Source of the DNA: Microbacterium sp. SSM24
Lineage (GTDB): Bacteria > Actinomycetota > Actinomycetes > Actinomycetales > Microbacteriaceae
Direction of reading: 5' to 3'
Length of the DNA: 64,000 nt
Assembly (NCBI RefSeq): GCF_025989145.1
Contig: NZ_JAPDNQ010000001.1
Span: 434,001 to 498,000 of the forward strand
Part shown: positions 1 through 64,000 of the stretch, one piece after another
Numbering within the stretch: position 1 is the stretch's first letter
Layout: each line of letters begins with the position of its first letter
Position numbers and translations under genes: made by a program
Notes under the pieces: model-generated
The model's database searches: none
What the model saw: the letters and a program-made list of their open reading frames with translations, nothing else
What the model was told of the DNA's origin: nothing

Positions 1-904
1 ACTTGGCCGTGCCGAGCAGCTCTCCCCCGACCTCATTGGACACGCACGTGAGGGTGATCGAGTACTCGTCCAGTCCCATCCCCACGAGGTCGTCGAACGT
101 GAGCTCGATCTTCCTGTCCACGAGGCCGTCGACGGTCAGCCGCCAGGTGGCGGGATCGACGGATGGCACGGTCAGCGCGGTGTCGACGCGGTAGAAGTCG
201 GCGTTGGGCGTATAGAGCGGGGAGATCCCCGGCACGTCGAACTCGGCATCGGCGGGAACCTCGACGCGCGTGCGCGGCTCCGGCAGCCGCAGCGCGCGGC
301 GCACTGCGGCGATCGACGTCGTCGCGACGTTCGCGACGCGTGCGCCGACGCCGGCGATCAGAGCGGATGCTCCGGCGATCGTCAGCACCTGGAGGAACAC
401 CCTCCGGTCCAGGCGCCCCGACCCGGACTCGTCGAGCGCGGCATCCGCGTGCTGCCACCCGCGCAGCCTCGCGACCGTCACCCACAGGACGACCGCGCCG
501 GCGACCGTGCCGAGCACCGGTGGCACCCACGCGAACGGCGTGGCACCGGCTCGCGTGACGATCGCCGCGACGGAGAGGGCGCCGGCGATGCCGAGCGCGA
601 CGATTCCGAGCGGCGGCCGCCACAGCTGAAGCAGGCCGGCGATCGCGGACGCGATGATCACCGCGAGGCCGAGACCGCCCAGCAGCACGGGCTTGTCGTT
701 CTCGCCGAACGTGGCGATCGCGAACTCCTTCAGCGGCTGCGGCACGATGTCGATGACGAAGGAGCCGACCGCGAGGATCGGACTGCTCTGGCGCGCCACG
801 AGGAGGGCGACGACTTCGGCCACGGCGAGGAAGACCCCCGCGCTCACGACTCCGGCGAGCGCGGCCCACGCCGCGAATCGTACCTTCCGCGCCCGCTCCG
901 ACAT
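1..904 (-). CDS. Membrane-anchored molybdopterin-dependent oxidoreductase (partial)
   Basis: About 300 N-terminal residues are visible; the C-terminal part lies beyond base 1. The protein begins MSERARK and carries several hydrophobic segments over roughly the first 190 residues. A sulfite-oxidase-type fold follows (FYRVDTALTVPSVDPATWRL, then TLTCVSNEVGGELLG). The Cys of TLTCVSN is the position that ligates molybdenum in the sulfite oxidase family. Members bind mononuclear Moco, and this variant is membrane-tethered. The substrate cannot be told from the sequence. The Moco genes at 6-25 kb would supply its cofactor. The start is ATG at 902-904. Family call fairly sure, specificity unknown. 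Confidence 0.85.
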   Translation of the reverse strand, partial: MSERARKVRFAAWAALAGVVSAGVFLAVAEVVALLVARQSSPILAVGSFVIDIVPQPLKEFAIATFGENDKPVLLGGLGLAVIIASAIAGLLQLWRPPLGIVALGIAGALSVAAIVTRAGATPFAWVPPVLGTVAGAVVLWVTVARLRGWQHADAALDESGSGRLDRRVFLQVLTIAGASALIAGVGARVANVATTSIAAVRRALRLPEPRTRVEVPADAEFDVPGISPLYTPNADFYRVDTALTVPSVDPATWRLTVDGLVDRKIELTFDDLVGMGLDEYSITLTCVSNEVGGELLGTAK

Positions 905-990
905 GCCGCACCCCATTCCCGCTGTCGCCTGGTCTTCGGCGCGAGAACCCTGCCGGATTGCGCGTGTCTTCACACGAGGACTTCTCCGCG

Positions 991-1044
991 ACTCGCCAAG
1001 ACACGCCGAGAGCTGCACAGCGGCTCCGGCGTGTCCTGGCGAGT
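991..1044. repeat. Palindromic repeat, family A, copy 1
   Basis: Arms at 991-1008 and 1027-1044 read ACTCGCCAAGACACGCCG and its near-perfect complement (one mismatch) around an 18-nt loop. It fills part of the 159-bp gap between the molybdoenzyme gene and the PadR gene, both on the minus strand. Five more copies occur at 8429, 30041, 42623, 49152 and 58259. Confidence 0.9.
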
Positions 1045-1063
1045 GGATGTCAGCCCGGGTGTC

Positions 1064-1582
1064 TCAGTCGAGTTCGTCGAGCCAGGTCAGCGCGAGCTCG
1101 TGCGAGCGCAGTCCGTAGTCGAGTGTCGCCCGCTGGTACCGGAAGATCTCGGCGAACTCGTCGGGGATCTGCGCCGCGTCGAGCTCCTCCGCGACAGCCC
1201 GCAGCTCGGCGAGCGCCGCGGCGGCACTGGCACGCAGGACGCCGAGCGCGGCATCCCGCTCCCGGCCATGCGGCAGCAGCCCGAGCAGGAACACCTTCGC
1301 CAGCATCGAGGTCTCGGCGTGGGCACCGGTGAGGGGCTCGGCCATCCATTCCCGCCAGGCATCGATGCCGGCAGGCGTGGGCGCGTGGAGGTTGCGGCGG
1401 CGGCCGGAGGACGAGGCATCCGTCACGGTCACCCACCCCTGGGCGACGAGCTGCCGCAGCGCACGCTGCAGGCTGCCGAAACTCGCGCTGTAGAAGAGCG
1501 ATGGGCCCGCGGCGAACTGCTTGTGGAGGTCGTAGAGCGACATCGGCGCGATCATCAGCAGCCCCAGGATCACGAACTGCAT
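1064..1582 (-). CDS. PadR-family transcriptional regulator
   Basis: A 172-residue protein with the PadR layout: an N-terminal winged helix (MQFVILGLLMIAPMSLYDLHKQF ... LQRALRQLVAQGWVTV) and a C-terminal helical dimerisation domain. PadR proteins are usually repressors of nearby export or stress genes. The ATG at 1580-1582 follows GAGGAAGG, a good ribosome binding site, so this start is preferred over one further upstream. It is divergent from the serine hydrolase gene 63 bp away, and a palindrome between them is a likely operator. The ligand is unknown. Confidence 0.85.
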   Translation of the reverse strand: MQFVILGLLMIAPMSLYDLHKQFAAGPSLFYSASFGSLQRALRQLVAQGWVTVTDASSSGRRRNLHAPTPAGIDAWREWMAEPLTGAHAETSMLAKVFLLGLLPHGRERDAALGVLRASAAAALAELRAVAEELDAAQIPDEFAEIFRYQRATLDYGLRSHELALTWLDELD

Positions 1583-1611
1583 GTGGCACCTTCCTCGCGA
1601 TTCTGCCAATG

Positions 1612-1638
1612 TATCCCTTAGATATATCTCAGGGGGAT
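1612..1638. promoter_or_regulatory. Probable PadR operator
   Basis: A perfect 10-bp palindrome AGATATATCT (1620-1629) sits inside wider arms TATCCC / GGGGATA. It is strikingly A+T-rich for this genome. It lies between the divergent PadR and hydrolase genes and runs into AGGGGG, the ribosome binding site of the hydrolase. A bound repressor would therefore block the hydrolase and probably its own gene. Inference from position and symmetry. Confidence 0.6.
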
Positions 1639-1645
1639 ATCACCG

Positions 1646-2734
1646 ATGGCACGACACTCCGACCTCGCCGCAGATCTCGCGAAGATCGCCGACGGCTTCG
1701 CGCGCACGCGGCAGGCGCTCCCCGCCCCGCAGGTGCTCGTGCGGGCGCCCGGCGTCGAGTACGCGTCCGGCGATCGCGGTCGGCGCTTCCACGCCGCGAG
1801 CGTCGGCAAGATGCTCACCGCCACCCTCGCCTTCCAGCTCGCCGAGAGCGGAGACCTCGACCTCGATGCACCCCTCGCCGGCCTGCTCCCCGAATCCGAG
1901 ATCGACGGGCTGTTCGTGCGCCGGGGAACGGATGCCGCGCCCGCCGTCACCCCACGGCACCTGCTCACTCACACGAGCGGCGCCGCCGACTACTTCGAAG
2001 GACCGAACGACACCGGAGAGTCCTTCGTCGAGCGGATCACTCGGCGGCCGGGCGAGCGCTACCTGCCGGCGGACCTGCTCGCGTTCTCGCGAGAGCACCA
2101 GCGACCGGTCGGTGCGCCCGGCGAGCGATTCGCGTACTCCGACACCGGGTACGTGCTCCTGGCCCGCGTGATCGAAGAGGCCGGCGGCGCATCGCTGGGT
2201 GCTCAGCTGCACGACCGCATCCTCGGGCCCGCAGGGATGGACGCCTCGTGCCTCCTCTTCCACACGATGCCCGGCGGCGCGGCATCCGTCGCACCGCCCG
2301 GCGCGGCGCTCGACCTCGCCCCGATCCTCGTCGGCCGTGTGGACCTCGGCCGTGCCGAGAGCCTCAGCTGCGACTGGGGAGGCGGCGGCGTCGTGACGAC
2401 CGTCGACGACCTCCAGCGGTTCGCCGCGGCGTGGCACGGCGGCGCGCTCCTCGGCGGCGCGTCGCGCGCGAGCATGTCGACCATCGAGCACCGGTTCCGC
2501 GCCGGCATCCACTACGGCGCGGGCCTCATGCAGCTGCGGTACGGCGGCTTCTTCCCCCTTCTCGCCGCGATGCCGCGGACGATCGGACATCTCGGTGTCA
2601 CCGGCGTGCACCTGTTCTCCGACCCTGCGCGCGACGTCACGATCGTGCTCAACCTCCACTCGACGGCCGAGATGACCCGGAGCTTCCAGCTGCACATCCG
2701 GCTGCTGCAGCGCGTGCTGCGCGCACTGCGCTGA
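1646..2734 (+). CDS. Serine hydrolase, class C beta-lactamase / DD-peptidase-like
   Basis: A 362-residue protein with the serine beta-lactamase-like fold. The nucleophile motif S-V-G-K is at residues 52-55, Y-S-D at 164-166 (the Y-x-N position), and H-L-G near 315 replaces the K-T-G box. These features fit esterases or peptidases of the family better than true beta-lactamases. No signal peptide is visible, so it is probably cytoplasmic. ATG at 1646 is preceded by AGGGGG. Paired with the divergent PadR regulator. The substrate is unknown. Confidence 0.85.
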   Translation: MARHSDLAADLAKIADGFARTRQALPAPQVLVRAPGVEYASGDRGRRFHAASVGKMLTATLAFQLAESGDLDLDAPLAGLLPESEIDGLFVRRGTDAAPAVTPRHLLTHTSGAADYFEGPNDTGESFVERITRRPGERYLPADLLAFSREHQRPVGAPGERFAYSDTGYVLLARVIEEAGGASLGAQLHDRILGPAGMDASCLLFHTMPGGAASVAPPGAALDLAPILVGRVDLGRAESLSCDWGGGGVVTTVDDLQRFAAAWHGGALLGGASRASMSTIEHRFRAGIHYGAGLMQLRYGGFFPLLAAMPRTIGHLGVTGVHLFSDPARDVTIVLNLHSTAEMTRSFQLHIRLLQRVLRALR

Positions 2735-2839
2735 CGGCCCGTTCCTCGTCCGATGTATTTCAGCGGACGTCGCACGCTCCTCGGGTTCGATGCCGGTCGG
2801 GCGCGGGGTCGGGGGGCAGCCGACGCGGACCGCATCATG

Positions 2840-2877
2840 CCGCGGCATCCGTCCGGTTCTGTGGACGGATGCCGCGG
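2840..2877. terminator. Bidirectional hairpin terminator
   Basis: A perfect 15-bp stem (2840-2854 with 2863-2877) with an 8-nt loop lies between the convergent hydrolase and DUF3054 genes. The stem is built from the genome's favoured word GGATGCCG. No T-tract follows, as is usual in high-G+C actinobacteria. Confidence 0.75.
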
Positions 2878-2890
2878 TCTCTCGCTCGCG

Positions 2891-3292
2891 CTACGAGGCG
2901 ATGCGGCGGGCGCGGCGCACGCGACGTACGGCGGCGGCGAGGACGCGCCAGCCGACGAGGAGCACGAGCAGAGTGAGGGCGGCCACGACGAGGAAGGGGA
3001 TGGCGGTGCCCTGACCGGATGCCGCACGCAGCAGCATCCCGCCGACGAGGGTGATCGCCCAGACGCCGACGCCCGTGCGGACCGGAGCGAGCGGCGCACG
3101 CCATGCGAGCGTCGCGAGCCACCCGGCGGCGAGCGCCGCGAGGAAAGGCCAGGCCGTGGTCGCCAGCCCGAGGAGCCCGTCCTCGCCGTGGCTCGCGCGG
3201 CCGATCGCGGCGAACACGACCACCAGTGCCGCGTCGAGCCCGAAGGCCAGCGCGATCGTGCGCGAGCGCGGCTTCCCCGGAGTCGGGGTCAC
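2891..3292 (-). CDS. DUF3054 family membrane protein
   Basis: A 133-residue protein with about four hydrophobic helices. It carries the family signatures FAAIGRASHG and TAWPFLAALAAGWL, and ends in a short basic tail (VRRVRRARR). The GTG start at 3290-3292 overlaps the TGA of the upstream trhO-like gene (GTGA), so the two are translationally coupled. The function of DUF3054 is not known. A fused frame continuing into upstream sequence is an artefact of the high G+C content. Confidence 0.8.
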   Translation of the reverse strand: MTPTPGKPRSRTIALAFGLDAALVVVFAAIGRASHGEDGLLGLATTAWPFLAALAAGWLATLAWRAPLAPVRTGVGVWAITLVGGMLLRAASGQGTAIPFLVVAALTLLVLLVGWRVLAAAVRRVRRARRIAS

Positions 3293-4035
3293 GACGCCAC
3301 GGCAGCGTCGTGCGGCGCGAGATCGGGGGTGAGCGCTTCCCGCTCGTCGAAGACGAAGCAAGCGCCGTTCCAGTGCGCGCCGCCCACGTGCTCGAACCAG
3401 CCGAGGATGCCGCCCTCCAGCTGGAGCGCGTCGACGCCGGTCTCGCGCAGGTGGATCGCGGCCTTCTCGCAGCGGATGCCGCCCGTACAGAAGCTCACCA
3501 CCGTCTTGTCGCGGAGGTCGTCGCGGTGCGCGGCCGCCGCGTCGGGGAATTGAGTGAAGCGCTCGATTCGCCAGTCGACGGCGCCCGCGAACGTGCCGTA
3601 GTCGACTTCGAACGCGTTGCGCGTGTCGAGCAGCACCACCTCGCGGCCGGTGTCGTCGTGGCCCTGTTCGAGCCAGCGATGCAGGTCGGCCGGAGCGACG
3701 GCGGGGGCACGGCCGGCCTCGGGCCGGATGGTCGGGCGATCCATCCTGATGATCTCGCGCTTGAGCTTCACGAGGAGCTTGCCGAACGGCTGCTCGGCCG
3801 ACCAGCTCTCCCTCGCCCTGAGGGCTGCGAAGCGCGGGTCGGCTCGCAGCTGCTCGAGGAACGACCGGACGGATGCCGCGTCCCCCGCGAGGAACAGGTT
3901 GATGCCCTCCTCCGCGAGGATGACGGTGCCCTTGAGCCCGAGCTGCACGGCGCGCTCCCGCACGACGGGGCGCAGCTGCTCGCGGTCGTCGATCCGCGTG
4001 AACAGGTACGCGGAGACGTTCAGGACCGATGCCAC
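3289..4035 (-). CDS. trhO: tRNA uridine(34) hydroxylase-like rhodanese, TrhO family
   Basis: A 248-residue cytosolic protein with an N-terminal acylphosphatase-like domain (LKGTVILAEEGINLFLAG) and a rhodanese domain holding C-T-G-G-I-R-C (Cys183 and Cys189). TrhO uses O2 to hydroxylate uridine at the wobble position of some tRNAs. The start is GTG at 4033-4035. No ribosome binding site is seen, but TAGGCT lies exactly 6 nt upstream, so the transcript is probably leaderless. It is the first gene of a pair with DUF3054. Confidence 0.85.
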   Translation of the reverse strand: MASVLNVSAYLFTRIDDREQLRPVVRERAVQLGLKGTVILAEEGINLFLAGDAASVRSFLEQLRADPRFAALRARESWSAEQPFGKLLVKLKREIIRMDRPTIRPEAGRAPAVAPADLHRWLEQGHDDTGREVVLLDTRNAFEVDYGTFAGAVDWRIERFTQFPDAAAAHRDDLRDKTVVSFCTGGIRCEKAAIHLRETGVDALQLEGGILGWFEHVGGAHWNGACFVFDEREALTPDLAPHDAAVAS

Positions 4036-4154
4036 GCGTCCAGCCTACGTTCCACGACCAAGGGGGGTAGCACTCGATCGCGCACCTCGCAATCCCCCGG
4101 CGCGAAGGCAGGGACGGGCTTACCGTCGAAGCGTTCGACGAGAGGATGAACACC

Positions 4155-4736
4155 GTGGCAACGACCACCGCCAAGAAGACCCCCACGAAGGCGAGCGCGA
4201 CAACGACGGGGAACCGTCGTCGGCCCGCCCGCGGAGGCTCAGGAGCAGAGCTCACGAAGGAGCAGAACGCCGAGCAGGGGTTCAGCGCCTCGGAATCGCT
4301 CAGCGAGAACCTGCAGAAGGTGCTCGTCGACCTGATCGAGCTCTCGTTGCAGGGCAAGCAGGCGCATTGGAACGTCGTCGGTCGCAACTTCCGCGACACC
4401 CACCTGCAGCTCGATGAGATCATCGAGGCGGCCCGCGACTTCGGCGACACCGTCGCCGAGCGCATGCGCTCGCTGCACGCACTGCCCGATGGCCGCAGCG
4501 ACCTGGTCGCGCAGACCACGACGCTGCCCGAGTTCCCTCAGGGCGAGATCGCGACGACGGAGGTCGTCGATCTCATCACCGAACGCCTGGACGCCGTCGC
4601 GACCACGTGCCGCGACGTGCACGACGACGTGGATGAAGAAGACCCCACCAGTGCTGACATCCTGCACGCGATCCTCGAACGCGTCGAGCAGCTCTCGTGG
4701 ATGGTGAGCGCAGAGAACCGTACCCCCAGACGGTGA
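4155..4736 (+). CDS. dps: Dps-family ferritin-like DNA-protection protein
   Basis: About 193 residues. A basic, disordered N-terminal tail (AKKTPTKAS ... GNRRRPARGG) precedes the Dps four-helix bundle (GKQAHWNVVGRNFRDTHLQLDEI, then a D-x-x-A-E-R motif). Dps forms dodecamers that oxidise and store iron with peroxide; the basic tail suggests DNA binding. GTG at 4155 is chosen because AGAGGA lies 8 nt upstream. An ATG at 4146 is in frame but has no ribosome binding site. A strong hairpin follows the gene. Confidence 0.9.
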   Translation: MATTTAKKTPTKASATTTGNRRRPARGGSGAELTKEQNAEQGFSASESLSENLQKVLVDLIELSLQGKQAHWNVVGRNFRDTHLQLDEIIEAARDFGDTVAERMRSLHALPDGRSDLVAQTTTLPEFPQGEIATTEVVDLITERLDAVATTCRDVHDDVDEEDPTSADILHAILERVEQLSWMVSAENRTPRR

Positions 4737-4751
4737 TTCAGGCGCCCCAGA

Positions 4752-4787
4752 CGCTGCCCACCTCTTCCCGTGGAATGGTGGGCAGCG
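4752..4787 (+). terminator. Hairpin terminator after dps
   Basis: An 11-bp perfect stem (CGCTGCCCACC with GGTGGGCAGCG) and a 14-nt loop begin 16 bp after the dps stop codon. No T-tract. Confidence 0.7.
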
Positions 4788-4825
4788 CCGATTCCGGGGC
4801 CGTCGTGGACTTCCTCCCCGCTCCG

Positions 4826-4893
4826 ACAGGTCAACCGCGGGTGCGCAGGACGCACGGTGCCTCACGCGACCTGCAGAAGCCCGGTTGACCTGT
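4826..4893. repeat. Palindromic element, family C
   Basis: Outer arms ACAGGTCAACCG (4826-4837) and its perfect complement (4882-4893) enclose smaller nested inverted repeats (GTGCG/CGCAC and GCAGG/CCTGC). It sits between the dps terminator and the stop of the minus-strand membrane gene. Same architecture as the other palindromes here but a different sequence; only one copy was seen. Confidence 0.75.
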
Positions 4894-4920
4894 GGGAAGC
4901 GGGTGCGTTGGGCACGCGGG

Positions 4921-5283
4921 TCAGAAGACGTACAGCTGGCCCATGATCAGGATCGCGATGAAGAACACGCCGAGGATGGCGGCGATGATGCCGAGCGTCT
5001 TGCCCGACAGCTTCGCCACGCCCCAGCCGACGAGGAACGGCAGCGCGAAGAGAAGGATCGCAACGATCCACCAGAACACCACGTAGCCGGTGGTCGAGGC
5101 CTCTTCGAGGCGCCCGCCGAAGAGCTGCTGAGTGCTCGGGTGGGTCGCGAAGCGCACCGCCGCCGAGATGGGGACGGCGACGAACGCGAAGATGATGATG
5201 CCGATGAGCGCGCCCCACAGCCCGGGGCTGCCGTTGCCGCTGAGGACGCCGCCGTGGGGTTCCTGGTCGTGACGAGTTGCCAT
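4921..5283 (-). CDS. Small membrane protein of unknown function
   Basis: A 120-residue protein with three hydrophobic helices: LWGALIGIIIFAFVAVPISAA, VVFWWIVAILLFALPFLVGWGVA and LGIIAAILGVFFIAILIMGQLYVF. The N-terminus is short and hydrophilic. No catalytic motif is visible and I do not recognise the family. It is a single gene flanked by palindromic elements on both sides. Confidence 0.7.
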   Translation of the reverse strand: MATRHDQEPHGGVLSGNGSPGLWGALIGIIIFAFVAVPISAAVRFATHPSTQQLFGGRLEEASTTGYVVFWWIVAILLFALPFLVGWGVAKLSGKTLGIIAAILGVFFIAILIMGQLYVF

Positions 5284-5444
5284 GTCGACGACCCTATCCG
5301 TGGGGCACCGGACCTTCGCGTCCCCCGATCAGTATGAGAACGCCTCCGGACGCCTCGCCCAGCGCGGCAGCCGGCATCCGCTCCGCCCGAGGCGCCCCTG
5401 CGACCCGACCCCCGATGAGCGAGGCAGCCCGCGGCATCCGCTCC

Positions 5445-5510
5445 GCAGGAGCTTCTCGCTCCCGCAGGAGGATCGAGCCTGCGGAGTCCTGTGCAGCAGA
5501 GATCTCCTGC
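5445..5510. repeat. Palindromic element, family B, copy 1 (in the 5284-5589 gap)
   Basis: The 306-bp gap between two genes holds this nested palindrome: outer arms GCAGGAG / CTCCTGC with inner GCAGGA / TCCTGTGC. A closely related copy lies inside the coding sequence at 61424-61488; both share TCGCTCCCGCAGGAGGATC. The rest of the gap holds G+C-rich sequence with several GCATCC words and, at its end, the promoter of the next gene. Confidence 0.75.
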
Positions 5511-5577
5511 GCAAGCGTCCGGATCGCCGCCGCGGCCCGCGCGCTCGCGTCGTCGGGGGCCGAGGAGGCCCCCTCGC

Positions 5578-5583
5578 CATAAT
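5578..5583 (+). promoter_or_regulatory. -10 box of a leaderless promoter
   Basis: CATAAT ends exactly 6 nt before the ATG at 5590, which puts the transcription start at or next to the A of ATG. This is the spacing seen at about ten other genes in the window. Confidence 0.55.
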
Positions 5584-5589
5584 GGAGGC

Positions 5590-6228
5590 ATGGCGGCCGG
5601 CTACAGCGCGATCTCGAGCTACTCGCGCGTCGAGATCATGCACCTCGTGCAGCAGGAGCCGCGGCGTCCGATCGCCGAACTCGTCGAAGCGACCGGACTG
5701 CACCCGAACACGGTGCGCGAGCACCTCCAGCGTCTGATCGATGCCGGGTACGTGGTGGCCGAGACCGAGCACCGCACCACCCGCGGTCGGCCGCGCGTGC
5801 TCTACACGGCGGCCACCGGCGGGGAGCAGGCATCCAGCCCCATCGCCGCCCAGCGCGTGCAGGATGCCGCGCGCCGGGGAGACCTGCTGCGTCGCGTCTA
5901 TCCCGTCGGCGAGGCCGAGAAGCTCGGCCCCGACGCCCTGCACCAGCTCGACGCGCTCGTCGAGGACCTCGGCGAAGCCGGCTTCGATCCGCTCATCGAC
6001 GAGGCCGCGCTCACCGTCGACCTCACGCCGTGCCCGCACGCGTCGACCGCCGACCACCGCGGCACCCTGTGCCGTGTGCACGTCGGACTCATGGAGGGGG
6101 TGCTGGCGCAGGCGGGAGGCCCGCTGCGGGTCGACGACATCGCGCCGTCCTGCGATCCGGCGCAGTGCGTCGTGCAGCTCTCGGTTCAGCCCGCGGCGTC
6201 ACGCCTCACGCGCTCCGCGACCGAATAG
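5590..6228 (+). CDS. HTH transcriptional regulator with C-terminal Cys cluster
   Basis: A 212-residue protein. The N-terminal winged helix ([42 protein letters not shown]) is followed by a C-terminal domain with four Cys and one His in the pattern TPCPH...TLC...PSCDPAQC. Such a set can hold a metal or Fe-S cluster, as in SufR-type regulators; that parallel is inference. The start is leaderless by position. Its last 43 bases overlap the 3' end of the convergent fdhD. Control of the fdhD-moaA pair is plausible but unproven. Confidence 0.8.
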
Positions 6229-7196
6229 ACGTTCATCGACTCGCCGCGCACGAAGCCGGCGAGGGTGAGCCCGGATGCCGCGGCCAGTTCGACGGCGAGC
6301 GACGACGGTGCCGACACGGCGGAGAGGATCGGGATGCCGGCCATCACGGCCTTCTGCACGAGCTCGAAGCTCGCCCGGCCCGACACTTGCAGCACGGTGC
6401 CCCGCAGGGGCAGCCGGTCGGCCAGCACAGCCCAGCCGACGACCTTGTCGACGGCGTTGTGCCGCCCGACGTCCTCGCGCACGACGAGCAACTCCCCCGT
6501 CGCCGCGTCGAAGAGGCCCGCCGCGTGCAGGCCCCCGGTCTTGCCGAAGACGGCCTGCTCCTCCCGCAGCCGGTCGGGCAGGCCCAGGAGCCACGCGGCG
6601 TCGACGGGCGCGGCATCCGTCCCCACGTCGTACGACGAGACCGTCTCGACGGCCTCGATCGAGGCCTTGCCGCACAGCCCGCACGAACTGGTCGTGTAGA
6701 AACGGCGCGCGAGGTCGGGATCGGGCGGCGCCACGCCCGGGGCGAGCGCGACGTCGAGCACGTTGTAGGTGTTCTCGGCGCTGCCCGCGCCGCCGATCGG
6801 CGCGCCACCGATCGGGCCGGTGGAGATCGAGGCCGCACCCATCGGGCCGGTGCCGATCGAGACGACGCCCGCACCGGTGGCGACCGCACCGCCGCCCACG
6901 CCACGGCCGATCGAGGCGCTGCCCGCACCGCCGCCCGCGCCGGTGCCCGGCCCGCCGCAGTGGATCGCCGAGCGGAACTGTCCGCCGTGCGAGATGACGC
7001 CCTCCGACACGAGGAAGCCGGCCGCGAGTTCGACGTCGTGCCCGGGTGTGCGCATCGTGATCGCCAGGGGAGCGCCGCCGACCCGGATCTCGAGGGGCTC
7101 CTCGACGACGAGCGTGTCGCTGCGGCGACGGCTGCTCACCGTCTCGCCGTCGCGGGTGATCCGCACGACCGGACGGTGCACGGTGAGCCGGCCCAC
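6186..7196 (-). CDS. fdhD: Formate dehydrogenase accessory sulfurtransferase FdhD
   Basis: A 336-residue protein. FdhD passes sulfur from a cysteine desulfurase to the Mo-bis-MGD cofactor of formate dehydrogenases. The persulfide-carrying C-G-L-C-G motif is present (Cys172 and Cys175), as are the N-terminal [10 protein letters not shown] and [14 protein letters not shown]. Residues about 81-140 are an odd Gly/Ala/Ser/Ile-rich insertion with internal repeats, absent from typical members. It starts 4 bp after the moaA stop, so the two are one transcript. The tail overlaps the convergent regulator gene by 43 bp. Confidence 0.9.
6811..6870. repeat. 30-bp tandem repeat inside fdhD
   Basis: Two adjacent 30-bp units (6811-6840 and 6841-6870), both starting ATCGGGCCGGTG and containing GATCGAG, with degenerate partial units on either side. 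They encode the low-complexity insert ([19 protein letters not shown]) in FdhD. The unit is a multiple of three, so copy-number change keeps the frame. Confidence 0.75.
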
Positions 7197-7200
7197 GGCG

Positions 7201-8286
7201 TCAGCCGCCGATCGCGTTCATACCGCGCGCGGGCTGCAGGAACGCGGGGTCGTTGATCGCGTGTCCCGGGAGCTTGCCGTGGATGCAGGATCGCAGCATC
7301 CGATCGACCCCCTCGTCGCGCGCACCGTCGGCCGATCCCCGAAGGATCGGCAGCAGGTCGTACTCGGTCGTCGAGAAGAGACAGTTGCGCAGCTGTCCGT
7401 CGGCCGTGAGGCGGAGCCGGTCGCAGTCCCCGCAGAACGGCGCGGTGACTGACGCGATCACGCCGACGGTGTGCGGGCCGCCGTCGAGGAACCAGCGTGC
7501 GGCGGGCGCTCCGGCCCGACCGGGCACGGGCGTCAGGTTCCAGCGCTCGGACAGCGCCGCGAGGATCTCATCCTGCGTCACCATGGTCGCGCGGTCCCAC
7601 GTGTGGCCGGCGTCGAGGGGCATCTGCTCGATGAAGCGCATCTGCGCGCCGTGCGCGACCGCGAACTCCACCAGCTCGACGAGCTCGTCGTCGTTGACGT
7701 CGCGCATGGCCACCGCGTTGAGCTTGAGCGGTCGCAGGCCGGATGCCGCCGCCGCGGCGATTCCGTCGAGCACGTCGTCGAGCCGATCACGCCGGGTGAG
7801 GTCGCGGAACCGATCGCGGCGCAGGGTGTCGATCGAGATGTTCAGGCGGCGCAGGCCCGCGTCCGCCAGACCGGGAAGGAGCTCGCGCAGCCGGATGCCG
7901 TTCGTGGTCATCGCGATGTCGACCGGTCGCCCGTCGGGCGTGCGGAGGGCGGCCAGCCGGCGCACGACGTCGACGATGTCGGTGCGCAGCAGCGGTTCGC
8001 CGCCGGTGAGGCGGAAGGTGCTGACGCCGTCTGCCGCGGCGATGCGTGCGACGTCGACGATCTCGTCCACGGTCAGGATGCTCGACTTCGCGAGCCACTC
8101 GTTCCCCTGCTCGGGCATGCAGTACGTGCAGCGCAGGGAGCAGCGGTCGGTGAGCGAGATGCGCAGGTCTCGATGCACCCGGCCGTGCGTGTCGACGAGC
8201 GGATCGCCGGGGCGCGAGAGACCGGCATCCGCCGGCGCGGCGGGCCGAGGCATCCGCGGCGCGATGGTGACCGGGATCGCGGTCAC
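7201..8286 (-). CDS. moaA: GTP 3',8-cyclase MoaA
   Basis: A 361-residue radical-SAM enzyme that starts Moco synthesis with the MoaC step. The N-terminal cluster motif C-S-L-R-C-T-Y-C has Cys49, Cys53 and Cys56; the C-terminal cluster ligands are Cys285, Cys288 and Cys302. The chain ends in the conserved Gly-Gly. GTG at 8284-8286 is preferred because GGAGGA lies 7 nt upstream. It is followed 4 bp later by fdhD. moaC is 14 kb away, so the pathway genes are split here. Confidence 0.93.
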
Positions 8287-8428
8287 GCGTCCGTCCTCCG
8301 CCGAGCCGAGCCTCTCGCCATGGTTCGAGGGTAATGCGCGGACGAGTGGGCGGGCCGCGGACGTGGGCATTATTCACGGCGCGGAGGGGTGCGCAAGGCG
8401 CTGATTGCTGGGAATCTGTGTGTCACCG

Positions 8429-8488
8429 TCGAGTCGCCAAGACACGCCGTGCGCTCGTCGCACCGTGCGGCGTGTTCTGGCGACTCGA
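8429..8488. repeat. Palindromic repeat, family A, copy 2
   Basis: Arms CGAGTCGCCAAGACACGCCG at 8430-8449 and the complement at 8468-8487 (one mismatch), extended by one base each side, with an 18-nt loop. It lies in the 278-bp gap between the divergent moaA and cydA genes, just upstream of the cydA operators. Confidence 0.9.
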
Positions 8489-8498
8489 GGGGAATCTC

Positions 8499-8534
8499 TG
8501 TGGTCTGACCACATGCTAGTGTGGTCGGACCACA
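8499..8534 (+). promoter_or_regulatory. Tandem FadR/GntR-type operators before cydA
   Basis: Two 15-bp palindromes, TGTGGTCTGACCACA (8499-8513) and TGTGGTCGGACCACA (8520-8534), are spaced 21 bp apart, two helical turns. The core TGGTCNGACCA is the classic half-site arrangement of FadR-like GntR regulators. A -10-like TAGTGT lies between them, so binding would cover the promoter. No regulator gene is adjacent. Confidence 0.7.
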
Positions 8535-8564
8535 TGATCGGCTCGAGCGATCGGAGAACGCATC

Positions 8565-10010
8565 GTGGATCTGCTGGACCCCCTGCTGCTGGCCCGCTGG
8601 CAGTTCGGCCTCACGACGCTGTACCACTTCCTGTTCGTGCCGCTCACGCTCGGCATGGCGCTGACCGTGTCGATCTTCCAGACGGCCTGGTTCCGCACGG
8701 GCAACGTGAAGTGGCTGCACCTCACGCGCTTCTTCGGCAAGATCTTCCTGATCAACTTCGCGATGGGCGTGGTCACGGGCATCGTGCAGGAGTTCCAGTT
8801 CGGCATGAACTGGTCGGCCTACTCGCGGTTCGTCGGCGACGTGTTCGGCGCCCCGCTCGCCTTCGAGGGACTGATGGCCTTCTTCTTCGAGGCGACCTTC
8901 ATCGGCCTGTGGATCTTCGGCTGGGATCGCCTGCCCAAGGCCCTGCACCTCGCGAGCATCTGGATCGCCACGATCGGCGCCTGGTTCTCGGCGTACTTCA
9001 TCCTCGCCGCCAACGCCTTCATGCAGAACCCGCTCGGCTACAAGATGGCCGAGGACGGCTCGCGCGCCGAGATGACCGACTTCCTCGCCGTGCTCACCAA
9101 CCCGGTGGCGCTCGCCGCCCTCCCGCACACCCTGTTCGCGGCGTTCATGATGACGGCGGGCGTGATCATCTCGATCTCGGCCTGGCAGCTCGCGCGCGGG
9201 CAGAACGTCGCGATGATGCGCTCGTCGCTCAAGTACGGCCTGTGGGGCATGATCGTCGCCTTCGCGGGCGTCGCGCTCTCGGGCGACCAGCTCAGCCTCG
9301 TCATGGTGTCGACGCAGCCGATGAAGATGGCGGCGGCCGAGGCGATGTTCGACAGTGCGTGCGGAGCGGATGCCTCGTTCTCGATCTTCACGCTCGGCAC
9401 CCCCGACGGCTCGAGCGAGCTGTTCTCGATCCGCGTGCCGTACCTCCTCGCGTTCTTGTCGACCCACTCGCTGCAAGGGTGCGTCGAGGGCATCAACGAC
9501 CTCAACGCGCTCTACACGACCGAGATGTTCCCGCAGTTCGCGGACCAGGTGGACGGCAACTTCGCTCCCGTCCTCTGGGTCACCTACTGGGCGTTCCGCT
9601 GGATGATCGGCCTGGGCGGCGTCGCAGCCCTCACGGCCGTCGTCGGCCTCTGGCTCACCCGCAAGAAGGCGAAGCGCGATGTGCCGCAGTGGGCGTGGAA
9701 GCTCGCGATCTGGGCGTGGCCGGCATCCATGTTCGCGATCCTCGTCGGCTGGGTCTTCACCGAGATGGGGCGCCAGCCCTGGATCGTGTTCGGTCTCATG
9801 CTCACGGAGGACGGTGTCTCGCCGAGCGTCCCCGGCTGGACGGTGCTGATCTCGCTCGTCGCCTTCACCCTCATCTACGCCGCGCTCGCCGTGGTGGAGA
9901 TCGGGCTGATCATCAAGACGTCGAAGAAGGGACCCGATCCCCTGCCCGGACCCGACGATCCCGACCCGGGAGAGCTCGCGGTCGCCGACACCCCCACGAC
10001 GGTCTACTAG
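8565..10010 (+). CDS. cydA: Cytochrome bd ubiquinol/menaquinol oxidase subunit I
   Basis: A 481-residue integral membrane protein with about nine helices. It carries haems b558, b595 and d and oxidises quinol with O2 at high affinity. Seen directly: the N-terminal His21 in TTLYHFLF, the GRQPW motif at 402-406, and the FRWMIGLG segment that supplies the axial Met. The quinol-binding loop is of the short type. GTG start at 8565 behind GGAG. First gene of cydABDC; the promoter holds two tandem operators. Confidence 0.95.
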   Translation: MDLLDPLLLARWQFGLTTLYHFLFVPLTLGMALTVSIFQTAWFRTGNVKWLHLTRFFGKIFLINFAMGVVTGIVQEFQFGMNWSAYSRFVGDVFGAPLAFEGLMAFFFEATFIGLWIFGWDRLPKALHLASIWIATIGAWFSAYFILAANAFMQNPLGYKMAEDGSRAEMTDFLAVLTNPVALAALPHTLFAAFMMTAGVIISISAWQLARGQNVAMMRSSLKYGLWGMIVAFAGVALSGDQLSLVMVSTQPMKMAAAEAMFDSACGADASFSIFTLGTPDGSSELFSIRVPYLLAFLSTHSLQGCVEGINDLNALYTTEMFPQFADQVDGNFAPVLWVTYWAFRWMIGLGGVAALTAVVGLWLTRKKAKRDVPQWAWKLAIWAWPASMFAILVGWVFTEMGRQPWIVFGLMLTEDGVSPSVPGWTVLISLVAFTLIYAALAVVEIGLIIKTSKKGPDPLPGPDDPDPGELAVADTPTTVY

Positions 10011-10019
10011 GAGCGCGCC

Positions 10020-11051
10020 ATGGACCTCGCATACCTCTGGTTCTGGATCGTCGGATTCCTGTTCGTCGGCTACTTCGTGCTCGACGGGTTCGACTTCGGC
10101 GTGGGCATGTCACTGCCGTTCCTCGGCAAGGACGACATCGGCCGCCGGCAGATCATCAACACCATCGGTCCCGTCTGGGACCTCAACGAGACGTGGATCA
10201 TCGTCGCCGGCGCGTGCCTGTTCGCGGCATTCCCGGAGTGGTACGCAACGCTCTTCAGCGGGTTCTACCTGGCGCTGCTGCTCATCCTGCTCGCGCTGAT
10301 CCTGCGCGGCGTCTCGTTCGAATACCGGCACCAGCGCGACAGCCTGCGCTGGAAGCGCGGCTTCGACACGATGATCGTCGTCGGCTCGGCCGTGCCCGCC
10401 CTGCTGTGGGGCGTCGCGGTCGCCAACATCGTGCAGGGCGTCCCGCTCGACGCGGACCACGAGTTCACCGGCTCGCTGCTCACGCTCCTCAACCCCTACG
10501 GGCTCCTCGGCGGGCTCACGACTCTGCTCCTCTTCTTCACCCACGGCGTGTACTTCGTCGCGCTGAAGACGGACGGCCAGGTCGCGGCCGACGCGCGGCG
10601 GCTGGCCTCGCGAGCGGGCATCGTCACGATCGTCGTGGCTGCGGCGTTCCTGATCTGGACGGTGGGGATGGCGTTCGCCGAAGGACGCGAGCTCGCGATG
10701 GCGACGGCGTTCCTGTCGGCGATCGCCGCGGTGCTCCTGATCGCGTCGTGGATCTCGAACGCCCGCGGCCGCGAGGGCTGGGCGTTCGGGTTCGGGGCGG
10801 CGACGATCGTCGCCGCCGTGCTGGCGGTGTGGTTCGCGCTCTTCCCGTTCGTCATGCCCTCGAGCACGGACCTCGCGAACAGCCTGACCATCGAGAACGC
10901 CTCGAGCACCGACTACACGCTGACGATCATGTCGTGGGCCGCGCTCATCTTCCTGCCGCTGGTGCTGCTGTACCAGGGCTGGACGTACTGGGTGTTCCGC
11001 AAGCGCGTGTCGCGGACGCGGATCGAGAAGGCCGCCGCGATCGTCCATTGA
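10020..11051 (+). CDS. cydB: Cytochrome bd oxidase subunit II
   Basis: A 343-residue, roughly eight-helix subunit that pairs with CydA. It opens with the family signature WFWIVGFLFVGYFVLDGFDFGVG and has GPVWDLNETWIIVAGACLFAAFP. ATG at 10020 follows AGGAG, 9 bp after the cydA stop, so the two are cotranscribed. Confidence 0.95.
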   Translation: MDLAYLWFWIVGFLFVGYFVLDGFDFGVGMSLPFLGKDDIGRRQIINTIGPVWDLNETWIIVAGACLFAAFPEWYATLFSGFYLALLLILLALILRGVSFEYRHQRDSLRWKRGFDTMIVVGSAVPALLWGVAVANIVQGVPLDADHEFTGSLLTLLNPYGLLGGLTTLLLFFTHGVYFVALKTDGQVAADARRLASRAGIVTIVVAAAFLIWTVGMAFAEGRELAMATAFLSAIAAVLLIASWISNARGREGWAFGFGAATIVAAVLAVWFALFPFVMPSSTDLANSLTIENASSTDYTLTIMSWAALIFLPLVLLYQGWTYWVFRKRVSRTRIEKAAAIVH

Positions 11052-11109
11052 GTCCGACGTGCGGCGCCGGTCGGAGGCGCACGAGCGCGGTGGATAGGGT
11101 CGAAGCGTT

Positions 11110-12783
11110 GTGAACAGCGAATCGGAGAGCGCGGGGCCTCCCCGCCCGTCAGGCAAGCCCCTCGACCCTCGCCTGCTCCGCTACGCGAGCGCCTCGCGCG
11201 GCTTCTTCGTCGCGATCGGCGTGATCGCGGTCGCGCAGACGGCCGTGGTCGTCGCCTTCGCGTGGCTGCTGACGCGCGCGATCACGGGTGCGATCGACCG
11301 GATGCCGCTCGCCGACCTCGCCGCCACGCTCGGCGCGCTCGCCGCGGTGGTCGCCGTGCGGGCGGTCCTGCTGTGGGCGCGCGAGGCCGTCGCCGCGCGC
11401 GCAGCCGCGCGTGTGCAGACCCAGCTGCGGACGGCTCTGGTCTCGTCGGTCGGAGTCCTCGGGCCGGACTGGCTCGGCACCCGCAATTCGGCCCAGCTGG
11501 CCGTCACGGCGGGGCGCGGCCTCGACGCCCTGGAAGCGTACTTCGGCCGGTATCTGCCCCAGCTCGTGCAGACCGTCGTCGCCACGCCGATCATCGTCGC
11601 GGTGATGTGGTGGCAGGACTGGATCTCGGGGCTCACCGTCCTGCTGACCCTGCCCCTCATCCCGATCTTCATGGTGCTGATCGGCCTCGCCACGCGCACC
11701 GTGCAACAGCGGCAGTGGCGCACGCTGCAGCGTCTGGCGGCGCGTTTCGCCGACACGGTCCACGGTCTGTCGACGCTCAAGGTGTTCGGCCGGCAGCACC
11801 GGGCGGCGGCATCCATCGAGCAGGTCACCGGCGAATACCGCCGCGAGACGATGCGGGTGCTGCGCATCTCGTTCTTGTCGGGGTTCGCGCTGGAGTTCCT
11901 GGCGAGCATCTCGGTGGCGATCATCGCCGTCTCCATCGGGTTCCGCCTCATCGACGGCGCTCTCGCGCTGACGGTCGGGCTGTTCGTGCTGCTCCTCGCG
12001 CCCGAGGCCTACCTGCCGATTCGGCAGGTCGGCGTGCAGTTCCACGCGGCTGCCGAGGGTGTGGCCGCGACCGACGACGTGTTCGCCGTGCTCGACGCCG
12101 CGCGCGGCGCAGAGGCCGGCGGGCCGCAGGCATCGGTCGCCGCGCCGGGATCCGTGCTGCGACTGGCCGCCCTGCGTGTGCGACGCGGCGAGCGGATGCT
12201 GCCACCTCTCACCCTCGAAGCGGCGCCGGGGTCGGTGGTGCTCATCGAAGGGCCGAGCGGCGCGGGCAAGTCGAGTCTCTTCGCGGCGCTGCGGGGCGCC
12301 GCCCACTTCGAGGGCGAAGCGGTGTACGGGACCGCCGAGGTGAGGACCCTCGCCCCTTCCGCCTGGCTGGCGTGGGCCGGTCAGCACCCCGGCCTCGTCG
12401 CCGGTTCGATCGCAGCGAACGTGGCGCTGGGAGACGACGCCCCCGACGCCGGTTCGGTGCGGCGAGCGCTCGGCCTCGCGTGCGCGGGCGACCTCGATCC
12501 GGACCGCGAGCTGGGCGTGCAGGGAGCAGGACTCTCGGGCGGCCAGGCGCAGCGCGTCGCCGTGGCGCGGGCGTTCTACCGGCACCTGCGCGGGCGCGCG
12601 GCGGTGCTGGCACTCGACGAGCCGAGCTCTGCCCTCGACCCCGACACCGAAGCGGCCCTGTGGACCGGCGTCCGCGCCCTCGCCGACGGCGGAGCCGCCG
12701 TGCTGCTGATCTCGCATCGCACGAGCGCGCGCGCCATCGCCGACACGATCGTGCGTCTCGAGCCGACCGAGGTGAACGCATGA
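11110..12783 (+). CDS. cydD: Thiol reductant ABC exporter subunit CydD
   Basis: A 557-residue half-transporter: six membrane helices in the first 320 residues, then an ATPase domain with Walker A GPSGAGKSS, signature LSGGQ and Walker B AVLALDEPSS. With CydC it exports glutathione or cysteine and is needed for assembly of bd oxidase. Starts 58 bp after cydB. Its stop overlaps the cydC start as ATGA. A possible -10 (TAGGGT) just upstream may give an extra promoter. Confidence 0.92.
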   Translation: MNSESESAGPPRPSGKPLDPRLLRYASASRGFFVAIGVIAVAQTAVVVAFAWLLTRAITGAIDRMPLADLAATLGALAAVVAVRAVLLWAREAVAARAAARVQTQLRTALVSSVGVLGPDWLGTRNSAQLAVTAGRGLDALEAYFGRYLPQLVQTVVATPIIVAVMWWQDWISGLTVLLTLPLIPIFMVLIGLATRTVQQRQWRTLQRLAARFADTVHGLSTLKVFGRQHRAAASIEQVTGEYRRETMRVLRISFLSGFALEFLASISVAIIAVSIGFRLIDGALALTVGLFVLLLAPEAYLPIRQVGVQFHAAAEGVAATDDVFAVLDAARGAEAGGPQASVAAPGSVLRLAALRVRRGERMLPPLTLEAAPGSVVLIEGPSGAGKSSLFAALRGAAHFEGEAVYGTAEVRTLAPSAWLAWAGQHPGLVAGSIAANVALGDDAPDAGSVRRALGLACAGDLDPDRELGVQGAGLSGGQAQRVAVARAFYRHLRGRAAVLALDEPSSALDPDTEAALWTGVRALADGGAAVLLISHRTSARAIADTIVRLEPTEVNA

Positions 12784-14477
12784 GCTCTCCCTCGACCGCG
12801 CGCACCACGCCCCCGACGACACCCGCGAGCGTGCTGCGCGGCGCCGTGCCCCCGGCACGACGGCTATGGCCCGCCCTCGCGTCAGGATTCGCCTCCGAGG
12901 CATCGGCCGTCGCCCTGCTCGCCGTGAGCGCGTGGCTCATCGTGCGCGCGAGCGAGCAGCCGCCCGTGCTCTACCTCTCGGCGGCGGTGGTCGGGGTGCG
13001 CTTCTTCGCGCTCTCCCGCGCCTCGTTCCGCTACCTCGAGCGGCTCACCGGACACGATGCGGCGCTGCGGCAGCTCGCGACGACCCGGGCATCGCTGGTG
13101 CGAAGACTCGTGCCGCTCGCGCCGGACGGCCTGTCGCACACGCGCCGCGGGTCCGTCCTCGGCGCACTGGTGGACGACGTCGACGATCTCCAGAATCTCC
13201 CCCTGCGCGTCGTGCAGCCGCTCGTGGCGTCGGCGACCGTCGCGATCGGCGCGGTCGTGCTGGTGGCGTTCGTGTGGTGGCCCGCTGCCCTCACGCTGCT
13301 CGCGTGCCTGATCGTGGCGGCCGTGGCGGCGACGCTGTGGGGATGGGCGGCGGGCGGCCGCGCGGAGCGCGAGATCGCCCCGCTGCGCGCGCGCCTTGCG
13401 GATGCTGTGCTCGACCACCTCGGGAGCCTCGACGTGCTCCTCGCCTACGGCGCTGAGGAGCAGAGCCGCGCCCGCATCGCCGACGCCGATTCCGCGCTCC
13501 GCCGCGCGGTCGTGCGCCGGTCGGGAGCGCAGGCCGGTACCGCGGCCGTCGTCTCGCTCGTCGCCGGTGCGGCATCGATCCTCGCCGTGCTCGTGGCGCT
13601 GCCGGGCGCGGCATCCGGAGCGCTCGACGGCCCGTCGCTCGCGGTGGCCGTCCTCGTGCCGATGGCGGTGTTCGAGGTGTTCGCGGCCGTGCCGATGGCG
13701 GCGTCGGCGTGGCGGCAGGTCCGGGCGTCGGCCGAGAGGATCTCCGGCGCGCTTCCCGACACGCTGCCCGACGGGCTCGTCGACGAGCGCGTCGCGGCGA
13801 CCGGTGAGGCGCCGCCGCTCGGCGACGGCGTACGGCTGCGGGGCGCCTCGGTCCGCTGGCCGGGAGACGCGGACGTGGGCCTGCACGACGTCGACCTCGA
13901 CATCCGCCCCGGCGAGCGCGTGCTCGTCATCGGTCCGAGCGGCGCCGGCAAGACGACGCTCGCCCACGCGCTCGTCCGATTCCTCGAGGTGGATGGCGCG
14001 TACGACCTCGGCGGTCGTCCGGCCCACGACCTCGCCGGCGACGACGTGCGCCTGACGGTGGGGCTGTGCGAGCAGCATCCGATGCTCTTCGACGAGGACA
14101 TCCGCCAGAACCTGCTGTTCGCGCGCGACTCGGCCACCGATGCCGAGCTGGAGGCCGTCCTCGCCCGCGTCGGACTCGGCGACTGGCTGCGGGCGCGCGG
14201 CGGACTCGACGCGCGGGTCGGTGAGCGCGGATCGCTGGTGTCGGGCGGCCAGGCGCAGCGCATCGCGCTGGCACGCGGCCTGCTCCGCGGCTTCCCCGTG
14301 CTCGTGCTCGATGAGCCGACCGCGGGCGTCGACCCCGAGGCATCCGATGCGCTGCTCGTCGATCTTCTCAGCGCCGTCGAACCCGATCAGGCGGTCGTGC
14401 TGATCTCGCACGTGGCCGTGCCGCCGGCCCTCGTCGATCGTGTCGTTCGCATCGAGGCGGGCCGCGTGCGGTCCTGA
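12780..14477 (+). CDS. cydC: Thiol reductant ABC exporter subunit CydC
   Basis: A 565-residue partner of CydD with the same layout: membrane domain to about residue 320, then ATPase with Walker A GPSGAGKTT, signature VSGGQ and Walker B VLVLDEPTAG. The true ATG at 12780 overlaps the cydD stop by four bases; a longer in-frame extension upstream would run through cydD and is not real. Last gene of the operon, ending in a hairpin. Confidence 0.92.
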   Translation: MSSPSTARTTPPTTPASVLRGAVPPARRLWPALASGFASEASAVALLAVSAWLIVRASEQPPVLYLSAAVVGVRFFALSRASFRYLERLTGHDAALRQLATTRASLVRRLVPLAPDGLSHTRRGSVLGALVDDVDDLQNLPLRVVQPLVASATVAIGAVVLVAFVWWPAALTLLACLIVAAVAATLWGWAAGGRAEREIAPLRARLADAVLDHLGSLDVLLAYGAEEQSRARIADADSALRRAVVRRSGAQAGTAAVVSLVAGAASILAVLVALPGAASGALDGPSLAVAVLVPMAVFEVFAAVPMAASAWRQVRASAERISGALPDTLPDGLVDERVAATGEAPPLGDGVRLRGASVRWPGDADVGLHDVDLDIRPGERVLVIGPSGAGKTTLAHALVRFLEVDGAYDLGGRPAHDLAGDDVRLTVGLCEQHPMLFDEDIRQNLLFARDSATDAELEAVLARVGLGDWLRARGGLDARVGERGSLVSGGQAQRIALARGLLRGFPVLVLDEPTAGVDPEASDALLVDLLSAVEPDQAVVLISHVAVPPALVDRVVRIEAGRVRS

Positions 14478-14496
14478 GGCTCAGCCCGGGAGCCTC
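14476..14496 (+). terminator. Hairpin terminator at the end of cydABDC
   Basis: Stem GAGGCTC / GAGCCTC (14476-14482 with 14490-14496) with a 7-nt loop overlaps the last base pairs of cydC and precedes the convergent gene. Confidence 0.5.
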
Positions 14497-14499
14497 GTC

Positions 14500-16125
14500 T
14501 CACCGCGCCGCTTCCGCCGCGATGATGTCGGCCGTCGCACCGGGGTCCGCCGACGGATCGACCTGCTCGACCGACGGGGCCGGCCCGTCAGGACCCGGCG
14601 TCGTCGCCTGCGCCGCTGCGGCGATGCGGGTCGCCATTCCCGCGAAGATGAAGCCGTGGAAGGGCAGCACGGCGAACCAGTAGAGGCGTCCGGCGAGGCC
14701 CTTGGGGAAGAACACGGCGCGCTGGTCGTACCGCGACCCGTCCCCGTCGGCGGTGGCGCGCAGCTCGAGCCACGCGAGTCCGGGCACCTTCATCTCGGCG
14801 CGGAGCCGCAGCATCCGTCCCGGTTCGATCGCCTCGACGCGCCAGAAGTCCAGCGCGTCGCCGACCCCGAGTCGCGCGCGAGAACGGCGTCCGCGGGCGA
14901 GCCCGATGCCGCCGACGAGCCGGTCCATCCAGCCGCGCACCGCCCACAGGAACGGCGAGGAGTACCACCCGTTCTCGCCTCCGATCCCCTCGATGACCCG
15001 CCACAGCGCCTCGGGCGGCGCCGTGGTGTGCGCCGTGCGCGCGTCGGTGAAGACGGCGCGGCCCGACCAGTCCGGGTCGCTCGGGAGGGGGTCGCTCGGC
15101 ACTCCGAGCACTTCGGAGTCCGCCCAGCTGGTCTCGACGGCGTCGCCGGCGACGCGGCCGAGGGCCAGCCGCACAGCCCGCCGGTAGGGCGTCAGGCCGT
15201 CGGCGGGCGGCGGGATCAGGTCGTCGATGTCGCGGTCCTTCATGACGCACTCGTTCTGCAGGGACTCGACGAGAGGACGGGCGATGGATGCCGGGATCGG
15301 CGTGACGAGGTTGACCCATAGCGATGCGAGCCGAGGCGTCAGCACCGGGAGGGACGCGATCGGACGCTGATGCAGTCCGGCCTCGACGGCGTACCCGTTC
15401 ATCATCTGTCCGTAGCGCAGCACGTCGGGTCCGCCGATGTCGACCGCGCGGTTCACGTCGGGCGCGACGCGCGCTGCTCCGAGGAGGTAGTGCATGACAT
15501 CGCGCACCGCGATCGGCTGGATGCGGTTGCGCACCCAGCGCGGGGCGGGCATGTAGGGCAGCACCTCGGTCAGATGCCGCACCATCTCGAACGACGCGGA
15601 ACCCGAGCCGATCACGACGCCGGCCTGCAGCACGAGCGTCGGCACGCCGCTGCCGAGCAGCATCTCTCCGACCTCGACGCGCGAGCGCAGGTGGTCGGAC
15701 AGCTCCACGCCGGACGGGTGTAGTCCGCCGAGGTAGACGATGCGTCGCACCCCGGCGTCCGACGCGGCGCGAGCGACGGTCGCGGCGGCGCGGCGGTCGG
15801 CCTCGGCGAAGTCCCTGCCCGCCGCCATCGAGTGGACCAGGTAGAAGACCACATCGACGTCGTCCATGGCGCGAGCGGCGGCGACGGCATCCGTCGCGTC
15901 CCCGGCGACGACGTCGACCCGGCTCCCCCACGTGAACGCCGAGACCCGGCCGGGTTCGCGCGCGAGCACGCGCACGTCGTATCCGGCGGCGAGGAGGCGG
16001 GGCACGAGGCGCCCGCCGATGTAGCCGGTCGCGCCGATCACCAGGGCGCGCGTCGCCGTGCCGTCATCCCGTGGGACGGCGGCGAGCTCCGGCTCGCGAC
16101 CGGTGGGTGCCGAGAGGTCCTCCAT
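14500..16125 (-). CDS. NAD(P)-binding NmrA-like protein with DUF2867 domain
   Basis: A 541-residue two-domain protein. Residues 25-330 form a Rossmann domain of the atypical SDR/NmrA type (LVIGATGYIGGRLVPRLLAAGYDVRVLAREP). The second half is a DUF2867-type domain (ALDFWRVEAIEPGRMLRLRAEMKVPGLAWLEL) with a hydrophobic stretch near RLYWFAVLPFHGFIFAGMA. The role of this fusion is not known; it may act on a membrane-bound or lipid substrate. ATG at 16123-16125 has TAGCCT exactly 6 nt upstream and no clear ribosome binding site, so it is probably leaderless. Confidence 0.8.
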   Translation of the reverse strand: MEDLSAPTGREPELAAVPRDDGTATRALVIGATGYIGGRLVPRLLAAGYDVRVLAREPGRVSAFTWGSRVDVVAGDATDAVAAARAMDDVDVVFYLVHSMAAGRDFAEADRRAAATVARAASDAGVRRIVYLGGLHPSGVELSDHLRSRVEVGEMLLGSGVPTLVLQAGVVIGSGSASFEMVRHLTEVLPYMPAPRWVRNRIQPIAVRDVMHYLLGAARVAPDVNRAVDIGGPDVLRYGQMMNGYAVEAGLHQRPIASLPVLTPRLASLWVNLVTPIPASIARPLVESLQNECVMKDRDIDDLIPPPADGLTPYRRAVRLALGRVAGDAVETSWADSEVLGVPSDPLPSDPDWSGRAVFTDARTAHTTAPPEALWRVIEGIGGENGWYSSPFLWAVRGWMDRLVGGIGLARGRRSRARLGVGDALDFWRVEAIEPGRMLRLRAEMKVPGLAWLELRATADGDGSRYDQRAVFFPKGLAGRLYWFAVLPFHGFIFAGMATRIAAAAQATTPGPDGPAPSVEQVDPSADPGATADIIAAEAAR

Positions 16126-16187
16126 GCTGGCAGGCTACGCGCGCCCCCGAGATCGGCGAAGGGGTTGACGCGGAGCCCCGAGACGCG

Positions 16188-16784
16188 TCAGGAGAGCGTC
16201 ATTCCGAATGCGCCGGGCCCGTCGGGCGAGGGCAGCGGCGCGAAGCCGACCCGCGGATAGAACGCGATGGCGCCCGCGTTGTCGGGCGACGCGACGAGGT
16301 GCAGCCCGGCGACCCGCTGCCGCCGCAGCTCAGCCACGAGGGTGCCGATCAGGCGTCGGCCCAGCCCGTGACCCTGCGCCTCCGGCAGGAGGTCGATGTG
16401 CAGGTGCGCGGGGTACTCGGCGCCGAACGACACGGCTTCCGTGCCGCGACGGTAGGCGTAGAGCAGGATGCCGTCCTGCCGTGTGACCTCGGATGCCGGC
16501 CGGGGCCACCGGGTCCCGTGCCGGGGCCACCATTCGGCGCGGAACCATTCCTCGAACGCCGCCGTGTCCGGCGCGGCGACGACGTAACCGACGACGCGGT
16601 CGTCCTCGGTCTCGACGACGAAGGCGAGGTCGGGGTGGCGGGCGACGTAGGGCAGCACGAAGATCTCGGCCCACAGGTCGTCGTCGTCGAGGACTCCGGT
16701 GCCGTCGGCTCCGGCATCCGCCGTCTTCAGGCAGATCTCGGCGAGCGCCGGCTCATCGCCGGGTCGGAAGGGGCGGATGCGCAT
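16188..16784 (-). CDS. GNAT family N-acetyltransferase
   Basis: A 198-residue acetyl-CoA-dependent transferase. It has MRIRPFRPGDEPALAEIC at the start and the acetyl-CoA loop LLPEAQGHGLGRRLIGTL near residue 145, followed by NAGAIAFYPRVGFAPL. The substrate cannot be read from sequence. TAGACT lies 6 nt before the ATG, another leaderless start. Monocistronic by spacing. Confidence 0.85.
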   Translation of the reverse strand: MRIRPFRPGDEPALAEICLKTADAGADGTGVLDDDDLWAEIFVLPYVARHPDLAFVVETEDDRVVGYVVAAPDTAAFEEWFRAEWWPRHGTRWPRPASEVTRQDGILLYAYRRGTEAVSFGAEYPAHLHIDLLPEAQGHGLGRRLIGTLVAELRRQRVAGLHLVASPDNAGAIAFYPRVGFAPLPSPDGPGAFGMTLS

Positions 16785-16806
16785 CCGATGAGTCTAGGAG
16801 CGCCGC

Positions 16807-17925
16807 TCAGGGCTCCGCTCGAGGTATCGCGACGAATCGCACCGCCGGCGCAGGGATGCGCAGCCTCACGAAGACTCCGGGAGCGAGTCCGAGGTCGAGC
16901 GCGGTGTCGGCCGGCACATCCACCGCGACCTCGGGCTCGGCCGTGCGCACCCGCACGCCGGCCGGAGTCTGCTCGAGCCGCATCACGCGAGCGATCCACT
17001 CCCCGTGGCGGGACGTCGGCTCGAGCCGGGTGACGCCGGTCCAGGTCTCGGCCGGGACGGACGCGATCTCGACCGACGACGGCCGGAACACCGCCGCCAC
17101 CTCGGTGCCGCCCGGGAGATCGGATGCCGCGCCCGTCGCCGCGAGAACGAGCGGACCCTGCACCCAGTCTCCGGATCCGGTCGATCCGGCGACGCGGTTC
17201 AGACCCGCGACCGCCGCAGCGAACCGGGTCGCCGGCGCAGCGAGCACCTGCCGTACCGGCCCGGACTGCGTGACGCGCCCGTCCTCGAGGACGACCAGGC
17301 TGCTCGCGAGCGACACCGCGTCCACCGCGTCGTGCGTGGCGACGATCGCGGTGGTGTGCGTGGCGGCGAGCTGGTGATGCAGAAGCGCACGGATGTCGGC
17401 GGCGGTCTCGGTGTCGAGCGAGGTCAGGGGTTCGTCGAGGAGCAGCGCGGCCGGCGAGGTCGCGAGCGCACGGGCCAGGGCGACGCGCTGCTGCTGCCCG
17501 CCCGAGAGCTGGGCGGGGCGCCGGTCGCCCATACCGTCGAGACCGACCCGCCACAGCCATTCGTCGGCCTCCCCGAGGGCACCGGGCTTGGCGACGCCGC
17601 GCACCCGCAGCCCGAACGCGACGTTCTCGTGCGCCGTCAGGTGCGGGAACAGCCGAGGCTCCTGCCCGAGCAGCACGATGCCCCGCTGCGACGGCGTCGT
17701 GCGCACGCGCGGTCGCGGCGCCCGGTCGAGCTCGCGATCCCCGAGCCGGATGTGCCCTTCGCCGAGGTCGACGAGCCCCGCGAGGGCCCCGAGCAGCGTC
17801 GACTTCCCCGCCCCGCTCGGTCCCATCACAGCCACGACCTCGCCGGCGGCCGCGCTCACCGCGGCGTCGAGCCGGAACGCGCCGCGCTCCACGACGACGC
17901 GGGCATCCAGCCCCACCCCGGTCAT
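16807..17925 (-). CDS. modC: Molybdate ABC transporter ATP-binding protein
   Basis: 372 residues. ATPase with Walker A GPSGAGKS (35-42), signature LSGGQQQ, Walker B ALLLDEPLTS and the switch His (IVATHD). A C-terminal TOBE-like domain (about residues 270-372), typical of ModC, binds oxyanions. ATG overlaps the modB stop (ATGA). Last gene of the mop-modA-modB-modC unit, which feeds the Moco pathway encoded next door. Confidence 0.9.
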   Translation of the reverse strand: MTGVGLDARVVVERGAFRLDAAVSAAAGEVVAVMGPSGAGKSTLLGALAGLVDLGEGHIRLGDRELDRAPRPRVRTTPSQRGIVLLGQEPRLFPHLTAHENVAFGLRVRGVAKPGALGEADEWLWRVGLDGMGDRRPAQLSGGQQQRVALARALATSPAALLLDEPLTSLDTETAADIRALLHHQLAATHTTAIVATHDAVDAVSLASSLVVLEDGRVTQSGPVRQVLAAPATRFAAAVAGLNRVAGSTGSGDWVQGPLVLAATGAASDLPGGTEVAAVFRPSSVEIASVPAETWTGVTRLEPTSRHGEWIARVMRLEQTPAGVRVRTAEPEVAVDVPADTALDLGLAPGVFVRLRIPAPAVRFVAIPRAEP

Positions 17926-18731
17926 CGCTGCGCCTCGGGACGCCAGGCGCGCACGAGCAGGAGCACGCCGACCGCTGTCACCAGGAGGAGCAGCGACAGC
18001 GCCACGGCCGTGCCCTGCGAGACGCCGGCGCCGTTGAACGCCGTGTAGATCGCGAGCGGCATCGTCTGCGTGACGCCCGGCGCGTTGCCCGCGAACAGGG
18101 CGGTCGCGCCGAACTCGCCGATCGTCCGCGCGAAGCACAGGACGATGCCGGCGACGAGCCCGGGAGCCGCGAGCGGCAGCGTGACGCGACCGAGGATCGT
18201 CCATCGATCGGCCCCGAGAGCGGCAGCGGCCTGCTCGTAGCCGACGCCGGTCGTCCGCAGCGATCCCTCCAGTGCCAGCACCAGGAACGGCAGGGCGACG
18301 AACGTCTGCGCCAGCACGACGGCCGTCGTGGTGAACGGGATGCGCAGCCCCCATTCGGCGAGGATGCCGCCGAGCCAGCTCGTGCGACCGAAGAGGAACA
18401 GCATCGCCACGCCGCCGACCATCGGCGGCAGAACGAGCGGCACGGTGACGAGCGCGCGGAGCACGGCGGAAGCCCGGGGACCACTGCGTGCGATGAGCAG
18501 AGCGAGCGGTACACCGAGCACCACGCACACCGCGGTGGCCATGAGGCCCGTGGCGAGCGAGAGACCGAGCGCGGACAGCGCCTGCGGCGAGGTCACGTCG
18601 GTCCACAGGGTCGACCAGTCGACGCGCAGCACCAGCGCGGTGAGCGGAAGCGCGAGCAGCGCGAGCCCGAGCAGCGCCGGGACGGCGAGGATGCGCGGCA
18701 CGAAACCGACGCGATCGCCGCCCGCGATCAC
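17922..18731 (-). CDS. modB: Molybdate ABC transporter permease
   Basis: 269 residues, about six helices, with the permease EAA-type loop (EQAAAALGADRWTILGRVTLPLAAPGL). GTG at 18729-18731 overlaps the modA stop (GTGA) and gives a start consistent with the first helix. Forms the channel with the ModC ATPase. Confidence 0.9.
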   Translation of the reverse strand: MIAGGDRVGFVPRILAVPALLGLALLALPLTALVLRVDWSTLWTDVTSPQALSALGLSLATGLMATAVCVVLGVPLALLIARSGPRASAVLRALVTVPLVLPPMVGGVAMLFLFGRTSWLGGILAEWGLRIPFTTTAVVLAQTFVALPFLVLALEGSLRTTGVGYEQAAAALGADRWTILGRVTLPLAAPGLVAGIVLCFARTIGEFGATALFAGNAPGVTQTMPLAIYTAFNGAGVSQGTAVALSLLLLVTAVGVLLLVRAWRPEAQR

Positions 18732-19534
18732 GGCGCCCCGAAGCCGAAGCCGTCGAGCAGGGTGCGACCCTTCTCCGAGAGGACGAACTCCACGAACGCC
18801 GCGGCGGCGGCCGGGTTCCCGGAATCCGAGAGCGCCGCGATCGGATAGTGGTTGACGACGTCGTCGGCGCCTGCCGCATCGATCGACTCGACATCGTCGC
18901 GGCCTTGTACGTCGGTGACGTAGACGAGCCCGGCATCCGCCTCCCCGGCGGCGACCTTCGTCAGCACGGCGGTGACGTTCTGCTCGAGGCTCGCGGGCGT
19001 CACGGTGACGCCGTCGTCGTCGAGGAGGGTCTGCGAAGCCGCGCCGCACGGGACCTCCGGCGCGCACAGCACCACGGTGAGACCGTCGTCGCCGAGGTCC
19101 TCGACGGACTCGACGCCGCCCGGATTGCCGGCGGGCACGGCGATGACGAGCGTATTCGAGGCGAACAGTTCGGGCGCCGTCGCAAGACCGGCATCCACGA
19201 CCTTCTGCATGTTCTTCTCGTCGGCGGACGCGAACACATCGGCGGGTGCGCCCTCGATCAGCTGCGTGGCGAGGGTGCTCGATCCGTCGTACGAGATCGG
19301 CAGCACCTCGAGCTGCGGATGCCGCGCCTCGAACTGCGTCGCGAGCTCGTCGAACGCGGTGCCCAGCGACGCGGCGGCGTAGATCGTCAGCTCGCCCGTG
19401 AGCTCCTCGGTGACCGCCGGCTCGGAAGGCCCGGGAGACACCGGGCCCGCGGGCTCGTCGCCCTCCGCCGCGCAGCCGGCGACGGCCAGCGCGCCGGCGA
19501 TCAGGGCGGCGATGAGGACGGGCCGTCGCGGCAT
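18728..19534 (-). CDS. modA: Molybdate-binding lipoprotein ModA
   Basis: 268 residues. A lipoprotein signal peptide with lipobox LAVAGC (Cys21) is followed by the ModA solute-binding fold: LTIYAAASLGTAFDELATQFE, YDGSSTLATQLIEGAPADVFASAD, and NPGGVESVEDL. Captures molybdate or tungstate outside the membrane for ModBC. ATG is 2 bp after the stop of the TOBE regulator gene. Confidence 0.92.
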   Translation of the reverse strand: MPRRPVLIAALIAGALAVAGCAAEGDEPAGPVSPGPSEPAVTEELTGELTIYAAASLGTAFDELATQFEARHPQLEVLPISYDGSSTLATQLIEGAPADVFASADEKNMQKVVDAGLATAPELFASNTLVIAVPAGNPGGVESVEDLGDDGLTVVLCAPEVPCGAASQTLLDDDGVTVTPASLEQNVTAVLTKVAAGEADAGLVYVTDVQGRDDVESIDAAGADDVVNHYPIAALSDSGNPAAAAAFVEFVLSEKGRTLLDGFGFGAP

Positions 19535-19536
19535 CG

Positions 19537-19929
19537 TCAGCTCCTCGGCGTTTCGACGATCACGGTGGTGGCCTTCACGACGGCGACGGCGAGCGAGCCC
19601 ACCGCGAGACCGAGGTCGTCGGCGGCCTCGGCCGACATGAGCGACACCACGCGGTGCGGACCGGCCTGGATGTCGATCTGCGCCATGAGCCCGTCCCGCT
19701 GCACGCGCGTGACCAGGCCGACGAAGCGGTTCCGGGCGCTCGAGACGAGGTCTCCCCCGTCGGCGGGCGCCGCCGCCAGCTCGACGGCACGAGCGGCGAG
19801 CGCGTCGCCGGGGACCTCGGCGGGCGTCGAGCCCGTGGTGGGAAGCGCTCCGGCGTCGATCCACCGGCGCACGGTGTCGTCGCTCACGCCGAGGAGACGC
19901 GCGGCCTCGGCGATCTTGTAACTCGGCAT
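19537..19929 (-). CDS. HTH-TOBE molybdenum-binding regulator (Mop-like)
   Basis: 130 residues. The first about 30 form a MerR/excisionase-type helix-turn-helix (YKIAEAARLLGVSDDTVRRWIDAGALP); residues about 65-130 are a single TOBE/Mop domain (RNRFVGLVTRVQRDGLMAQIDIQAGPHRVVSLMS) that binds molybdate. It heads the mod operon and is the obvious candidate for its feedback control. The ATG is 6 nt after TATCGT, so it is probably leaderless; a ribosome binding site is lacking. Confidence 0.85.
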   Translation of the reverse strand: MPSYKIAEAARLLGVSDDTVRRWIDAGALPTTGSTPAEVPGDALAARAVELAAAPADGGDLVSSARNRFVGLVTRVQRDGLMAQIDIQAGPHRVVSLMSAEAADDLGLAVGSLAVAVVKATTVIVETPRS

Positions 19930-19935
19930 GCTCGC

Positions 19936-20033
19936 ACGATATCACCGCAGATTCGGCCCCCGGGCCGTTGTATCTCCGCGCATGCGGATCATGACGACGC
20001 ATCGATCCCGACCCTCCGTCCGCGCAATACCCT
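19936..20033. promoter_or_regulatory. Divergent mod / moe promoter region
   Basis: The 110-bp gap holds two leaderless promoters facing apart: TATCGT (19936-19941, minus) for the mod operon and TACCCT (20028-20033, plus) for moeB, each 6 nt from its start codon. Between them are two direct repeats of TATCNCCGC (19940-19948 and 19971-19979), 31 bp apart, which are candidate binding sites for the adjacent TOBE regulator. Confidence 0.5.
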
Positions 20034-20039
20034 GGACCC

Positions 20040-21143
20040 ATGCCGATTCCGCCGCTCGTCGAGCCCGTCGCGGCCCTCGCCGACGACGAGGTCGCGCGTA
20101 CGGCCCGCCACGCGAGCCTCGCCGGTTTCGGCGAGACGGCGCAGCGCCGGCTCGCCGCCGCCCACGTCGCGATCGTGGGGGCCGGCGGACTAGGCTCCCC
20201 GACCGTGCTGGCCCTCGCCGCCGCCGGCGTCGGCACGCTCACGGTGATCGACGACGACGAGGTCGAGGCATCCAATCTCCAGCGCCAGGTGATGCACCGC
20301 GTCGCCGATGTCGGGCGGCCCAAGGTGGACTCCGCTCGCCGCGTCGCCGAAGATCTCGCCCCGCGGACCGTCGTCCACACCGTCCGCGCGCGGCTCACGC
20401 GCGGCAACGCGACCGCGCTGCTGTCGGGCGCGCACGTCGTGGTCGACGGCACCGACACGTTCGAGACGCGCGCCGCGGTCGCCGCGGCCTGCGAGCGGCT
20501 GGGCGTGCCGCTCGTGTGGGGCGTCGTGCAGGAGTTCCACGCGCAGGCGACCGTGTTCTGGTCGGCGCCCCCGCAGGGGTACCCGGCGATACGGCTGTCG
20601 GACCTCTACCCGCCCGAGTCCGTCGGTGACGTGCCGTCGTGCGAACAGGTCGGCGTGCTCGGACCCCTCTGTCTGCAGGTCGGCGCACTGCTCGCGACCG
20701 AGACGGTCAAGCTCGTCACCGGTGTCGGCGAGCCGCTCCTCGGCCGGGTCATCGTGATCGACGCCCTGCGCGGGCGCACCGATGAGATCCCGCTGCGCCC
20801 GGCCCGCGCCTCGACCCCCATCGCGACCGGCACGGATCCCGTGCCGCAGGTCGACCTCGACGCCGCGATCGCCGCGCAGGCCGCCGGTGCCACCCTCCTC
20901 GACGTGCGGGAACCGCACGAGACCGCGACCGGAGTCCTGCCGGGCGCGATCGAAGTCCCGCTCGCACGGCTGCTCGCAGAACCGGCCCTCGCCGGCGACG
21001 GCCCGGTCGTCGTGGTCTGCAAGGTCGGCGTGCGCGCGGAGCGTGCGGCCAGGGCCCTGCGCAGCGCGGGGATCGAGGCATCCGTCCTCGCCGGAGGCAT
21101 GGACGCATGGGCCTCGGCGCTGCGTGAGCGGTCGCACGCGTGA
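20040..21143 (+). CDS. MoeB/MoeZ-type adenylyltransferase with rhodanese domain
   Basis: 367 residues. A ThiF-fold adenylating domain (GAGGLG at 47-52, DDDEVEASNLQRQ) is joined to a C-terminal rhodanese domain with active Cys327 (VVCKVGVR). MoeZ-like enzymes adenylate the C-terminal glycine of small sulfur carriers such as MoaD and load sulfur on it. Cys201 (PSCEQVGVLG) fits the conserved adenylation-loop Cys. The usual zinc-binding CxxC pairs are missing: the site reads QGYPAIRLSDLYPP. Leaderless start. First gene of moeB-moeA-moaC-mobA-DUF6457-moaD. Confidence 0.88.
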   Translation: MPIPPLVEPVAALADDEVARTARHASLAGFGETAQRRLAAAHVAIVGAGGLGSPTVLALAAAGVGTLTVIDDDEVEASNLQRQVMHRVADVGRPKVDSARRVAEDLAPRTVVHTVRARLTRGNATALLSGAHVVVDGTDTFETRAAVAAACERLGVPLVWGVVQEFHAQATVFWSAPPQGYPAIRLSDLYPPESVGDVPSCEQVGVLGPLCLQVGALLATETVKLVTGVGEPLLGRVIVIDALRGRTDEIPLRPARASTPIATGTDPVPQVDLDAAIAAQAAGATLLDVREPHETATGVLPGAIEVPLARLLAEPALAGDGPVVVVCKVGVRAERAARALRSAGIEASVLAGGMDAWASALRERSHA

Positions 21144-22378
21144 CGACCGACGGCCTCGTCTCGATCGAGGACCACCTCGCGGCGGTGCTGGCCGCGACGA
21201 CGCTCGTCGACGCCGTGACCGTGCCGGTCGCCGCGGCGCGCGGGCGCACGCTCCGTGAACCCGTGCGGGCGGCCGTCGACATCCCCGTCTTCGACAATTC
21301 CGCGATGGACGGCTTCGCGGTGCGCTTCGCCGACGTGGCGGATGCCGCGGCCGACGCCCCGGTGACGCTGCGGGTAGTCGCGGACCTGCCCGCGGGGACG
21401 GCGCTCGACCCCGCCCTCCGTCCGGGCGAGGCGGCCCGCATCATGACGGGCTCCCCCGTCCCGTCCGACGCGACGGCGATCGTCCCGTTCGAGGACACCG
21501 CAGGCGGCCTCGCGGACTCGCTCGGGAGCATCCGGGTGCTGCGCGCCCCGCGCGGCGCCGGCGTCCACGTGCGCCGGCGGGCCGACGACGCCCGCGCGGG
21601 CGACGAACTGCTGCCCGCGGGCACGCTCCTCGGCCCCCTCCAGCTCGCCGCGGCGGCTGCCGCCGGCGTCGCCGAGGTCGTCGTGAGCCGGATGCCGCGG
21701 GTCGCCGTCGTCTCCACGGGGTCGGAGCTCGTCGCGCCCGGCACGCCACTGGAGCGCGGCCAGATCCCCGAATCCAACGGCGAGCTCCTCGCCGGTCTGG
21801 CGGCGGAGGCCGGAGCAGAGGTCGTTCTGCGCCTGAGCGTCAGCGACGACGGCGATGGCCCGCGCGAGGCCGTGGCGGCCGCGGAGCTGCTCGGCGCCGA
21901 CGTCGTGGTGTTCTCCGGCGGGGTGAGCGCGGGTGCCTACGAGGTCGTCAAGGGCACGCTCGGCGACGTCATGGCCTTCCCTAAGCTGCGCATGCAGCCC
22001 GGCAAGCCGCAGGGCTTCGGCCGCACCCCCGGCGGCACCCTCCTGTTCGGACTGCCGGGCAACCCGGTGAGCGCGGCCGTCTCGTTCGAGGTGTTCGCGC
22101 GCCCGGCGCTGCTGCAGATGCAGGGCCGCACCGCACTGTCGCGTCCCGTGCTGCGTCTGCCTGCCGCGACGGGCTGGCGCACCCCGCCGGGCCGCACTCA
22201 GTACCTGCCCGTCACGATCGACCGCACCGACCCGTCGGCCTGGCGCGCGGTTCCCGCCACGGGCGGCGGCTCGCATCTCGCGGGCGGGCTCGGCCGCGCC
22301 GAGGCGTACGCGATCGTGCCGGACGACGTCGCAGCGGTCGAGGCGGGCGACGCGGTCGATGTCATGCTGATCACATGA
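21140..22378 (+). CDS. moeA: Molybdopterin molybdenumtransferase MoeA
   Basis: 412 residues. Inserts molybdate into adenylated molybdopterin. Diagnostic motifs are FDNSAMDGFAV near the N-terminus, RIMTGSPVPSDATAIVPFE, STGSELV and FGLPGNPVSA. GTG at 21140 overlaps the moeB-like stop (GTGA), showing coupling. Confidence 0.94.
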   Translation: MTTDGLVSIEDHLAAVLAATTLVDAVTVPVAAARGRTLREPVRAAVDIPVFDNSAMDGFAVRFADVADAAADAPVTLRVVADLPAGTALDPALRPGEAARIMTGSPVPSDATAIVPFEDTAGGLADSLGSIRVLRAPRGAGVHVRRRADDARAGDELLPAGTLLGPLQLAAAAAAGVAEVVVSRMPRVAVVSTGSELVAPGTPLERGQIPESNGELLAGLAAEAGAEVVLRLSVSDDGDGPREAVAAAELLGADVVVFSGGVSAGAYEVVKGTLGDVMAFPKLRMQPGKPQGFGRTPGGTLLFGLPGNPVSAAVSFEVFARPALLQMQGRTALSRPVLRLPAATGWRTPPGRTQYLPVTIDRTDPSAWRAVPATGGGSHLAGGLGRAEAYAIVPDDVAAVEAGDAVDVMLIT

Positions 22379-22851
22379 GCTTCACGCACCTCGACGACTC
22401 CGGCCACGCGCGCATGGTGGATGTCACGCAGAAGCAGCCGACCGTCCGATCGGCGACGGCGCGCGGATTCGTGCGGTGCTCCCCCGAGGTCGTCTCAGCC
22501 CTTCGGGACGGCACCGTGCCGAAGGGCGACGTGCTCGCGGTGGCGCGGATCGCCGGCATCCAGGCGGCCAAGCGCACCCCGGACCTCCTGCCGCTGGCGC
22601 ACGTCATCGGCGTGCACGGCGCGGTCGTCGACCTGGCGATCGAGGACGACGGCGTCGCCGTCGAGGCGACGGTGCGCACGGCCGACCGCACCGGCGTCGA
22701 GATGGAGGCGCTGACCGCCGTCTCGGTCGCGGCCCTCGCCGTGGTCGACATGGTGAAGGCGCTCGACAAGGCCACCTCGATCGAGCGCGTGCGCATCGTC
22801 GCGAAGGCCGGCGGCAAGAGCGGCGACTGGGTTCGCGCCGACGAGGCGTGA
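22375..22851 (+). CDS. moaC: Cyclic pyranopterin monophosphate synthase MoaC
   Basis: 158 residues, matching the family length. Converts the MoaA product to cPMP. Contains MVDVTQKQPTVRSATARG, KRTPDLLPLAHVIGVHGAVVD and GVEMEALTAVSVAALAVVDMVKALDK, the conserved catalytic and hexamer regions. ATG overlaps the moeA stop (ATGA). Confidence 0.94.
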   Translation: MSFTHLDDSGHARMVDVTQKQPTVRSATARGFVRCSPEVVSALRDGTVPKGDVLAVARIAGIQAAKRTPDLLPLAHVIGVHGAVVDLAIEDDGVAVEATVRTADRTGVEMEALTAVSVAALAVVDMVKALDKATSIERVRIVAKAGGKSGDWVRADEA

Positions 22852-22855
22852 CGGC

Positions 22856-23464
22856 ATGACCGACCTGGGTGCGATCCTGCTCGCCGGCGGTCGCGCCTCG
22901 CGCGTGGACGGCGCAGCGAAGCCCCTGTTCGACGTGGGCGGCACGACCCTGCTCGCCACGGCCGTGAAGGCGGCGACGGATGCCGGAGCCCGCCCGCTCA
23001 CCGTGGTGGCACCGGTCCTCGACCCCGCGCTCCCCGTCGAGTGGGTGCGAGAGGACCCGCCGTTCGGCGGACCCGCGGCCGCCGTCGTCGCGGCGCTCGA
23101 CGCCTGGCCGCGCGACGCCGATCCGGAGTGGACACTCCTCCTGGCGTGCGACCTGCCCGGCGCCGGCGCGGCCGTCAGGCGCGCCCTCGGCGGCCTGCCG
23201 CTGCTGCCGAACGACACCGACGGCCTGTGCCTCGGCGACGCGACGAGCCGACCGCAATGGCTGACAGGCGTCTACCGCACGCGCGCACTGCGGGAGGCGG
23301 CATCCGCTCTCCCCGACCGCGGGCGCGATGCGTCGGCCCGCGCCCTCCTCGCCGACCTGGCGATCGCGGTCGTCGCGGCCCCCGCCGAGCTCACGCGCGA
23401 CGTGGACACGTGGGAGGATCTGGAGGAGGCGCGGGCCCGCGCCGCGCACGAGGAGGCGTCATGA
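22856..23464 (+). CDS. mobA: Molybdenum cofactor guanylyltransferase-like NTP transferase
   Basis: 202 residues. Nucleotidyltransferase fold with the loop LLAGGRASRVDGAAKPLFDVGG and FGGPAAAVVAAL, then LLLACDLPG. MobA attaches GMP to Mo-molybdopterin to give the bis-MGD form that formate dehydrogenase needs, consistent with fdhD nearby. Starts 4 bp after moaC. Confidence 0.88.
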   Translation: MTDLGAILLAGGRASRVDGAAKPLFDVGGTTLLATAVKAATDAGARPLTVVAPVLDPALPVEWVREDPPFGGPAAAVVAALDAWPRDADPEWTLLLACDLPGAGAAVRRALGGLPLLPNDTDGLCLGDATSRPQWLTGVYRTRALREAASALPDRGRDASARALLADLAIAVVAAPAELTRDVDTWEDLEEARARAAHEEAS

Positions 23465-23730
23465 GCGATCCGTCCCGCACCCTTCCCCCCGAGGCGCTCG
23501 ACGCGTGGGCTGCGGCGCTGCGCGAGCGGTTCGCGCTCGCGGAAGCCGACGTCCCCGTCGCCGCGGTGCTCGACCTGACCCGTGACGTCGCGAACGGGGT
23601 CGCGCGGCCCGCAGCCCCGCTCGGCGCGTTCGTCGCCGGACTCGTCGCCGGGCGCGCTGGCACCGACCCCGCCGAGGTGCGCGCAGCGCTGGCCGCGGTG
23701 GCGGCGCTCGCCGAGACGTGGGACGCGTAG
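23461..23730 (+). CDS. DUF6457 family small protein
   Basis: 89 residues, helical and acidic, with LDLTRDVANGVARPAAPLGAFVAGLVAGRAG, the core of DUF6457. ATG overlaps the mobA stop (ATGA), and its TAG overlaps the moaD GTG (TAGTG). It is therefore embedded in the Moco operon, which suggests a role there, possibly as a partner of MobA. No biochemical function is known to me. Confidence 0.8.
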   Translation: MSDPSRTLPPEALDAWAAALRERFALAEADVPVAAVLDLTRDVANGVARPAAPLGAFVAGLVAGRAGTDPAEVRAALAAVAALAETWDA

Positions 23731-23963
23731 TGGCGGTCGTCCGCTACTTCGCCGCCGCCCAGGACGCCGCCGGGCGAGACACCGAGCGGCGCACCGAGAC
23801 GACCCTCGGCGAGCTGCGCCGCGCGGTCGCGACCGAGTATCCCGGTCTCGGCGGCATCCTGCCCCGCTGCGCCGTGCTCGTCGGAGGCTCGCGCGTCGGC
23901 GACGACACCGCTCTGGACGCCGACGACCTCGTCGACGTGCTGCCGCCCTTCGCCGGGGGCTGA
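23730..23963 (+). CDS. moaD: Molybdopterin synthase small subunit MoaD
   Basis: 77 residues, ubiquitin-like fold, ending in the essential Gly-Gly (PPFAGG) that is thiocarboxylated by the MoeB-like enzyme upstream. GTG at 23730 shares one base with the TAG of the previous gene; an in-frame GTG at 23718 is less likely. Donates sulfur to MoaE to make molybdopterin. Confidence 0.9.
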   Translation: MAVVRYFAAAQDAAGRDTERRTETTLGELRRAVATEYPGLGGILPRCAVLVGGSRVGDDTALDADDLVDVLPPFAGG

Positions 23964-23966
23964 GGG

Positions 23967-24392
23967 TCAGCCGCCGAGGCCGAGCCAGGTGGCCGTTCCG
24001 TCGGACTCGACCTGACGCTTCCACACCGGCAGTCCGGTCTTGATCGTCTCGATGACGGCGCGGCACACCTCGAACGCCTCCGCCCGGTGCGCCGCCGCCA
24101 CCGCGATGACCACGGCGGCGTCTCCGACCTCGAGCCGACCCACGCGGTGCGACACGGCCACCAGGGCACCCGTGCCGCCCACCGCGTCCTCGGCGATACG
24201 GCGCAGCGCCGCCTCGGCGTCGGGATGCGCGGAGTACTCGAGCGCGACCACCGGGGTCGCGGCATCCGGATCGTGATCCCGAACGCGCCCGACGAAGGTC
24301 GTCACCGCGCCCGCCGCCGCGTCGTCGACGGCGGCCAGGTGCGCGTCGAGATCGAGGGGCTCGGCGCTGATCGCCGCGAGACGCACCGGCAT
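23967..24392 (-). CDS. moaE: Molybdopterin synthase catalytic subunit MoaE
   Basis: 141 residues. Contains GAVTTFVGRVRDHD, LEYSAHPDAEAALRRIAED, VSHRVGRLEVGDAAVVIAVAAAHRAEAFE and the catalytic Lys region TIKTGLPVWKRQ. It is on the opposite strand from moaD, 3 bp away, and is coupled to mogA by a TGATG overlap. Splitting moaD and moaE onto converging transcripts is unusual. Confidence 0.93.
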   Translation of the reverse strand: MPVRLAAISAEPLDLDAHLAAVDDAAAGAVTTFVGRVRDHDPDAATPVVALEYSAHPDAEAALRRIAEDAVGGTGALVAVSHRVGRLEVGDAAVVIAVAAAHRAEAFEVCRAVIETIKTGLPVWKRQVESDGTATWLGLGG

Positions 24393-24871
24393 CAGTGGTC
24401 GCCCCCGCCGAGCTGGTCGAGCACGTGCCCGGCGACCGACAGCAGCACCGGCATCCCCGACGCGACACCGCGCGGAGAGCCGGGGAGGTTCAGGATCAGC
24501 ACGCCGTGAGGATCGGCGACGCCCGCGATCCCGCGCGTGAGCATTCCGGCGGGCTTCTCTGCGGCGCCGCGACGGCGGAGCTCCTCGGCGATGCCGGGGA
24601 CCTGTCGCGTGATCACCCGCAGCGTGCCCTCGGGGGTCTCGTCCCGCGGCGCGACACCCGTTCCGCCGGTCGTCACGATGAGCTTCACCCCCGCGAGGAT
24701 CTCGGCGTTGAGCGCGCGCTCGACGCTTTCGGCGCCATCGGGCACCACGACCGCATCGGAGCACTCGAAGCCCGCCTCGCGCAGCGCCGCCACCGCGACG
24801 GGGCCGCTCTCGTCGGGACGCTCACCCCGGGACGATCGGTCCGAGACGGTGATGACGGCAGCGCGGGTCAT
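24392..24871 (-). CDS. mogA: Molybdopterin adenylyltransferase MogA/MoaB type
   Basis: 159 residues. Adenylates molybdopterin before MoeA inserts molybdenum. Motifs are AVITVSDRSSRGERPDESGP, LIVTTGGTGVAPRDETPE and ILNLPGSPRG. ATG has TAGGCT 6 nt upstream and no ribosome binding site, a leaderless start. Followed by moaE with a one-base overlap. Confidence 0.9.
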   Translation of the reverse strand: MTRAAVITVSDRSSRGERPDESGPVAVAALREAGFECSDAVVVPDGAESVERALNAEILAGVKLIVTTGGTGVAPRDETPEGTLRVITRQVPGIAEELRRRGAAEKPAGMLTRGIAGVADPHGVLILNLPGSPRGVASGMPVLLSVAGHVLDQLGGGDH

Positions 24872-24912
24872 GCCCCCAGCCTAGAGATCGCCCGCCGAGC
24901 CCGGGCCGTCGC

Positions 24913-26805
24913 TCAGCGGCGACCGGTGCCGAAGATCCCGCGGATGACACCGCCGAGGATCGTCTGGGTCGACTTCGAGTTGAGGATCTGCTCGATCGGC
25001 GACTTCTGTGCGCTGCGCGACGTGCGGGTGGTTCCCTGCGTCTTCTTGAGCAGCCGCTCGTACTCCTGCTGAGCCTTCTTGTCGGCCGCGGCCTGCGCCT
25101 TGTCGATCGCGGCCCGCTGCTTCGCGAACTCGGCGTCGGCCTTCGCTTTCGCGAGCGCCGCCTCTTCCGCCGCCGCCGCGTCGTCGGCCGCCTTCATCTT
25201 CGCCGTGAGGATCTCGCGCGCGGACTCGCGGTCGATCGCCGTCCCGTACTTCGCCAGGAGCGGGGATGCCTTCACGGCGGCGTCGATCGCCGGGTCGGGC
25301 GTCGGCGACATGAGGCCCTGCGGCGCGCGCAGGCGCGTCCACGCGACGGGGGTCGGCGCTCCCTTCTCGCTCATCACGGTGACGATCGCCTCGCCGGTGC
25401 CCAGCTCCTGCAGCGTGCGCTCGAGGTCGTAGCCGGACTTCGGGTACGTGCCAACGGTCGCGCGCAGCGCCTTCGCGTCATCGGGCGTGAACGCGCGCAG
25501 CGCGTGCTGCACGCGCGAACCGAGCTGCGCGAGCACGTCGGACGGCACGTCCTTCGGCGTCTGCGTCACGAAGAACACGCCCACGCCCTTCGAGCGGATG
25601 AGCCGCACCGTCTGCACGATGGCCGACAGGAAGTCCTTGGAGGCGTCCTTGAAGAGCAGATGCGCCTCGTCGAAGAAGAACACGAGCTTCGGCTTGTCGA
25701 GGTCGCCGACCTCGGGGAGGATCTCGAACAGCTCCGCGAGGAGGTACATCAGGAAGGTCGAGAACAGCGCCGGCTTGTCGACGACGCCGGGCACCTCGAG
25801 GAGGCTGATCACCCCGCGACCATCGGCAGCCACGCGCAGGAAGTCGGTGACCTCGAACTCCGGCTCGCCGAAGAACACGTCCGCTCCGTCGTCGGCGAAC
25901 GTGATCAGCTCGCGCAGGATCACTCCGGCGGTCGCGGCCGAGAGCCCGCCGAGCTCCTTGAGCTCTGCCTTGCCCTCCTCGCCGGTCAGATACGTCAGCA
26001 CGGCGCGCAGGTCCGAAAGGTCGACCAGCGCAAGACCCTGCTGATCGGCGTAGTGGAACACCAGGCCGAGACTCGACTCCTGCGTGTCGTTGAGCCCGAG
26101 CACCTTGCTCAGCAGGAGCGGGCCGAACCCCGAGACCGTCGCCCGCACGGGTACGCCCTTGCCGATGCCCCCGAGTGCGAAGTACTCGGTGGCCGACGCC
26201 TCGGGCTTCCAGTCCTGCCCGATCGCCTGCGTGCGCGCGAGCAGCTTCTCGCTCGGCTCACCCGGCGTTGCGACGCCCGACAGGTCGCCCTTGATGTCGG
26301 CCGCGAACACCGGCACGCCCTTCGCGGCGAGCTGCTCGGCGAGGCCCTGCAGGGTGCGCGTCTTGCCCGTGCCGGTCGCGCCGGCGACGAGCCCGTGCCG
26401 GTTCATCATGCCGAGAGGGATGCGCACCTGCGCGGCAGGCACTGGATCGCCGTTGACCACCGCGCCGAGATCGAGGGTGGCACCCTCGAAGCTGTACCCC
26501 GCGGTGATCCTGTCGATGTCGGCCGCGGTGAGCGGGCCCTCGTGCGTCGTCGAGGGAGCGGGCTGCGCCGTGGCGGCCGGCGCTTCGGCGGGGGTGGCCG
26601 CTTCGGGCACGACCTCGGCGGGTGCGGCATCCGGCGATCCCGCGGCAGCCTTTGCCTTCGCGGCCTCGGCCTGCGCGGCAGCGAGCGCGGCCTTCGCCTG
26701 TGCGGCTTTGAGCTGTGCTTCGGCGGCCTCCGCCTCGGCGGTGAGCCGGGCGAGTTCCGCCTCGGCTGCTGCGACGGCGGGATCGGGCGTCTCGGGCGCG
26801 GTCAT
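24913..26805 (-). CDS. HerA-like / DUF853 helicase-type ATPase
   Basis: 630 residues. The first about 110 are an Ala/Lys/Glu-rich coiled coil and a Pro/Ala linker. A FtsK/HerA-type ATPase follows with Walker A GATGTGKTRTL and Walker B KLVFFFDEAHLL. A second coiled coil (EEAALAKAKADAEFAKQRAAIDKAQ) and a basic tail end the chain. This family is widespread and poorly understood; a role in DNA transactions is inferred from HerA. ATG at 26803-26805 has TAGGCT 7 nt upstream, again leaderless-like. Confidence 0.85.
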   Translation of the reverse strand: MTAPETPDPAVAAAEAELARLTAEAEAAEAQLKAAQAKAALAAAQAEAAKAKAAAGSPDAAPAEVVPEAATPAEAPAATAQPAPSTTHEGPLTAADIDRITAGYSFEGATLDLGAVVNGDPVPAAQVRIPLGMMNRHGLVAGATGTGKTRTLQGLAEQLAAKGVPVFAADIKGDLSGVATPGEPSEKLLARTQAIGQDWKPEASATEYFALGGIGKGVPVRATVSGFGPLLLSKVLGLNDTQESSLGLVFHYADQQGLALVDLSDLRAVLTYLTGEEGKAELKELGGLSAATAGVILRELITFADDGADVFFGEPEFEVTDFLRVAADGRGVISLLEVPGVVDKPALFSTFLMYLLAELFEILPEVGDLDKPKLVFFFDEAHLLFKDASKDFLSAIVQTVRLIRSKGVGVFFVTQTPKDVPSDVLAQLGSRVQHALRAFTPDDAKALRATVGTYPKSGYDLERTLQELGTGEAIVTVMSEKGAPTPVAWTRLRAPQGLMSPTPDPAIDAAVKASPLLAKYGTAIDRESAREILTAKMKAADDAAAAEEAALAKAKADAEFAKQRAAIDKAQAAADKKAQQEYERLLKKTQGTTRTSRSAQKSPIEQILNSKSTQTILGGVIRGIFGTGRR

Positions 26806-26810
26806 GCCGC

Positions 26811-27476
26811 TCAGCCTAGCGAGGCCGCTTTCTCGACCGCACGGGCCTTCTCGCGCGCCATCGGCACGGCGAAGGCCGCCGCCACCAGCAGTGCCGCGCC
26901 CGCTCCGAGCAGCGCTCCGCCGACGGTGTCGCTCAGCCAGTGGGCGTGGAGGTACGTGCGGCTGAACGCCATGAGCACCACCCAGACGGCGCCGACGACG
27001 GCCACCCACACGCGCGGGAAGATGACGAAGAGGGCCACGGCGAGCGTCGTGGCATTGGCCACATGCCCCGACGGGTATGAACCGTGGTCGGTCACGACGA
27101 TGATGTCCTCGGGGCGGACCCGGCCGAAGAGATGCTTGAGCGCCTGCACGCCGCCGGCCGACACCGCCTCCGCGGCGAGGAAGTACGCCGCTGCCCACGG
27201 CCGCCGAACGACGATCAGCGCGACGGCGCCGCCGATGGGCACGGCGAGCACCCCGAACCAGCCTCCGCCGAGCCAGTTCATGACGCGGGAGAACCCGGTG
27301 AGGACCGGCGAGTACCACTCGGCGACGAGCGCGTTCCACCAGGTGTCGATCGCGAACGGCGTCTCGCCGCGCGTGAAGATCCAGAAGCCGAGCCCGCAGG
27401 ACAGGGCGACCAGCACGAGGCCGGTCACGAGGTAGCCGATCGCGGGGCCCCGTCCCGGCTTCCGCTCGTCGCTCAT
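26811..27476 (-). CDS. PAP2-family membrane phosphatase
   Basis: 221 residues, five to six helices. The three phosphatase motifs are visible: KHLFGRVRP, PSGHVAN and SRTYLHAHWLSDTVGG, whose His residues form the catalytic pair. Acts on lipid-linked phosphates such as phosphatidate or undecaprenyl pyrophosphate; the substrate is not determinable. Start ATG at 27474-27476 with CACAAT 6 nt upstream. Confidence 0.88.
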   Translation of the reverse strand: MSDERKPGRGPAIGYLVTGLVLVALSCGLGFWIFTRGETPFAIDTWWNALVAEWYSPVLTGFSRVMNWLGGGWFGVLAVPIGGAVALIVVRRPWAAAYFLAAEAVSAGGVQALKHLFGRVRPEDIIVVTDHGSYPSGHVANATTLAVALFVIFPRVWVAVVGAVWVVLMAFSRTYLHAHWLSDTVGGALLGAGAALLVAAAFAVPMAREKARAVEKAASLG

Positions 27477-27554
27477 CGCCCTATTGTGCACGGCTGTGGG
27501 CGAGAACGGGCCGGATCGTCACGCGCGCCCGCACATCGAGGGCATGATGTCGGA

Positions 27555-28061
27555 ATGAGCAGCGTCACCGATGCCGTCCGCGCCGTGATCGCGCCGTTGA
27601 CCCGCACGCGCGTGTTCCGGCGCTTTCTCGGGCCGCTCCTGCTGCCCCCGCTCGAGCGGGTCGTCACGTGGCTGTCTCACGGTCGCGTCCAGGTGAGCGG
27701 GCTGCTGGTGCCGTCGCTCGTGCTGCACACGCTCGGCGCGAAGTCCGGCGAACCGCGCGATGCGCCGCTCATGTACTGCCCCGACGGTCGGGGACGCGCG
27801 ATCGTCGCGGGGACGAACTTCGCCGGGGCGCGGCATCCGGCATGGACGGCCAACCTGCTCGCGCATCCGGATGCCGAGATCACCGTGCGGGGTGTGCGCA
27901 TGCCCGTCCGGGCGAGCCCGGTCCCTGACGACGAGCGCGACGCCGTCTGGGCGCGCATCGAGCGGCAGTGGCCGGGGTACCGCAACTACGAGCGGCAGTC
28001 CGGACGCACGGTGCGGCTGTTCCGGCTGCAGCCGGTGCGGGCGCGGGAAGTGAGCCGATGA
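27555..28061 (+). CDS. Deazaflavin (F420)-dependent nitroreductase-family protein 1
   Basis: 168 residues of the split beta-barrel FDOR-B/DDN type: VLHTLGAKSGEPRDAPLMYCPDGRGRAIVAGTNFAGARHPAWTANLLAHPDAEI. Such proteins bind F420 and reduce diverse compounds; the true substrate is unknown. ATG is 6 nt after CATGAT, so probably leaderless. The next gene is a close paralogue starting in the stop codon. Confidence 0.85.
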   Translation: MSSVTDAVRAVIAPLTRTRVFRRFLGPLLLPPLERVVTWLSHGRVQVSGLLVPSLVLHTLGAKSGEPRDAPLMYCPDGRGRAIVAGTNFAGARHPAWTANLLAHPDAEITVRGVRMPVRASPVPDDERDAVWARIERQWPGYRNYERQSGRTVRLFRLQPVRAREVSR

Positions 28062-28549
28062 GCGTCGTCGACGTGGTGCGCGCCGTGATCGCGCCGGTCA
28101 CGCGCACGTCCTGGTTCCGGTGGTTCGCGCGGACCGGGCTCCCGCCGGTCGAACGATTCCTGTCGCGGATCACCGGCGGCCGCGCGCAGCTGACCGCCTT
28201 CCTCGTGCCGTCGCTCGTGCTCCACACGGTCGGCGCCAAGTCCGGCGTACCGCGCGACGCCCCGCTGATGTACACGGCCGACGGCCGGGGCCGTGCCCTC
28301 GTCGCCGGCACGAACTGGGCCGGGGCGCGGCATCCGGCGTGGACGGCCAACCTGCTCGCACATCCGGATGCCGAGATCACCGTGCGCGGGCGCCGTATGG
28401 CGGTGCGCGCGATCCCGGTGCCGGACGACGAGCGCGAGGCCGCGTGGGCGATCATGGAGGCGCAATGGCCCGACTACCGGGAGTACGAGCGCGACTCCGG
28501 CCGGACGGCTCGCATCTTCGTGCTGCAGCCCGTGAAACGGCCCGACTGA
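28058..28549 (+). CDS. Deazaflavin (F420)-dependent nitroreductase-family protein 2
   Basis: 163 residues, highly similar along its length to the preceding protein (for example GTNWAGARHPAWTANLLAHPDAEITVRG). The pair is a tandem duplication with a shared ATGA junction. Its stop is one base from the stop of the convergent MFS gene, with no room for a terminator. Confidence 0.85.
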   Translation: MSVVDVVRAVIAPVTRTSWFRWFARTGLPPVERFLSRITGGRAQLTAFLVPSLVLHTVGAKSGVPRDAPLMYTADGRGRALVAGTNWAGARHPAWTANLLAHPDAEITVRGRRMAVRAIPVPDDEREAAWAIMEAQWPDYREYERDSGRTARIFVLQPVKRPD

Positions 28550-28550
28550 G

Positions 28551-29897
28551 TCAGGGCGCGAGTCGCTCGACCGTGCGCGGGCGCACGATGAGCCACAGGG
28601 ACAGCACGCCGATCACGGCGCAGCCGGCCATGACGACCGCCATCGTGGTCGCGGTGATACCGGATCCGGCGGAGATCCATCCGACGAGCGGCGTGATGAT
28701 CCCCGCGACGCCGAAGTTCGACGCCCCGATGATCGACTGCGCGGTCCCCGCGGCCTTTCCGTGCCGGTCGAGCGCGAGCACCTGCACGCACGGGAACGTG
28801 AACCCGCACGCGGTCATGAAGACGAAGAGCGGCACGATGGTGCCCCAGAGTCCGAGTCCGAGCTGGTCGGTGACGATGATGGCGGATGCTGCCACGACGA
28901 GCACCGCGGTCGACCAGGCCATCACCCACTGGGGCCCGTAGCGCGCGGCCAGCCGCGCGGCGACCTGCACGCCGAGCACGACGCCGAGCGAGTTGGCGGC
29001 GAAGAGCAGGCCGTACTGCTGCGGGTCGAAGCCGTAGGTCTGCTGGAACAGGAACGACGACGCCGACAGGTACGAGAACAGGCCGCTGAAGGTCATGCCG
29101 CCGATGATGAGCACGCCGACGAAGACGCGGTCCGTCAGCACGCTGCGATAGCGCTGCCATACCGTCGTCGTGCCCTTCTCGCTGCGGCGAGCGGACGGGA
29201 GGGTCTCGGGGATGAAGATCGCGGCCGCGACGAGCATCACGCTTCCGTAGACGCCGAGCACGACGAAGATGCCGCGCCAGGGCATGACCAGCAGCAGCGC
29301 CGACCCGACGAGCGGCGCGAGCACGGGGGCGACGCCCGACACGAGCGCGAGGCGCGAAAGCATCACGACCAGGCGGCGCCCGCCGAAGAGGTCGCGCACG
29401 ACGGCCGCCGCGATCACGCCGCCCGCGGCCGCACCGGCGCCCATGAACACCCGGGCGAGCGAGAGCAGTTCGAGGTTGGGGGCGAGCGCGGCGGCGACGC
29501 TCGCCACGACATGCAATGCGGTGACGGCCAGCAGCGGCACCCGGCGGCCGACCTTGTCACTCAGCGGCCCGACGACGAGCTGACCGAGCGCGAAGCCGAC
29601 CATCGTGCCGGTGAGCGTGAGCTGGATCGCGGTCGCGGTCGTCTGGAACTCCGACTCCAGCACCGGGAACGCCGGCAGGTACAGATCGATCGTGAACGGC
29701 CCGAGCGCGGTCAGCGCGCCGAGCAGCACGATGTAGAGCACGCGGCGGCGGTGCGGAATCGAGTCGCCGGGGTGCAGGACGATCGGCGCGGTGGCCGGGT
29801 TCGGCCCGAGCGTGCGGATCGCGCCCGTGGACGACGGGTGCGCAGCGGTGTCGCCTGCGGCGGGACGCTGGGTGGGGATGGAGGCGGTGTCGAGCAA
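28551..29897 (-). CDS. Bcr/CflA-type MFS drug efflux transporter
   Basis: 448 residues. A hydrophilic N-terminal tail of about 50 residues precedes twelve helices. It has the MFS motif GPLSDKVGRRVPLL in loop 2-3 and LGALTALGPFTIDLYLPAFP, typical of DHA1-type multidrug transporters. The start as given is TTG; no ATG occurs before the first helix. A palindrome overlaps the predicted transcription start, so it is probably repressed by a local or distant regulator. Confidence 0.85.
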   Translation of the reverse strand: MLDTASIPTQRPAAGDTAAHPSSTGAIRTLGPNPATAPIVLHPGDSIPHRRRVLYIVLLGALTALGPFTIDLYLPAFPVLESEFQTTATAIQLTLTGTMVGFALGQLVVGPLSDKVGRRVPLLAVTALHVVASVAAALAPNLELLSLARVFMGAGAAAGGVIAAAVVRDLFGGRRLVVMLSRLALVSGVAPVLAPLVGSALLLVMPWRGIFVVLGVYGSVMLVAAAIFIPETLPSARRSEKGTTTVWQRYRSVLTDRVFVGVLIIGGMTFSGLFSYLSASSFLFQQTYGFDPQQYGLLFAANSLGVVLGVQVAARLAARYGPQWVMAWSTAVLVVAASAIIVTDQLGLGLWGTIVPLFVFMTACGFTFPCVQVLALDRHGKAAGTAQSIIGASNFGVAGIITPLVGWISAGSGITATTMAVVMAGCAVIGVLSLWLIVRPRTVERLAP

Positions 29898-29976
29898 CGT
29901 GGGATCTTCTGTTCGGCGGCGATGCGGGAGGCGTCGACGCCGGTCATCCGGCTCAGGCGCGCACTGTGGGGGAAAA

Positions 29977-30001
29977 TCGAATCGATTCGACGTTCATTGT
30001 A
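29977..30001 (-). promoter_or_regulatory. MFS promoter with 14-bp palindrome (in the 29898-30235 gap)
   Basis: TACAAT on the minus strand (29996-30001) is a good -10 box. Just downstream, covering the predicted start point, is the perfect palindrome TCGAATCGATTCGA (29977-29990). The rest of this 338-bp gap holds a family A palindrome and no gene. Confidence 0.55.
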
Positions 30002-30040
30002 TCGGATGCTTCCGCCCCACCCGCAACGCCAGGAGCACTC

Positions 30041-30094
30041 ACTCGCCAAGACACGCCGGGATCGCGCACCCGCTCGCGGCGTGTCTTGGCGAGT
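30041..30094. repeat. Palindromic repeat, family A, copy 3
   Basis: Perfect 18-bp arms ACTCGCCAAGACACGCCG (30041-30058) and complement (30077-30094), 18-nt loop. It lies between the divergent MFS and DUF3105 genes. Confidence 0.92.
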
Positions 30095-30235
30095 CGAGAT
30101 GCCGACGTTCAGTGGGGTACTGTCGGCGCCTTCCCAGACCGCCTCTCATGCGCTCGCATAGGATTGTCGTGTCCTGTCCCCTGCCCGCGGACCGCAAGAC
30201 GCGCCACGCCGGGTGCCCGAGCCGAGATCACGATC

Positions 30236-30952
30236 ATGACCCCGACACCCCCGAGCCCCACCGACAAGCGAGCGAGCGGAAACCCCGCCAAGCAGGCCGA
30301 GATCAACCTCACCATCAAGCAGCAGCGCGAGCAGAAGCGCCAGGAGAAGCTGGCCGAGTACCAGAAGCAGCTGGCCAAGCGCCGCCGCAGCAAGCTCGTG
30401 TGGTGGGTGGTCGGCATCACGGCCGCCGTCGTCATCATCGGCCTCATCGTCGCGTCGATCGTGTTCGCACCCGCGCCGCCGAAGGCCTACACGCCCGGCG
30501 GCGAGGGCGTCGAGATCGAGGGCGTCCAGACGTACGAGAACGAGACCCAGCACGTCGAGGGCACGGTCGACTACGAACAGTCGCCGCCCGCCGGCGGACC
30601 GCACAACGCGGTGTGGCTGAACTGCGGCATCTACGACCAGCAGGTGCCGAACGAGAACGCCGTCCACTCCCTGGAGCACGGCGCCGTGTGGGTCACGTAC
30701 AACCCCGACGACATCTCGGGAGAGGACCTCGAGACGCTCGAGAGCCACCTGCCCGACACCTACGTCGTCCTCTCGCCCTACGAAGGCCTCGACGCGCCGA
30801 TTGCCCTGACGAACTGGAACCACCAGCTCAAGGTCGATTCGGCCGACGACGAGCGCATCTCGCAGTTCTTCGAGGAGTACTGGCGCAGCGCCGACGTGCC
30901 CGAGCCCGGCGCCGCGTGCACCGGCGCGCTGGACGCACCCGGCAAGCGCTGA
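30236..30952 (+). CDS. DUF3105 membrane-anchored protein
   Basis: 238 residues. A charged, coiled-coil-like N-terminus (INLTIKQQREQKRQEKLAEYQKQLAKRRR) and one membrane helix (WWVVGITAAVVIIGLIVASIVF) precede an external DUF3105 domain with WLNCGIYDQQVPNENAVHSLEHGAVWVTY. The function is unknown. Paired with a DUF305 gene 7 bp downstream, which suggests joint action at the cell surface. Confidence 0.8.
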   Translation: MTPTPPSPTDKRASGNPAKQAEINLTIKQQREQKRQEKLAEYQKQLAKRRRSKLVWWVVGITAAVVIIGLIVASIVFAPAPPKAYTPGGEGVEIEGVQTYENETQHVEGTVDYEQSPPAGGPHNAVWLNCGIYDQQVPNENAVHSLEHGAVWVTYNPDDISGEDLETLESHLPDTYVVLSPYEGLDAPIALTNWNHQLKVDSADDERISQFFEEYWRSADVPEPGAACTGALDAPGKR

Positions 30953-30959
30953 TCCGGCC

Positions 30960-31634
30960 ATGACCGACGAGCCGACCCCCACCGCGCCCGGCCGGCGCTG
31001 GTGGGTGGTCGCGCTCGTGCTCCTCGCGATCGCCGCACTGGCTTTCGCGATCGGCAGGTTCTCGACCTTCGGCGCCCAGAGCCAGGGCAGCGCGCCCGCC
31101 ACGACCTCGCCCGAGGCCGGATTCTCCCGCGACATGCAGGTGCACCACGCGCAGGCCATACAGATGGCCATGGAGATCTACCGCAAGACCGACGACCCCG
31201 AACTGCGCGTGCTCGCCTACGACATCGCGACGGGCCAGGCGGCCCAGCGCGGTGAGATGTACGACTGGCTCGTGAAGTGGGGTCTGCCGCAGAGCGGCGA
31301 GCCGATGATGTCGTGGATGAGCGGGGCGGGCGACGGTCACGCCCACGGCGGCACGTCCGATGAGCCGCTGACCGAAGAAGAGGCGCACGCGGCGATGGGC
31401 ATGGCGACCGGCGAGGAGCTCGCCGCGCTCGAGGATGCGACCGGCCAGGAGGCGGACTGCCTCTTCCTCGAGCTCATGATCCGCCACCACGAGGGGGCGA
31501 TCCCGATGGCGGAGGCGCTCCTCGAGCTCGGCTCCGATCCGCGCGCGCTGCAGGTCGCTCAGGCCATCAAGGACGGTCAGACGGCCGAGATCGACGCCAT
31601 GGAGTCGATGCAGGCCCGCCTCGGCTGCGGCTGA
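30960..31634 (+). CDS. DUF305 family exported protein
   Basis: 224 residues. One N-terminal membrane helix, then a four-helix DUF305 domain with paired metal-ligand-like motifs QVHHAQAIQMAM and MIRHHEGAIPMAE plus Met-rich segments (GEPMMSWMSGAGDGHAHGG). Some DUF305 proteins bind copper; the His/Met content here fits that, but it is inference. Last gene of the DUF3105-DUF305 pair. Confidence 0.82.
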   Translation: MTDEPTPTAPGRRWWVVALVLLAIAALAFAIGRFSTFGAQSQGSAPATTSPEAGFSRDMQVHHAQAIQMAMEIYRKTDDPELRVLAYDIATGQAAQRGEMYDWLVKWGLPQSGEPMMSWMSGAGDGHAHGGTSDEPLTEEEAHAAMGMATGEELAALEDATGQEADCLFLELMIRHHEGAIPMAEALLELGSDPRALQVAQAIKDGQTAEIDAMESMQARLGCG

Positions 31635-31680
31635 GCCCGGCGTCGCGGGGCGGCGCCCGCGACGGCGTGCGGACACGACG

Positions 31681-31721
31681 ACGGCGCGGCGCCCGGGCCC
31701 CCCGGACGTGCGCCGCGCCGT
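31681..31721. terminator. Bidirectional hairpin terminator
   Basis: Perfect 12-bp stem ACGGCGCGGCGC (31681-31692) with 31710-31721, and possible outer pairing GACACG/GTGTC. It lies between convergent DUF305 and permease genes. Confidence 0.75.
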
Positions 31722-31732
31722 GTCGCGTCTCG

Positions 31733-32710
31733 TCAGCCCTTCGTCGCGCCGGCCAGGAGCCCTCGCACGAAGAACCGCTGCAGGGCGAAGAACACGATCA
31801 GCGGGAAGAGGATCGTCAGGAACGTGCCCGCCGCCTGCAGGAACCACTGGTTGCCCCACGTGCCCGACAGCGACGCCAGCGACTGCGTCATCGGCAACGA
31901 TGACGACGGCGCGAAGATCGTCGCCACGAGCAGGTCGTTCCACACCCAGATGAACTGCAGCACCGCGTACGACGCGAGAGCGGGGGCGGCCAGCGGGATG
32001 ATGATCCGGAAGAAGATCTGCCCGTGTCCGGCCCCGTCCACGCGCGCCGCCTCGATCACCTCGTGCGGGATCTCCGCGATGAAGTTGTGCAGCAGGAACA
32101 CCGCCAGCGGGATCGCGAAGATCGTGTGGGCGATCCAGATCGTGGCGAAGCTGCGATCGACATCGCTCATGTCGAGCCCCGGGAAGATCGTCACCCCGTT
32201 GATCGTGAGCCCGCGCGAGAAGAGGCTGAGCAACGGCACCAGCGCCATCTGGAGCGGCACGATCTGCAGCGCGAAGACCGCGACGAACAGGACGCTCTTC
32301 CCCTTGAAGTTGATCCACGCGAACGCGTAGGCGAGCATCGAGGCGACCGCCATCGCGAAGAACGCCACGGGGATCGTGATGGCCAGCGAGTTCACGAACG
32401 ACTCCGCCAGCGTGAGCGTCGTGCCGCCGGCTGTGAGGGCCGCCTTGTAGTTGTCGAGTGTGAACTCCGGGTCGGTGAAGACCGTCCACCAGCCGGTCGA
32501 CTGCACGTCGGCGGGCGGGCGGAACGACGTGACGAGCAGGCCGAACGTCGGGATCGTCCAGAAGAAGGCGATCACGATCGCCGCGATCGTCGCCCCCTTC
32601 GACGACAGCCGCTTCTGTGCGAGCTTCTCGTGCTTGGCCGTCTCGCGGGCGACCTGGCGAGCCGTGGGCGCATTCGGATTCGGCTCGATGACCTCCACTC
32701 CGACAGTCAT
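31733..32710 (-). CDS. Carbohydrate ABC transporter permease, MalG type
   Basis: 325 residues, six helices after a charged N-terminal segment. The permease EAA loop reads EVIEAARVDGAGHGQIFFRIIIPLAAPAL. ATG overlaps the stop of the MalF-type permease (ATGA). Works with that permease, the lipoprotein at 34182 and an ATPase that must be encoded elsewhere. Confidence 0.9.
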   Translation of the reverse strand: MTVGVEVIEPNPNAPTARQVARETAKHEKLAQKRLSSKGATIAAIVIAFFWTIPTFGLLVTSFRPPADVQSTGWWTVFTDPEFTLDNYKAALTAGGTTLTLAESFVNSLAITIPVAFFAMAVASMLAYAFAWINFKGKSVLFVAVFALQIVPLQMALVPLLSLFSRGLTINGVTIFPGLDMSDVDRSFATIWIAHTIFAIPLAVFLLHNFIAEIPHEVIEAARVDGAGHGQIFFRIIIPLAAPALASYAVLQFIWVWNDLLVATIFAPSSSLPMTQSLASLSGTWGNQWFLQAAGTFLTILFPLIVFFALQRFFVRGLLAGATKG

Positions 32711-34059
32711 CGGATCTCCCTCTGCTTCCTGATCTGGACGACGTTGAACACGATCAACGGGACGACGAAGAGGAACAGCACCACCGCCAGAGCTGCGGAG
32801 TGCCCGTAGCTCTGGAACCGCTGCTGCTGATTGACCATCTCGAACGCGAGCACGCTTGTGTCGTTGCGACCGCCTGTCATGACGGCGACGATGTCGTAGA
32901 TCTTCAGCGCTCCGATGGCGATCGTCGTGAACACCACGACGATCGACGAGCGGATGCCGGGAACGGTGACGTTGCGGAATCGCTGCCACGCGCTCGCACC
33001 GTCCAGGGCCGCTGCTTCGATCTGCTCGGTCGGCACGGCCTTGACCGCCGCCGAGAGAATGACCATCGCAAGGCCGGTCTGACTCCAGATGAACACCGCC
33101 AGCAGGAGCAGGGTGTTCACGAGCGGGGTCACCGACAGCCACGCGACCGGTGGGAAGCCGAACGCCGTGACGATGGCGTTGAGCAGGCCGACCTGCTCTC
33201 CCTGCCGGTAGTCGTACATGAAGCCCCAGATGATGCCGGCACCCACGAACGAGATCGCGAACGGCATGAAGATGAGGATCTTCAGTGCCTTCTCGCCTCG
33301 TGCCCGGTCGATGAACACCGCGTACGCAAGACCGATGATCGTCGCGAACGTCGGTGCCACGAGCACCCAGATGACCGAGTTGATGACCGACCAGAAGCCC
33401 TGCGGGTTCGTGAACACCCAGACGTAGTTCTCCATGCCGACGAACTCTTTGCCGGACTTGTCGAAGAACGACTGGATGAACGTGGCGATCGCCGGGTAGA
33501 CCAGGCCGATCAGGAGCAGGATCGCGGCGGGCGCCGAGAACAGGATGAGCTGGTAGAGGAAGCCCGCCCCCTCGCGTGCCCGGTAATCCACCCAGAACAG
33601 CACCGCCCCGAGGATCACCGCGATCGCGAGGACGTAGATCACCGCGTTCTGATAGGGCCGCAGCAGCATGAACGCGAGTACCGGGAGCAGGAAGCACGTC
33701 GCCAGCCGCAACCAGAAGTAGAACGTGCCTTTGCGCGGCGCGTACTCGATCAGGAGCAGGATCAGTGCCACCACCGCGAAGAACACGACGAGGACGACCG
33801 GGATCTGCACGAAGGGGCTCAGATCGCCCAGCCAGCGGAAGAAGCTGTTGAACGAGAAGCCGAGGCTGGTGGGCCGCGTCTCTGTCGGAGGCCGCGTCAC
33901 CATGAAGAGGAACAGCGCCGCTATGAGGATGAACCCGATCGTGGCGACGATGATCGTGAGGCGGCGTCTCTTCGAGAGGCCCGCCTCCTTCTCATCGGAG
34001 TAGTCGGTGCCGGTGCGAGGGGCTTCCGTCGCGTCGGACACCTTGGTCGTGTCGGTCAT
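32707..34059 (-). CDS. Carbohydrate ABC transporter permease, MalF type
   Basis: 450 residues, longer than most MalF-like permeases because of extra N-terminal helices and a cytosolic tail. The EAA loop is QIEAAALDGASAWQRFRNVTVPGI. Similar long forms occur in alpha-glucoside importers of actinobacteria. Two hairpins separate it from the upstream binding-protein gene. Confidence 0.88.
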   Translation of the reverse strand: MTDTTKVSDATEAPRTGTDYSDEKEAGLSKRRRLTIIVATIGFILIAALFLFMVTRPPTETRPTSLGFSFNSFFRWLGDLSPFVQIPVVLVVFFAVVALILLLIEYAPRKGTFYFWLRLATCFLLPVLAFMLLRPYQNAVIYVLAIAVILGAVLFWVDYRAREGAGFLYQLILFSAPAAILLLIGLVYPAIATFIQSFFDKSGKEFVGMENYVWVFTNPQGFWSVINSVIWVLVAPTFATIIGLAYAVFIDRARGEKALKILIFMPFAISFVGAGIIWGFMYDYRQGEQVGLLNAIVTAFGFPPVAWLSVTPLVNTLLLLAVFIWSQTGLAMVILSAAVKAVPTEQIEAAALDGASAWQRFRNVTVPGIRSSIVVVFTTIAIGALKIYDIVAVMTGGRNDTSVLAFEMVNQQQRFQSYGHSAALAVVLFLFVVPLIVFNVVQIRKQREIR

Positions 34060-34100
34060 GGATGCCTTCCGAGTGCTTCATCGGACTGGGATGGAATCAA

Positions 34101-34163
34101 GGTCGGGACGAACGTGTCCCGACCGGTGGGTGAGCGGGCCGCTCGCGTGGACGAGCGGCCCGC
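34101..34163 (-). terminator. Two intercistronic hairpins after the binding-protein gene
   Basis: GGTCGGGAC / GTCCCGACC (34101-34124, 9-bp stem) and GCGGGCCGCTCG / CGAGCGGCCCGC (34134-34163, 12-bp stem) sit between the solute-binding-protein gene and the permeases. Such structures often give partial termination or protect the upstream mRNA, raising binding-protein levels above permease levels. Confidence 0.65.
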
Positions 34164-34181
34164 CTCCCCCTGAGTCGGGAC

Positions 34182-35516
34182 TCAGTCGTCGTAGCCGGCC
34201 TGGATGTCGCTCAGGACGGTCGCGGTGTCCTTTCCGTCGACCCAGTCGACCATGCCCCGCCAGAACGAGCCTGCGCCGACGGTGGCCGGCATGAGGTCGG
34301 ATGCGTCGAAGCGGACCGTGGTGTTCGGGTCCTGCAGGAGCGTCATGGCCTCGGTGAGGAACTCGCTCGAAGCCAGGCTCGGGTCGGCGTTCAGGTTGGC
34401 GGAGATGTTGCCGCCGAGACCGACGCGGATGTCAGCCCACTCCGGGGTCGACATGTACTCCGCGACAGCCTGCGTCGCAGCGTCGTCGGAGAACAGCGTG
34501 ACGAACTCGCCGCCGACCTCGATCGTGGCGGAGCCGGCCTCGTAGCCCGGGAGCACGAACGCGTACACGTCGCCGTCAGGTGCGACGTTGGGCGTCGCGC
34601 CCTCCGCCGTCTGAACGTCGAGGAAGTTGGCCGACAGGAACGAGGCCTGGTGCGTCATCGGGCAGCTGCCGTCGGCCACCTTGGCCGCGACATCCGCGAA
34701 CGCCACATCGTTGATGCTCGCCACGTCGCCGAACCCGGCGTTGACCCAGTCGGGGTTCAGCAGGATCTCTCCGACGGCGTCGAATGCATCGGCGATCTCG
34801 GGGTCGGTGAACTTCACCTCGTTGGCGATCCACTGGTCGTAGACCTCGGGACCGGACTGGCGAAGGACGAGGTCCTCGATCCAGTCGGTGCCGGGCCAGC
34901 CGGATGCCGCCTCGGAGAAGAAGCCGGCGCACCACGACGGGCCACCGGTCGCCTCGGCGATCGTCGCCGTGACATCGAGCAGCTCGTCCCACGTGGTCGG
35001 GACCTCGACGCCCCACTCCTCGAAGCGGGCGGGCGAGTACCAGACGTAGCCCTTGATGTTCGCGAGCATCGGCGCCGCGTAGAACACGTCGTCGATGGTG
35101 CCGTAGGACTTCCAGTCGGGCGACCAGTTCTCGTCGACGTTGGCCTCGACCTCGGACGAGGCCTCCTGGACCTCTCCGGTGCCCACGAGCGTCCGGAGCA
35201 GACCGGGCTGCGGGACGATCGCGATGTCGGGGGCGTCGCCACCCTGGACCTTGGTCACGATGTTGCCCTCGAACGCCTTGTCGCCCGTGTACTCGACGAT
35301 GACACCGGTCTCTTCGGTGAACGCGTCGAACGACTTCTGCATGTTCTCGGCTTCGATGCCCGTGATGCCGCCGTAGATCGTGACGGTCTCACCCTCGATG
35401 TTTCCATCGTCGCCCTCGTCGCCGCCGCCCTCGGCGCAGCCCGCGAGAGCGAGCGCAGCGATGGCGGTCGCTCCGACCGCGGCCAGCATGCGCCGGCGGG
35501 ATCGCATTGCAGTCAT
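34182..35516 (-). CDS. Sugar ABC transporter substrate-binding lipoprotein
   Basis: 444 residues. Lipoprotein signal with Arg-rich start (MRSRRRMLAAVGA) and lipobox ALAGC, then a family 1 extracellular solute-binding fold (VTIYGGITGIEAENMQKSFDAFTEETGVIVEY ... GDAPDIAIVPQPGLL). It resembles alpha-glucoside-binding proteins; the exact sugar is unknown. ATG at 35514-35516 follows GAGGAGG. First gene of the import operon, with a LacI-type operator 63 bp upstream. Confidence 0.9.
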   Translation of the reverse strand: MTAMRSRRRMLAAVGATAIAALALAGCAEGGGDEGDDGNIEGETVTIYGGITGIEAENMQKSFDAFTEETGVIVEYTGDKAFEGNIVTKVQGGDAPDIAIVPQPGLLRTLVGTGEVQEASSEVEANVDENWSPDWKSYGTIDDVFYAAPMLANIKGYVWYSPARFEEWGVEVPTTWDELLDVTATIAEATGGPSWCAGFFSEAASGWPGTDWIEDLVLRQSGPEVYDQWIANEVKFTDPEIADAFDAVGEILLNPDWVNAGFGDVASINDVAFADVAAKVADGSCPMTHQASFLSANFLDVQTAEGATPNVAPDGDVYAFVLPGYEAGSATIEVGGEFVTLFSDDAATQAVAEYMSTPEWADIRVGLGGNISANLNADPSLASSEFLTEAMTLLQDPNTTVRFDASDLMPATVGAGSFWRGMVDWVDGKDTATVLSDIQAGYDD

Positions 35517-35578
35517 TAGTGCCTCCTCATTGAGTTCCGCGGAGCGGGACTGACTCCGGCTCCGCTGCAGGACCATAG

Positions 35579-35590
35579 GGAACCGATTCC
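35579..35590. promoter_or_regulatory. LacI-type operator, importer side
   Basis: GGAACCGATTCC, a near-perfect palindrome differing by one base from the site at 35700-35711. Positioned in the promoter of the binding-protein gene. Confidence 0.65.
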
Positions 35591-35699
35591 ATGCTCACGC
35601 TAGGGGATGGACGGTTTCGACACAATCGCGGTTGATCACAACTCGATAAATACGGGGACGGGGCTGGATATCCGCGGGTTACAACGGCACAATGAGCCC

Positions 35700-35711
35700 G
35701 GAACCGGTTCC
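35700..35711. promoter_or_regulatory. LacI-type operator, regulator side
   Basis: GGAACCGGTTCC, a perfect 12-bp palindrome 48 bp before the lacI-family start. With the 35579 site it can hold two repressor dimers across the 242-bp divergent region. Confidence 0.7.
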
Positions 35712-35758
35712 ACATATCGCACCGATGCGGTGGATCGCCGGGCTGCCGAGGAGGCCTC

Positions 35759-36796
35759 ATGGCGGGCATCGCCGACGTCGCGCGTGCCGCTGGCGTGTCC
35801 AAGTCGACCGCGAGCCGTGCGCTGACCGGCGCCGGCTATGTCTCCGACGGGACGCGGGCGAAGGTGCAGGATGCCGCGGCCGCTCTCGGCTACGTCCCCA
35901 CCACGAGCGCGGTCAGCCTCGTGACCGGTCGCACGCAGACCATCGGCGTCGTCATGCCGACCTTCGACCGCTGGTTCTTCGCGCACGTTCTCGAGGGCAT
36001 CCAGGACGCGCTGCTGGAGCGCCGCTACGACCTCGCCCTGTACAGCGCTCCCCCGGAGTCGGACGCCAGGCGTGAGATGTTCGAGCACTTCCTCGCCCGC
36101 AAGCGATTCGACGGTCTGATCGCCGTGGGCATCGAGCCGAGTGCGCACGAGCTCGAGCGCCTCGTCGAGTTCGGCAAGCCGGTGGTCAGTGTCGGCGGGT
36201 ACGACGTCGGCACGAATGCCGTCTCGATCGACGACCGCGCCGCCGGTCGCATCGCGACCGAGCACCTCGTGGGGCTCGGGCACCGGTCGATCATCTTCGT
36301 CGGCGGCGATCCCGACGGCCGGCGCACCAGTTACGGCGACCAGCAGCGCCTCGACGGCTACCTCTCCGCGATGAGCGACGCGGGGCTCGCGGCATCCGCT
36401 CTCCACGTCTCCTCCGAAGTGTCGATGCCCGGCGGATACGGGGCGGCCGTCGATCTGCTCGGCGACCGGCGCACGCGCCCGACGGCGATCGTCGGCGTGT
36501 GCGACGAGGTCGCGGTCGGCGCGATCATCGCGGCCCGTCGCCTCGGCATCCGCGTGCCCGACCAGCTCAGCGTCGTCGGCATCGACGACCACGCGTACGC
36601 CGAGATGTTCGCCCTCACGACGCTGCAGCAGAAGCCGCACCAGCAGGGACGCGCGGCCGTGCAGCTGCTGCTGTGGCAGCTGGACGATCCGGATGCCCCG
36701 ACCCACCGCATCTACGAGGCATCGCCTCTCATCGTGCGCAGTTCGACGGCCGCGATCGACGACGAGGCGTCCGCGATCGTCGGCGTCGGCCGCTGA
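35759..36796 (+). CDS. LacI-family transcriptional repressor
   Basis: 345 residues. The helix-turn-helix and hinge helix (IADVARAAGVSKSTASRALTGAGYVSDGTRAKVQDAAAALGYVP) are followed by a periplasmic-binding-protein-like sensor domain. ATG at 35759 with GAGGAGG upstream. Divergent from the sugar importer, whose promoter carries a matching operator, so it is the local repressor relieved by the imported sugar. Confidence 0.9.
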   Translation: MAGIADVARAAGVSKSTASRALTGAGYVSDGTRAKVQDAAAALGYVPTTSAVSLVTGRTQTIGVVMPTFDRWFFAHVLEGIQDALLERRYDLALYSAPPESDARREMFEHFLARKRFDGLIAVGIEPSAHELERLVEFGKPVVSVGGYDVGTNAVSIDDRAAGRIATEHLVGLGHRSIIFVGGDPDGRRTSYGDQQRLDGYLSAMSDAGLAASALHVSSEVSMPGGYGAAVDLLGDRRTRPTAIVGVCDEVAVGAIIAARRLGIRVPDQLSVVGIDDHAYAEMFALTTLQQKPHQQGRAAVQLLLWQLDDPDAPTHRIYEASPLIVRSSTAAIDDEASAIVGVGR

Positions 36797-36821
36797 TCAC
36801 GCTCTCGCGCGAGAACGACGA

Positions 36822-36853
36822 AGGGCCCCGGATGCCGAAGCATCCGAGGCCCT
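36822..36853. terminator. Bidirectional terminator between lacI and rplL
   Basis: AGGGCCCCGGATGC and its near-complement close on a CGAA tetraloop. It ends both the lacI-type gene and the convergent rplJL transcript. Confidence 0.75.
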
Positions 36854-36877
36854 CGCGTACTAGCTGAGCTAGCGGAA

Positions 36878-37261
36878 TTACTTGAGGGTGACCGTAGCGC
36901 CGGCCTCTTCGAGAGCGGCCTTGGCCTTCTCGGCGGCCTCCTTGTTGGCGCCCTCGAGGACGGCCTTGGGGGCACCGTCGACGACGGCCTTGGCCTCGCC
37001 GAGGCCCAGCGAGGTGAGCTCGCGGACCGTCTTGATGACCTGGATCTTCTTGTCGCCGGCAGCCTCGAGGATGACGTCGAACGAGTCCTTCTCCTCCTCG
37101 GCCTCGGCAGCGGCACCCGCGCCACCGGCGCCGGCAACGGCGACGGGAGCAGCAGCGGTGACGTCGAACTTCTCCTCGAACGCCTTCACGAACTCGCTGA
37201 GCTCGACGAGGGTCAGGTCGGCGAACTGCTGAAGCAGTTCCTCAGTGGTGAGCTTCGCCAT
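36878..37261 (-). CDS. rplL: 50S ribosomal protein L7/L12
   Basis: 127 residues: N-terminal dimerisation helices, an Ala-rich hinge ([18 protein letters not shown]) and the C-terminal factor-binding domain ([39 protein letters not shown]). Recruits translation GTPases to the ribosome. 48 bp downstream of rplJ on the same transcript. Confidence 0.97.
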
Positions 37262-37309
37262 GATGTGTCTCCTAGATAGATGGGGTTGTGAGAAGAGATC
37301 GCCGGACGC

Positions 37310-37798
37310 TTACGCGGCCTCGGCGGTCTCGAGCTTTTCGCGAAGCGCGTCGATGGTCGCGGCAGCCTTGCCCATCGTCGCCTTCATCATGCCCGCAGCC
37401 TTCGCAAGCAGAACCTCACGGCTCTCGAGCGAGGCGTACTTGTTGACCTCGTCGGCGGTGAGGGAGTTGCCCTCGAAAACGCCGCCCTTGATCACGAGAA
37501 GCGGGTTGGCCTTGGCGAAGTCACGCAGAGCCTTCGCGGTGGCGACGAAGTCGCCGTGCACGAACGCGATGGCCGACGGACCCTTGAGGTCCTCGTCCAG
37601 CGACGTGATCCCCGCGTTGTTCGCGGCGATCTTGGTCAGCGTGTTCTTCACCACGGCGTATTCCGCGTCCTGACGGATGTTGTTGCGCAGCTGCTTGAGC
37701 TGGGCAACCGTCAGACCGCGGTACTCGGTCAGCAGAACGGCGTTCGAGTCCTCGAAGTTCTTCGTGAGCTCGGCAACCGATGCGTCCTTCTGCGCCAT
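37310..37798 (-). CDS. rplJ: 50S ribosomal protein L10
   Basis: 162 residues, with the RNA-binding N-terminal domain ([35 protein letters not shown]) and the C-terminal helix that anchors L7/L12 dimers. ATG at 37796-37798 is chosen because AAGGAG lies 6-7 nt upstream; a GTG two codons earlier is less likely. L10 usually represses its own operon through the leader RNA described next. Confidence 0.97.
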
Positions 37799-38013
37799 GG
37801 TCACTCCTTGTGTGTGTGAGACGCTCCGCGGTGGCGGGGCGCCGGCCTCGACGTCGGCTCATCTGCTCTCGTCACGGCAAAGAAAAAAGCTCCGGCGCAA
37901 GCGCACGGAGCAGGATTCGGGAGAATCATTCGTGACACCTGCGCGGGCCCCTGCGATGCAGTGCTTCGATCCCCTGCGCTTGCGCGCGTGGCGATGACCG
38001 GCGGTCTTCGGTT
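37799..38013 (-). promoter_or_regulatory. rplJ leader RNA (L10 leader-like)
   Basis: About 215 nt of untranslated leader precede rplJ. Near its 5' end it contains CCGAAGACCGCCGGTC, close to the AGACCGC(A/C)GGT element I recall from L10 leaders of actinobacteria, and further on several short inverted repeats. Identification rests on position and that motif; a covariance search would settle it. Confidence 0.55.
37883..37912 (-). terminator. Intrinsic terminator / attenuator in the rplJ leader
   Basis: On the minus strand GCTCCG...CGGAGC is followed by TTTTTT, about 85 nt before the rplJ start. It is the only hairpin with a run of six Ts that I found in the window. Placed inside the leader, it is most likely an attenuator; it could also stop transcripts coming from upstream. 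Confidence 0.7.
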
Positions 38014-38019
38014 GCCACG

Positions 38020-38048
38020 AGTCTACGCGATGCCCCGATCCGGGCCAA
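38020..38048 (-). promoter_or_regulatory. rplJL promoter
   Basis: On the minus strand TTGGCC (38043-38048), a 17-bp spacer and TAGACT (38020-38025) form a good sigma-A-type promoter that would start the L10 leader near 38013. The same promoter sequence recurs at 41470-41504, 3.4 kb away. Confidence 0.65.
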
Positions 38049-38055
38049 ATCGGGG
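38021..38055. repeat. Left boundary direct repeat (overlaps the rplJ promoter)
   Basis: 35 bp that match 41470-41504 at 33 positions, same orientation. The core GCCCCGATCCGGGCCAA then AATCGGGGC also forms an 8-bp hairpin. Flanking sequence on either side is unrelated between the two copies. Confidence 0.85.
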
Positions 38056-38069
38056 CGACGGCGCCGGAT

Positions 38070-38174
38070 TCATCGCACGAGGAGGACGATCGCGCCCGCG
38101 AGCAGCCCTAGCCCGAGCAGCCACGGGAGCATGATCCCGAGCACCACGGCGAGCCCGGCGAGGACGGCCATCAT
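38070..38174 (-). CDS. 34-residue single-helix membrane peptide
   Basis: MMAVLAGLAVVLGIMLPWLLGLGLLAGAIVLLVR: almost entirely hydrophobic, one membrane helix ending in a single Arg. Its ATG overlaps the TGA of the upstream gene (ATGA), which argues that it is translated. Too short for most gene finders. Function unknown. Confidence 0.55.
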   Translation of the reverse strand: MMAVLAGLAVVLGIMLPWLLGLGLLAGAIVLLVR

Positions 38175-38554
38175 CGCGTCGACTTGACTTGGTCACGCAG
38201 CTGCAGCAGGGCGCGGAGCTCCGGGGCGTTCTTCTTGGCGACATTCAACGGCTCGAGGTGATGGTCGTCGACGGTCGCGAATCGGTCGCCGTCGATCACG
38301 ATCGACCCTTCCCACACCCCTTCGGCCGCGCGACGTCGTGCCGGTCCGGCGACGACCGCCATTGGCTCGGCAATCAGTTGGCCGTGTGCGGTCGCGTCGC
38401 CGACGACCCCGGCCAGCGCCCGCCGGAGACGGGTGGGCACCGTGTCGAGGTCTCTCGTGACGTGGAGGGTTGTGCTGCCGCGCATGCCGTTGCCGGTGTG
38501 CAGGTCGTCGAGGATGTCCTCGGGACGGGTGTCGAAGTGGCTGTTGACGTGCAC
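38171..38554 (-). CDS. Hypothetical protein of the element
   Basis: About 127 residues if started at GTG 38552-38554; an ATG at 38678 would add 42 residues of less protein-like sequence. Contains HFDTRPEDILDDLHTGNGMRGSTTLHVTRDLDTVPTRLRRALAGVVGD and VWEGSIVIDGDRFATVDDHHLEPLNVAKKNAPELRALLQL. No family recognised. Coupled to the 34-residue membrane peptide. Divergent from the gene at 38642. Confidence 0.5.
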   Translation of the reverse strand: MHVNSHFDTRPEDILDDLHTGNGMRGSTTLHVTRDLDTVPTRLRRALAGVVGDATAHGQLIAEPMAVVAGPARRRAAEGVWEGSIVIDGDRFATVDDHHLEPLNVAKKNAPELRALLQLRDQVKSTR

Positions 38555-38641
38555 CGTCGGCCGTCGACCTGGTGCGCGGTGACCGTTTCCCAGGTGAGGA
38601 CAGGATCGTGCAGAGAAACCCCGTAGCGGGAGGAGTATCGG

Positions 38642-38893
38642 ATGCCACGAGGCGGACGACGATCCGGGGAATTGGACCACCGCGCCTACGCGTACCTCGA
38701 GCGGGGCGTGAAGGAGATCCTCGAGCTCACCTACCTACGCGCGGGCGCCGACCCCGACTGGGAACGCGTCCGCACGAACGGGTGCGACATCACCGACAGC
38801 CCGGAGCTTTGGACCACGTATCAGCGCTCTAGGCGCAAAGCGTTCGAATCTCGCGTGGAGGGGTACCGAGCAGGGGGTCTCTTCACCGGCTAG
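38642..38893 (+). CDS. Hypothetical 83-residue protein
   Basis: MPRGGRRSGELDHRAYAYLERGVKEILELTYLRAGADPDWERVRTNGCDITDSPELWTTYQRSRRKAFESRV...: basic and probably helical. ATG is preceded by GGGAGGAG at ideal spacing, so expression is likely. No family recognised. Followed by two short hairpins. Confidence 0.6.
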   Translation: MPRGGRRSGELDHRAYAYLERGVKEILELTYLRAGADPDWERVRTNGCDITDSPELWTTYQRSRRKAFESRVEGYRAGGLFTG

Positions 38894-38901
38894 GGAATGG
38901 G

Positions 38902-39043
38902 GAGCGCGGGCTTCGCGCTCACTGGTGGCGCCAGTGGCCACAACGCGGGGCCGCCCCTCTCTGCCCCATCACCAATCATCCCGGCAACGATATCCGGGAG
39001 TGGCCGAGGAGTGGTGGGCGCCCAGCAACGGGTGCCCACCACT
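38902..39043. terminator. Cluster of hairpins in the 38894-39145 gap
   Basis: Three inverted repeats end transcripts from both sides: GAGCGCG/CGCGCTC (38902-38920), ACTGG/CCAGT (38921-38935) and AGTGGTGGGC/GCCCACCACT (39010-39043). No gene is seen in the gap. Confidence 0.55.
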
Positions 39044-39145
39044 CGCCGGGGCGGTCGGCCGCGGGCATGGGAACCGACGTCCGACCGGAAAGATCGATCG
39101 CACTTGCTTCGCGAGACCCCGCGAGTGCGCGTGTGACCTGTGAGG

Positions 39146-39634
39146 CTACCCGCCCTGCCCTGGGCCGGCACCGATGACGATCTCTACCCCGGCCGCAGTG
39201 CACGCTGCGGACACGCCAGAGATCGCTGCGGCAACGGCTGTGTCGCGTGGATCGAACGTGCCAGCCGATGCTGCGGCTAGCGTCCTCACTTCGTTGGCAG
39301 CCTCGTAGATCGCGCCTGGCTCAGCGGGCATGAACTGCCACGCCTCACCAATGGCGTTGGTGACCGCCTGGTACTCGTCTGCAGTGATGGCTCCGGAGTC
39401 CAGGTTGAACTCCGCGCGTGAAGCGATGCCGATGAGACTGGCGACCTGACCGCAGGTCAGCTCACCCGATGGCGTCATGTCCGTCGCGGGATCGGTGGTA
39501 GCCTCCGGCGTCAACGACTGGCTCGGCGTCGATGTCGCTACCGTCGGAGCGCACCCCACAAGGGCGGCGACAGCAAGGCATGCGAGCGTGACACTGAGAG
39601 CTCCGCGGCATCGCCGCAGCTTCACCCGGCTCAC
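39146..39634 (-). CDS. Putative lipoprotein
   Basis: 162 residues from GTG at 39632-39634, which overlaps the stop of the preceding gene (GTGA). Signal peptide with basic start, hydrophobic core LSVTLACLAVAALVGC and lipobox Cys. A Thr/Ser/Pro-rich linker then leads to a small helical domain (SGELTCGQVASLIGIASRAEFNLDSGAITADEYQAVTNAIGEAW). No family recognised. Third gene of a coupled three-gene operon in the putative element. A longer upstream extension is unlikely since it overlaps the upstream gene. Confidence 0.65.
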   Translation of the reverse strand: MSRVKLRRCRGALSVTLACLAVAALVGCAPTVATSTPSQSLTPEATTDPATDMTPSGELTCGQVASLIGIASRAEFNLDSGAITADEYQAVTNAIGEAWQFMPAEPGAIYEAANEVRTLAAASAGTFDPRDTAVAAAISGVSAACTAAGVEIVIGAGPGQGG

Positions 39635-40119
39635 AGCGGTGCCGCCGTGTAGTTGTTGTACGAGAGGTTCGCTGTGAACGACAACTGCAAGGAGGAGCTC
39701 GAAGTGAATCGGGAATTCATGTAAAAGGTTCCGCCAGGGATCGCCGAAGAGCCGTTTGGTTTCACGAACGCACGCCACGCGGTGTTCGGCGAACCCTCTG
39801 CCTTTGCAATCTGCACACCGCTTGTGTTCCGTACCCCAAGCACGAGAGACGCGCCGCCGCCGACGGAGGTGATCTGCGTTGACATGAGGTTGCGGGCGTA
39901 GCTGTTCGTTCGCGGTACCCACCATTGCTGTACCTCATTGCCGGCGTGCGTCCCGCGGAGGCTGGCGGTTGCAGCCTGCGATGCGGTCGAGGTTCCCGCG
40001 AAGAGGGCTCCCACAAGCAGGGAAGCCAGGAAAACCCGCGTAGCCAAGGGTCGAACCCCACCGCTCGGGCTTGGCCCTGTCAGCAAGACCGTCCCGCGCT
40101 GAGCGATTGCACCAGTCAT
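39631..40119 (-). CDS. Putative secreted protein
   Basis: 162 residues from ATG at 40117-40119, which shares a base with the TAA of the upstream gene. Signal peptide (VFLASLLVGALFAGTSTASQA) and a Ser/Thr/Asn-rich, probably beta-rich secreted domain (GNEVQQWWVPRTNSYARNLMSTQITSVGGGASLVLGVRNTSGVQIAKAEG). G+C is markedly low for the window. No family recognised. Middle gene of the operon. Confidence 0.65.
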   Translation of the reverse strand: MTGAIAQRGTVLLTGPSPSGGVRPLATRVFLASLLVGALFAGTSTASQAATASLRGTHAGNEVQQWWVPRTNSYARNLMSTQITSVGGGASLVLGVRNTSGVQIAKAEGSPNTAWRAFVKPNGSSAIPGGTFYMNSRFTSSSSLQLSFTANLSYNNYTAAPL

Positions 40120-40772
40120 TACTTCGTCACCTCTCCGGTCAGCGACGCACAGTCCGCCTCGTAAATGAGGGCCACGGCGTCGTCCGCCTCGCGGCCAACT
40201 GATCTGGCCCACTTCGGCGCACCTGCAATGTACAGGTCGAACTCGGCGCGCGAGCTCTCCGGCAATGAGAGTCGGTACTGCTCGTTGACCTTTTCGAAGC
40301 GCGCAGAGTCGATAGGGACCTTCGAGCGCGCAGCCTTGAGCTCAGTGCTGATCCACGAGCAACGCCAAAAGTTCATGACGAAGTGATCCACTAGCGGCGC
40401 CTCGTAGAGGTAGACCATGCCCGGCTCTCCATCGAAGAATGTCGGCGGCGTCGAGGGAAAGTTCATTCCCGGCGGGAGCTCGAGCTTCGAAGCGGCTACG
40501 GCTTTCGCCCATTCTGTCGAAACCTCCTGACGCGTGAGCATCCGCGGCTCTTCCGTGGGAGTTGCGCTCGAGTCCGAAGAGAGCGCGCTCGAGGCGAAGG
40601 CGACACCGGCTGAGCCGAGGCCGAGCCCACTGAGCGCGCAGGCAGTTACGACGCCGATCGCGAACGCTCTGGACCTTCGTCGGGAACGGGGACGGTTGGG
40701 CGAGGGTTGCTCCGAGGCCAATTGACGCTCAACTTTCGGTCCGGGGCCGGACTCTGTCGCCGGCCCGCCCAT
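40119..40772 (-). CDS. Putative membrane-anchored or exported protein
   Basis: 217 residues from ATG at 40770-40772; a TTG at 40856 would add 28 residues. An Arg-rich segment (RPRSRRRSRAFAIG) precedes a hydrophobic stretch (VVTACALSGLGLGSAGVAFASS), then an external domain with MVYLYEAPLVDHFVMNFWRCSWISTELKAARSKVPIDSARF. The Arg run could suggest twin-arginine export, but weakly. First gene of the operon; the next two genes start inside their predecessors' stop codons. Confidence 0.62.
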   Translation of the reverse strand: MGGPATESGPGPKVERQLASEQPSPNRPRSRRRSRAFAIGVVTACALSGLGLGSAGVAFASSALSSDSSATPTEEPRMLTRQEVSTEWAKAVAASKLELPPGMNFPSTPPTFFDGEPGMVYLYEAPLVDHFVMNFWRCSWISTELKAARSKVPIDSARFEKVNEQYRLSLPESSRAEFDLYIAGAPKWARSVGREADDAVALIYEADCASLTGEVTK

Positions 40773-40776
40773 CGAC

Positions 40777-40863
40777 GTGAAGATCAGTGTTCCGAAGCCG
40801 ACGGGTACCGACGCGGATGCGGTCGCCGCTGGCTTTGCGGATGCTCTGTGGGACAAGGTATGA
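40777..40863 (+). CDS. Possible 28-codon leader or gene remnant
   Basis: From GTG 40777 the frame reads VKISVPKPTGTDADAVAAGFADALWDKV and stops at TGA 40861-40863, overlapping the ATG of the next gene (ATGA). The composition looks protein-like, as if it were the end of a longer gene. No ribosome binding site is seen before the GTG. Either a short coupled peptide or a truncated gene. Confidence 0.3.
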   Translation: MKISVPKPTGTDADAVAAGFADALWDKV

Positions 40864-41363
40864 CCATGATTGCGGAGACACCGGCGCCTGCCCGAACGTT
40901 TGCTGCTGCGATCGTCTTCACCGCGTTAGCCGCGATCACCTTGGCACTCGCTTGGCTAGGCGCAACGGGCGAAGTCCCTTGGCGGTACAACGCGGACCAT
41001 CGAGCGCAAATCTGGTGGCAGTACATCACTCTCAGCGTCGTGGCGCTCGGAGCAGTGGGGATGGTCTTGGTGCTGGGCGGACGAGGCAAGGGCCGACTCC
41101 CGTGGCCCCGCACGGCTCGTGCGGTCGGGGTCGGACTCGTCGTGATCTCCCTCCTGTGGGGGGCCGCCATCTTCATGTTCGGTCTCATTGGCGGTGACGC
41201 AGTCGCGGCGTTCGTCATAGCGGCAGCATCGGTCGCGCCGGCTCTGTCAGTCTCACTGGCCACAGTATGGGTCGGATTCTCCAGCCGACGCCTTGGGGCG
41301 ATGCTGATCGCGCTCGGAATTCTGGTCTGCGGTGCGATCGCGATGTCCTTCGCGTTCAATTGA
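40860..41363 (+). CDS. Four-helix membrane protein
   Basis: 167 residues with four hydrophobic segments: FAAAIVFTALAAITLALAWLGA, WWQYITLSVVALGAVGMVLVLGG, VGVGLVVISLLWGAAIFMFGLI and LGAMLIALGILVCGAIAMSFAFN, plus a further weaker one. No catalytic motif, no family recognised. Divergent from the exported-protein operon, so the two may share regulation. Last gene before the right repeat. Confidence 0.6.
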   Translation: MTMIAETPAPARTFAAAIVFTALAAITLALAWLGATGEVPWRYNADHRAQIWWQYITLSVVALGAVGMVLVLGGRGKGRLPWPRTARAVGVGLVVISLLWGAAIFMFGLIGGDAVAAFVIAAASVAPALSVSLATVWVGFSSRRLGAMLIALGILVCGAIAMSFAFN

Positions 41364-41469
41364 TCCGCACGGGACTTCGGCGCGGCGAGGTGGCTCATTC
41401 GTACACGTCAACGGCCACTGATGCGCAATGTGGAGTGGATTTCGGGCTCAGTCGGATAACGATCTCCCG

Positions 41470-41504
41470 GTCTACGCGAAGCCCCGATCCGGGCCAAATC
41501 GAGG
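41470..41504. repeat. Right boundary direct repeat (rplJ promoter copy)
   Basis: Matches 38021-38055 with two differences. On the minus strand it keeps TTGGCC, a 17-bp spacer and TAGACC, so it may still fire into the element. It begins 8 bp after the stop codon of the AlkZ-like gene. Confidence 0.85.
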
Positions 41505-41512
41505 CCGCGCGG

Positions 41513-42589
41513 CTACGCGGTGATGAAGTCGCGGTACCGGTCGAGCGCGGCGGCGACCTCTTCTGCGGTCGCCGCGCCGGCGGTGAAGAGCTCGGGGATG
41601 GGATCGTCGGCGTGACGCCCCACCGCGAGCGAATGGGTCCATACGCCGATGGCCTCTCCGCGCGCGACGATGATCGGCCGCACGATCCCGTTCATGCTCG
41701 GTCCGATCGCCCGCAGGAACTCCGGGGCGCACGGAATCGTCCGGTCGGCATAGGAGAGGTAGTACTCCTCGAACGGCGGCAGCGCGACCACCCCGGGAGC
41801 TGCGGCCGAGCGCCGCGGCGCCGGCGCGGCGACGTATTGGGGCTCAGGGTCGTCGCCGACGAGGGTGAGGCGATCCGATGCCTGTTCGGCGGCGGTGCGC
41901 GAGACTCCGAGCGGGAGCCCCGACCACCAGGAGAAGTCGCGCGCGCCGGCCGGGCCGTGGGAGGCGATGTAGCGGAAGAAGAACTCGGCGAGCGGATCGG
42001 CGGGGGACGCGGCATCCGCTACCCACTCCTCGGCGAGGACGATGTACTGCTCGCGCGTGGGCCCGCTCTCGCGCGGGACGACGGGCCCCTGGCAGACGAC
42101 GACGCGCAGCGAGAGCGCGACGAGCAGGTGATAGCCGCGCTGATGCGCCGTGCTGACGCCGCCGGCGTCGAGCACCGCGAACAGCTCTTTGCGGGTGAGG
42201 CGGTTGCCGCCGGCGAGCGCCGCCCGCGTGAGGACCTCGGCGCGGGCGAGCTCGTCGTCGTCGATCGCCTCGGCCCGCCGGACCGCCGCAGCCTGCCGCG
42301 CCTGCCGCTCCCCCGTGAGCGAGAGCACCCAGGCGAGGTCCCGCGGCGGGATGACATGGATCGTGCCGCGCATCGTCCACGAACGCACGATCTCTCCGCG
42401 GTCGAACGAGGCGTCGACGTCGCGCACGGTGGTGCGCCCACGCGTGCGAGCGGCGAGCGCCCATCGACCGCCCCAGAACTCCTGCCCCTGGGTCGCCAGC
42501 ATGTGCGACGCCGCCTCGGCGACGGACGCGGCGGGCGCGCTCAGCCGATGCGACCTGAGCCTCGCCTCTCGCACGGACGCAGCATCCAT
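41513..42589 (-). CDS. AlkZ-like winged-helix DNA-binding protein (HTH_42)
   Basis: 358 residues of the HTH_42 / AlkZ-YcaQ superfamily: HMLATQGQEFWGGRWALAART with a Q-x-Q pair (Gln34, Gln36), RSWTMRGTIHVIPPRDLAWVL, and ALPPFEEYYLSYADR near the C-terminus. Known members are DNA glycosylases acting on crosslinked or bulky alkylated bases; the Q-x-Q pair fits the AlkZ group. Activity here is inferred. ATG has CATGAT exactly 6 nt upstream, a leaderless start. Its 3' end borders the right repeat of the putative element. Confidence 0.8.
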   Translation of the reverse strand: MDAASVREARLRSHRLSAPAASVAEAASHMLATQGQEFWGGRWALAARTRGRTTVRDVDASFDRGEIVRSWTMRGTIHVIPPRDLAWVLSLTGERQARQAAAVRRAEAIDDDELARAEVLTRAALAGGNRLTRKELFAVLDAGGVSTAHQRGYHLLVALSLRVVVCQGPVVPRESGPTREQYIVLAEEWVADAASPADPLAEFFFRYIASHGPAGARDFSWWSGLPLGVSRTAAEQASDRLTLVGDDPEPQYVAAPAPRRSAAAPGVVALPPFEEYYLSYADRTIPCAPEFLRAIGPSMNGIVRPIIVARGEAIGVWTHSLAVGRHADDPIPELFTAGAATAEEVAAALDRYRDFITA

Positions 42590-42622
42590 GCCCCCATCAT
42601 GCCGCGCGCTCCCGACAGACGT

Positions 42623-42678
42623 CAGTCGCCAAGACACGCCGGCGCATGCCTTCCCCGGCCGGCGTGTCTTGGCGAGTG
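42623..42678. repeat. Palindromic repeat, family A, copy 4
   Basis: Arms CGCCAAGACACGCCGGC (42627-42643) and perfect complement (42658-42674), 14-nt loop, with weaker pairing beyond. It lies between two minus-strand genes, 5 bp before the stop codon of the dehydrogenase gene. Confidence 0.92.
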
Positions 42679-42683
42679 AAGGG

Positions 42684-44156
42684 TCAGGCGAAGGGGTTGG
42701 CCGTCAGCGTGTACTTGGTCTGGAGGTACTCGTGGATGCCCTCGGCGCCGCCCTCGCGGCCCAGGCCCGACATCTTCCAGCCGCCGAACGGGGCGGCGGC
42801 GTTGGAGACCACGCCGACGTTGAGGCCCATCATGCCGGTCTCGAGGCGCTCGATCATGCGCTGACCGCGGGTGAGGCTCTCGGTGAAGACGTAGGAGACC
42901 AGCCCGTACTCGGTGTCATTGGCGATCGCGACGGCCTCGTCCTCGGTGTCGAACGGGACGATCGCGAGCACCGGACCGAAGATCTCCTCGCGGAGGATGT
43001 CGCTGCCCGGCTGCACGTCGGTGACGACGGTCGGCTCGTAGAACGTGCCCGCCCCCTCGATCTCGTTGCCGCCGGTGCGCACCTGCGCGCCGCGCTGCAC
43101 GGCGTCGGCGACGAGCGAGGCGGCCTTGTCGACGGCGTCCTGGTTGATGAGGGGGCCGATCGCGACGCCGTCCTCGGTGCCCCGGCCGATCTTCATGCCC
43201 TGCACCCGCTCGGTCACCCGGCGCGCGAACTCGTCCGCCACCGACCGCTGCACGATGAACCGGTTCGCGGCGGTGCACGCCTGCCCGATGTTGCGGAACT
43301 TCGCCAGCATCGCACCGTCGACCGCCTTGTCGAGGTCGGCGTCCTCGAACACCACGAACGGGGCGTTGCCGCCGAGCTCCATCGACGTGCGCAGCACACC
43401 CTGCGCGGACTGCTCCAGCAGCCGCTGACCGACCCCGGTCGACCCGGTGAACGACAGCTTCCGCAGCCGCGGGTCGCGGATGATCGGCTCGGACACCTTC
43501 CCGGACGTCGACGTCGTGAACACGTTGACGACGCCCTTGGGGAGTCCGGCGTCCTCGAGCAGCTTCGCGAACGCGAGGGTGGTCAGGGGGGTGAGCTCGG
43601 CGGGCTTGATCACGACCGTGCAGCCCGCGGCGAGCGCGGGCGCGATCTTGCGCGTCGCCATCGCGAGCGGGAAGTTCCACGGCGTGATCAGGAAGCACGG
43701 CCCGACCGGATGCTGCGACACGATCATCCGCCCGGTGCCCTCGGGGTTCGCGCCGTACCGGCCCTGCACACGAGCGGTCTCCTCACTGAACCACCGCAGG
43801 AACTCGCCGCCGTAGCCGACCTCGCCGCGCGCCTCGGCCAGCGGCTTGCCCATCTCGATCGTCATCAGCAGCGCGAAGTCCTCCTTGCGCTCCTGCAGCA
43901 GATCGAACGCGCGACGCAGGATCTCCGCCCGCTCCCGCGCCGGCGTCGCCGCCCACGCCGGGAACGCGTCGACGGCCGCATCGAGAGCCGCCTTGCCGTC
44001 CTCGGCCGACGCGTCCGCGATCTCCTTCACCACCGCACCCGTCGCCGGGTCGTAGACCTTCAGCGTCCGCCCGTCCGCGGCCGCACGCCACTCGCCGCCG
44101 ATGAACAGCCCATCGGGCACAGCCGCCAGCAGCTCGATCTCACGGTTCTCGGTCAC
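42684..44156 (-). CDS. gabD: NAD(P)-dependent succinate-semialdehyde dehydrogenase family enzyme
   Basis: 490 residues of the aldehyde dehydrogenase fold, closest in pattern to GabD: FNxx-type core FLITPWNFPLAMATRKIAPALAAGCTVVIKPAELTPL, general base in MELGGNAPFVVFEDAD and nucleophile Cys in NIGQACTAANRF. GTG start at 44154-44156 with GGGAG upstream. Next to an aromatic monooxygenase it may oxidise a semialdehyde from that pathway rather than from GABA. Exact substrate uncertain. Confidence 0.85.
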   Translation of the reverse strand: MTENREIELLAAVPDGLFIGGEWRAAADGRTLKVYDPATGAVVKEIADASAEDGKAALDAAVDAFPAWAATPARERAEILRRAFDLLQERKEDFALLMTIEMGKPLAEARGEVGYGGEFLRWFSEETARVQGRYGANPEGTGRMIVSQHPVGPCFLITPWNFPLAMATRKIAPALAAGCTVVIKPAELTPLTTLAFAKLLEDAGLPKGVVNVFTTSTSGKVSEPIIRDPRLRKLSFTGSTGVGQRLLEQSAQGVLRTSMELGGNAPFVVFEDADLDKAVDGAMLAKFRNIGQACTAANRFIVQRSVADEFARRVTERVQGMKIGRGTEDGVAIGPLINQDAVDKAASLVADAVQRGAQVRTGGNEIEGAGTFYEPTVVTDVQPGSDILREEIFGPVLAIVPFDTEDEAVAIANDTEYGLVSYVFTESLTRGQRMIERLETGMMGLNVGVVSNAAAPFGGWKMSGLGREGGAEGIHEYLQTKYTLTANPFA

Positions 44157-44291
44157 GGGGACTCCCTCGTCGGTTCCGGATGCCGCGGCATCCCTGTTCG
44201 ATGACTTCGGGGCAATTCTGCCCCGCGTCGGCCGGTCGGCCGATATACACGACGTACAGCGGCGGGGTTGCGTTCACCCCGCTGGACAGCT

Positions 44292-46187
44292 TCAGCCGAC
44301 CGCGTGCTGATCGGTCAGGGCGCCGGCGAAGAACGCGGTCAGCTCTTCGGTCGCCGAGAGCGGCACGACGGCGGCGACGTACTGGTCGGGGCGCACGACG
44401 ACCACGACCCCGTCGCGCGAGAGCTCGCGCTCGGCGAAGATGTCGTCGGTGCTCCAGGCGCTGGGCGCGGCGGCGTAGACCTTCTCCCAGTCGATGAGCC
44501 CGAGCGGACCCGTGCGCGGGAGGAAGACGTCGGGCACGGCCGTGAGGTCGACATCCTCGAACCGCTGCTGGTAGATCGCCTTCACGTCGAACACCGCATC
44601 GGCATCGGCTCCGGCTGGAGTGTGCCGCGCGAAGGGCGAGTCCGGCGACGATGCCCAGTCCGCCCAGGCCGCGAGCGCGGAATCCTCGCCCGCCGGAGCG
44701 GCGTCGGCGAAGGCGTACACGCGCCAGCGCCCGTCGGCCTTCGCGTGGTGGCCGAGATGCACGACGTTGCCGTCGCACACCCGCACGACCTCGACGGACG
44801 CGAAGCGCTTGCCGAGGGGGAAGCCCGCCGCGAGAGGCTGGTGCGCGGCATCCGTCACGACCATCGACGGACCGTACTGGGTCATGAAACCGGACGGGAA
44901 CTCGGCGGTGCCGAGGTAGAAGGTCGCGAGCTCCTGGGGGTCGGAGATCTCCTCCGGCTTGCGCGCCATGAGCGACGACCACTCGCGATCGAAGTCGATG
45001 AGCTGCTGCGCGACCGGCTGACGCTCCGCCGAGTAGGTCTCGAGCAGCGACGCGGGAGCGAGGCCCGTCAGCACGTGGCCGAGCTTCCAGCCGAGGTTGA
45101 AGCCGTCCTGCATCGAGACGTTCATGCCCTGACCGGCCTTGGCGCTGTGGGTGTGGCACGCGTCGCCGGTGAGGAACACGTGCGGCGCACGTCCGCCGTC
45201 GCCGTCGTCGAAGCGGTCGGTCACGCGGTGGCCGACCTCGTACACGCTGTGCCACGCCACCTGCTTCACGTCGAGCGTGTACGGGTGGAGGATCTCGTTC
45301 GCGCGGCGGATGATCTCCTCGATCGGTGTCCGGCGCACGCGGTGGTCGTCGTCCTCGGCCACCTCGCCGAGGTCGATGTACATGCGGCTGAGGTAGCCGC
45401 CTTCGCGCGGAATGTGGAGGATGTTGCCCGCCGACGAGTTGATCGCGCATTTGGTGCGCCAATCGGGGAAGTCGGTGTTCACGAGCACGTCCATGACGCC
45501 CCACGCGTGCGCCGCGATCTCGCCGACATGCCGGCGGCCGATCGCCTCGCGCACACCGCTGCGGGCGCCGTCGCACCCCGCGACGTACTTCGCCCGCACG
45601 GTGCGCTCCTCGCCGGTGCGCTCGCCCGCGGTGTGGCGAAGCCGGACCTCGACCGGGTACTCCCCGGCCTCGTGCACGGTGAGGCCGACGAACTCGATGC
45701 CGTAGTCGGGCACGATGCGACCAGGGCCGTGGGCGGCGGCCTCGGCGAAGTAGTCGAGCACGCGCGCCTGGTTCACGATGAGGTGGGGGAACTCGCTGAT
45801 CTTGAAGGCGTAGTCCTCGGTGCGCGCCGTGCGCACGATGTTGCGCGGGTTCTCGGGGTCGGGTCCCCAGAAGTTCATGTAGGCGATGTTGTAGGCCTCG
45901 GCGACGATCCGCTCGGCGAAGCCGAACGCCTGGAAGGTCTCGACGCTGCGGGGCTGGATGCCGTCGGCCTGCCCGAGCACGAGCCGGCCGTCGCGGCGCT
46001 CGATCAGGCGCGTGGTGACGTCGGGGAACTGCGACAGCTGGGCCGCCAGCAGCATGCCGGCGGGACCGGAGCCGACGATGAGCACGTCCAGCTCGTCGGG
46101 GAGCTCGGCGGGGCGGTCGATGCCGGTGCCGGCGGCGTCCTGGATGCGGGGCTCGCCCGAGACGTAGCCGTGGTGGTGGAACTGCAT
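44292..46187 (-). CDS. FAD-dependent aromatic monooxygenase (phenol hydroxylase / 3-hydroxybenzoate 4-monooxygenase type)
   Basis: 631 residues. Class A flavoprotein: GxGxxG in DVLIVGSGPAGMLLAAQLS, the DG motif in YVAGCDGARSGVREAIG, the second FAD motif FLTGDACHTHSAKAGQGMNVSMQDGFNLGWKL, and a C-terminal thioredoxin-like domain as in phenol hydroxylases. Hydroxylates a phenolic ring with NADPH and O2. The length and features resemble MobA-type 3-hydroxybenzoate 4-monooxygenase, but the substrate is not certain. Divergent from an IclR regulator with two operators between. Confidence 0.85.
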   Translation of the reverse strand: MQFHHHGYVSGEPRIQDAAGTGIDRPAELPDELDVLIVGSGPAGMLLAAQLSQFPDVTTRLIERRDGRLVLGQADGIQPRSVETFQAFGFAERIVAEAYNIAYMNFWGPDPENPRNIVRTARTEDYAFKISEFPHLIVNQARVLDYFAEAAAHGPGRIVPDYGIEFVGLTVHEAGEYPVEVRLRHTAGERTGEERTVRAKYVAGCDGARSGVREAIGRRHVGEIAAHAWGVMDVLVNTDFPDWRTKCAINSSAGNILHIPREGGYLSRMYIDLGEVAEDDDHRVRRTPIEEIIRRANEILHPYTLDVKQVAWHSVYEVGHRVTDRFDDGDGGRAPHVFLTGDACHTHSAKAGQGMNVSMQDGFNLGWKLGHVLTGLAPASLLETYSAERQPVAQQLIDFDREWSSLMARKPEEISDPQELATFYLGTAEFPSGFMTQYGPSMVVTDAAHQPLAAGFPLGKRFASVEVVRVCDGNVVHLGHHAKADGRWRVYAFADAAPAGEDSALAAWADWASSPDSPFARHTPAGADADAVFDVKAIYQQRFEDVDLTAVPDVFLPRTGPLGLIDWEKVYAAAPSAWSTDDIFAERELSRDGVVVVVRPDQYVAAVVPLSATEELTAFFAGALTDQHAVG

Positions 46188-46231
46188 GCGACTCCTCGTG
46201 CGACGTCATCGTTGCGGAAGCGGGACTTCGT

Positions 46232-46266
46232 GTTCTATATTCGAACGCGTCGTTCTACTATTGAAC
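46232..46266. promoter_or_regulatory. Two IclR-type operators
   Basis: GTTCTATATTCGAAC (46232-46246) and GTTCTACTATTGAAC (46252-46266): both GTTC-N7-GAAC, 20 bp apart, on the same DNA face. They lie between the monooxygenase and iclR-type genes. Confidence 0.65.
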
Positions 46267-46311
46267 AGATCGTATACGAAGCGCCCGCCATAGGGCAAGG
46301 GAGGTCGCGTG

Positions 46312-47016
46312 ATGGCCGAGAGCGGCGCGCCCGCCTCGCAGACGCTGAGTCGCGGCATCCGGATCCTCGAAGTGCTCGCCGACGCGCGCGAGCCGCTGTC
46401 GATCGACGACCTCGCGCGGCGCCTCGACGTGCACCGCTCGGTGGCCTACCGCCTGCTCCGCACGCTCGAGGACCACGGCCTCGTCGCACGCGACGGCAAC
46501 GGCCGGGTCTCGCTCGGCGCGCGCATGGCCGCCCTCGCGGCGGGCGTCGCGCACGATCTGCAGGCCGAGGCGCTGCCCGAACTCACGGACGTCGCGAACG
46601 AGTTCGGCATGACCTGCTTCCTCAGCGTTCTCGACCATGACGAGTGCGTCACGCTCGCGAGCGTCGAGCCCCGGCATTCCGTCGCCTCGGTCGCGCAGCG
46701 GCCGGGAACGCGGCATCCGGTCACCCGCGGAGCCCCCGGCAAGGCGATCCTCTCCCTCGTCCCCGGCGCGTCCTGGCCGGCGGAAGCCGCCGCGAGCCTG
46801 CGGGACGAAGTGGCGGATGCCGCATCCCGGGGATGGTTCGAGAGCCACGACGAGGTCATCCCCAGCCTGCGAGCCGTCGCCGTTCCGCTCGAACTCCGCG
46901 GCCGCGGACCCGCCGCGATCGCGGTCGTCTACCTCGCGAGCCGCCATGAGCCGGCCGAGATCGCCGCGCGACTGACGCGCTCGGCCGCCGTCATCCGCGC
47001 GGCGCTCGGGGACTGA
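46312..47016 (+). CDS. IclR-family transcriptional regulator
   Basis: 234 residues: an N-terminal winged helix (LSRGIRILEVLADAREPLSIDDLARRLDVHRSVAYRLLRTLEDHGLVA) and a C-terminal effector domain (CFLSVLDHDECVTLASVEPRH ... GTRHPVTRGAPGKAILSLVPG). ATG at 46312 follows AAGGGAGG with 7-nt spacing. Controls the divergent monooxygenase through the paired operators, with an aromatic compound as the likely effector. Confidence 0.88.
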   Translation: MAESGAPASQTLSRGIRILEVLADAREPLSIDDLARRLDVHRSVAYRLLRTLEDHGLVARDGNGRVSLGARMAALAAGVAHDLQAEALPELTDVANEFGMTCFLSVLDHDECVTLASVEPRHSVASVAQRPGTRHPVTRGAPGKAILSLVPGASWPAEAAASLRDEVADAASRGWFESHDEVIPSLRAVAVPLELRGRGPAAIAVVYLASRHEPAEIAARLTRSAAVIRAALGD

Positions 47017-47043
47017 GCCGCCCGCCCGATTTCGATCGGCGAG

Positions 47044-47343
47044 TCAGGCGTAGGAGGTCGCGAACGTCATGAGCATCGCGGCGACGCGCTGCGGCACGCC
47101 CGCGAACGCGGCGGCGCGACCGTCGGAGGCCATGTACTCCTCCTCCAGCGCGAGGAAGGCGCTCTCGTCTCCCTCGGCGCTGACCGCCCAGATGAACTCG
47201 TTCGTCTCAGGGATGCCGTAGGCGAACTCGATCTCGAAGCCGGCGGCAGGGCGCACATGCGGCATCCACTCCTCCCACCAGTCGACGAAGGCCTCGTACT
47301 CCCCTTCGACGAGCGTGTACCGGCGCAGCTGAATGGTCCTCAT
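47044..47343 (-). CDS. NIPSNAP family protein
   Basis: 99 residues, an alpha-beta dimeric-barrel domain: MRTIQLRRYTLVEGEYEAFVDWWEEWMPHVRPAAGFEIEFAYGIPETNEFIWAVSAEG. Bacterial NIPSNAP proteins have no firm function but often sit near catabolic oxygenases. The ATG at 47341-47343 follows GGAGG. Divergent from the ThDP enzyme gene 147 bp away. Confidence 0.8.
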   Translation of the reverse strand: MRTIQLRRYTLVEGEYEAFVDWWEEWMPHVRPAAGFEIEFAYGIPETNEFIWAVSAEGDESAFLALEEEYMASDGRAAAFAGVPQRVAAMLMTFATSYA

Positions 47344-47490
47344 GCCTCCATCCTGCCGTCTCCGGGGGTGTGGCATACTCGTGTCGTCCGGCGGGAACGA
47401 CCCTGCCGGTGCTCGAAAAAAGGGCACGCAGCGCGGACGCGCGAGACACATACGGCCTCGAATCCGTTCTCGTCTCGCAGGAGTCCCCTC

Positions 47491-49143
47491 ATGCCGACCG
47501 TATCCGCGCACGTCGCGCTCACGCTCGCCCGCCACATCGACCACGTCTTCGGGGTCATGGGCAACGGCAACGCCTACTTCCTCGACGCCCTCGAGCGCTC
47601 GACCGGCGCCTCGTTCACAGCCGTGCGCCACGAGGCGGGCGGGGTCGTCGCCGCGGACGCGCACCACCGCGCGTCCGGCCGCCTCGCCGCCGCGACCGCG
47701 ACCTACGGCGCCGGGTTCACCAACACGCTGACCGCTCTCGCCGAGGCCGTGCAGGCGCACGTACCGCTCGTGCTCGTCGTCGGCGACGAGCCCACGTCGG
47801 GCCCGCGACCGTGGGACGTCGACCAGATCGCGCTCGCGTCGGCGGTCGGTGCGCGCACGTACACCGTCGGACGAGCGGATGCCGCCGCCACGACGATCAT
47901 CGCGATCGAGCACGCGCTCACCTACCGGGTGCCGACGGTGCTGGCGATTCCCTACGACGTCGCGTCGCGCGACGCCGGGCCGCTGCCCGAGGCGCCCGAA
48001 CCCCGGCTGCCCGCGCCGCTCTCCCCCGCCGGACCCTTCGCGCAGGGAGCGATCGACGATCTGGCGGCGGCGCTGGCCTCGGCGCGGCATCCGTTCCTCC
48101 TCGCCGGACGCGGCGCGTGGATCTCGGGCGCGGGCGAGGTGCTCGGCGAACTGGCCGATGCCGTGGGAGCCGTCACGGCCTCGACGGCGCTCGGGCGGGG
48201 CGTGTTCCCGCGGACCGAGTACGACCTCGGCGTGACCGGCGGATTCGGGGCGGAAGGCGCGATGGACCTGGTGCGCGAAGCCGACGTCGCGGTCGTGTTC
48301 GGAGCGTCGCTCAACCAGTTCACGATGCGCTTCGGCGACCTGTTCGCGCCGGGCACGCGCGTGTTCCAGGTCGACGTCGCACCGGCCGCGACCCACCCGC
48401 ACGTCGGCGGATACGTGCGCGGAGATGCGGCCGTGGTCGCGCGCGACGTGCTCGCGGCGGTCCGCGACGGCGGCGCCGCACCGAGCGGCTGGAGAGAGTC
48501 CGTCGACATCGCCGGAGCGCGGGCATACGACGCCGGAGACGGGCTCGCCCCCGACGGCCGCCTCGACCCGCGCTCGGTCGCGGCGCGCATCGGCGAGCTC
48601 CTCCCCGATGACCGCGTGGTCGTGTCGGACGGCGGCCACTTCATCGGCTGGGCGAACATGTACTGGCCCGTCGCCTCCCCCGATCGCATGATGATGATCG
48701 GCACCGCGTTCCAGTCGATCGGGCTCGGATTCCCGTCGGTGGCAGGCGCGGCGCTCGCGCAGCCCGAGGCGACCATCGTCCTCACCACGGGCGACGGCGG
48801 CGGACTCATGGCGCTCGCCGACCTCGAGACGGCCGTGCGCGTCGCCGGCGGCCGCGGGATCGCCGTCGTGTGGAACGACGCCGCCTACGGCGCCGAGGTG
48901 CACCTGTACGGGCTGAAGGGTCTCGCCGAGGATCCGATGCGCATCCCCGAGGTCGACTTCGCCGCGCTGGCCGCCGGCGTCGGCGCCGAGGGCGTGGTCG
49001 TGCGCTCGATGTCAGACCTCGATCGCCTCGCCGAGTGGAGTGGACAGGATGCGGCATCCCGCCCGTTCCTCCTGCTCGACTGCCGCATCTCGGGGGCCGT
49101 CGTCGCCCCGTACCAGCACGAGATCATTCGCGTGAACTCCTGA
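47491..49143 (+). CDS. Thiamine-diphosphate-dependent enzyme (decarboxylase / acetolactate synthase-like)
   Basis: 550 residues with three domains: Pyr domain with the catalytic Glu in VRHEAGGVVAADAHHRASGR, central domain, and PP domain with the ThDP motif GDGGGLMALADLETAV...NDAAYGAE. A decarboxylase or lyase of 2-oxo acids, resembling benzoylformate decarboxylase and acetolactate synthase; the substrate cannot be assigned. AGGAG precedes the ATG. Near the NIPSNAP and monooxygenase genes it may serve an aromatic route. Confidence 0.82.
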   Translation: MPTVSAHVALTLARHIDHVFGVMGNGNAYFLDALERSTGASFTAVRHEAGGVVAADAHHRASGRLAAATATYGAGFTNTLTALAEAVQAHVPLVLVVGDEPTSGPRPWDVDQIALASAVGARTYTVGRADAAATTIIAIEHALTYRVPTVLAIPYDVASRDAGPLPEAPEPRLPAPLSPAGPFAQGAIDDLAAALASARHPFLLAGRGAWISGAGEVLGELADAVGAVTASTALGRGVFPRTEYDLGVTGGFGAEGAMDLVREADVAVVFGASLNQFTMRFGDLFAPGTRVFQVDVAPAATHPHVGGYVRGDAAVVARDVLAAVRDGGAAPSGWRESVDIAGARAYDAGDGLAPDGRLDPRSVAARIGELLPDDRVVVSDGGHFIGWANMYWPVASPDRMMMIGTAFQSIGLGFPSVAGAALAQPEATIVLTTGDGGGLMALADLETAVRVAGGRGIAVVWNDAAYGAEVHLYGLKGLAEDPMRIPEVDFAALAAGVGAEGVVVRSMSDLDRLAEWSGQDAASRPFLLLDCRISGAVVAPYQHEIIRVNS

Positions 49144-49151
49144 CGCGCCGC

Positions 49152-49209
49152 CGAGTCGCCAAGACACGCCGTCGGTCTGCGCGCGATATCGGCGTGTCTT
49201 GGCGACTCG
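49152..49209. repeat. Palindromic repeat, family A, copy 5
   Basis: Perfect 20-bp arms CGAGTCGCCAAGACACGCCG (49152-49171) and complement (49190-49209), 18-nt loop. It lies between convergent genes, 9 bp after the ThDP enzyme stop codon. Confidence 0.93.
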
Positions 49210-49212
49210 AGG

Positions 49213-49244
49213 TGCGGGAGTGCGCGAGTGCGCGAGTGCGGGAG
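49213..49244. repeat. 8-bp tandem repeat, four units
   Basis: TGCGSGAG four times in a row, directly after the family A palindrome and before the paaG stop codon. A slippage-prone tract. Confidence 0.7.
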
Positions 49245-49251
49245 TGGGCGG

Positions 49252-50013
49252 TCAGGACCCGGTGAAGACCGGCGGGCGCTTCTCGCCGAACGCGGCGAAG
49301 CCCTCGCGGTAGTCCGCGGTGTCGCGAAGTTCGGCCTGGCCGCGGGTCTCGTCGGCGACGACGCGCCACAGCCGCTCGTCGCGGAGCTTGTCGATCAGCC
49401 GCTTCGAGGCGAGGAACGCCTGCGTCGGTCCGGATGCAACGCGCAGCGCGCGTTCGCGCGTGAAATCGAGCACCTCGCCGGCATCGACGACGCGGCTGAA
49501 AAGTCCGGCGGCGACGGCCTCCGCACCGGTGAGCAGCTCCCCGGTATAGATGAGGTCGAGCGCGCGGTGCGCGCCGAGCCGCTCGTACAGCAGCGCGTGT
49601 CCGCCGGAGTCGAGGAGCGCCCCCAGGTTCGCGAACGGCGACCCGACCTTCGCGGTCTCGGCGACGTAGACCACGTCGGTCGCGATCGCGAGCCCCAGCC
49701 CCACACCGAGGCACGCGCCGTGCACGGCCGCGAACGTCGGGGCGGGGAAAGCGGCCATGCGCCGCATGAGCGCCTCGACCGCGCCGAGGTAGCCGGACAC
49801 GTCGTCGGTCGCCGGGTCGACGCCGGCGATGTCGCGACCGGCGCAGAACGCCCGGCCCTCGCCGCGCAGCACCAGCGCGCGGACGCCGGCGGCCTCGGCC
49901 TCGGCGTACGCGGCATCCAGCTCCCCCAGCGCGTCGAGCGAGAGGGCGTTGAGCTTCTCGGGGGCGTCGAGGGCGATCTCGGCGACGGCGGCGTCGATCT
50001 GCAGCTGGATCAT
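49252..50013 (-). CDS. paaG: Enoyl-CoA hydratase/isomerase, PaaG-like
   Basis: 253 residues of the crotonase fold. Oxyanion-hole segments are RAFCAGRDIAG and GACLGVGLGLAIATD. The LLDSGGHALLYERLG stretch has Asp where hydratases have Glu, the pattern of PaaG, which converts ring-1,2-epoxyphenylacetyl-CoA to oxepin-CoA. Ten bp after paaE at the end of paaABCDE-G. Assignment to PaaG rather than PaaF is inference. Confidence 0.78.
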   Translation of the reverse strand: MIQLQIDAAVAEIALDAPEKLNALSLDALGELDAAYAEAEAAGVRALVLRGEGRAFCAGRDIAGVDPATDDVSGYLGAVEALMRRMAAFPAPTFAAVHGACLGVGLGLAIATDVVYVAETAKVGSPFANLGALLDSGGHALLYERLGAHRALDLIYTGELLTGAEAVAAGLFSRVVDAGEVLDFTRERALRVASGPTQAFLASKRLIDKLRDERLWRVVADETRGQAELRDTADYREGFAAFGEKRPPVFTGS

Positions 50014-50023
50014 GAGCGGGTCC

Positions 50024-51217
50024 TCACACGTCGTAGTCGACCACGACCCGGTCGGTCGTGGGGTGCGATTGGCAGGTCAGGATGTAGCCGCGCTCGAGCT
50101 CGTCGGGTTCGAGCGCGTAGTTCTCGGTCATGGTCACAGAGCCCTCGACGAGCCGGGCGCGGCAGGTGCCGCACACACCGCCCGCGCACGCGAACGGCGC
50201 GTCCGGCCGCACGCGCAGCGCCGCGTTGAGGATGGATTCGTGCGCCGCCACCGGGCTCTCGACGGTCGCCGACTGGCCGTCGAGAGTGACCTCGATGCGC
50301 AGCACGGGTTCGTCCGCCCGCACCTGCACGGCCCGCCCGGACGGCGCCTCGACGCGGCCGGCCTCGCCGGTCGTGAACAGCTCGTACCGCACGTGCGCGG
50401 GCTCGACGCCGATGTCGGCGAGCGTGTCGCGGCACAGCTGCACGAGTTCGAACGGCCCGCACAGGAACCACTCGTCGACGGTGTCGGGAAGCACGAGGGC
50501 GTCCAGGATGCGGCGCAGGCGCTCCTCGTCGATGCGGCCCGACAGCAGCGGCGCGGCGCGCTGCTCGCGCGAGAGCACATGGTGCAGCGCCAACCGCGAA
50601 GGGTAGCGGTCCTTGAGGTCGGCGAGCTCCTCGAGGAACATCACGTCGGTCGTGGACCGGTTCGTGTAGACGAGGGTGAATCGGGAGGTCTCGGACCGCG
50701 CGAGCACGGTCGCGGCGAGCGCCATCAGCGGCGTGATGCCCGAGCCTGCGGCGATTCCCGCGACATGAGCGCCATCGAGCTCGGCCAGCGTCGAGGTGAA
50801 GGTGCCCTGCGGGCTCATCACGTCGAGCTCGTCGCCGGGCCGCAGCTCGGTCTGCGCCCAGGTCGAGAAGCGGCCGCCCTGATCGCGCTTGATCGCGACG
50901 CTGATCGACCCCGCGCCCGTCGCGAGGTCGGTGCCGGGCGGGCGGCACAGCGAGTAGGAGCGGCGCACTTCGTGACCGTCGAGCTGGGTGCGCAGGGCGA
51001 CGTGCTGACCGGCGAGGTAGTCGAACTCGCCCTGGAGCTCCGCCGGGATCTCGAAGGTGACCTCGATCGCGGCATCCGTCAGCGGCCGCACGTCGGCGAC
51101 GCGCAGCGCATGGAACCGGGTGCGCCGTCGAACCGAGGGGGCGGGGCCTCCCACCGCGCTCGCGAGCAGGGCGTCGGCGACGCGCTCGGCCTCGGCGACG
51201 TCGTGGTCGGTCGTCAT
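50024..51217 (-). CDS. paaE: Phenylacetyl-CoA epoxidase reductase PaaE
   Basis: 397 residues. FAD/NAD-binding ferredoxin-reductase module (HEVRRSYSLCRPP, AAGSGITPLMALAATVL, WFLCGPFELVQLC) and a C-terminal plant-type [2Fe-2S] ferredoxin domain (FACAGGVCGTCRARL ... ILTCQSHP). Passes electrons from NADPH to the PaaABCD oxygenase. ATG overlaps the paaD stop (TGATG). Confidence 0.93.
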   Translation of the reverse strand: MTTDHDVAEAERVADALLASAVGGPAPSVRRRTRFHALRVADVRPLTDAAIEVTFEIPAELQGEFDYLAGQHVALRTQLDGHEVRRSYSLCRPPGTDLATGAGSISVAIKRDQGGRFSTWAQTELRPGDELDVMSPQGTFTSTLAELDGAHVAGIAAGSGITPLMALAATVLARSETSRFTLVYTNRSTTDVMFLEELADLKDRYPSRLALHHVLSREQRAAPLLSGRIDEERLRRILDALVLPDTVDEWFLCGPFELVQLCRDTLADIGVEPAHVRYELFTTGEAGRVEAPSGRAVQVRADEPVLRIEVTLDGQSATVESPVAAHESILNAALRVRPDAPFACAGGVCGTCRARLVEGSVTMTENYALEPDELERGYILTCQSHPTTDRVVVDYDV

Positions 51218-51846
51218 CAGTGCACCTTGAAGTGGTCGAAGGGCTCGAGGCACGCACGGCACTCGTAGAGCGCCTTGCACGAGGTCGAGCCGAAGCGGGC
51301 GAGCTCCTTCGTGTCGAGCGATCCGCACCGCGGGCACTTGACGGCGAGCGCGACGCGGACCGGGCCGGCGGCCGCGCGCCCGGTCGGCGGCGCGATGCCG
51401 TACGCGCGCAGCTTCTCCTTGCCCGACTCGCTCATCCAGTCGGTGGTCCACGCGGGCGCGAGCGTCACCCGCACCGCGACATCGTCGAACCCGGCGTCGG
51501 TGAGTGCGAGCACGAGGTCGTCGCGGATCGTGTCGACGGCGGGGCACCCGGAGTAGGTGGGCGTGATCGTCACCGCCACGCGTCCCCCGTCGACCGAGAC
51601 GTCGCGCAGCACCCCGAGGTCCTCGATCGTGAGCACCGGCACCTCCGGGTCGACGACGGCCGCGGCCACGCGGCGCGCGCGCTCGGCCGTCACCGGCTCG
51701 GTCGCCGCGCTCGCCCGTACCGTACTCAGGACGGTCGCGGCCGAGCCGGATCGAGGGCCGCGGATTTCCGCCGGCGCGGCGGCCGGAAGCGGCACCGATC
51801 CTGAGAACGGTACGGGCTGCGCGTGAGCACCGGCGACCGCGGTCAC
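51217..51846 (-). CDS. paaD: Phenylacetyl-CoA epoxidase assembly protein PaaD, with N-terminal extension
   Basis: 209 residues. Residues from about 53 match PaaD: a MIP18-like domain (VVDPEVPVLTIEDLGVLRDVSV, ITPTYSGCPAVDTIRDDLV) and a C-terminal zinc-ribbon (KCPRCGS...TSCKALYECRACLEPFDHFKVH). Helps mature the epoxidase metal centre. The first about 50 residues are a Pro/Ala/Ser-rich extension encoded largely by a 105-bp palindromic element, in frame. GTG at 51844-51846 overlaps the paaC stop (GTGA); GTG at 51849 is also possible. No later ATG exists before the conserved core. Confidence 0.88.
   Translation of the reverse strand: MTAVAGAHAQPVPFSGSVPLPAAAPAEIRGPRSGSAATVLSTVRASAATEPVTAERARRVAAAVVDPEVPVLTIEDLGVLRDVSVDGGRVAVTITPTYSGCPAVDTIRDDLVLALTDAGFDDVAVRVTLAPAWTTDWMSESGKEKLRAYGIAPPTGRAAAGPVRVALAVKCPRCGSLDTKELARFGSTSCKALYECRACLEPFDHFKVH
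51713..51817. repeat. Palindromic element, family D, inside paaD
   Basis: 19-bp outer arms GCCCGTACCGTACTCAGGA (51713-51731) and complement (51799-51817) with one mismatch, plus G+C-rich inner palindromes. Its length of 105 bp is a multiple of three and it is read through as the PaaD N-terminal extension. Confidence 0.85.
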
Positions 51847-52667
51847 CACGTCGCCCCCGGATGCTGTCGCGCCAGCACCTGCATCTCTGCGAGCACGTAG
51901 CCCAGGGTCGAGAAGTGCGATCCGCGACGACCGCCGCCGGATGACGCGAAGCCGGCCGGCGTCTCGATCCCGGCCTCGGCGAAGACCGCCGCGATCACCG
52001 CGTCGAACGGCGCGCGCAGGGTCGACGGGCGCACTGCGATGCCCTCGAGCCGATCGATCAGCGGCTCGTCACGGAAGAGCTCGTCGGCGTAGGGCCACAC
52101 GTCGGCGACGGCGCGCAGCATCCGCTCTCTGGACTCGTCCGTGCCGCCGGCGAGTCGCAGCGTCCACTGCACGGCGTGGTCGCGGTGGTACTCGACCTCT
52201 TTCACCGACTTCGCGGCGATCGCGGCGAGCGTCTCGTCGGATGACCGCTGCAGTGCCGTGTACAGCTCGTACTGGAAGACGGATGCCGCCAGCTGGCGTG
52301 CGATCGTCTGGGCGAAGTCGCCGTTGGGCTGCTCGAACAGCCACGCGCTGCGGAACTCGGGCTCGTCGCGCCAGTAGGCCAGGTCGTCCTCGGTCCGCCC
52401 GTCGGCCGTGCCCGCGTAGTGCAGGAGCGAGCGGGCGTGGCCGAGGAGGTCGAGCGCGATGTTGCCGAGGGCGACGTCCTCCTCGAGCTCGGGTGCGCGG
52501 GCGATCCAGGCGCCGAGCTGCTGCGACAGGATCAGCGCGTCGTCGCCGAGCCACAGCGCGTACTCGGCGACATCTGCCGACGCGACGTGACCGTCGACAC
52601 CGGCGAGCTCGGCGGAGAGCTCGGTCTCGGCGACCGTGACGTCGCCGTGGGTGAACTCCTCGCTCAC
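51843..52667 (-). CDS. paaC: Phenylacetyl-CoA epoxidase structural subunit PaaC
   Basis: 274 residues, ferritin-like fold: YALWLGDDALILSQQLGAWIARAPELEEDVALGNIALDLLGHARSLLHYAG, DDLAYWRDEPEFR, SVKEVEYHRDHAVQW. Forms the stable heterodimer with PaaA. GTG overlaps the paaB stop (GTGA). Confidence 0.93.
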   Translation of the reverse strand: MSEEFTHGDVTVAETELSAELAGVDGHVASADVAEYALWLGDDALILSQQLGAWIARAPELEEDVALGNIALDLLGHARSLLHYAGTADGRTEDDLAYWRDEPEFRSAWLFEQPNGDFAQTIARQLAASVFQYELYTALQRSSDETLAAIAAKSVKEVEYHRDHAVQWTLRLAGGTDESRERMLRAVADVWPYADELFRDEPLIDRLEGIAVRPSTLRAPFDAVIAAVFAEAGIETPAGFASSGGGRRGSHFSTLGYVLAEMQVLARQHPGATW

Positions 52668-52968
52668 AGGTGCGGCACCCCCTCGGAGGCCGTGTAGTAG
52701 ACGGCGTGGCGGTAGTTCTTGCCGGCCGGGCTCTCGAAGAAGGCGCCCTTCGAATCCGGGTCGCTCGTCGTGATCGCGTCGGCGGGCACGACCCACACGC
52801 TCGTCCCCTCGCCGCGGCGGGTGTACAGGTCGCGCGCGTTGCGCAGGGCGAACTCGGCGTCGGGGGCGTGCAGCGAGCCGGCGTGCACATGGCTGAGGCC
52901 GCGGCTCGCGCGCACGAACACCTCCCACAGCGGCCACGTCTCGCGTGCCGAGGCACCGGGGGTCGTCA

Positions 52969-52972
<4 letters not shown>
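52664..52972 (-). CDS. paaB: Phenylacetyl-CoA epoxidase subunit PaaB
   Basis: 102 residues: [44 protein letters not shown], the small subunit that bridges PaaAC dimers. Starts with ATGATG overlapping the paaA stop codon. Confidence 0.93.
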
Positions 52973-53967
<995 letters not shown>

Positions 53968-53981
53968 CGACTCCTCAATTA

Positions 53982-54006
53982 CAGACCGTTCGTTCAGTAA
54001 AGTCTA
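53982..54006 (-). promoter_or_regulatory. paaA promoter and PaaR-type operator
   Basis: CAGACCGTTCGTTCAG (53982-53997) matches the site at 58218-58233 at 13 of 16 positions. TAGACT on the minus strand (54001-54006) is the likely -10, so the transcription start falls inside the operator. Confidence 0.65.
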
Positions 54007-54011
54007 CCTCG

Positions 54012-54416
54012 TCACTCGGCCGGGTGCGTGCGGCGCGTCGTGAACGACCGGCCGCGGAACTCGGCGACCACGTCGCCGGTCTCGTCGGTCACGGTCACGT
54101 CGTACAGCCCGGTGCGCCCGGACAGCGTGCGGCGGCGCGCGTGGGCCGTGAGGGTCTGTCCCGCGCGGGTGGCCTTGAGGAAGGCGATGTCGGCGCCGGC
54201 GGCGACGGTCACGTCCTCGTCCTCGTTGCAGGCGATCGCGAACGCCGTGTCGGCGAGGGCGAACACCATTCCGCCGTGGGTGATGGCGAAGCCGTTGGTC
54301 ATGTCCTCGCGCACGCGCATCGAGACGACGGACTCGCCCGGCTCATCGCGCTCGACGACCATCCCCAGCGCAGCCGACGCGCGGTCGCGCTGCATCATCG
54401 GTCGCGGCTCGCTCAT
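54012..54416 (-). CDS. paaI: Hydroxyphenylacetyl-CoA thioesterase PaaI
   Basis: 134 residues, hotdog fold: MTNGFAITHGGMVFALADTAFAIACN with the catalytic Asp region, and DIAFLKATRAGQTLTAHARR. Releases CoA from dead-end intermediates in the paa pathway. Separated from paaZ by the family E palindrome and followed by the paaA promoter region. Confidence 0.9.
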   Translation of the reverse strand: MSEPRPMMQRDRASAALGMVVERDEPGESVVSMRVREDMTNGFAITHGGMVFALADTAFAIACNEDEDVTVAAGADIAFLKATRAGQTLTAHARRRTLSGRTGLYDVTVTDETGDVVAEFRGRSFTTRRTHPAE

Positions 54417-54434
54417 GACGCGACCCCTCCGCAG

Positions 54435-54497
54435 GCGCGGTCGAAACCTGCATCCGCGGCCGACGCCTTCAGCCGCGTTCGCAGGTTTCGACCGCGC
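54435..54497. repeat. Palindromic element, family E
   Basis: Perfect 17-bp arms GCGCGGTCGAAACCTGC (54435-54451) and complement (54481-54497) with an inner CGCGGC/GCCGCG stem. It occupies most of the 91-bp space between paaZ and paaI inside the operon. Confidence 0.85.
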
Positions 54498-54507
54498 GAA
54501 GGGATGC

Positions 54508-56583
54508 TCACGGCGCGACCGCCTCGGCCTGCTCCTTGGCGACGAGCGTCAGCACGTCGTACGTCGCGACGAGCTCGTCGTCCTGGTTGCGGATGACGGC
54601 ATCCCAGCGCACCTCGCCGTACTCGTCGGTCTCGCGCGGCGTGATCTGCTTCGCAGTGAGCACGACGCGGATGTCGTCACCCGGCGACACCGGCGTGACG
54701 AAGCGGAGGTTCTCGAGGCCGGAGTTCGCGAGCACGGGGCCGGGCTCCGGATCGACGAACAGCCCCGCCGCCCACGACACCAGCAGGTAGCCGTGCGCGA
54801 CGCGGCCGGGGAAGAAGGGGTTGGCGGCCGCCGCCTCCTCGTCCATGTGCGCGTAGAAGAGGTCGCCGGTGAAGTTCGCGAAGGTCTCGATATCGTCGAG
54901 CGTCACCCGGCGCGACCCCGAGACGACCTGGTCGCCGATCGCGAGTTCGGACAGCGACTTGCGGAACGGGTGACGGTCGGAGCGGGATGCCGCGCCCTGG
55001 TGCCATACGCCGGTGAGGGCGGTCAGCATCTCGGGCGAACCCTGGACGGCCGTGCGCTGCATGTGGTGGAGAACGGCGCGGATGCCGCCGAGCTCCTCGC
55101 CTCCGCCGGCGCGGCCGGGACCGCCGTGCACGAGGTGCGGCACCGGCGCACCGTGCCCGGTCGAGGTGCGCGCGTCGTCGCGATCGAGGAACAGGATGCG
55201 GCCGTTGTACGCCGCGGTGCGCGAGAGCAGGGTGGCGGCGACGGCCGGGTCGTTGGTGGCGACGCTCGTCACCAGCGAGCCCCCGCCGAGGCTCACGAGG
55301 TCGGCCGCCTCGTCGACGGTGTCGTACGGCAGCACGCTGGCGACCGGCCCGAAGGCCTCCACGCGGTGCACGGCCGGGGCCGCGGCATCCGTGAAGCCGA
55401 TCAGCAGCGGCTCGACGAACGCGCCCTGATCGGCGACACCCGCGGAGCCGTCCGCACGCACGACGGTCGGCGGTTCGGTGGAGCCCAGCAGGAGCCGGCC
55501 GCCCTCGTCCACGAGCGCGGCGACGCTGCGCAGCACTTCGTCGCGCTGCTCGAGCGACACGAGCGGACCCATCGTCACGGATGCGGCGTGGGGGTCGCCG
55601 AGCACCACGCGCTCGGCGATCTTCGCGCGCAGCGCGTCGACGAGCGCGTCGACCTGTCCCGCGGGCACGATCGCGCGACGGATCGCCGTGCACTTCTGAC
55701 CCGCCTTGGTCGTCATCTCGACAAGGAGCTGCCGCACGTACGCGTCGAACTCGGGCGTGCCCGGCACGGCATCGGGGCCGAGCACCGAGGCGTTGATCGA
55801 GTCCGTCTCGTTCGTGAAGCGCACTCCCCCGGTCTGCACCGACGCGTGCGCGCGCAGGCGGTCGGCCGTCGAGGCGCTGCCGGTGAAGCCGACGAGGTCG
55901 CCGAGCCGCAGGTGATCGAAGAGTCCCGGCACGCTGCCGCTCACGAGCTGCAGCGATCCGTCCGGGAGAAGTCCGGTCTCGACGAGGATGCGCACCCACG
56001 CCTCGGCCACGTACGCGGTCGGTGTCGCGGGCTTCACCAGCGTCGGCACTCCCGCCAGGAAGGCCGGAGCGAACTTCTCCAGCGCGCCCCACATCGGGAA
56101 GTTGAAGGCGTTGATCTGCACGGCGACGCCGGGCAGGCGCGTGTAGACGTGACGGCCGAGGAACGAGCCGTCCTTCGACAGCACCTCGACCGGACCGTCG
56201 AGGTAGACCTGCCCGTTCGGCAGCTCCCGCCGGCCCTTCGACGAGTAGGTGAAGAGCACGCCGATGCCGCCGTCGACGTCGTTGAGCGAGTCGCGCTCGG
56301 TCGCACCGGCGCGCTTGGACAGGTCGTACAGCTCCAGTTTGCGCTCGGTCAGCGCCTGCGCGAACTGCTTGAGCAGCACGGCGCGCTGATGGAAGGTCAA
56401 CGCGCCGAGGCTCGCCTGCCCCACCGTGCGCGCATACTCGAGCGCGCCCGCGAGGTCCACGCCGTCCGTGCTCACGCGGCACACCGGCTCGCCCGTCGAC
56501 GCGTCGCGCACGACGACGCCGGCTGTGGCATCCGTCGGCGTCCACCACTGCTCGCGCAGATAGCTGGGGAGGGTGTCGGTCAC
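54508..56583 (-). CDS. paaZ: Oxepin-CoA hydrolase / 3-oxo-5,6-dehydrosuberyl-CoA semialdehyde dehydrogenase PaaZ
   Basis: 691 residues, the normal length. An N-terminal aldehyde dehydrogenase domain (VQINAFNFPMWGALEKFAPAFLAGVPTLVKPATPTAYVAE, catalytic Cys in TKAGQKCTAIRR) is followed by a C-terminal MaoC-like hydratase domain (FANFTGDLFYAHMDEEAAAANPFFPGRVAHGYLLVSW). Opens and oxidises the oxepin ring product. GTG overlaps the paaH stop (GTGA); an ATG 12 bp further upstream is less likely. Confidence 0.94.
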   Translation of the reverse strand: MTDTLPSYLREQWWTPTDATAGVVVRDASTGEPVCRVSTDGVDLAGALEYARTVGQASLGALTFHQRAVLLKQFAQALTERKLELYDLSKRAGATERDSLNDVDGGIGVLFTYSSKGRRELPNGQVYLDGPVEVLSKDGSFLGRHVYTRLPGVAVQINAFNFPMWGALEKFAPAFLAGVPTLVKPATPTAYVAEAWVRILVETGLLPDGSLQLVSGSVPGLFDHLRLGDLVGFTGSASTADRLRAHASVQTGGVRFTNETDSINASVLGPDAVPGTPEFDAYVRQLLVEMTTKAGQKCTAIRRAIVPAGQVDALVDALRAKIAERVVLGDPHAASVTMGPLVSLEQRDEVLRSVAALVDEGGRLLLGSTEPPTVVRADGSAGVADQGAFVEPLLIGFTDAAAPAVHRVEAFGPVASVLPYDTVDEAADLVSLGGGSLVTSVATNDPAVAATLLSRTAAYNGRILFLDRDDARTSTGHGAPVPHLVHGGPGRAGGGEELGGIRAVLHHMQRTAVQGSPEMLTALTGVWHQGAASRSDRHPFRKSLSELAIGDQVVSGSRRVTLDDIETFANFTGDLFYAHMDEEAAAANPFFPGRVAHGYLLVSWAAGLFVDPEPGPVLANSGLENLRFVTPVSPGDDIRVVLTAKQITPRETDEYGEVRWDAVIRNQDDELVATYDVLTLVAKEQAEAVAP

Positions 56584-57440
56584 TGGTCGCTCCATTCGTA
56601 GAATCCGCTGCCGGTCTTCCGCCCGAGGCGGCCCTCGGCGACCATGCGCCGCAGCAGCTCCGGCGGGGCGAAGCGCTCGCCCAGCTTCGCGTGGAGCTCC
56701 TCGGCGATTCCCAGCCGCACATCGAGACCGACGATGTCGGTCGTGCGCAGCGGACCGGTCGGATGCCGGTATCCGAGCTCCATCGCGGCGTCGATGTCGG
56801 CGGGCGAGGCCACACCCTCCTCGACCATGCGGATCGCCTCGAGCGCGAGCGCGACACCCAGGCGGCTCGACGCGAAGCCCGGCGCATCCCTGACGACGAC
56901 GGCGGTCTTGCCGAGCGCCGCCACCCACGCGCGGGCGTCGTCCACGAGACCCGGTGCGGTGGCGGACCCGATCACGACTTCGACGAGGGCCGACGGCGGC
57001 ACCGGGTTGAAGAAGTGGAGGCCGAGGAATCGCTCGGGCCGGGAGAGTCCCGCGGCGAGGTCGTCGATCGAGATCGAGGACGTGTTGGTCGCGAGCGCCG
57101 CGTCGCCGGCGACGGCTTCGACCCGGCGCAGGGCGTCGAGCTTGAGGGTGCGATCCTCCGGAACGGCCTCGATCACGAGCGCGCACTCGGCGAACGCCGC
57201 GACATCCGTCGCCGTCGTGAACGCCCCCTCGAGGTCGGTGATCGTGCGCGCCGTGGATCCGCGCTCGACGGCCTTCTCGAGGCTGGCGCGGAGGCGAGCG
57301 GATGCCGCCGCCGCCGCGTCGTCGTCGCGTTCGACGACGACCAGCTCGGCGCCGGCGAGGGCGAAGGCGTGCGCGATGCCCGCGCCCATCCGGCCCCCGC
57401 CGAGCACGCCGACCCGGGCCGGGACGCCGTCGGCGGTCAT
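56580..57440 (-). CDS. paaH: 3-hydroxyacyl-CoA dehydrogenase PaaH
   Basis: 286 residues: NAD-binding GVLGGGRMGAGIAHAFALAGAELVVVERD, then the catalytic HFFNPVPPSALVEVV segment and C-terminal dimer domain. Beta-oxidation-like step giving 3-oxoadipyl-CoA. ATG overlaps the stop of the paaF-like gene (ATGA). Confidence 0.9.
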   Translation of the reverse strand: MTADGVPARVGVLGGGRMGAGIAHAFALAGAELVVVERDDDAAAAASARLRASLEKAVERGSTARTITDLEGAFTTATDVAAFAECALVIEAVPEDRTLKLDALRRVEAVAGDAALATNTSSISIDDLAAGLSRPERFLGLHFFNPVPPSALVEVVIGSATAPGLVDDARAWVAALGKTAVVVRDAPGFASSRLGVALALEAIRMVEEGVASPADIDAAMELGYRHPTGPLRTTDIVGLDVRLGIAEELHAKLGERFAPPELLRRMVAEGRLGRKTGSGFYEWSDQ

Positions 57441-58174
57441 CGCGGGCGCCGTTCGAGGAAAGCGGTCATGCGGCGCTCCTTCTCGGGGCTCTCGAAGAGC
57501 TCGGCCTGCAGCTCGAGCTCGATGCCGGGGTGCGCGTCCGCGGGCGCGGCGAGCGCGCGCTTCGTGTGCTGCGTCGCGAGCGGATCGTTCGCGGCGATGC
57601 GATCGGCGAGGGCGTGCGCGGCGGCGAGGAGGTCGTCGGGCTCGTGCAGGGACGACAGCAGACCCCACGCGACGGCCTCGTCGGCGTCGAGGATGCGCCC
57701 CGTCAGCAGCAGCTCGGCCGCGCGGGCCTCGCCGACGATCTGCGGCAGACGCCAGGTGGCACCGGCGGCCGCGATGATTCCGAGGCCGGTCTCGGGGTTG
57801 CCGATCTTGACGCGCGGCGTGCCGATGCGCAGGTCGGCGGCGTACGCGAGCTCGGCCCCGCCGCCGAGGGCGTAGCCGTCGACGGCCGCGATCACGGGCA
57901 TCGGGAGGGCGCGCACCCGCTCGAAGGCGTGCGTGTTGATGCCGCGGCGCGCATCGGCGGCGCGGCGCTCGCGCAGCTGCGCGATGTCGGCTCCGGATGC
58001 GAACACGCCGCCCGACCCGATGAGGATGAGTGCGCGCGGGGTCGACTCGAGTTCGGCGCACAGCTCGTGCAGACCGTCGATCATGTCCTGGTCGATCGCG
58101 TTGCGCACGTCGGGGCGTGCGAGGGTCGCGACGACGCGGTCGTCAGCGGTCTCGACGCGCAGCGAGTCACTCAT
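57437..58174 (-). CDS. paaF: Enoyl-CoA hydratase, PaaF-like
   Basis: 245 residues of the crotonase fold: SGGVFASGADIAQLRE and GYALGGGAELAYAADLRIGTPRVKIGNPETGLGIIAAAGATWRLP, retaining a Glu in NPETGLG as in true hydratases. Likely hydrates 2,3-dehydroadipyl-CoA. The start ATG at 58172-58174 is 6 nt from GAGAGG. First gene of paaF-H-Z-I; operator upstream. Confidence 0.85.
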   Translation of the reverse strand: MSDSLRVETADDRVVATLARPDVRNAIDQDMIDGLHELCAELESTPRALILIGSGGVFASGADIAQLRERRAADARRGINTHAFERVRALPMPVIAAVDGYALGGGAELAYAADLRIGTPRVKIGNPETGLGIIAAAGATWRLPQIVGEARAAELLLTGRILDADEAVAWGLLSSLHEPDDLLAAAHALADRIAANDPLATQHTKRALAAPADAHPGIELELQAELFESPEKERRMTAFLERRPR

Positions 58175-58217
58175 CGGCATCCTCTCGTCCGCTCCGTTGC
58201 GGCCGCCCCCATAATAC

Positions 58218-58233
58218 CTGTCCGATCGTTCAG
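58218..58233. promoter_or_regulatory. PaaR-type operator between paaF and tetR
   Basis: CTGTCCGATCGTTCAG, a palindrome around CGATCG, matches the paaA operator at 13 of 16 bases including CGTTCAGTAA just beyond. It lies in the divergent region, next to a -10-like TATTAT (minus strand, 58211-58216). Confidence 0.65.
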
Positions 58234-58258
58234 TAATGAATCGCGCGTCACGGTCTCT

Positions 58259-58316
58259 CGAGTCGCCAAGACACGCCGGCCGCGACAGCGAGATCGCGGC
58301 GTGTCTTGGCGACTCG
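58259..58316. repeat. Palindromic repeat, family A, copy 6
   Basis: Perfect 20-bp arms (58259-58278 and 58297-58316) identical to copy 5, with an 18-nt loop that adds further pairing (GCCGCGA/TCGCGGC). It lies between the divergent paaF and tetR genes. Confidence 0.93.
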
Positions 58317-58365
58317 GTACCGGCCACGAACGGTCTGCACGGGAGCGCGGTGCAAGACTGGGCGC

Positions 58366-58983
58366 ATGTCCGCCACCACCAGCCCCGGCGCCGCCGCAGC
58401 GCCACGCCGTGGTCGCCCCGGCTACGACCGGGCGCAGGTGCTCGCGATCGCGGTGGAGCTGTTCAACGAGCAGGGCTACGACGCGACGTCGGTGGCGGAT
58501 GTCGCGACCCGCCTCGGTCTCACGAAGTCGGCGCTGTACCACCACTTTGACTCGAAGGAGCAGCTGCTCGCGCTCGCCGTCGACGAGGCGCTCAGCGGAC
58601 TCGAGGGCGTGCTCGAGCTTCCGGACGCACGCCGGGGGTCGGCATCCGAACGTCTCGCCGCGGTGCTGCACGGTGCGGTCGGCGTGCTCGTCCAGCGCCT
58701 CCCGTACGTCACGCTGCTGCTGCGCGTGCGGGGAAACAGCGACGTCGAGCGGGCCGCCCTCGAGAGACGCCGCGCGTTCGACCACCGCGTGACGGACCTC
58801 GTCGAGGAGGCGCAGCGCGAGGGTCTCGTGCGCGACGACCTCGACGGCGCCGTCGCCACACGGCTCGTGTTCGGCATGGTCAACTCGATCGTCGAGTGGT
58901 ACCGCCCCGGCGGATCGGTCGACGCCGACCGCCTCGCGCACGACATCGTCGCCGTCGCCCTCGACGGCATGCGCACGCGCTGA
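58366..58983 (+). CDS. TetR-family regulator, PaaR-like
   Basis: 205 residues. N-terminal helix-turn-helix (GYDRAQVLAIAVELFNEQGYDATSVADVATRLGLTKSALYHHFDSKEQLLALAVDEAL) and a helical ligand domain. Position beside the paa genes and the shared operator at both paa promoters make it the likely phenylacetyl-CoA-responsive repressor. No ribosome binding site; AAGACT lies 6 nt before the ATG, a weak leaderless match. Confidence 0.85.
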   Translation: MSATTSPGAAAAPRRGRPGYDRAQVLAIAVELFNEQGYDATSVADVATRLGLTKSALYHHFDSKEQLLALAVDEALSGLEGVLELPDARRGSASERLAAVLHGAVGVLVQRLPYVTLLLRVRGNSDVERAALERRRAFDHRVTDLVEEAQREGLVRDDLDGAVATRLVFGMVNSIVEWYRPGGSVDADRLAHDIVAVALDGMRTR

Positions 58984-59007
58984 GCCGCGGCATCCCCCGT
59001 TCGTCTC

Positions 59008-59050
59008 TACGAAATCGACCTCCGGCGGGGCGCCGAAGGTCGGTTTCGTA
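59008..59050. repeat. Palindromic element, family F
   Basis: 20-bp arms starting TACGAAATCGACC (59008-59027) and complement (59031-59050), two mismatches, 3-nt loop. It lies between the convergent tetR and transporter genes and may also terminate both. Confidence 0.8.
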
Positions 59051-59072
59051 CAGCTGAATCCCGGCGGGCGGG

Positions 59073-60455
59073 TCAGACCTTCGCGAGACCCCGAATGGGG
59101 CTGACCGCCTGCTCCGCCTCGTGGTCGGGACCGAGCGGGATGCCGCTGCGATCGCGCAGCAGCAGGGTGGCGACGAGTCCCACGAGGGTCATGCCGGCGA
59201 GGTACCACGTCACCGACATCGTCGTTCCGGTCTCCTTCACGAGCCACGTCGCGATGAGCGGGGCGAAGGCGCCGCCGAAGATCGCGCCGATCGCGTACGA
59301 GATCGAGACGCCCGAGAACCGGATGGATGCCGGGAACAGCTCCGAGTACAGCGCCGCCTGCGGTCCGTACGTGAAGCCGAGGCCGATCGTGAGGATCGCG
59401 AGCCCGAGGAACAGCAGCCCGACCTCGCCAGTGTTCACCAGCGGGAAGAGCAGGAACACCCCACCCAGCTGCAGGATCCAGCCGATGATGTACGTGCTGC
59501 GCCGACCGATGCGGTCCGACACGAACCCGGCCGCGAGCGTGGAGAGCAGCCAGGTGACCGCCGAGCCCGCGACCGCCCACAGCACCGGACCGCGCTCGAG
59601 CGCGAGCGGACCGTCGGGCGACGTGGCGTATCCCTGGATGTACCCGCCGGTGGTCATGTATCCGACGGCGTTGTTCCCGGCGAAGACGAGCGCGGCGATC
59701 ACGACGAGCAGCGCGTGCTTGCGGAACAGCTGCAGGATCGGCGTCTGCGCCTTCTCCTTGCGCTCGGCGAGCTCGGTGAACACCGGGCTCTCCTCGACGC
59801 GGCGGCGCACGTACCAGCCCACCAGGATCAGCACGACGCTCAGCAGGAACGGCACGCGCCAGCCCCACTCGAGGAACGCGTCGCCGGGAGCGATCATCGC
59901 CATGAGCGCCATCACACCGGACGCCAGCAGCAGGCCGAGGGGAACGCCGATCTGGGGTGACGCGCCGAACGCGCCGCGGCGCGACCTCGGCGCGTGCTCG
60001 ACGGCCATGAGGACGGCGCCGCCCCACTCGCCGCCCGCCGACAGTCCCTGCAGGATGCGCAGCAGCACGAGCAGGATCGGCGCCCAGATGCCGATGGCCT
60101 CGTACGTCGGAAGGACGCCGATGAGCGCCGTCGCGGCGCCCATCAGGATGAGCGTCCACATGAGCACGACCTTGCGGCCGAACTTGTCTCCGAAGTGGCC
60201 AGCCAGGAACGCGCCGAGGGGACGGAAGAGGAAGCTGATGCCGACCGTGGCGAAGCCCACGAGCAGGCTGTCCGCGCCGAGCGGTGCGAAGAAGAGCTGC
60301 CCGAACACGAGCCCGACGGCCGTCGCGTAGATGAAGAAGTCGTACCACTCGACGGTCGTGCCGACGACGGTGGCGAAGACGACGCGACGCCGATCGACGG
60401 GGCTCGCGATGGTGCCGGTGGGTGTGAAACCCGGATCTGGCTGCGATGAACTCAT
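59073..60455 (-). CDS. MHS-family MFS transporter (metabolite:H+ symporter)
   Basis: 460 residues, twelve helices. Family signatures are FATVVGTTVEWYDFFIYATAVGLVFGQLFF, GHFGDKFGRKVVL and LQGLSAGGEWGGAVLM. Related carriers import aromatic acids, shikimate or proline/betaine. Here, divergent from homoprotocatechuate genes, uptake of a hydroxyphenylacetate-type acid is the best guess. AGGAG precedes the ATG. Confidence 0.85.
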   Translation of the reverse strand: MSSSQPDPGFTPTGTIASPVDRRRVVFATVVGTTVEWYDFFIYATAVGLVFGQLFFAPLGADSLLVGFATVGISFLFRPLGAFLAGHFGDKFGRKVVLMWTLILMGAATALIGVLPTYEAIGIWAPILLVLLRILQGLSAGGEWGGAVLMAVEHAPRSRRGAFGASPQIGVPLGLLLASGVMALMAMIAPGDAFLEWGWRVPFLLSVVLILVGWYVRRRVEESPVFTELAERKEKAQTPILQLFRKHALLVVIAALVFAGNNAVGYMTTGGYIQGYATSPDGPLALERGPVLWAVAGSAVTWLLSTLAAGFVSDRIGRRSTYIIGWILQLGGVFLLFPLVNTGEVGLLFLGLAILTIGLGFTYGPQAALYSELFPASIRFSGVSISYAIGAIFGGAFAPLIATWLVKETGTTMSVTWYLAGMTLVGLVATLLLRDRSGIPLGPDHEAEQAVSPIRGLAKV

Positions 60456-60515
60456 GGTGCGACTCCTGTGTCTGGGGGTTGACGACTTCGTCACCGGCGA
60501 TGTTTCGCGAGGGTA

Positions 60516-60544
60516 TTGCCGGACGTGCGACGATCATATACGAT
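60516..60544 (+). promoter_or_regulatory. hpa promoter with GntR-type operator
   Basis: TTGCCG (60516-60521), a 17-bp spacer and TACGAT (60539-60544) make a good promoter for the downstream genes. The near-palindrome ATCATATACGAT (60533-60544) overlaps the -10 box and fits a GntR-type site. Confidence 0.6.
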
Positions 60545-60574
60545 TTCAGATACGACGCAAGAGTGAGGACGCTC

Positions 60575-62185
60575 ATGATGGACGACAAGGCCTCGGATGC
60601 CGCATCCGGCACCGATCCCCGGTTCGCCGCCCTCCCCGGGCGCCCGGGCAAGGTGATCGCGATCCACCTGAGCTACGAGTCCCGCGCCGACCAGCGCGGG
60701 CGGCGGCCGCAGCATCCGTCGTACTTCTTCAAGCCCTCCAGTTCGCTCGCCCCGACCGGTGCGACCATCGAGCGCCCCGCGGGCACCGAACTGCTCGCGT
60801 ACGAGGGCGAGATCGCCCTCGTGATCGGGACCCCCGCCCGCCGGGTCTCCCTCGCCGACGCATGGAATCACGTGGGCCACGTCACCGCGGCGAACGACTT
60901 CGGCCTCTACGACCTGCGTGCGAACGACAAGGGCTCGAACGTGCGGTCCAAGGGCGGCGACGGCTACACCCCGATCGGTCCGGCCCTGCTCGACGCCCGC
61001 TCGGTCGATCCCGCGAGCCTTCGCGTGCGCACGTGGCGCAACGGCGAGCTCGTGCAGGACGACACCGCCGGCGGCTTGATCTTCCCTCTGTCGCAGCTCG
61101 TCGCCGACCTGTCCCAGCACTTCACGCTCGAGACGGGCGACGTGATCCTCACCGGGACCCCGGCCGGCTCGTCGGTCGCCGTTCCCGGAGACCTCATCGA
61201 GGTCGAGGTCGACGTGCCCGGCGGAGCCTCGACAGGTCGCCTGGCCACCACCGTCGTGCAGGGCGAGGTGGCGTTCGACGCCGGTCTCGGCTCGCTCCCC
61301 GCCGTCGACGACCTTCAGCGCACCGAGGCCTGGGGCTCGCCCGCGGCCGCCGGGACCCCGGCCGAGAACTCGTCCGCCGCCTCGGTCTCGTCGGCCGCCG
61401 GCCTGCCCGCGTCGGTTTCGTCCGCAGGAGAAATCGCTCCCGCAGGAGGATCCGGCGCGGATGCTCCTGCGCAGCGGATTTCTCCTGCACTGACACCCGC
61501 GCTCCGCGCGAAGCTCGAGGCGGTTCCGGTCGCGGGGCTCTCCGCGCAGCTGCGCAAGCGCGGACTCGACAACGTGACGATCGACGGTGTGCGGCCGCTC
61601 CACCCCGGCGCCAAGCTCGTCGGCATCGCCCGCACGCTGCGGTTCGTGCCGCTGCGGGAGGACCTCTTCGAGAGCCACGGCGGCGGCTACAACGCGCAGA
61701 AGCGCGCGTTCGACGCCGTCGGCGAGGGCGAGGTCATCGTGATCGAGGCCCGCGGCGAGTCCGGTTCGGGAACGCTCGGCGACATCCTCGCGATCCGCGC
61801 CCACGCCCGCGGCGCCGCCGGCATCGTCACCGACGGCGGCGTGCGCGATGCGGATGCCGTGACGGGCGTCGGCATCCCGGTGTACACGGCAGGGGCGCAC
61901 CCTGCGGTACTCGGTCGCAAGCACGTCCCGTGGGACCACGACGTGACGATCGGATGCGGCGGCACGACCGTCCAGCCCGGTGACGTCATCGTCGGCGACG
62001 CGGACGGCGTGATCGTCATCCCGCCCGCGCTCGCCGAGGAGGTCGCCGATGCGGCCCTGGCACAGGAGGACGAGGACGCCTGGATCGCGCAGCGCGTCGC
62101 GGAGGGGCATCCGATCGACGGACTGTTCCCGATGAACCGCGAATGGCGCGCCCGCTTCGAGGCCGAGCGAGGAGAGGCGCGATGA
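60575..62185 (+). CDS. FAH-family hydrolase/isomerase fused to an RraA-like domain
   Basis: 536 residues. Residues about 20-250 are a fumarylacetoacetate-hydrolase-type domain (LLAYEGEIALVIGTPARRVSLADAWNHVGHVTAANDFGLYDLR, SKGGDGYTPIGP, TGDVILTGTPAGS). Residues about 310-536 are RraA-like (GDILAIRAHARGAAGIVTDGGVRDADAV, HDVTIGCGGTTVQPGDVIVGDADGVIVIP). In homoprotocatechuate breakdown these folds do decarboxylation/isomerisation (HpcE-type) and aldol-type steps. The about 60-residue Ala/Ser-rich linker contains the family B palindrome. GAGGA precedes the ATG. Its stop overlaps the GntR gene start. Confidence 0.88.
   Translation: MMDDKASDAASGTDPRFAALPGRPGKVIAIHLSYESRADQRGRRPQHPSYFFKPSSSLAPTGATIERPAGTELLAYEGEIALVIGTPARRVSLADAWNHVGHVTAANDFGLYDLRANDKGSNVRSKGGDGYTPIGPALLDARSVDPASLRVRTWRNGELVQDDTAGGLIFPLSQLVADLSQHFTLETGDVILTGTPAGSSVAVPGDLIEVEVDVPGGASTGRLATTVVQGEVAFDAGLGSLPAVDDLQRTEAWGSPAAAGTPAENSSAASVSSAAGLPASVSSAGEIAPAGGSGADAPAQRISPALTPALRAKLEAVPVAGLSAQLRKRGLDNVTIDGVRPLHPGAKLVGIARTLRFVPLREDLFESHGGGYNAQKRAFDAVGEGEVIVIEARGESGSGTLGDILAIRAHARGAAGIVTDGGVRDADAVTGVGIPVYTAGAHPAVLGRKHVPWDHDVTIGCGGTTVQPGDVIVGDADGVIVIPPALAEEVADAALAQEDEDAWIAQRVAEGHPIDGLFPMNREWRARFEAERGEAR
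61424..61488. repeat. Palindromic element, family B, copy 2, inside the FAH-RraA linker
   Basis: Perfect 12-bp outer arms GCAGGAGAAATC (61424-61435) and complement (61477-61488), inner arms CGCAGGAG / CTCCTGCG. Related to 5445-5510. It is translated as the linker peptide around GEIAPAGGSGADAPAQRIS. Confidence 0.85.
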
Positions 62186-62892
62186 CCCCGTTCGAAGCCG
62201 CGCCCGCAACGGTGAACGACAGCGCGCTCAGCAAGTCGCAGCAGGCGTACCGCTGGATCAAGGACCGCATCGCGAATCAGGAGTTCACCCCGGGCTACCG
62301 GCTGGTCCTCGGTTCGATCGCCGGCGACCTCGACATGAGCGTCGTGCCGGTGCGCGAGGCGATCCGCCAGCTCGAGGCGGAGGGACTCGTCACGTTCGAA
62401 CGGAACGTCGGCGCCCGCGTCTCGATGGTCGACGACTCGCAGTACCGGTTCAGCATGCAGGCGCTGTCGATCCTCGAGGGCACTGCGACGGCACTGTCGG
62501 CGCGGCGGCTCACCGCCGACGACATCCGCAACGCCCGGCGCATCAACGACCTGATGATCGAGACGCTCGAGCACTTCGATCCGAGGGCCTTCACGGCGCT
62601 CAACCAGGAGTTCCACGCCGCCCTGTACGAGAAGTGCGCCAACCCGCGCATGCTCGAGCTCGTGCGCGCGGAGTGGGCGCGCCTCGGGCACCTGCGCGAC
62701 TCGACGTTCAGCTTCGTCCCCGGCCGCGCGCAGGAGTCCGTGCGCGAGCACGAGAGCATCCTCCAGCTGATCGAGGCCTCCGCCCCGCTGGGCGAGATCG
62801 AGAAGGTCGCCCGCCGGCACCGCGCCGCCACCCTCGACGCGTACATGATCCACGAGCATCCCGATGAGACGCTCGGCCTTCCCGCTTTCTAG
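62182..62892 (+). CDS. GntR-family regulator, FCD type
   Basis: 236 residues. Winged helix (QQAYRWIKDRIANQEFTPGYRLVLGSIAGDLDMSVVPVREAIRQLEAEGLVTFERNVGARVS) and an all-helical FCD ligand domain with LNQEFHAALYEKCANPRMLELV. ATG overlaps the fusion gene's stop (ATGA). Likely regulates this cluster through the ATCATATACGAT site. FCD regulators also use TGGTCNGACCA operators like those before cydA, but no link is shown. Confidence 0.88.
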   Translation: MTPFEAAPATVNDSALSKSQQAYRWIKDRIANQEFTPGYRLVLGSIAGDLDMSVVPVREAIRQLEAEGLVTFERNVGARVSMVDDSQYRFSMQALSILEGTATALSARRLTADDIRNARRINDLMIETLEHFDPRAFTALNQEFHAALYEKCANPRMLELVRAEWARLGHLRDSTFSFVPGRAQESVREHESILQLIEASAPLGEIEKVARRHRAATLDAYMIHEHPDETLGLPAF

Positions 62893-62944
62893 TCCCGCCG
62901 GAGCGCGCCGGCGAGCGCGGCCCCGACTTCCCGAAGGAGCACCC

Positions 62945-64000
62945 ATGACCGACACCACGACGCAGACGCGGCACGTGCCCGCCGACCTGCCCGACCACAT
63001 CCGCCACTACATCGACGGCGAGTTCGTCGACTCGATCGACGGCGACACGTTCGACGTGCTCGACCCGGTGACGAACGAGACCTACCTTCAGGCCGCTGCC
63101 GGCAAGAAGGCCGACATCGACCGGGCCGTCGCGGCGGCGCGGCGTGCGTTCATCGAGGGGCCCTGGCCCCGGATGCTGCCCCGCGACCGGTCCCGGATCC
63201 TGCACCGGATCGCCGACATCGTCGAGTCGCGCGACAAGCGCCTCGCGGAGCTCGAGTCCTTCGACTCCGGCCTGCCGATCACGCAGGCGCTCGGTCAGGC
63301 CCGCCGCGCAGCCGAGAACTTCCGCTTCTTCGCCGACCTGATCGTCGCGCAGACGGACGACGCGTTCAAGGTGCCCGGACGGCAGCTCAACTACGTCAAC
63401 CGCAAGCCGATCGGCGTCGCCGGCCTCATCACGCCGTGGAACACGCCGTTCATGCTCGAGTCGTGGAAGCTCGGTCCCGCGCTCGCGACGGGCAACACGG
63501 TGGTGCTCAAGCCCGCCGAGTTCACGCCGCTGTCGGCGTCGCTGTGGGCCGGGATCTTCGAGGAGGCCGGGCTGCCGCAGGGGGTCTTCAACCTCGTCAA
63601 CGGACTCGGCGAGGATGCCGGAGACGCGCTGGTGAAGCATCCGGATGTGCCCCTCATCTCCTTCACCGGCGAGAGCTCGACGGGGCAGTTGATCTTCGGC
63701 AACGCCGCCCCGTTCCTGAAGGGCCTCTCGATGGAGCTGGGCGGCAAGTCCCCCGCGATCGTGTTCGCAGACGCCGACCTCGAGGCCGCGATCGACGCGA
63801 CCATCTTCGGCGTCTTCTCGCTCAACGGCGAGCGCTGCACCGCCGGGTCGCGCATCCTCGTCGAGCGTGCGATCTACGACGAGTTCGTGGAGCGCTACGC
63901 CGCCCAGGCGTCGCGTGTGATCGTCGGCGACCCGCAGGATCCGGCGACCGAGGTCGGCGCACTGGTGCACCCCGAGCACTACGACAAGGTGATGTCGTAC
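62945..64000 (+). CDS. hpaE: 5-carboxymethyl-2-hydroxymuconate semialdehyde dehydrogenase (partial)
   Basis: 352 residues visible, cut by the window end. Aldehyde dehydrogenase fold: GVAGLITPWNTPFMLESWKLGPALATGNTVVLKPAEFTPL, general base in LSMELGGKSPAIVFADADLE, nucleophile Cys in NGERCTAGSR. FIEGPWPRMLPRDRSRILHRIADIVESR and the HPDVPLISFTGESSTG segment match the HpaE group of homoprotocatechuate catabolism, in keeping with the FAH-RraA gene. GGAG precedes the ATG. Confidence 0.87.
   Translation, partial: MTDTTTQTRHVPADLPDHIRHYIDGEFVDSIDGDTFDVLDPVTNETYLQAAAGKKADIDRAVAAARRAFIEGPWPRMLPRDRSRILHRIADIVESRDKRLAELESFDSGLPITQALGQARRAAENFRFFADLIVAQTDDAFKVPGRQLNYVNRKPIGVAGLITPWNTPFMLESWKLGPALATGNTVVLKPAEFTPLSASLWAGIFEEAGLPQGVFNLVNGLGEDAGDALVKHPDVPLISFTGESSTGQLIFGNAAPFLKGLSMELGGKSPAIVFADADLEAAIDATIFGVFSLNGERCTAGSRILVERAIYDEFVERYAAQASRVIVGDPQDPATEVGALVHPEHYDKVMSY

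Follow-up and report, generated by a model that had tools for sequence, protein, structure and literature searches.

A DUF4349 locus that probably decayed and was refilled, beside a second copy of the predicted rplJ promoter in Microbacterium sp. SSM24

Why should what is very probably the promoter of a ribosomal-protein gene occur twice in one chromosome, some 3.4 kb apart, with a set of unfamiliar genes in between? The window we analysed, a stretch of 64,000 nucleotides from Microbacterium sp. SSM24 (contig NZ_JAPDNQ010000001.1), contains such an arrangement just upstream of rplJ. Integrative elements, as a general kind, have attachment-site repeats at their boundaries through which the target is restored, and there is a likeness to them here: the repeat is about as long as an attachment core, and the function of the target is kept at one copy. 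A sequence-only reading of the window proposed just this, a small element that integrated at the rplJ promoter and rebuilt the promoter at the junction. A literature search found nothing on the rplJ promoter as an integration site or genomic-island site, nor on DUF4349—the protein domain on which our own account turns—in Microbacterium.

A repeat of 36 bases

The two copies and the genes that flank them are these:

37310..37804, minus strand: rplJ, which we take to encode ribosomal protein L10; from the list of open reading frames, with matches in 361 of 366 genomes of the genus
38021..38056, read on the minus strand: left copy of the 36-base repeat, the probable rplJ promoter, with a core conserved in relatives
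41470..41505, no strand assigned: right copy of the repeat, with TAGACC as its −10
41513..42637, minus strand: AlkZ-like gene (PF06224, E 6.5e-42)

The duplication, initially described as 35 bp with 33 identities, is real and slightly longer, matching at 34 of 36 bases in direct orientation at a spacing of 3449. With up to three mismatches allowed, a degenerate pattern fits the genome of 3.4 Mb at these two places and no others (the reversed pattern, as a control, finds none), and this rules out a dispersed repeat. The right copy begins 7 bases beyond the stop codon of the AlkZ-like gene; at its −10 the left copy has TAGACT. That the left copy is the native rplJ promoter, as the sequence-only reading had it, is very probable: its position and its core, GATTTGG, are conserved in relatives, the core lying at that distance from rplJ in 115 of 137 rplJ loci. 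This predicted assignment rests on conservation, because a strict scan for sigma-70 promoters lists none between 37800 and 41700, the left copy included.

The rplJ loci compared were drawn from part of the 361 matching genomes, chosen by similarity of rplJ or for specific questions; 77 distinct ones, our own included, have at least 3 kb upstream. Second copies were sought in the 115 loci that could be scored (of the other 22, six have less than 1 kb upstream and 16 lack the GATTTGG core). Of those scored, 111 are not from our own genome, and 80 of these are distinct. None of the 80 has a second promoter copy on the same strand within the upstream stretch searched, the length of which was 1.2–9.6 kb, and at least 3.4 kb for 61 distinct loci. 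The best second match is 23 of 36, against 34 of 36 here, which rules out chance similarity. Convergence of two terminators was also considered and rejected. Both copies can form a GC-rich hairpin, but one close to what shuffled sequences give (z −1.14 for the right copy, −2.07 for the left and −0.63 for the corresponding stretch of the relative G169); neither copy is listed as terminator-like in a terminator scan; and a terminator role of the right copy would not explain so high an identity.

The two copies resemble each other more closely than do those of any two compared genomes, for which the best value is 32; to the nearest relative, G169, it is 31. At sites 15 and 29 they share states absent from the six relatives of the AlkZ clade, the same bases being found in some rplJ promoters outside that clade. 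Because of these shared sites, and of a mutual likeness that exceeds that of any two compared genomes, it is unlikely that the copies are old.

The region upstream of rplJ in other genomes

If an element had entered here, relatives should show the site empty, with one copy of the repeat and nothing inserted, and the sequence-only reading predicted as much. Such sites exist. In five relatives (G169, G047, G055, G252 and G337) AlkZ is separated by a few bases from one promoter copy, which rplJ follows, and the spacing from AlkZ to the promoter is about as tight as that to the right copy here. G169 is the nearest relative found, its AlkZ being 90% and its LacI-like neighbour 96% identical to ours, and the rplJ leader beside our left copy is closely like that of G169. 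Among 20 AlkZ loci examined, rplJ adjoins AlkZ in six besides our own—the five short-form genomes and G167—and not in the other 13. A five-gene tree places our genome (G000) with G169, G337 with G167, and G047 with G055 and G252; clustering of the upstream regions by tblastx gives one large single-linkage cluster and was set aside.

G167 has something else at this place. Its order is a monooxygenase-like and an aldehyde-dehydrogenase-like gene (as we take these two to be), AlkZ, an intact DUF4349 gene, the promoter and rplJ, with no promoter copy after AlkZ. A search of 366 genomes of the genus with the DUF4349 protein of G085 returned some match in 346. The four best, in G085, G031, G167 and G131, each adjoin rplJ on its upstream side; none of the eight loci ranked after them has rplJ. 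In G085 the gene is on the same strand as rplJ, and the domain (PF14257) was confirmed in G167 and G085. No second promoter copy occurs around any of the four intact loci, where matches reach at most 21 of 36; these loci are not bracketed, and so the repeat does not behave there as an attachment site.

A DUF4349 gene at rplJ is rare. By profile, one lies within 300 bases of rplJ in the same four genomes, and as the relic described below in our own, among the 77 distinct loci; that is 4 of 76 others, and since three were fetched for this gene the unbiased figure is 1 of 73. Within the clade the gene stands at rplJ in G167 and is absent there from G169 and the four others. From the tree and the gene orders, the short and the DUF4349-bearing forms both occur in the AlkZ clade. 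Since the nearest relative is short-form and the gene is rare at rplJ, the DUF4349-bearing form may be an import and not an inheritance. Our genome combines the two, with the AlkZ-promoter junction of the short form at one end and the DUF4349-promoter-rplJ end of the other form at the opposite one.

One way to account for both forms is a promoter duplication that predates the split from G169, after which the relatives would have lost DUF4349 by recombination between the copies and so arrived at the short form. Such a deletion would yield just the AlkZ-to-promoter spacing that the five short-form relatives display. We consider this quite improbable: G167 keeps the gene but has no second copy after AlkZ, and the copies in our genome are more alike than such an age would suggest unless gene conversion maintained them.

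Edges and contents of the interval

What lies immediately inside the two promoter copies bears most directly on whether an element was ever inserted between them. At each edge there is a relic of a DUF4349 gene:

38055..38180, minus strand: relic of the C-terminal membrane segment of DUF4349 (left edge), by tblastn, profile and DNA match
41382..41468, minus strand: relic of the upstream region and start codon of a DUF4349 gene (right edge), one base from the right copy

The left relic matches the DUF4349 protein of G085 at 61.9% over 42 residues (tblastn with composition correction off, E 7e-11) and a profile of the four rplJ-linked DUF4349 proteins at E 6.4e-11. At the DNA level, some 100 bases of it are 74% identical to DUF4349 genes in G085 and G031; base for base, 70–74 of 102 positions agree with G085, G031 and G167, and 61 of 102 with G131. 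This stretch, a membrane segment, has weaker DNA matches in several other genomes too.

The right relic was found with an nhmmer profile of the four DUF4349 upstream regions, at E 5.9e-5 in the window, where the next match has 1.1. Across all compared loci it has E 0.0015 and the next unrelated match 0.72, the four source regions of the profile alone scoring better. From the motif ATCGTTA to the ATG taken as the start there are 64 bases here and in G085, 63 in G167 and G031, and 52 in G131. Aligned pairwise, it scores 23 with G167 against a maximum of 22 in 500 shuffles, and 19 with G085 against 18, so that none of the 500 reaches either score; with G031, 133 of 500 shuffles reach the score, and with G131, 222 of 500. 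In pairwise scans of the whole window the junction ranks first with G167 only. The right relic is short, and the left is the better supported of the two. Together they match the intact DUF4349 locus in order and orientation.

These edges look chromosomal, rather than like the ends of an element, because both carry relics of a gene that four other genomes of Microbacterium have immediately upstream of rplJ. The interior is not foreign all the way to the repeats. Between the relics lie about 3.2 kb:

38192..38554, minus strand: fragment of a large helicase gene (45% over 124 residues to G177, 42% over 123 to G228)
38642..38893, plus strand: conserved 83-aa open reading frame (51–72% over 40–83 residues in other Microbacterium; one protein at 73%)
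39146..39625, minus strand: 159-aa open reading frame, lipoprotein-like by eye (31–34% over 67–95 residues, G300, G249, G128)
39631..40119, minus strand: 162-aa open reading frame, exported-protein-like by eye (34–43% over 81–141 residues, G300, G249, G128)
40119..40769, minus strand: p216, a 216-aa open reading frame, by eye a membrane-anchored exported protein (60% homologue P0003)
40863..41363, plus strand: 166-aa open reading frame, by eye a multi-pass membrane protein (one 52% homologue besides itself)

The helicase of G177 is a protein of 1889 aa whose gene adjoins a Zeta-toxin gene (domains at the locus are Helicase_C, ResIII and Zeta_toxin) and whose NCBIfam matches all fall below the cut-offs; the counterpart in G228 is an open frame of 1887 codons. 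The 83-aa frame has no Pfam match. Matches to the 159-aa protein occur in two of 58 genomes, one of them our own and the other weak, and matches to p216 in 12 of 366 genomes of the genus, again counting our own, and mostly weak. Genes corresponding to those for the 216-, 162- and 159-aa proteins are found together in G300, G249 and G128. They have two partners there. One is a second exported-looking protein, whose TAT-signal match in G300 falls short of the Pfam cut-off; the other is a large protein with, in G300, peptidoglycan-binding and Rv2525c-like glycoside-hydrolase domains. The partner of 739 aa from G249 has no match in our own genome, in a search run without a positive control.

Third-position G+C is 0.72–0.80 in the cargo reading frames versus 0.88–0.96 in three nearby core genes (rplJ, AlkZ and the one for the aldehyde dehydrogenase). 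The lower G+C that the sequence-only reading saw in the interior holds against the AlkZ side, but the interior is not lower than the stretch over rplJ and rplL. Short pieces of the insert have DNA matches in 103 of the 365 other genomes of the genus, two candidates being scored per genome; the match with the best E-value is 71% identical over 230 bases, and the longest, of 370 bases, is 65% identical. Plasmid and phage collections gave no match to the DNA of the interval. Among viral contigs 13 stretches fit the p216 pattern and none was confirmed as a relative, and the one plasmid match to p216, in Curtobacterium pusillum, is weak (29.6% over 63% of p216). A phage or plasmid origin of the cargo was rejected on these results.

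How, then, does the interval compare with an integrated element? A satellite or decayed mobile element that entered by site-specific recombination and rebuilt the promoter would fit the 36-base direct repeats at the edges, the foreign-looking interior and the relatives in which the insert is lacking. Set against this, at each edge stands a relic of a gene which is native here in other genomes, and the intact DUF4349 loci lack a second repeat, which makes a target duplication or an attachment site unlikely. Nor was a recombinase found near. The six cargo reading frames have no match to such a family, just as had been noticed from the sequence alone, and a genome-wide search for the tyrosine-recombinase domain gives three matches, all outside the window. 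The element itself, or its junctions, did not turn up elsewhere, whether among the 366 genus genomes (two candidates each), in the plasmid and phage collections or at the rplJ loci scored; what the 365 other genomes hold is short pieces of the block. Of the original proposal, then, the relatives with one copy and no insert stand; the promoter as target, and its rebuilding, are not supported, and we regard integration at the promoter as exceedingly improbable.

How the interval may have formed

It seems probable to us that the interval is a DUF4349 locus that has decayed and been refilled, with a promoter copy made by recombination, and not a mobile element that targets the promoter. Relics at both edges, together with an intact gene upstream of rplJ elsewhere, argue for an rplJ-linked DUF4349 locus as the ancestor of the 3.4 kb. 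The gene would formerly have had the place that it still has in G167, with the AlkZ-like gene on one side and the promoter of rplJ on the other. Its body would then have been lost and replaced, through ordinary illegitimate recombination, by the 3.2 kb of horizontally acquired debris: part of a cassette of exported proteins, a membrane gene, the 83-aa gene and the helicase fragment. For the extra promoter copy, our best guess is a recombination in close kin between the short form and the DUF4349-bearing form, in either direction, by which the AlkZ-promoter end of one form became linked to the start of the other, while the left copy would have stayed the promoter of rplJ. The relics are there in the DNA; that other sequence took the place of the gene body, and that an exchange produced the second copy, we infer. 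No genome with cargo and one copy, or with two copies and no cargo, was found among the compared loci.

Two observations sit awkwardly with this account, namely that the nearest relative has the short form and that DUF4349 at rplJ is rare. Both would be easier to accommodate if a DUF4349-bearing fragment from upstream of rplJ, with the cargo already inside, had been imported into a short-form chromosome by homologous recombination at rplJ, leaving the host's promoter copy beside AlkZ and the incoming copy beside rplJ. G169 and four more members of the clade are short-form, and 1 of 73 loci not fetched for the gene is a low frequency. But the states common to both copies at sites 15 and 29 are missing from the clade relatives, so the donor would need to have been a very near relative, and the likeness of the rplJ leader beside the left copy to that of G169 also counts against an incoming fragment. 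Such an import is, on balance, rather unlikely.

A decayed and refilled DUF4349 locus would place the interval among familiar things. Where genes decay and are replaced in the ordinary way at a variable boundary in a chromosome, as in the turnover of accessory genes, unrelated cargo of distinct composition likewise lies between gene remnants, and the gene content of the site varies among relatives. The difference is that here a 36-base copy of a ribosomal-protein promoter lies on one side and makes the junction resemble an insertion. That short copies of the rplJ promoter are recurrent recombination points in Microbacterium, between which upstream genes are swapped with the operon unharmed, is a broader idea, and a very unlikely one. 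What the locus does suggest is that a decayed gene and a short promoter copy can mimic an integrated element, even to the apparent empty sites in relatives. Checking the extreme edges for relics of native genes is a cheap test that discriminates between the two, and it can be used for similar findings.

Genes next to the interval

The DNA between the aldehyde-dehydrogenase-like and AlkZ-like genes carries an inverted repeat (window 42622-42679) with 22-base arms, 95% complementary, and a 14-base loop. The listed GTG start of the AlkZ-like gene falls within this repeat, and the real start may lie further inside the gene. Elsewhere in the genus, genome G177 encodes a 1889-aa helicase-domain protein adjoining a Zeta-toxin gene (L160:2536-9297), in what is perhaps a mobile region; a frame resembling this protein is present in G228 (L161).

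A recurrent cluster of putative exported proteins

Three cargo ORFs of the window, those of 159, 216 and 162 aa, have homologues that sit together in G300 (L199), G249 (L200) and G128 (L202), each time with another exported-looking protein and one of 737-786 aa. The large cluster protein of G300 combines Rv2525c-like glycoside-hydrolase and peptidoglycan-binding domains.

DUF4349 genes at rplJ

In four Microbacterium genomes (loci L154, L155, L120 and L156), rplJ is directly preceded by a DUF4349 gene, and the proteins these encode form a distinct subfamily. A conserved ATCGTTA motif lies upstream of each gene, 63-64 bases from the start codon in three of the four and 52 in G131.
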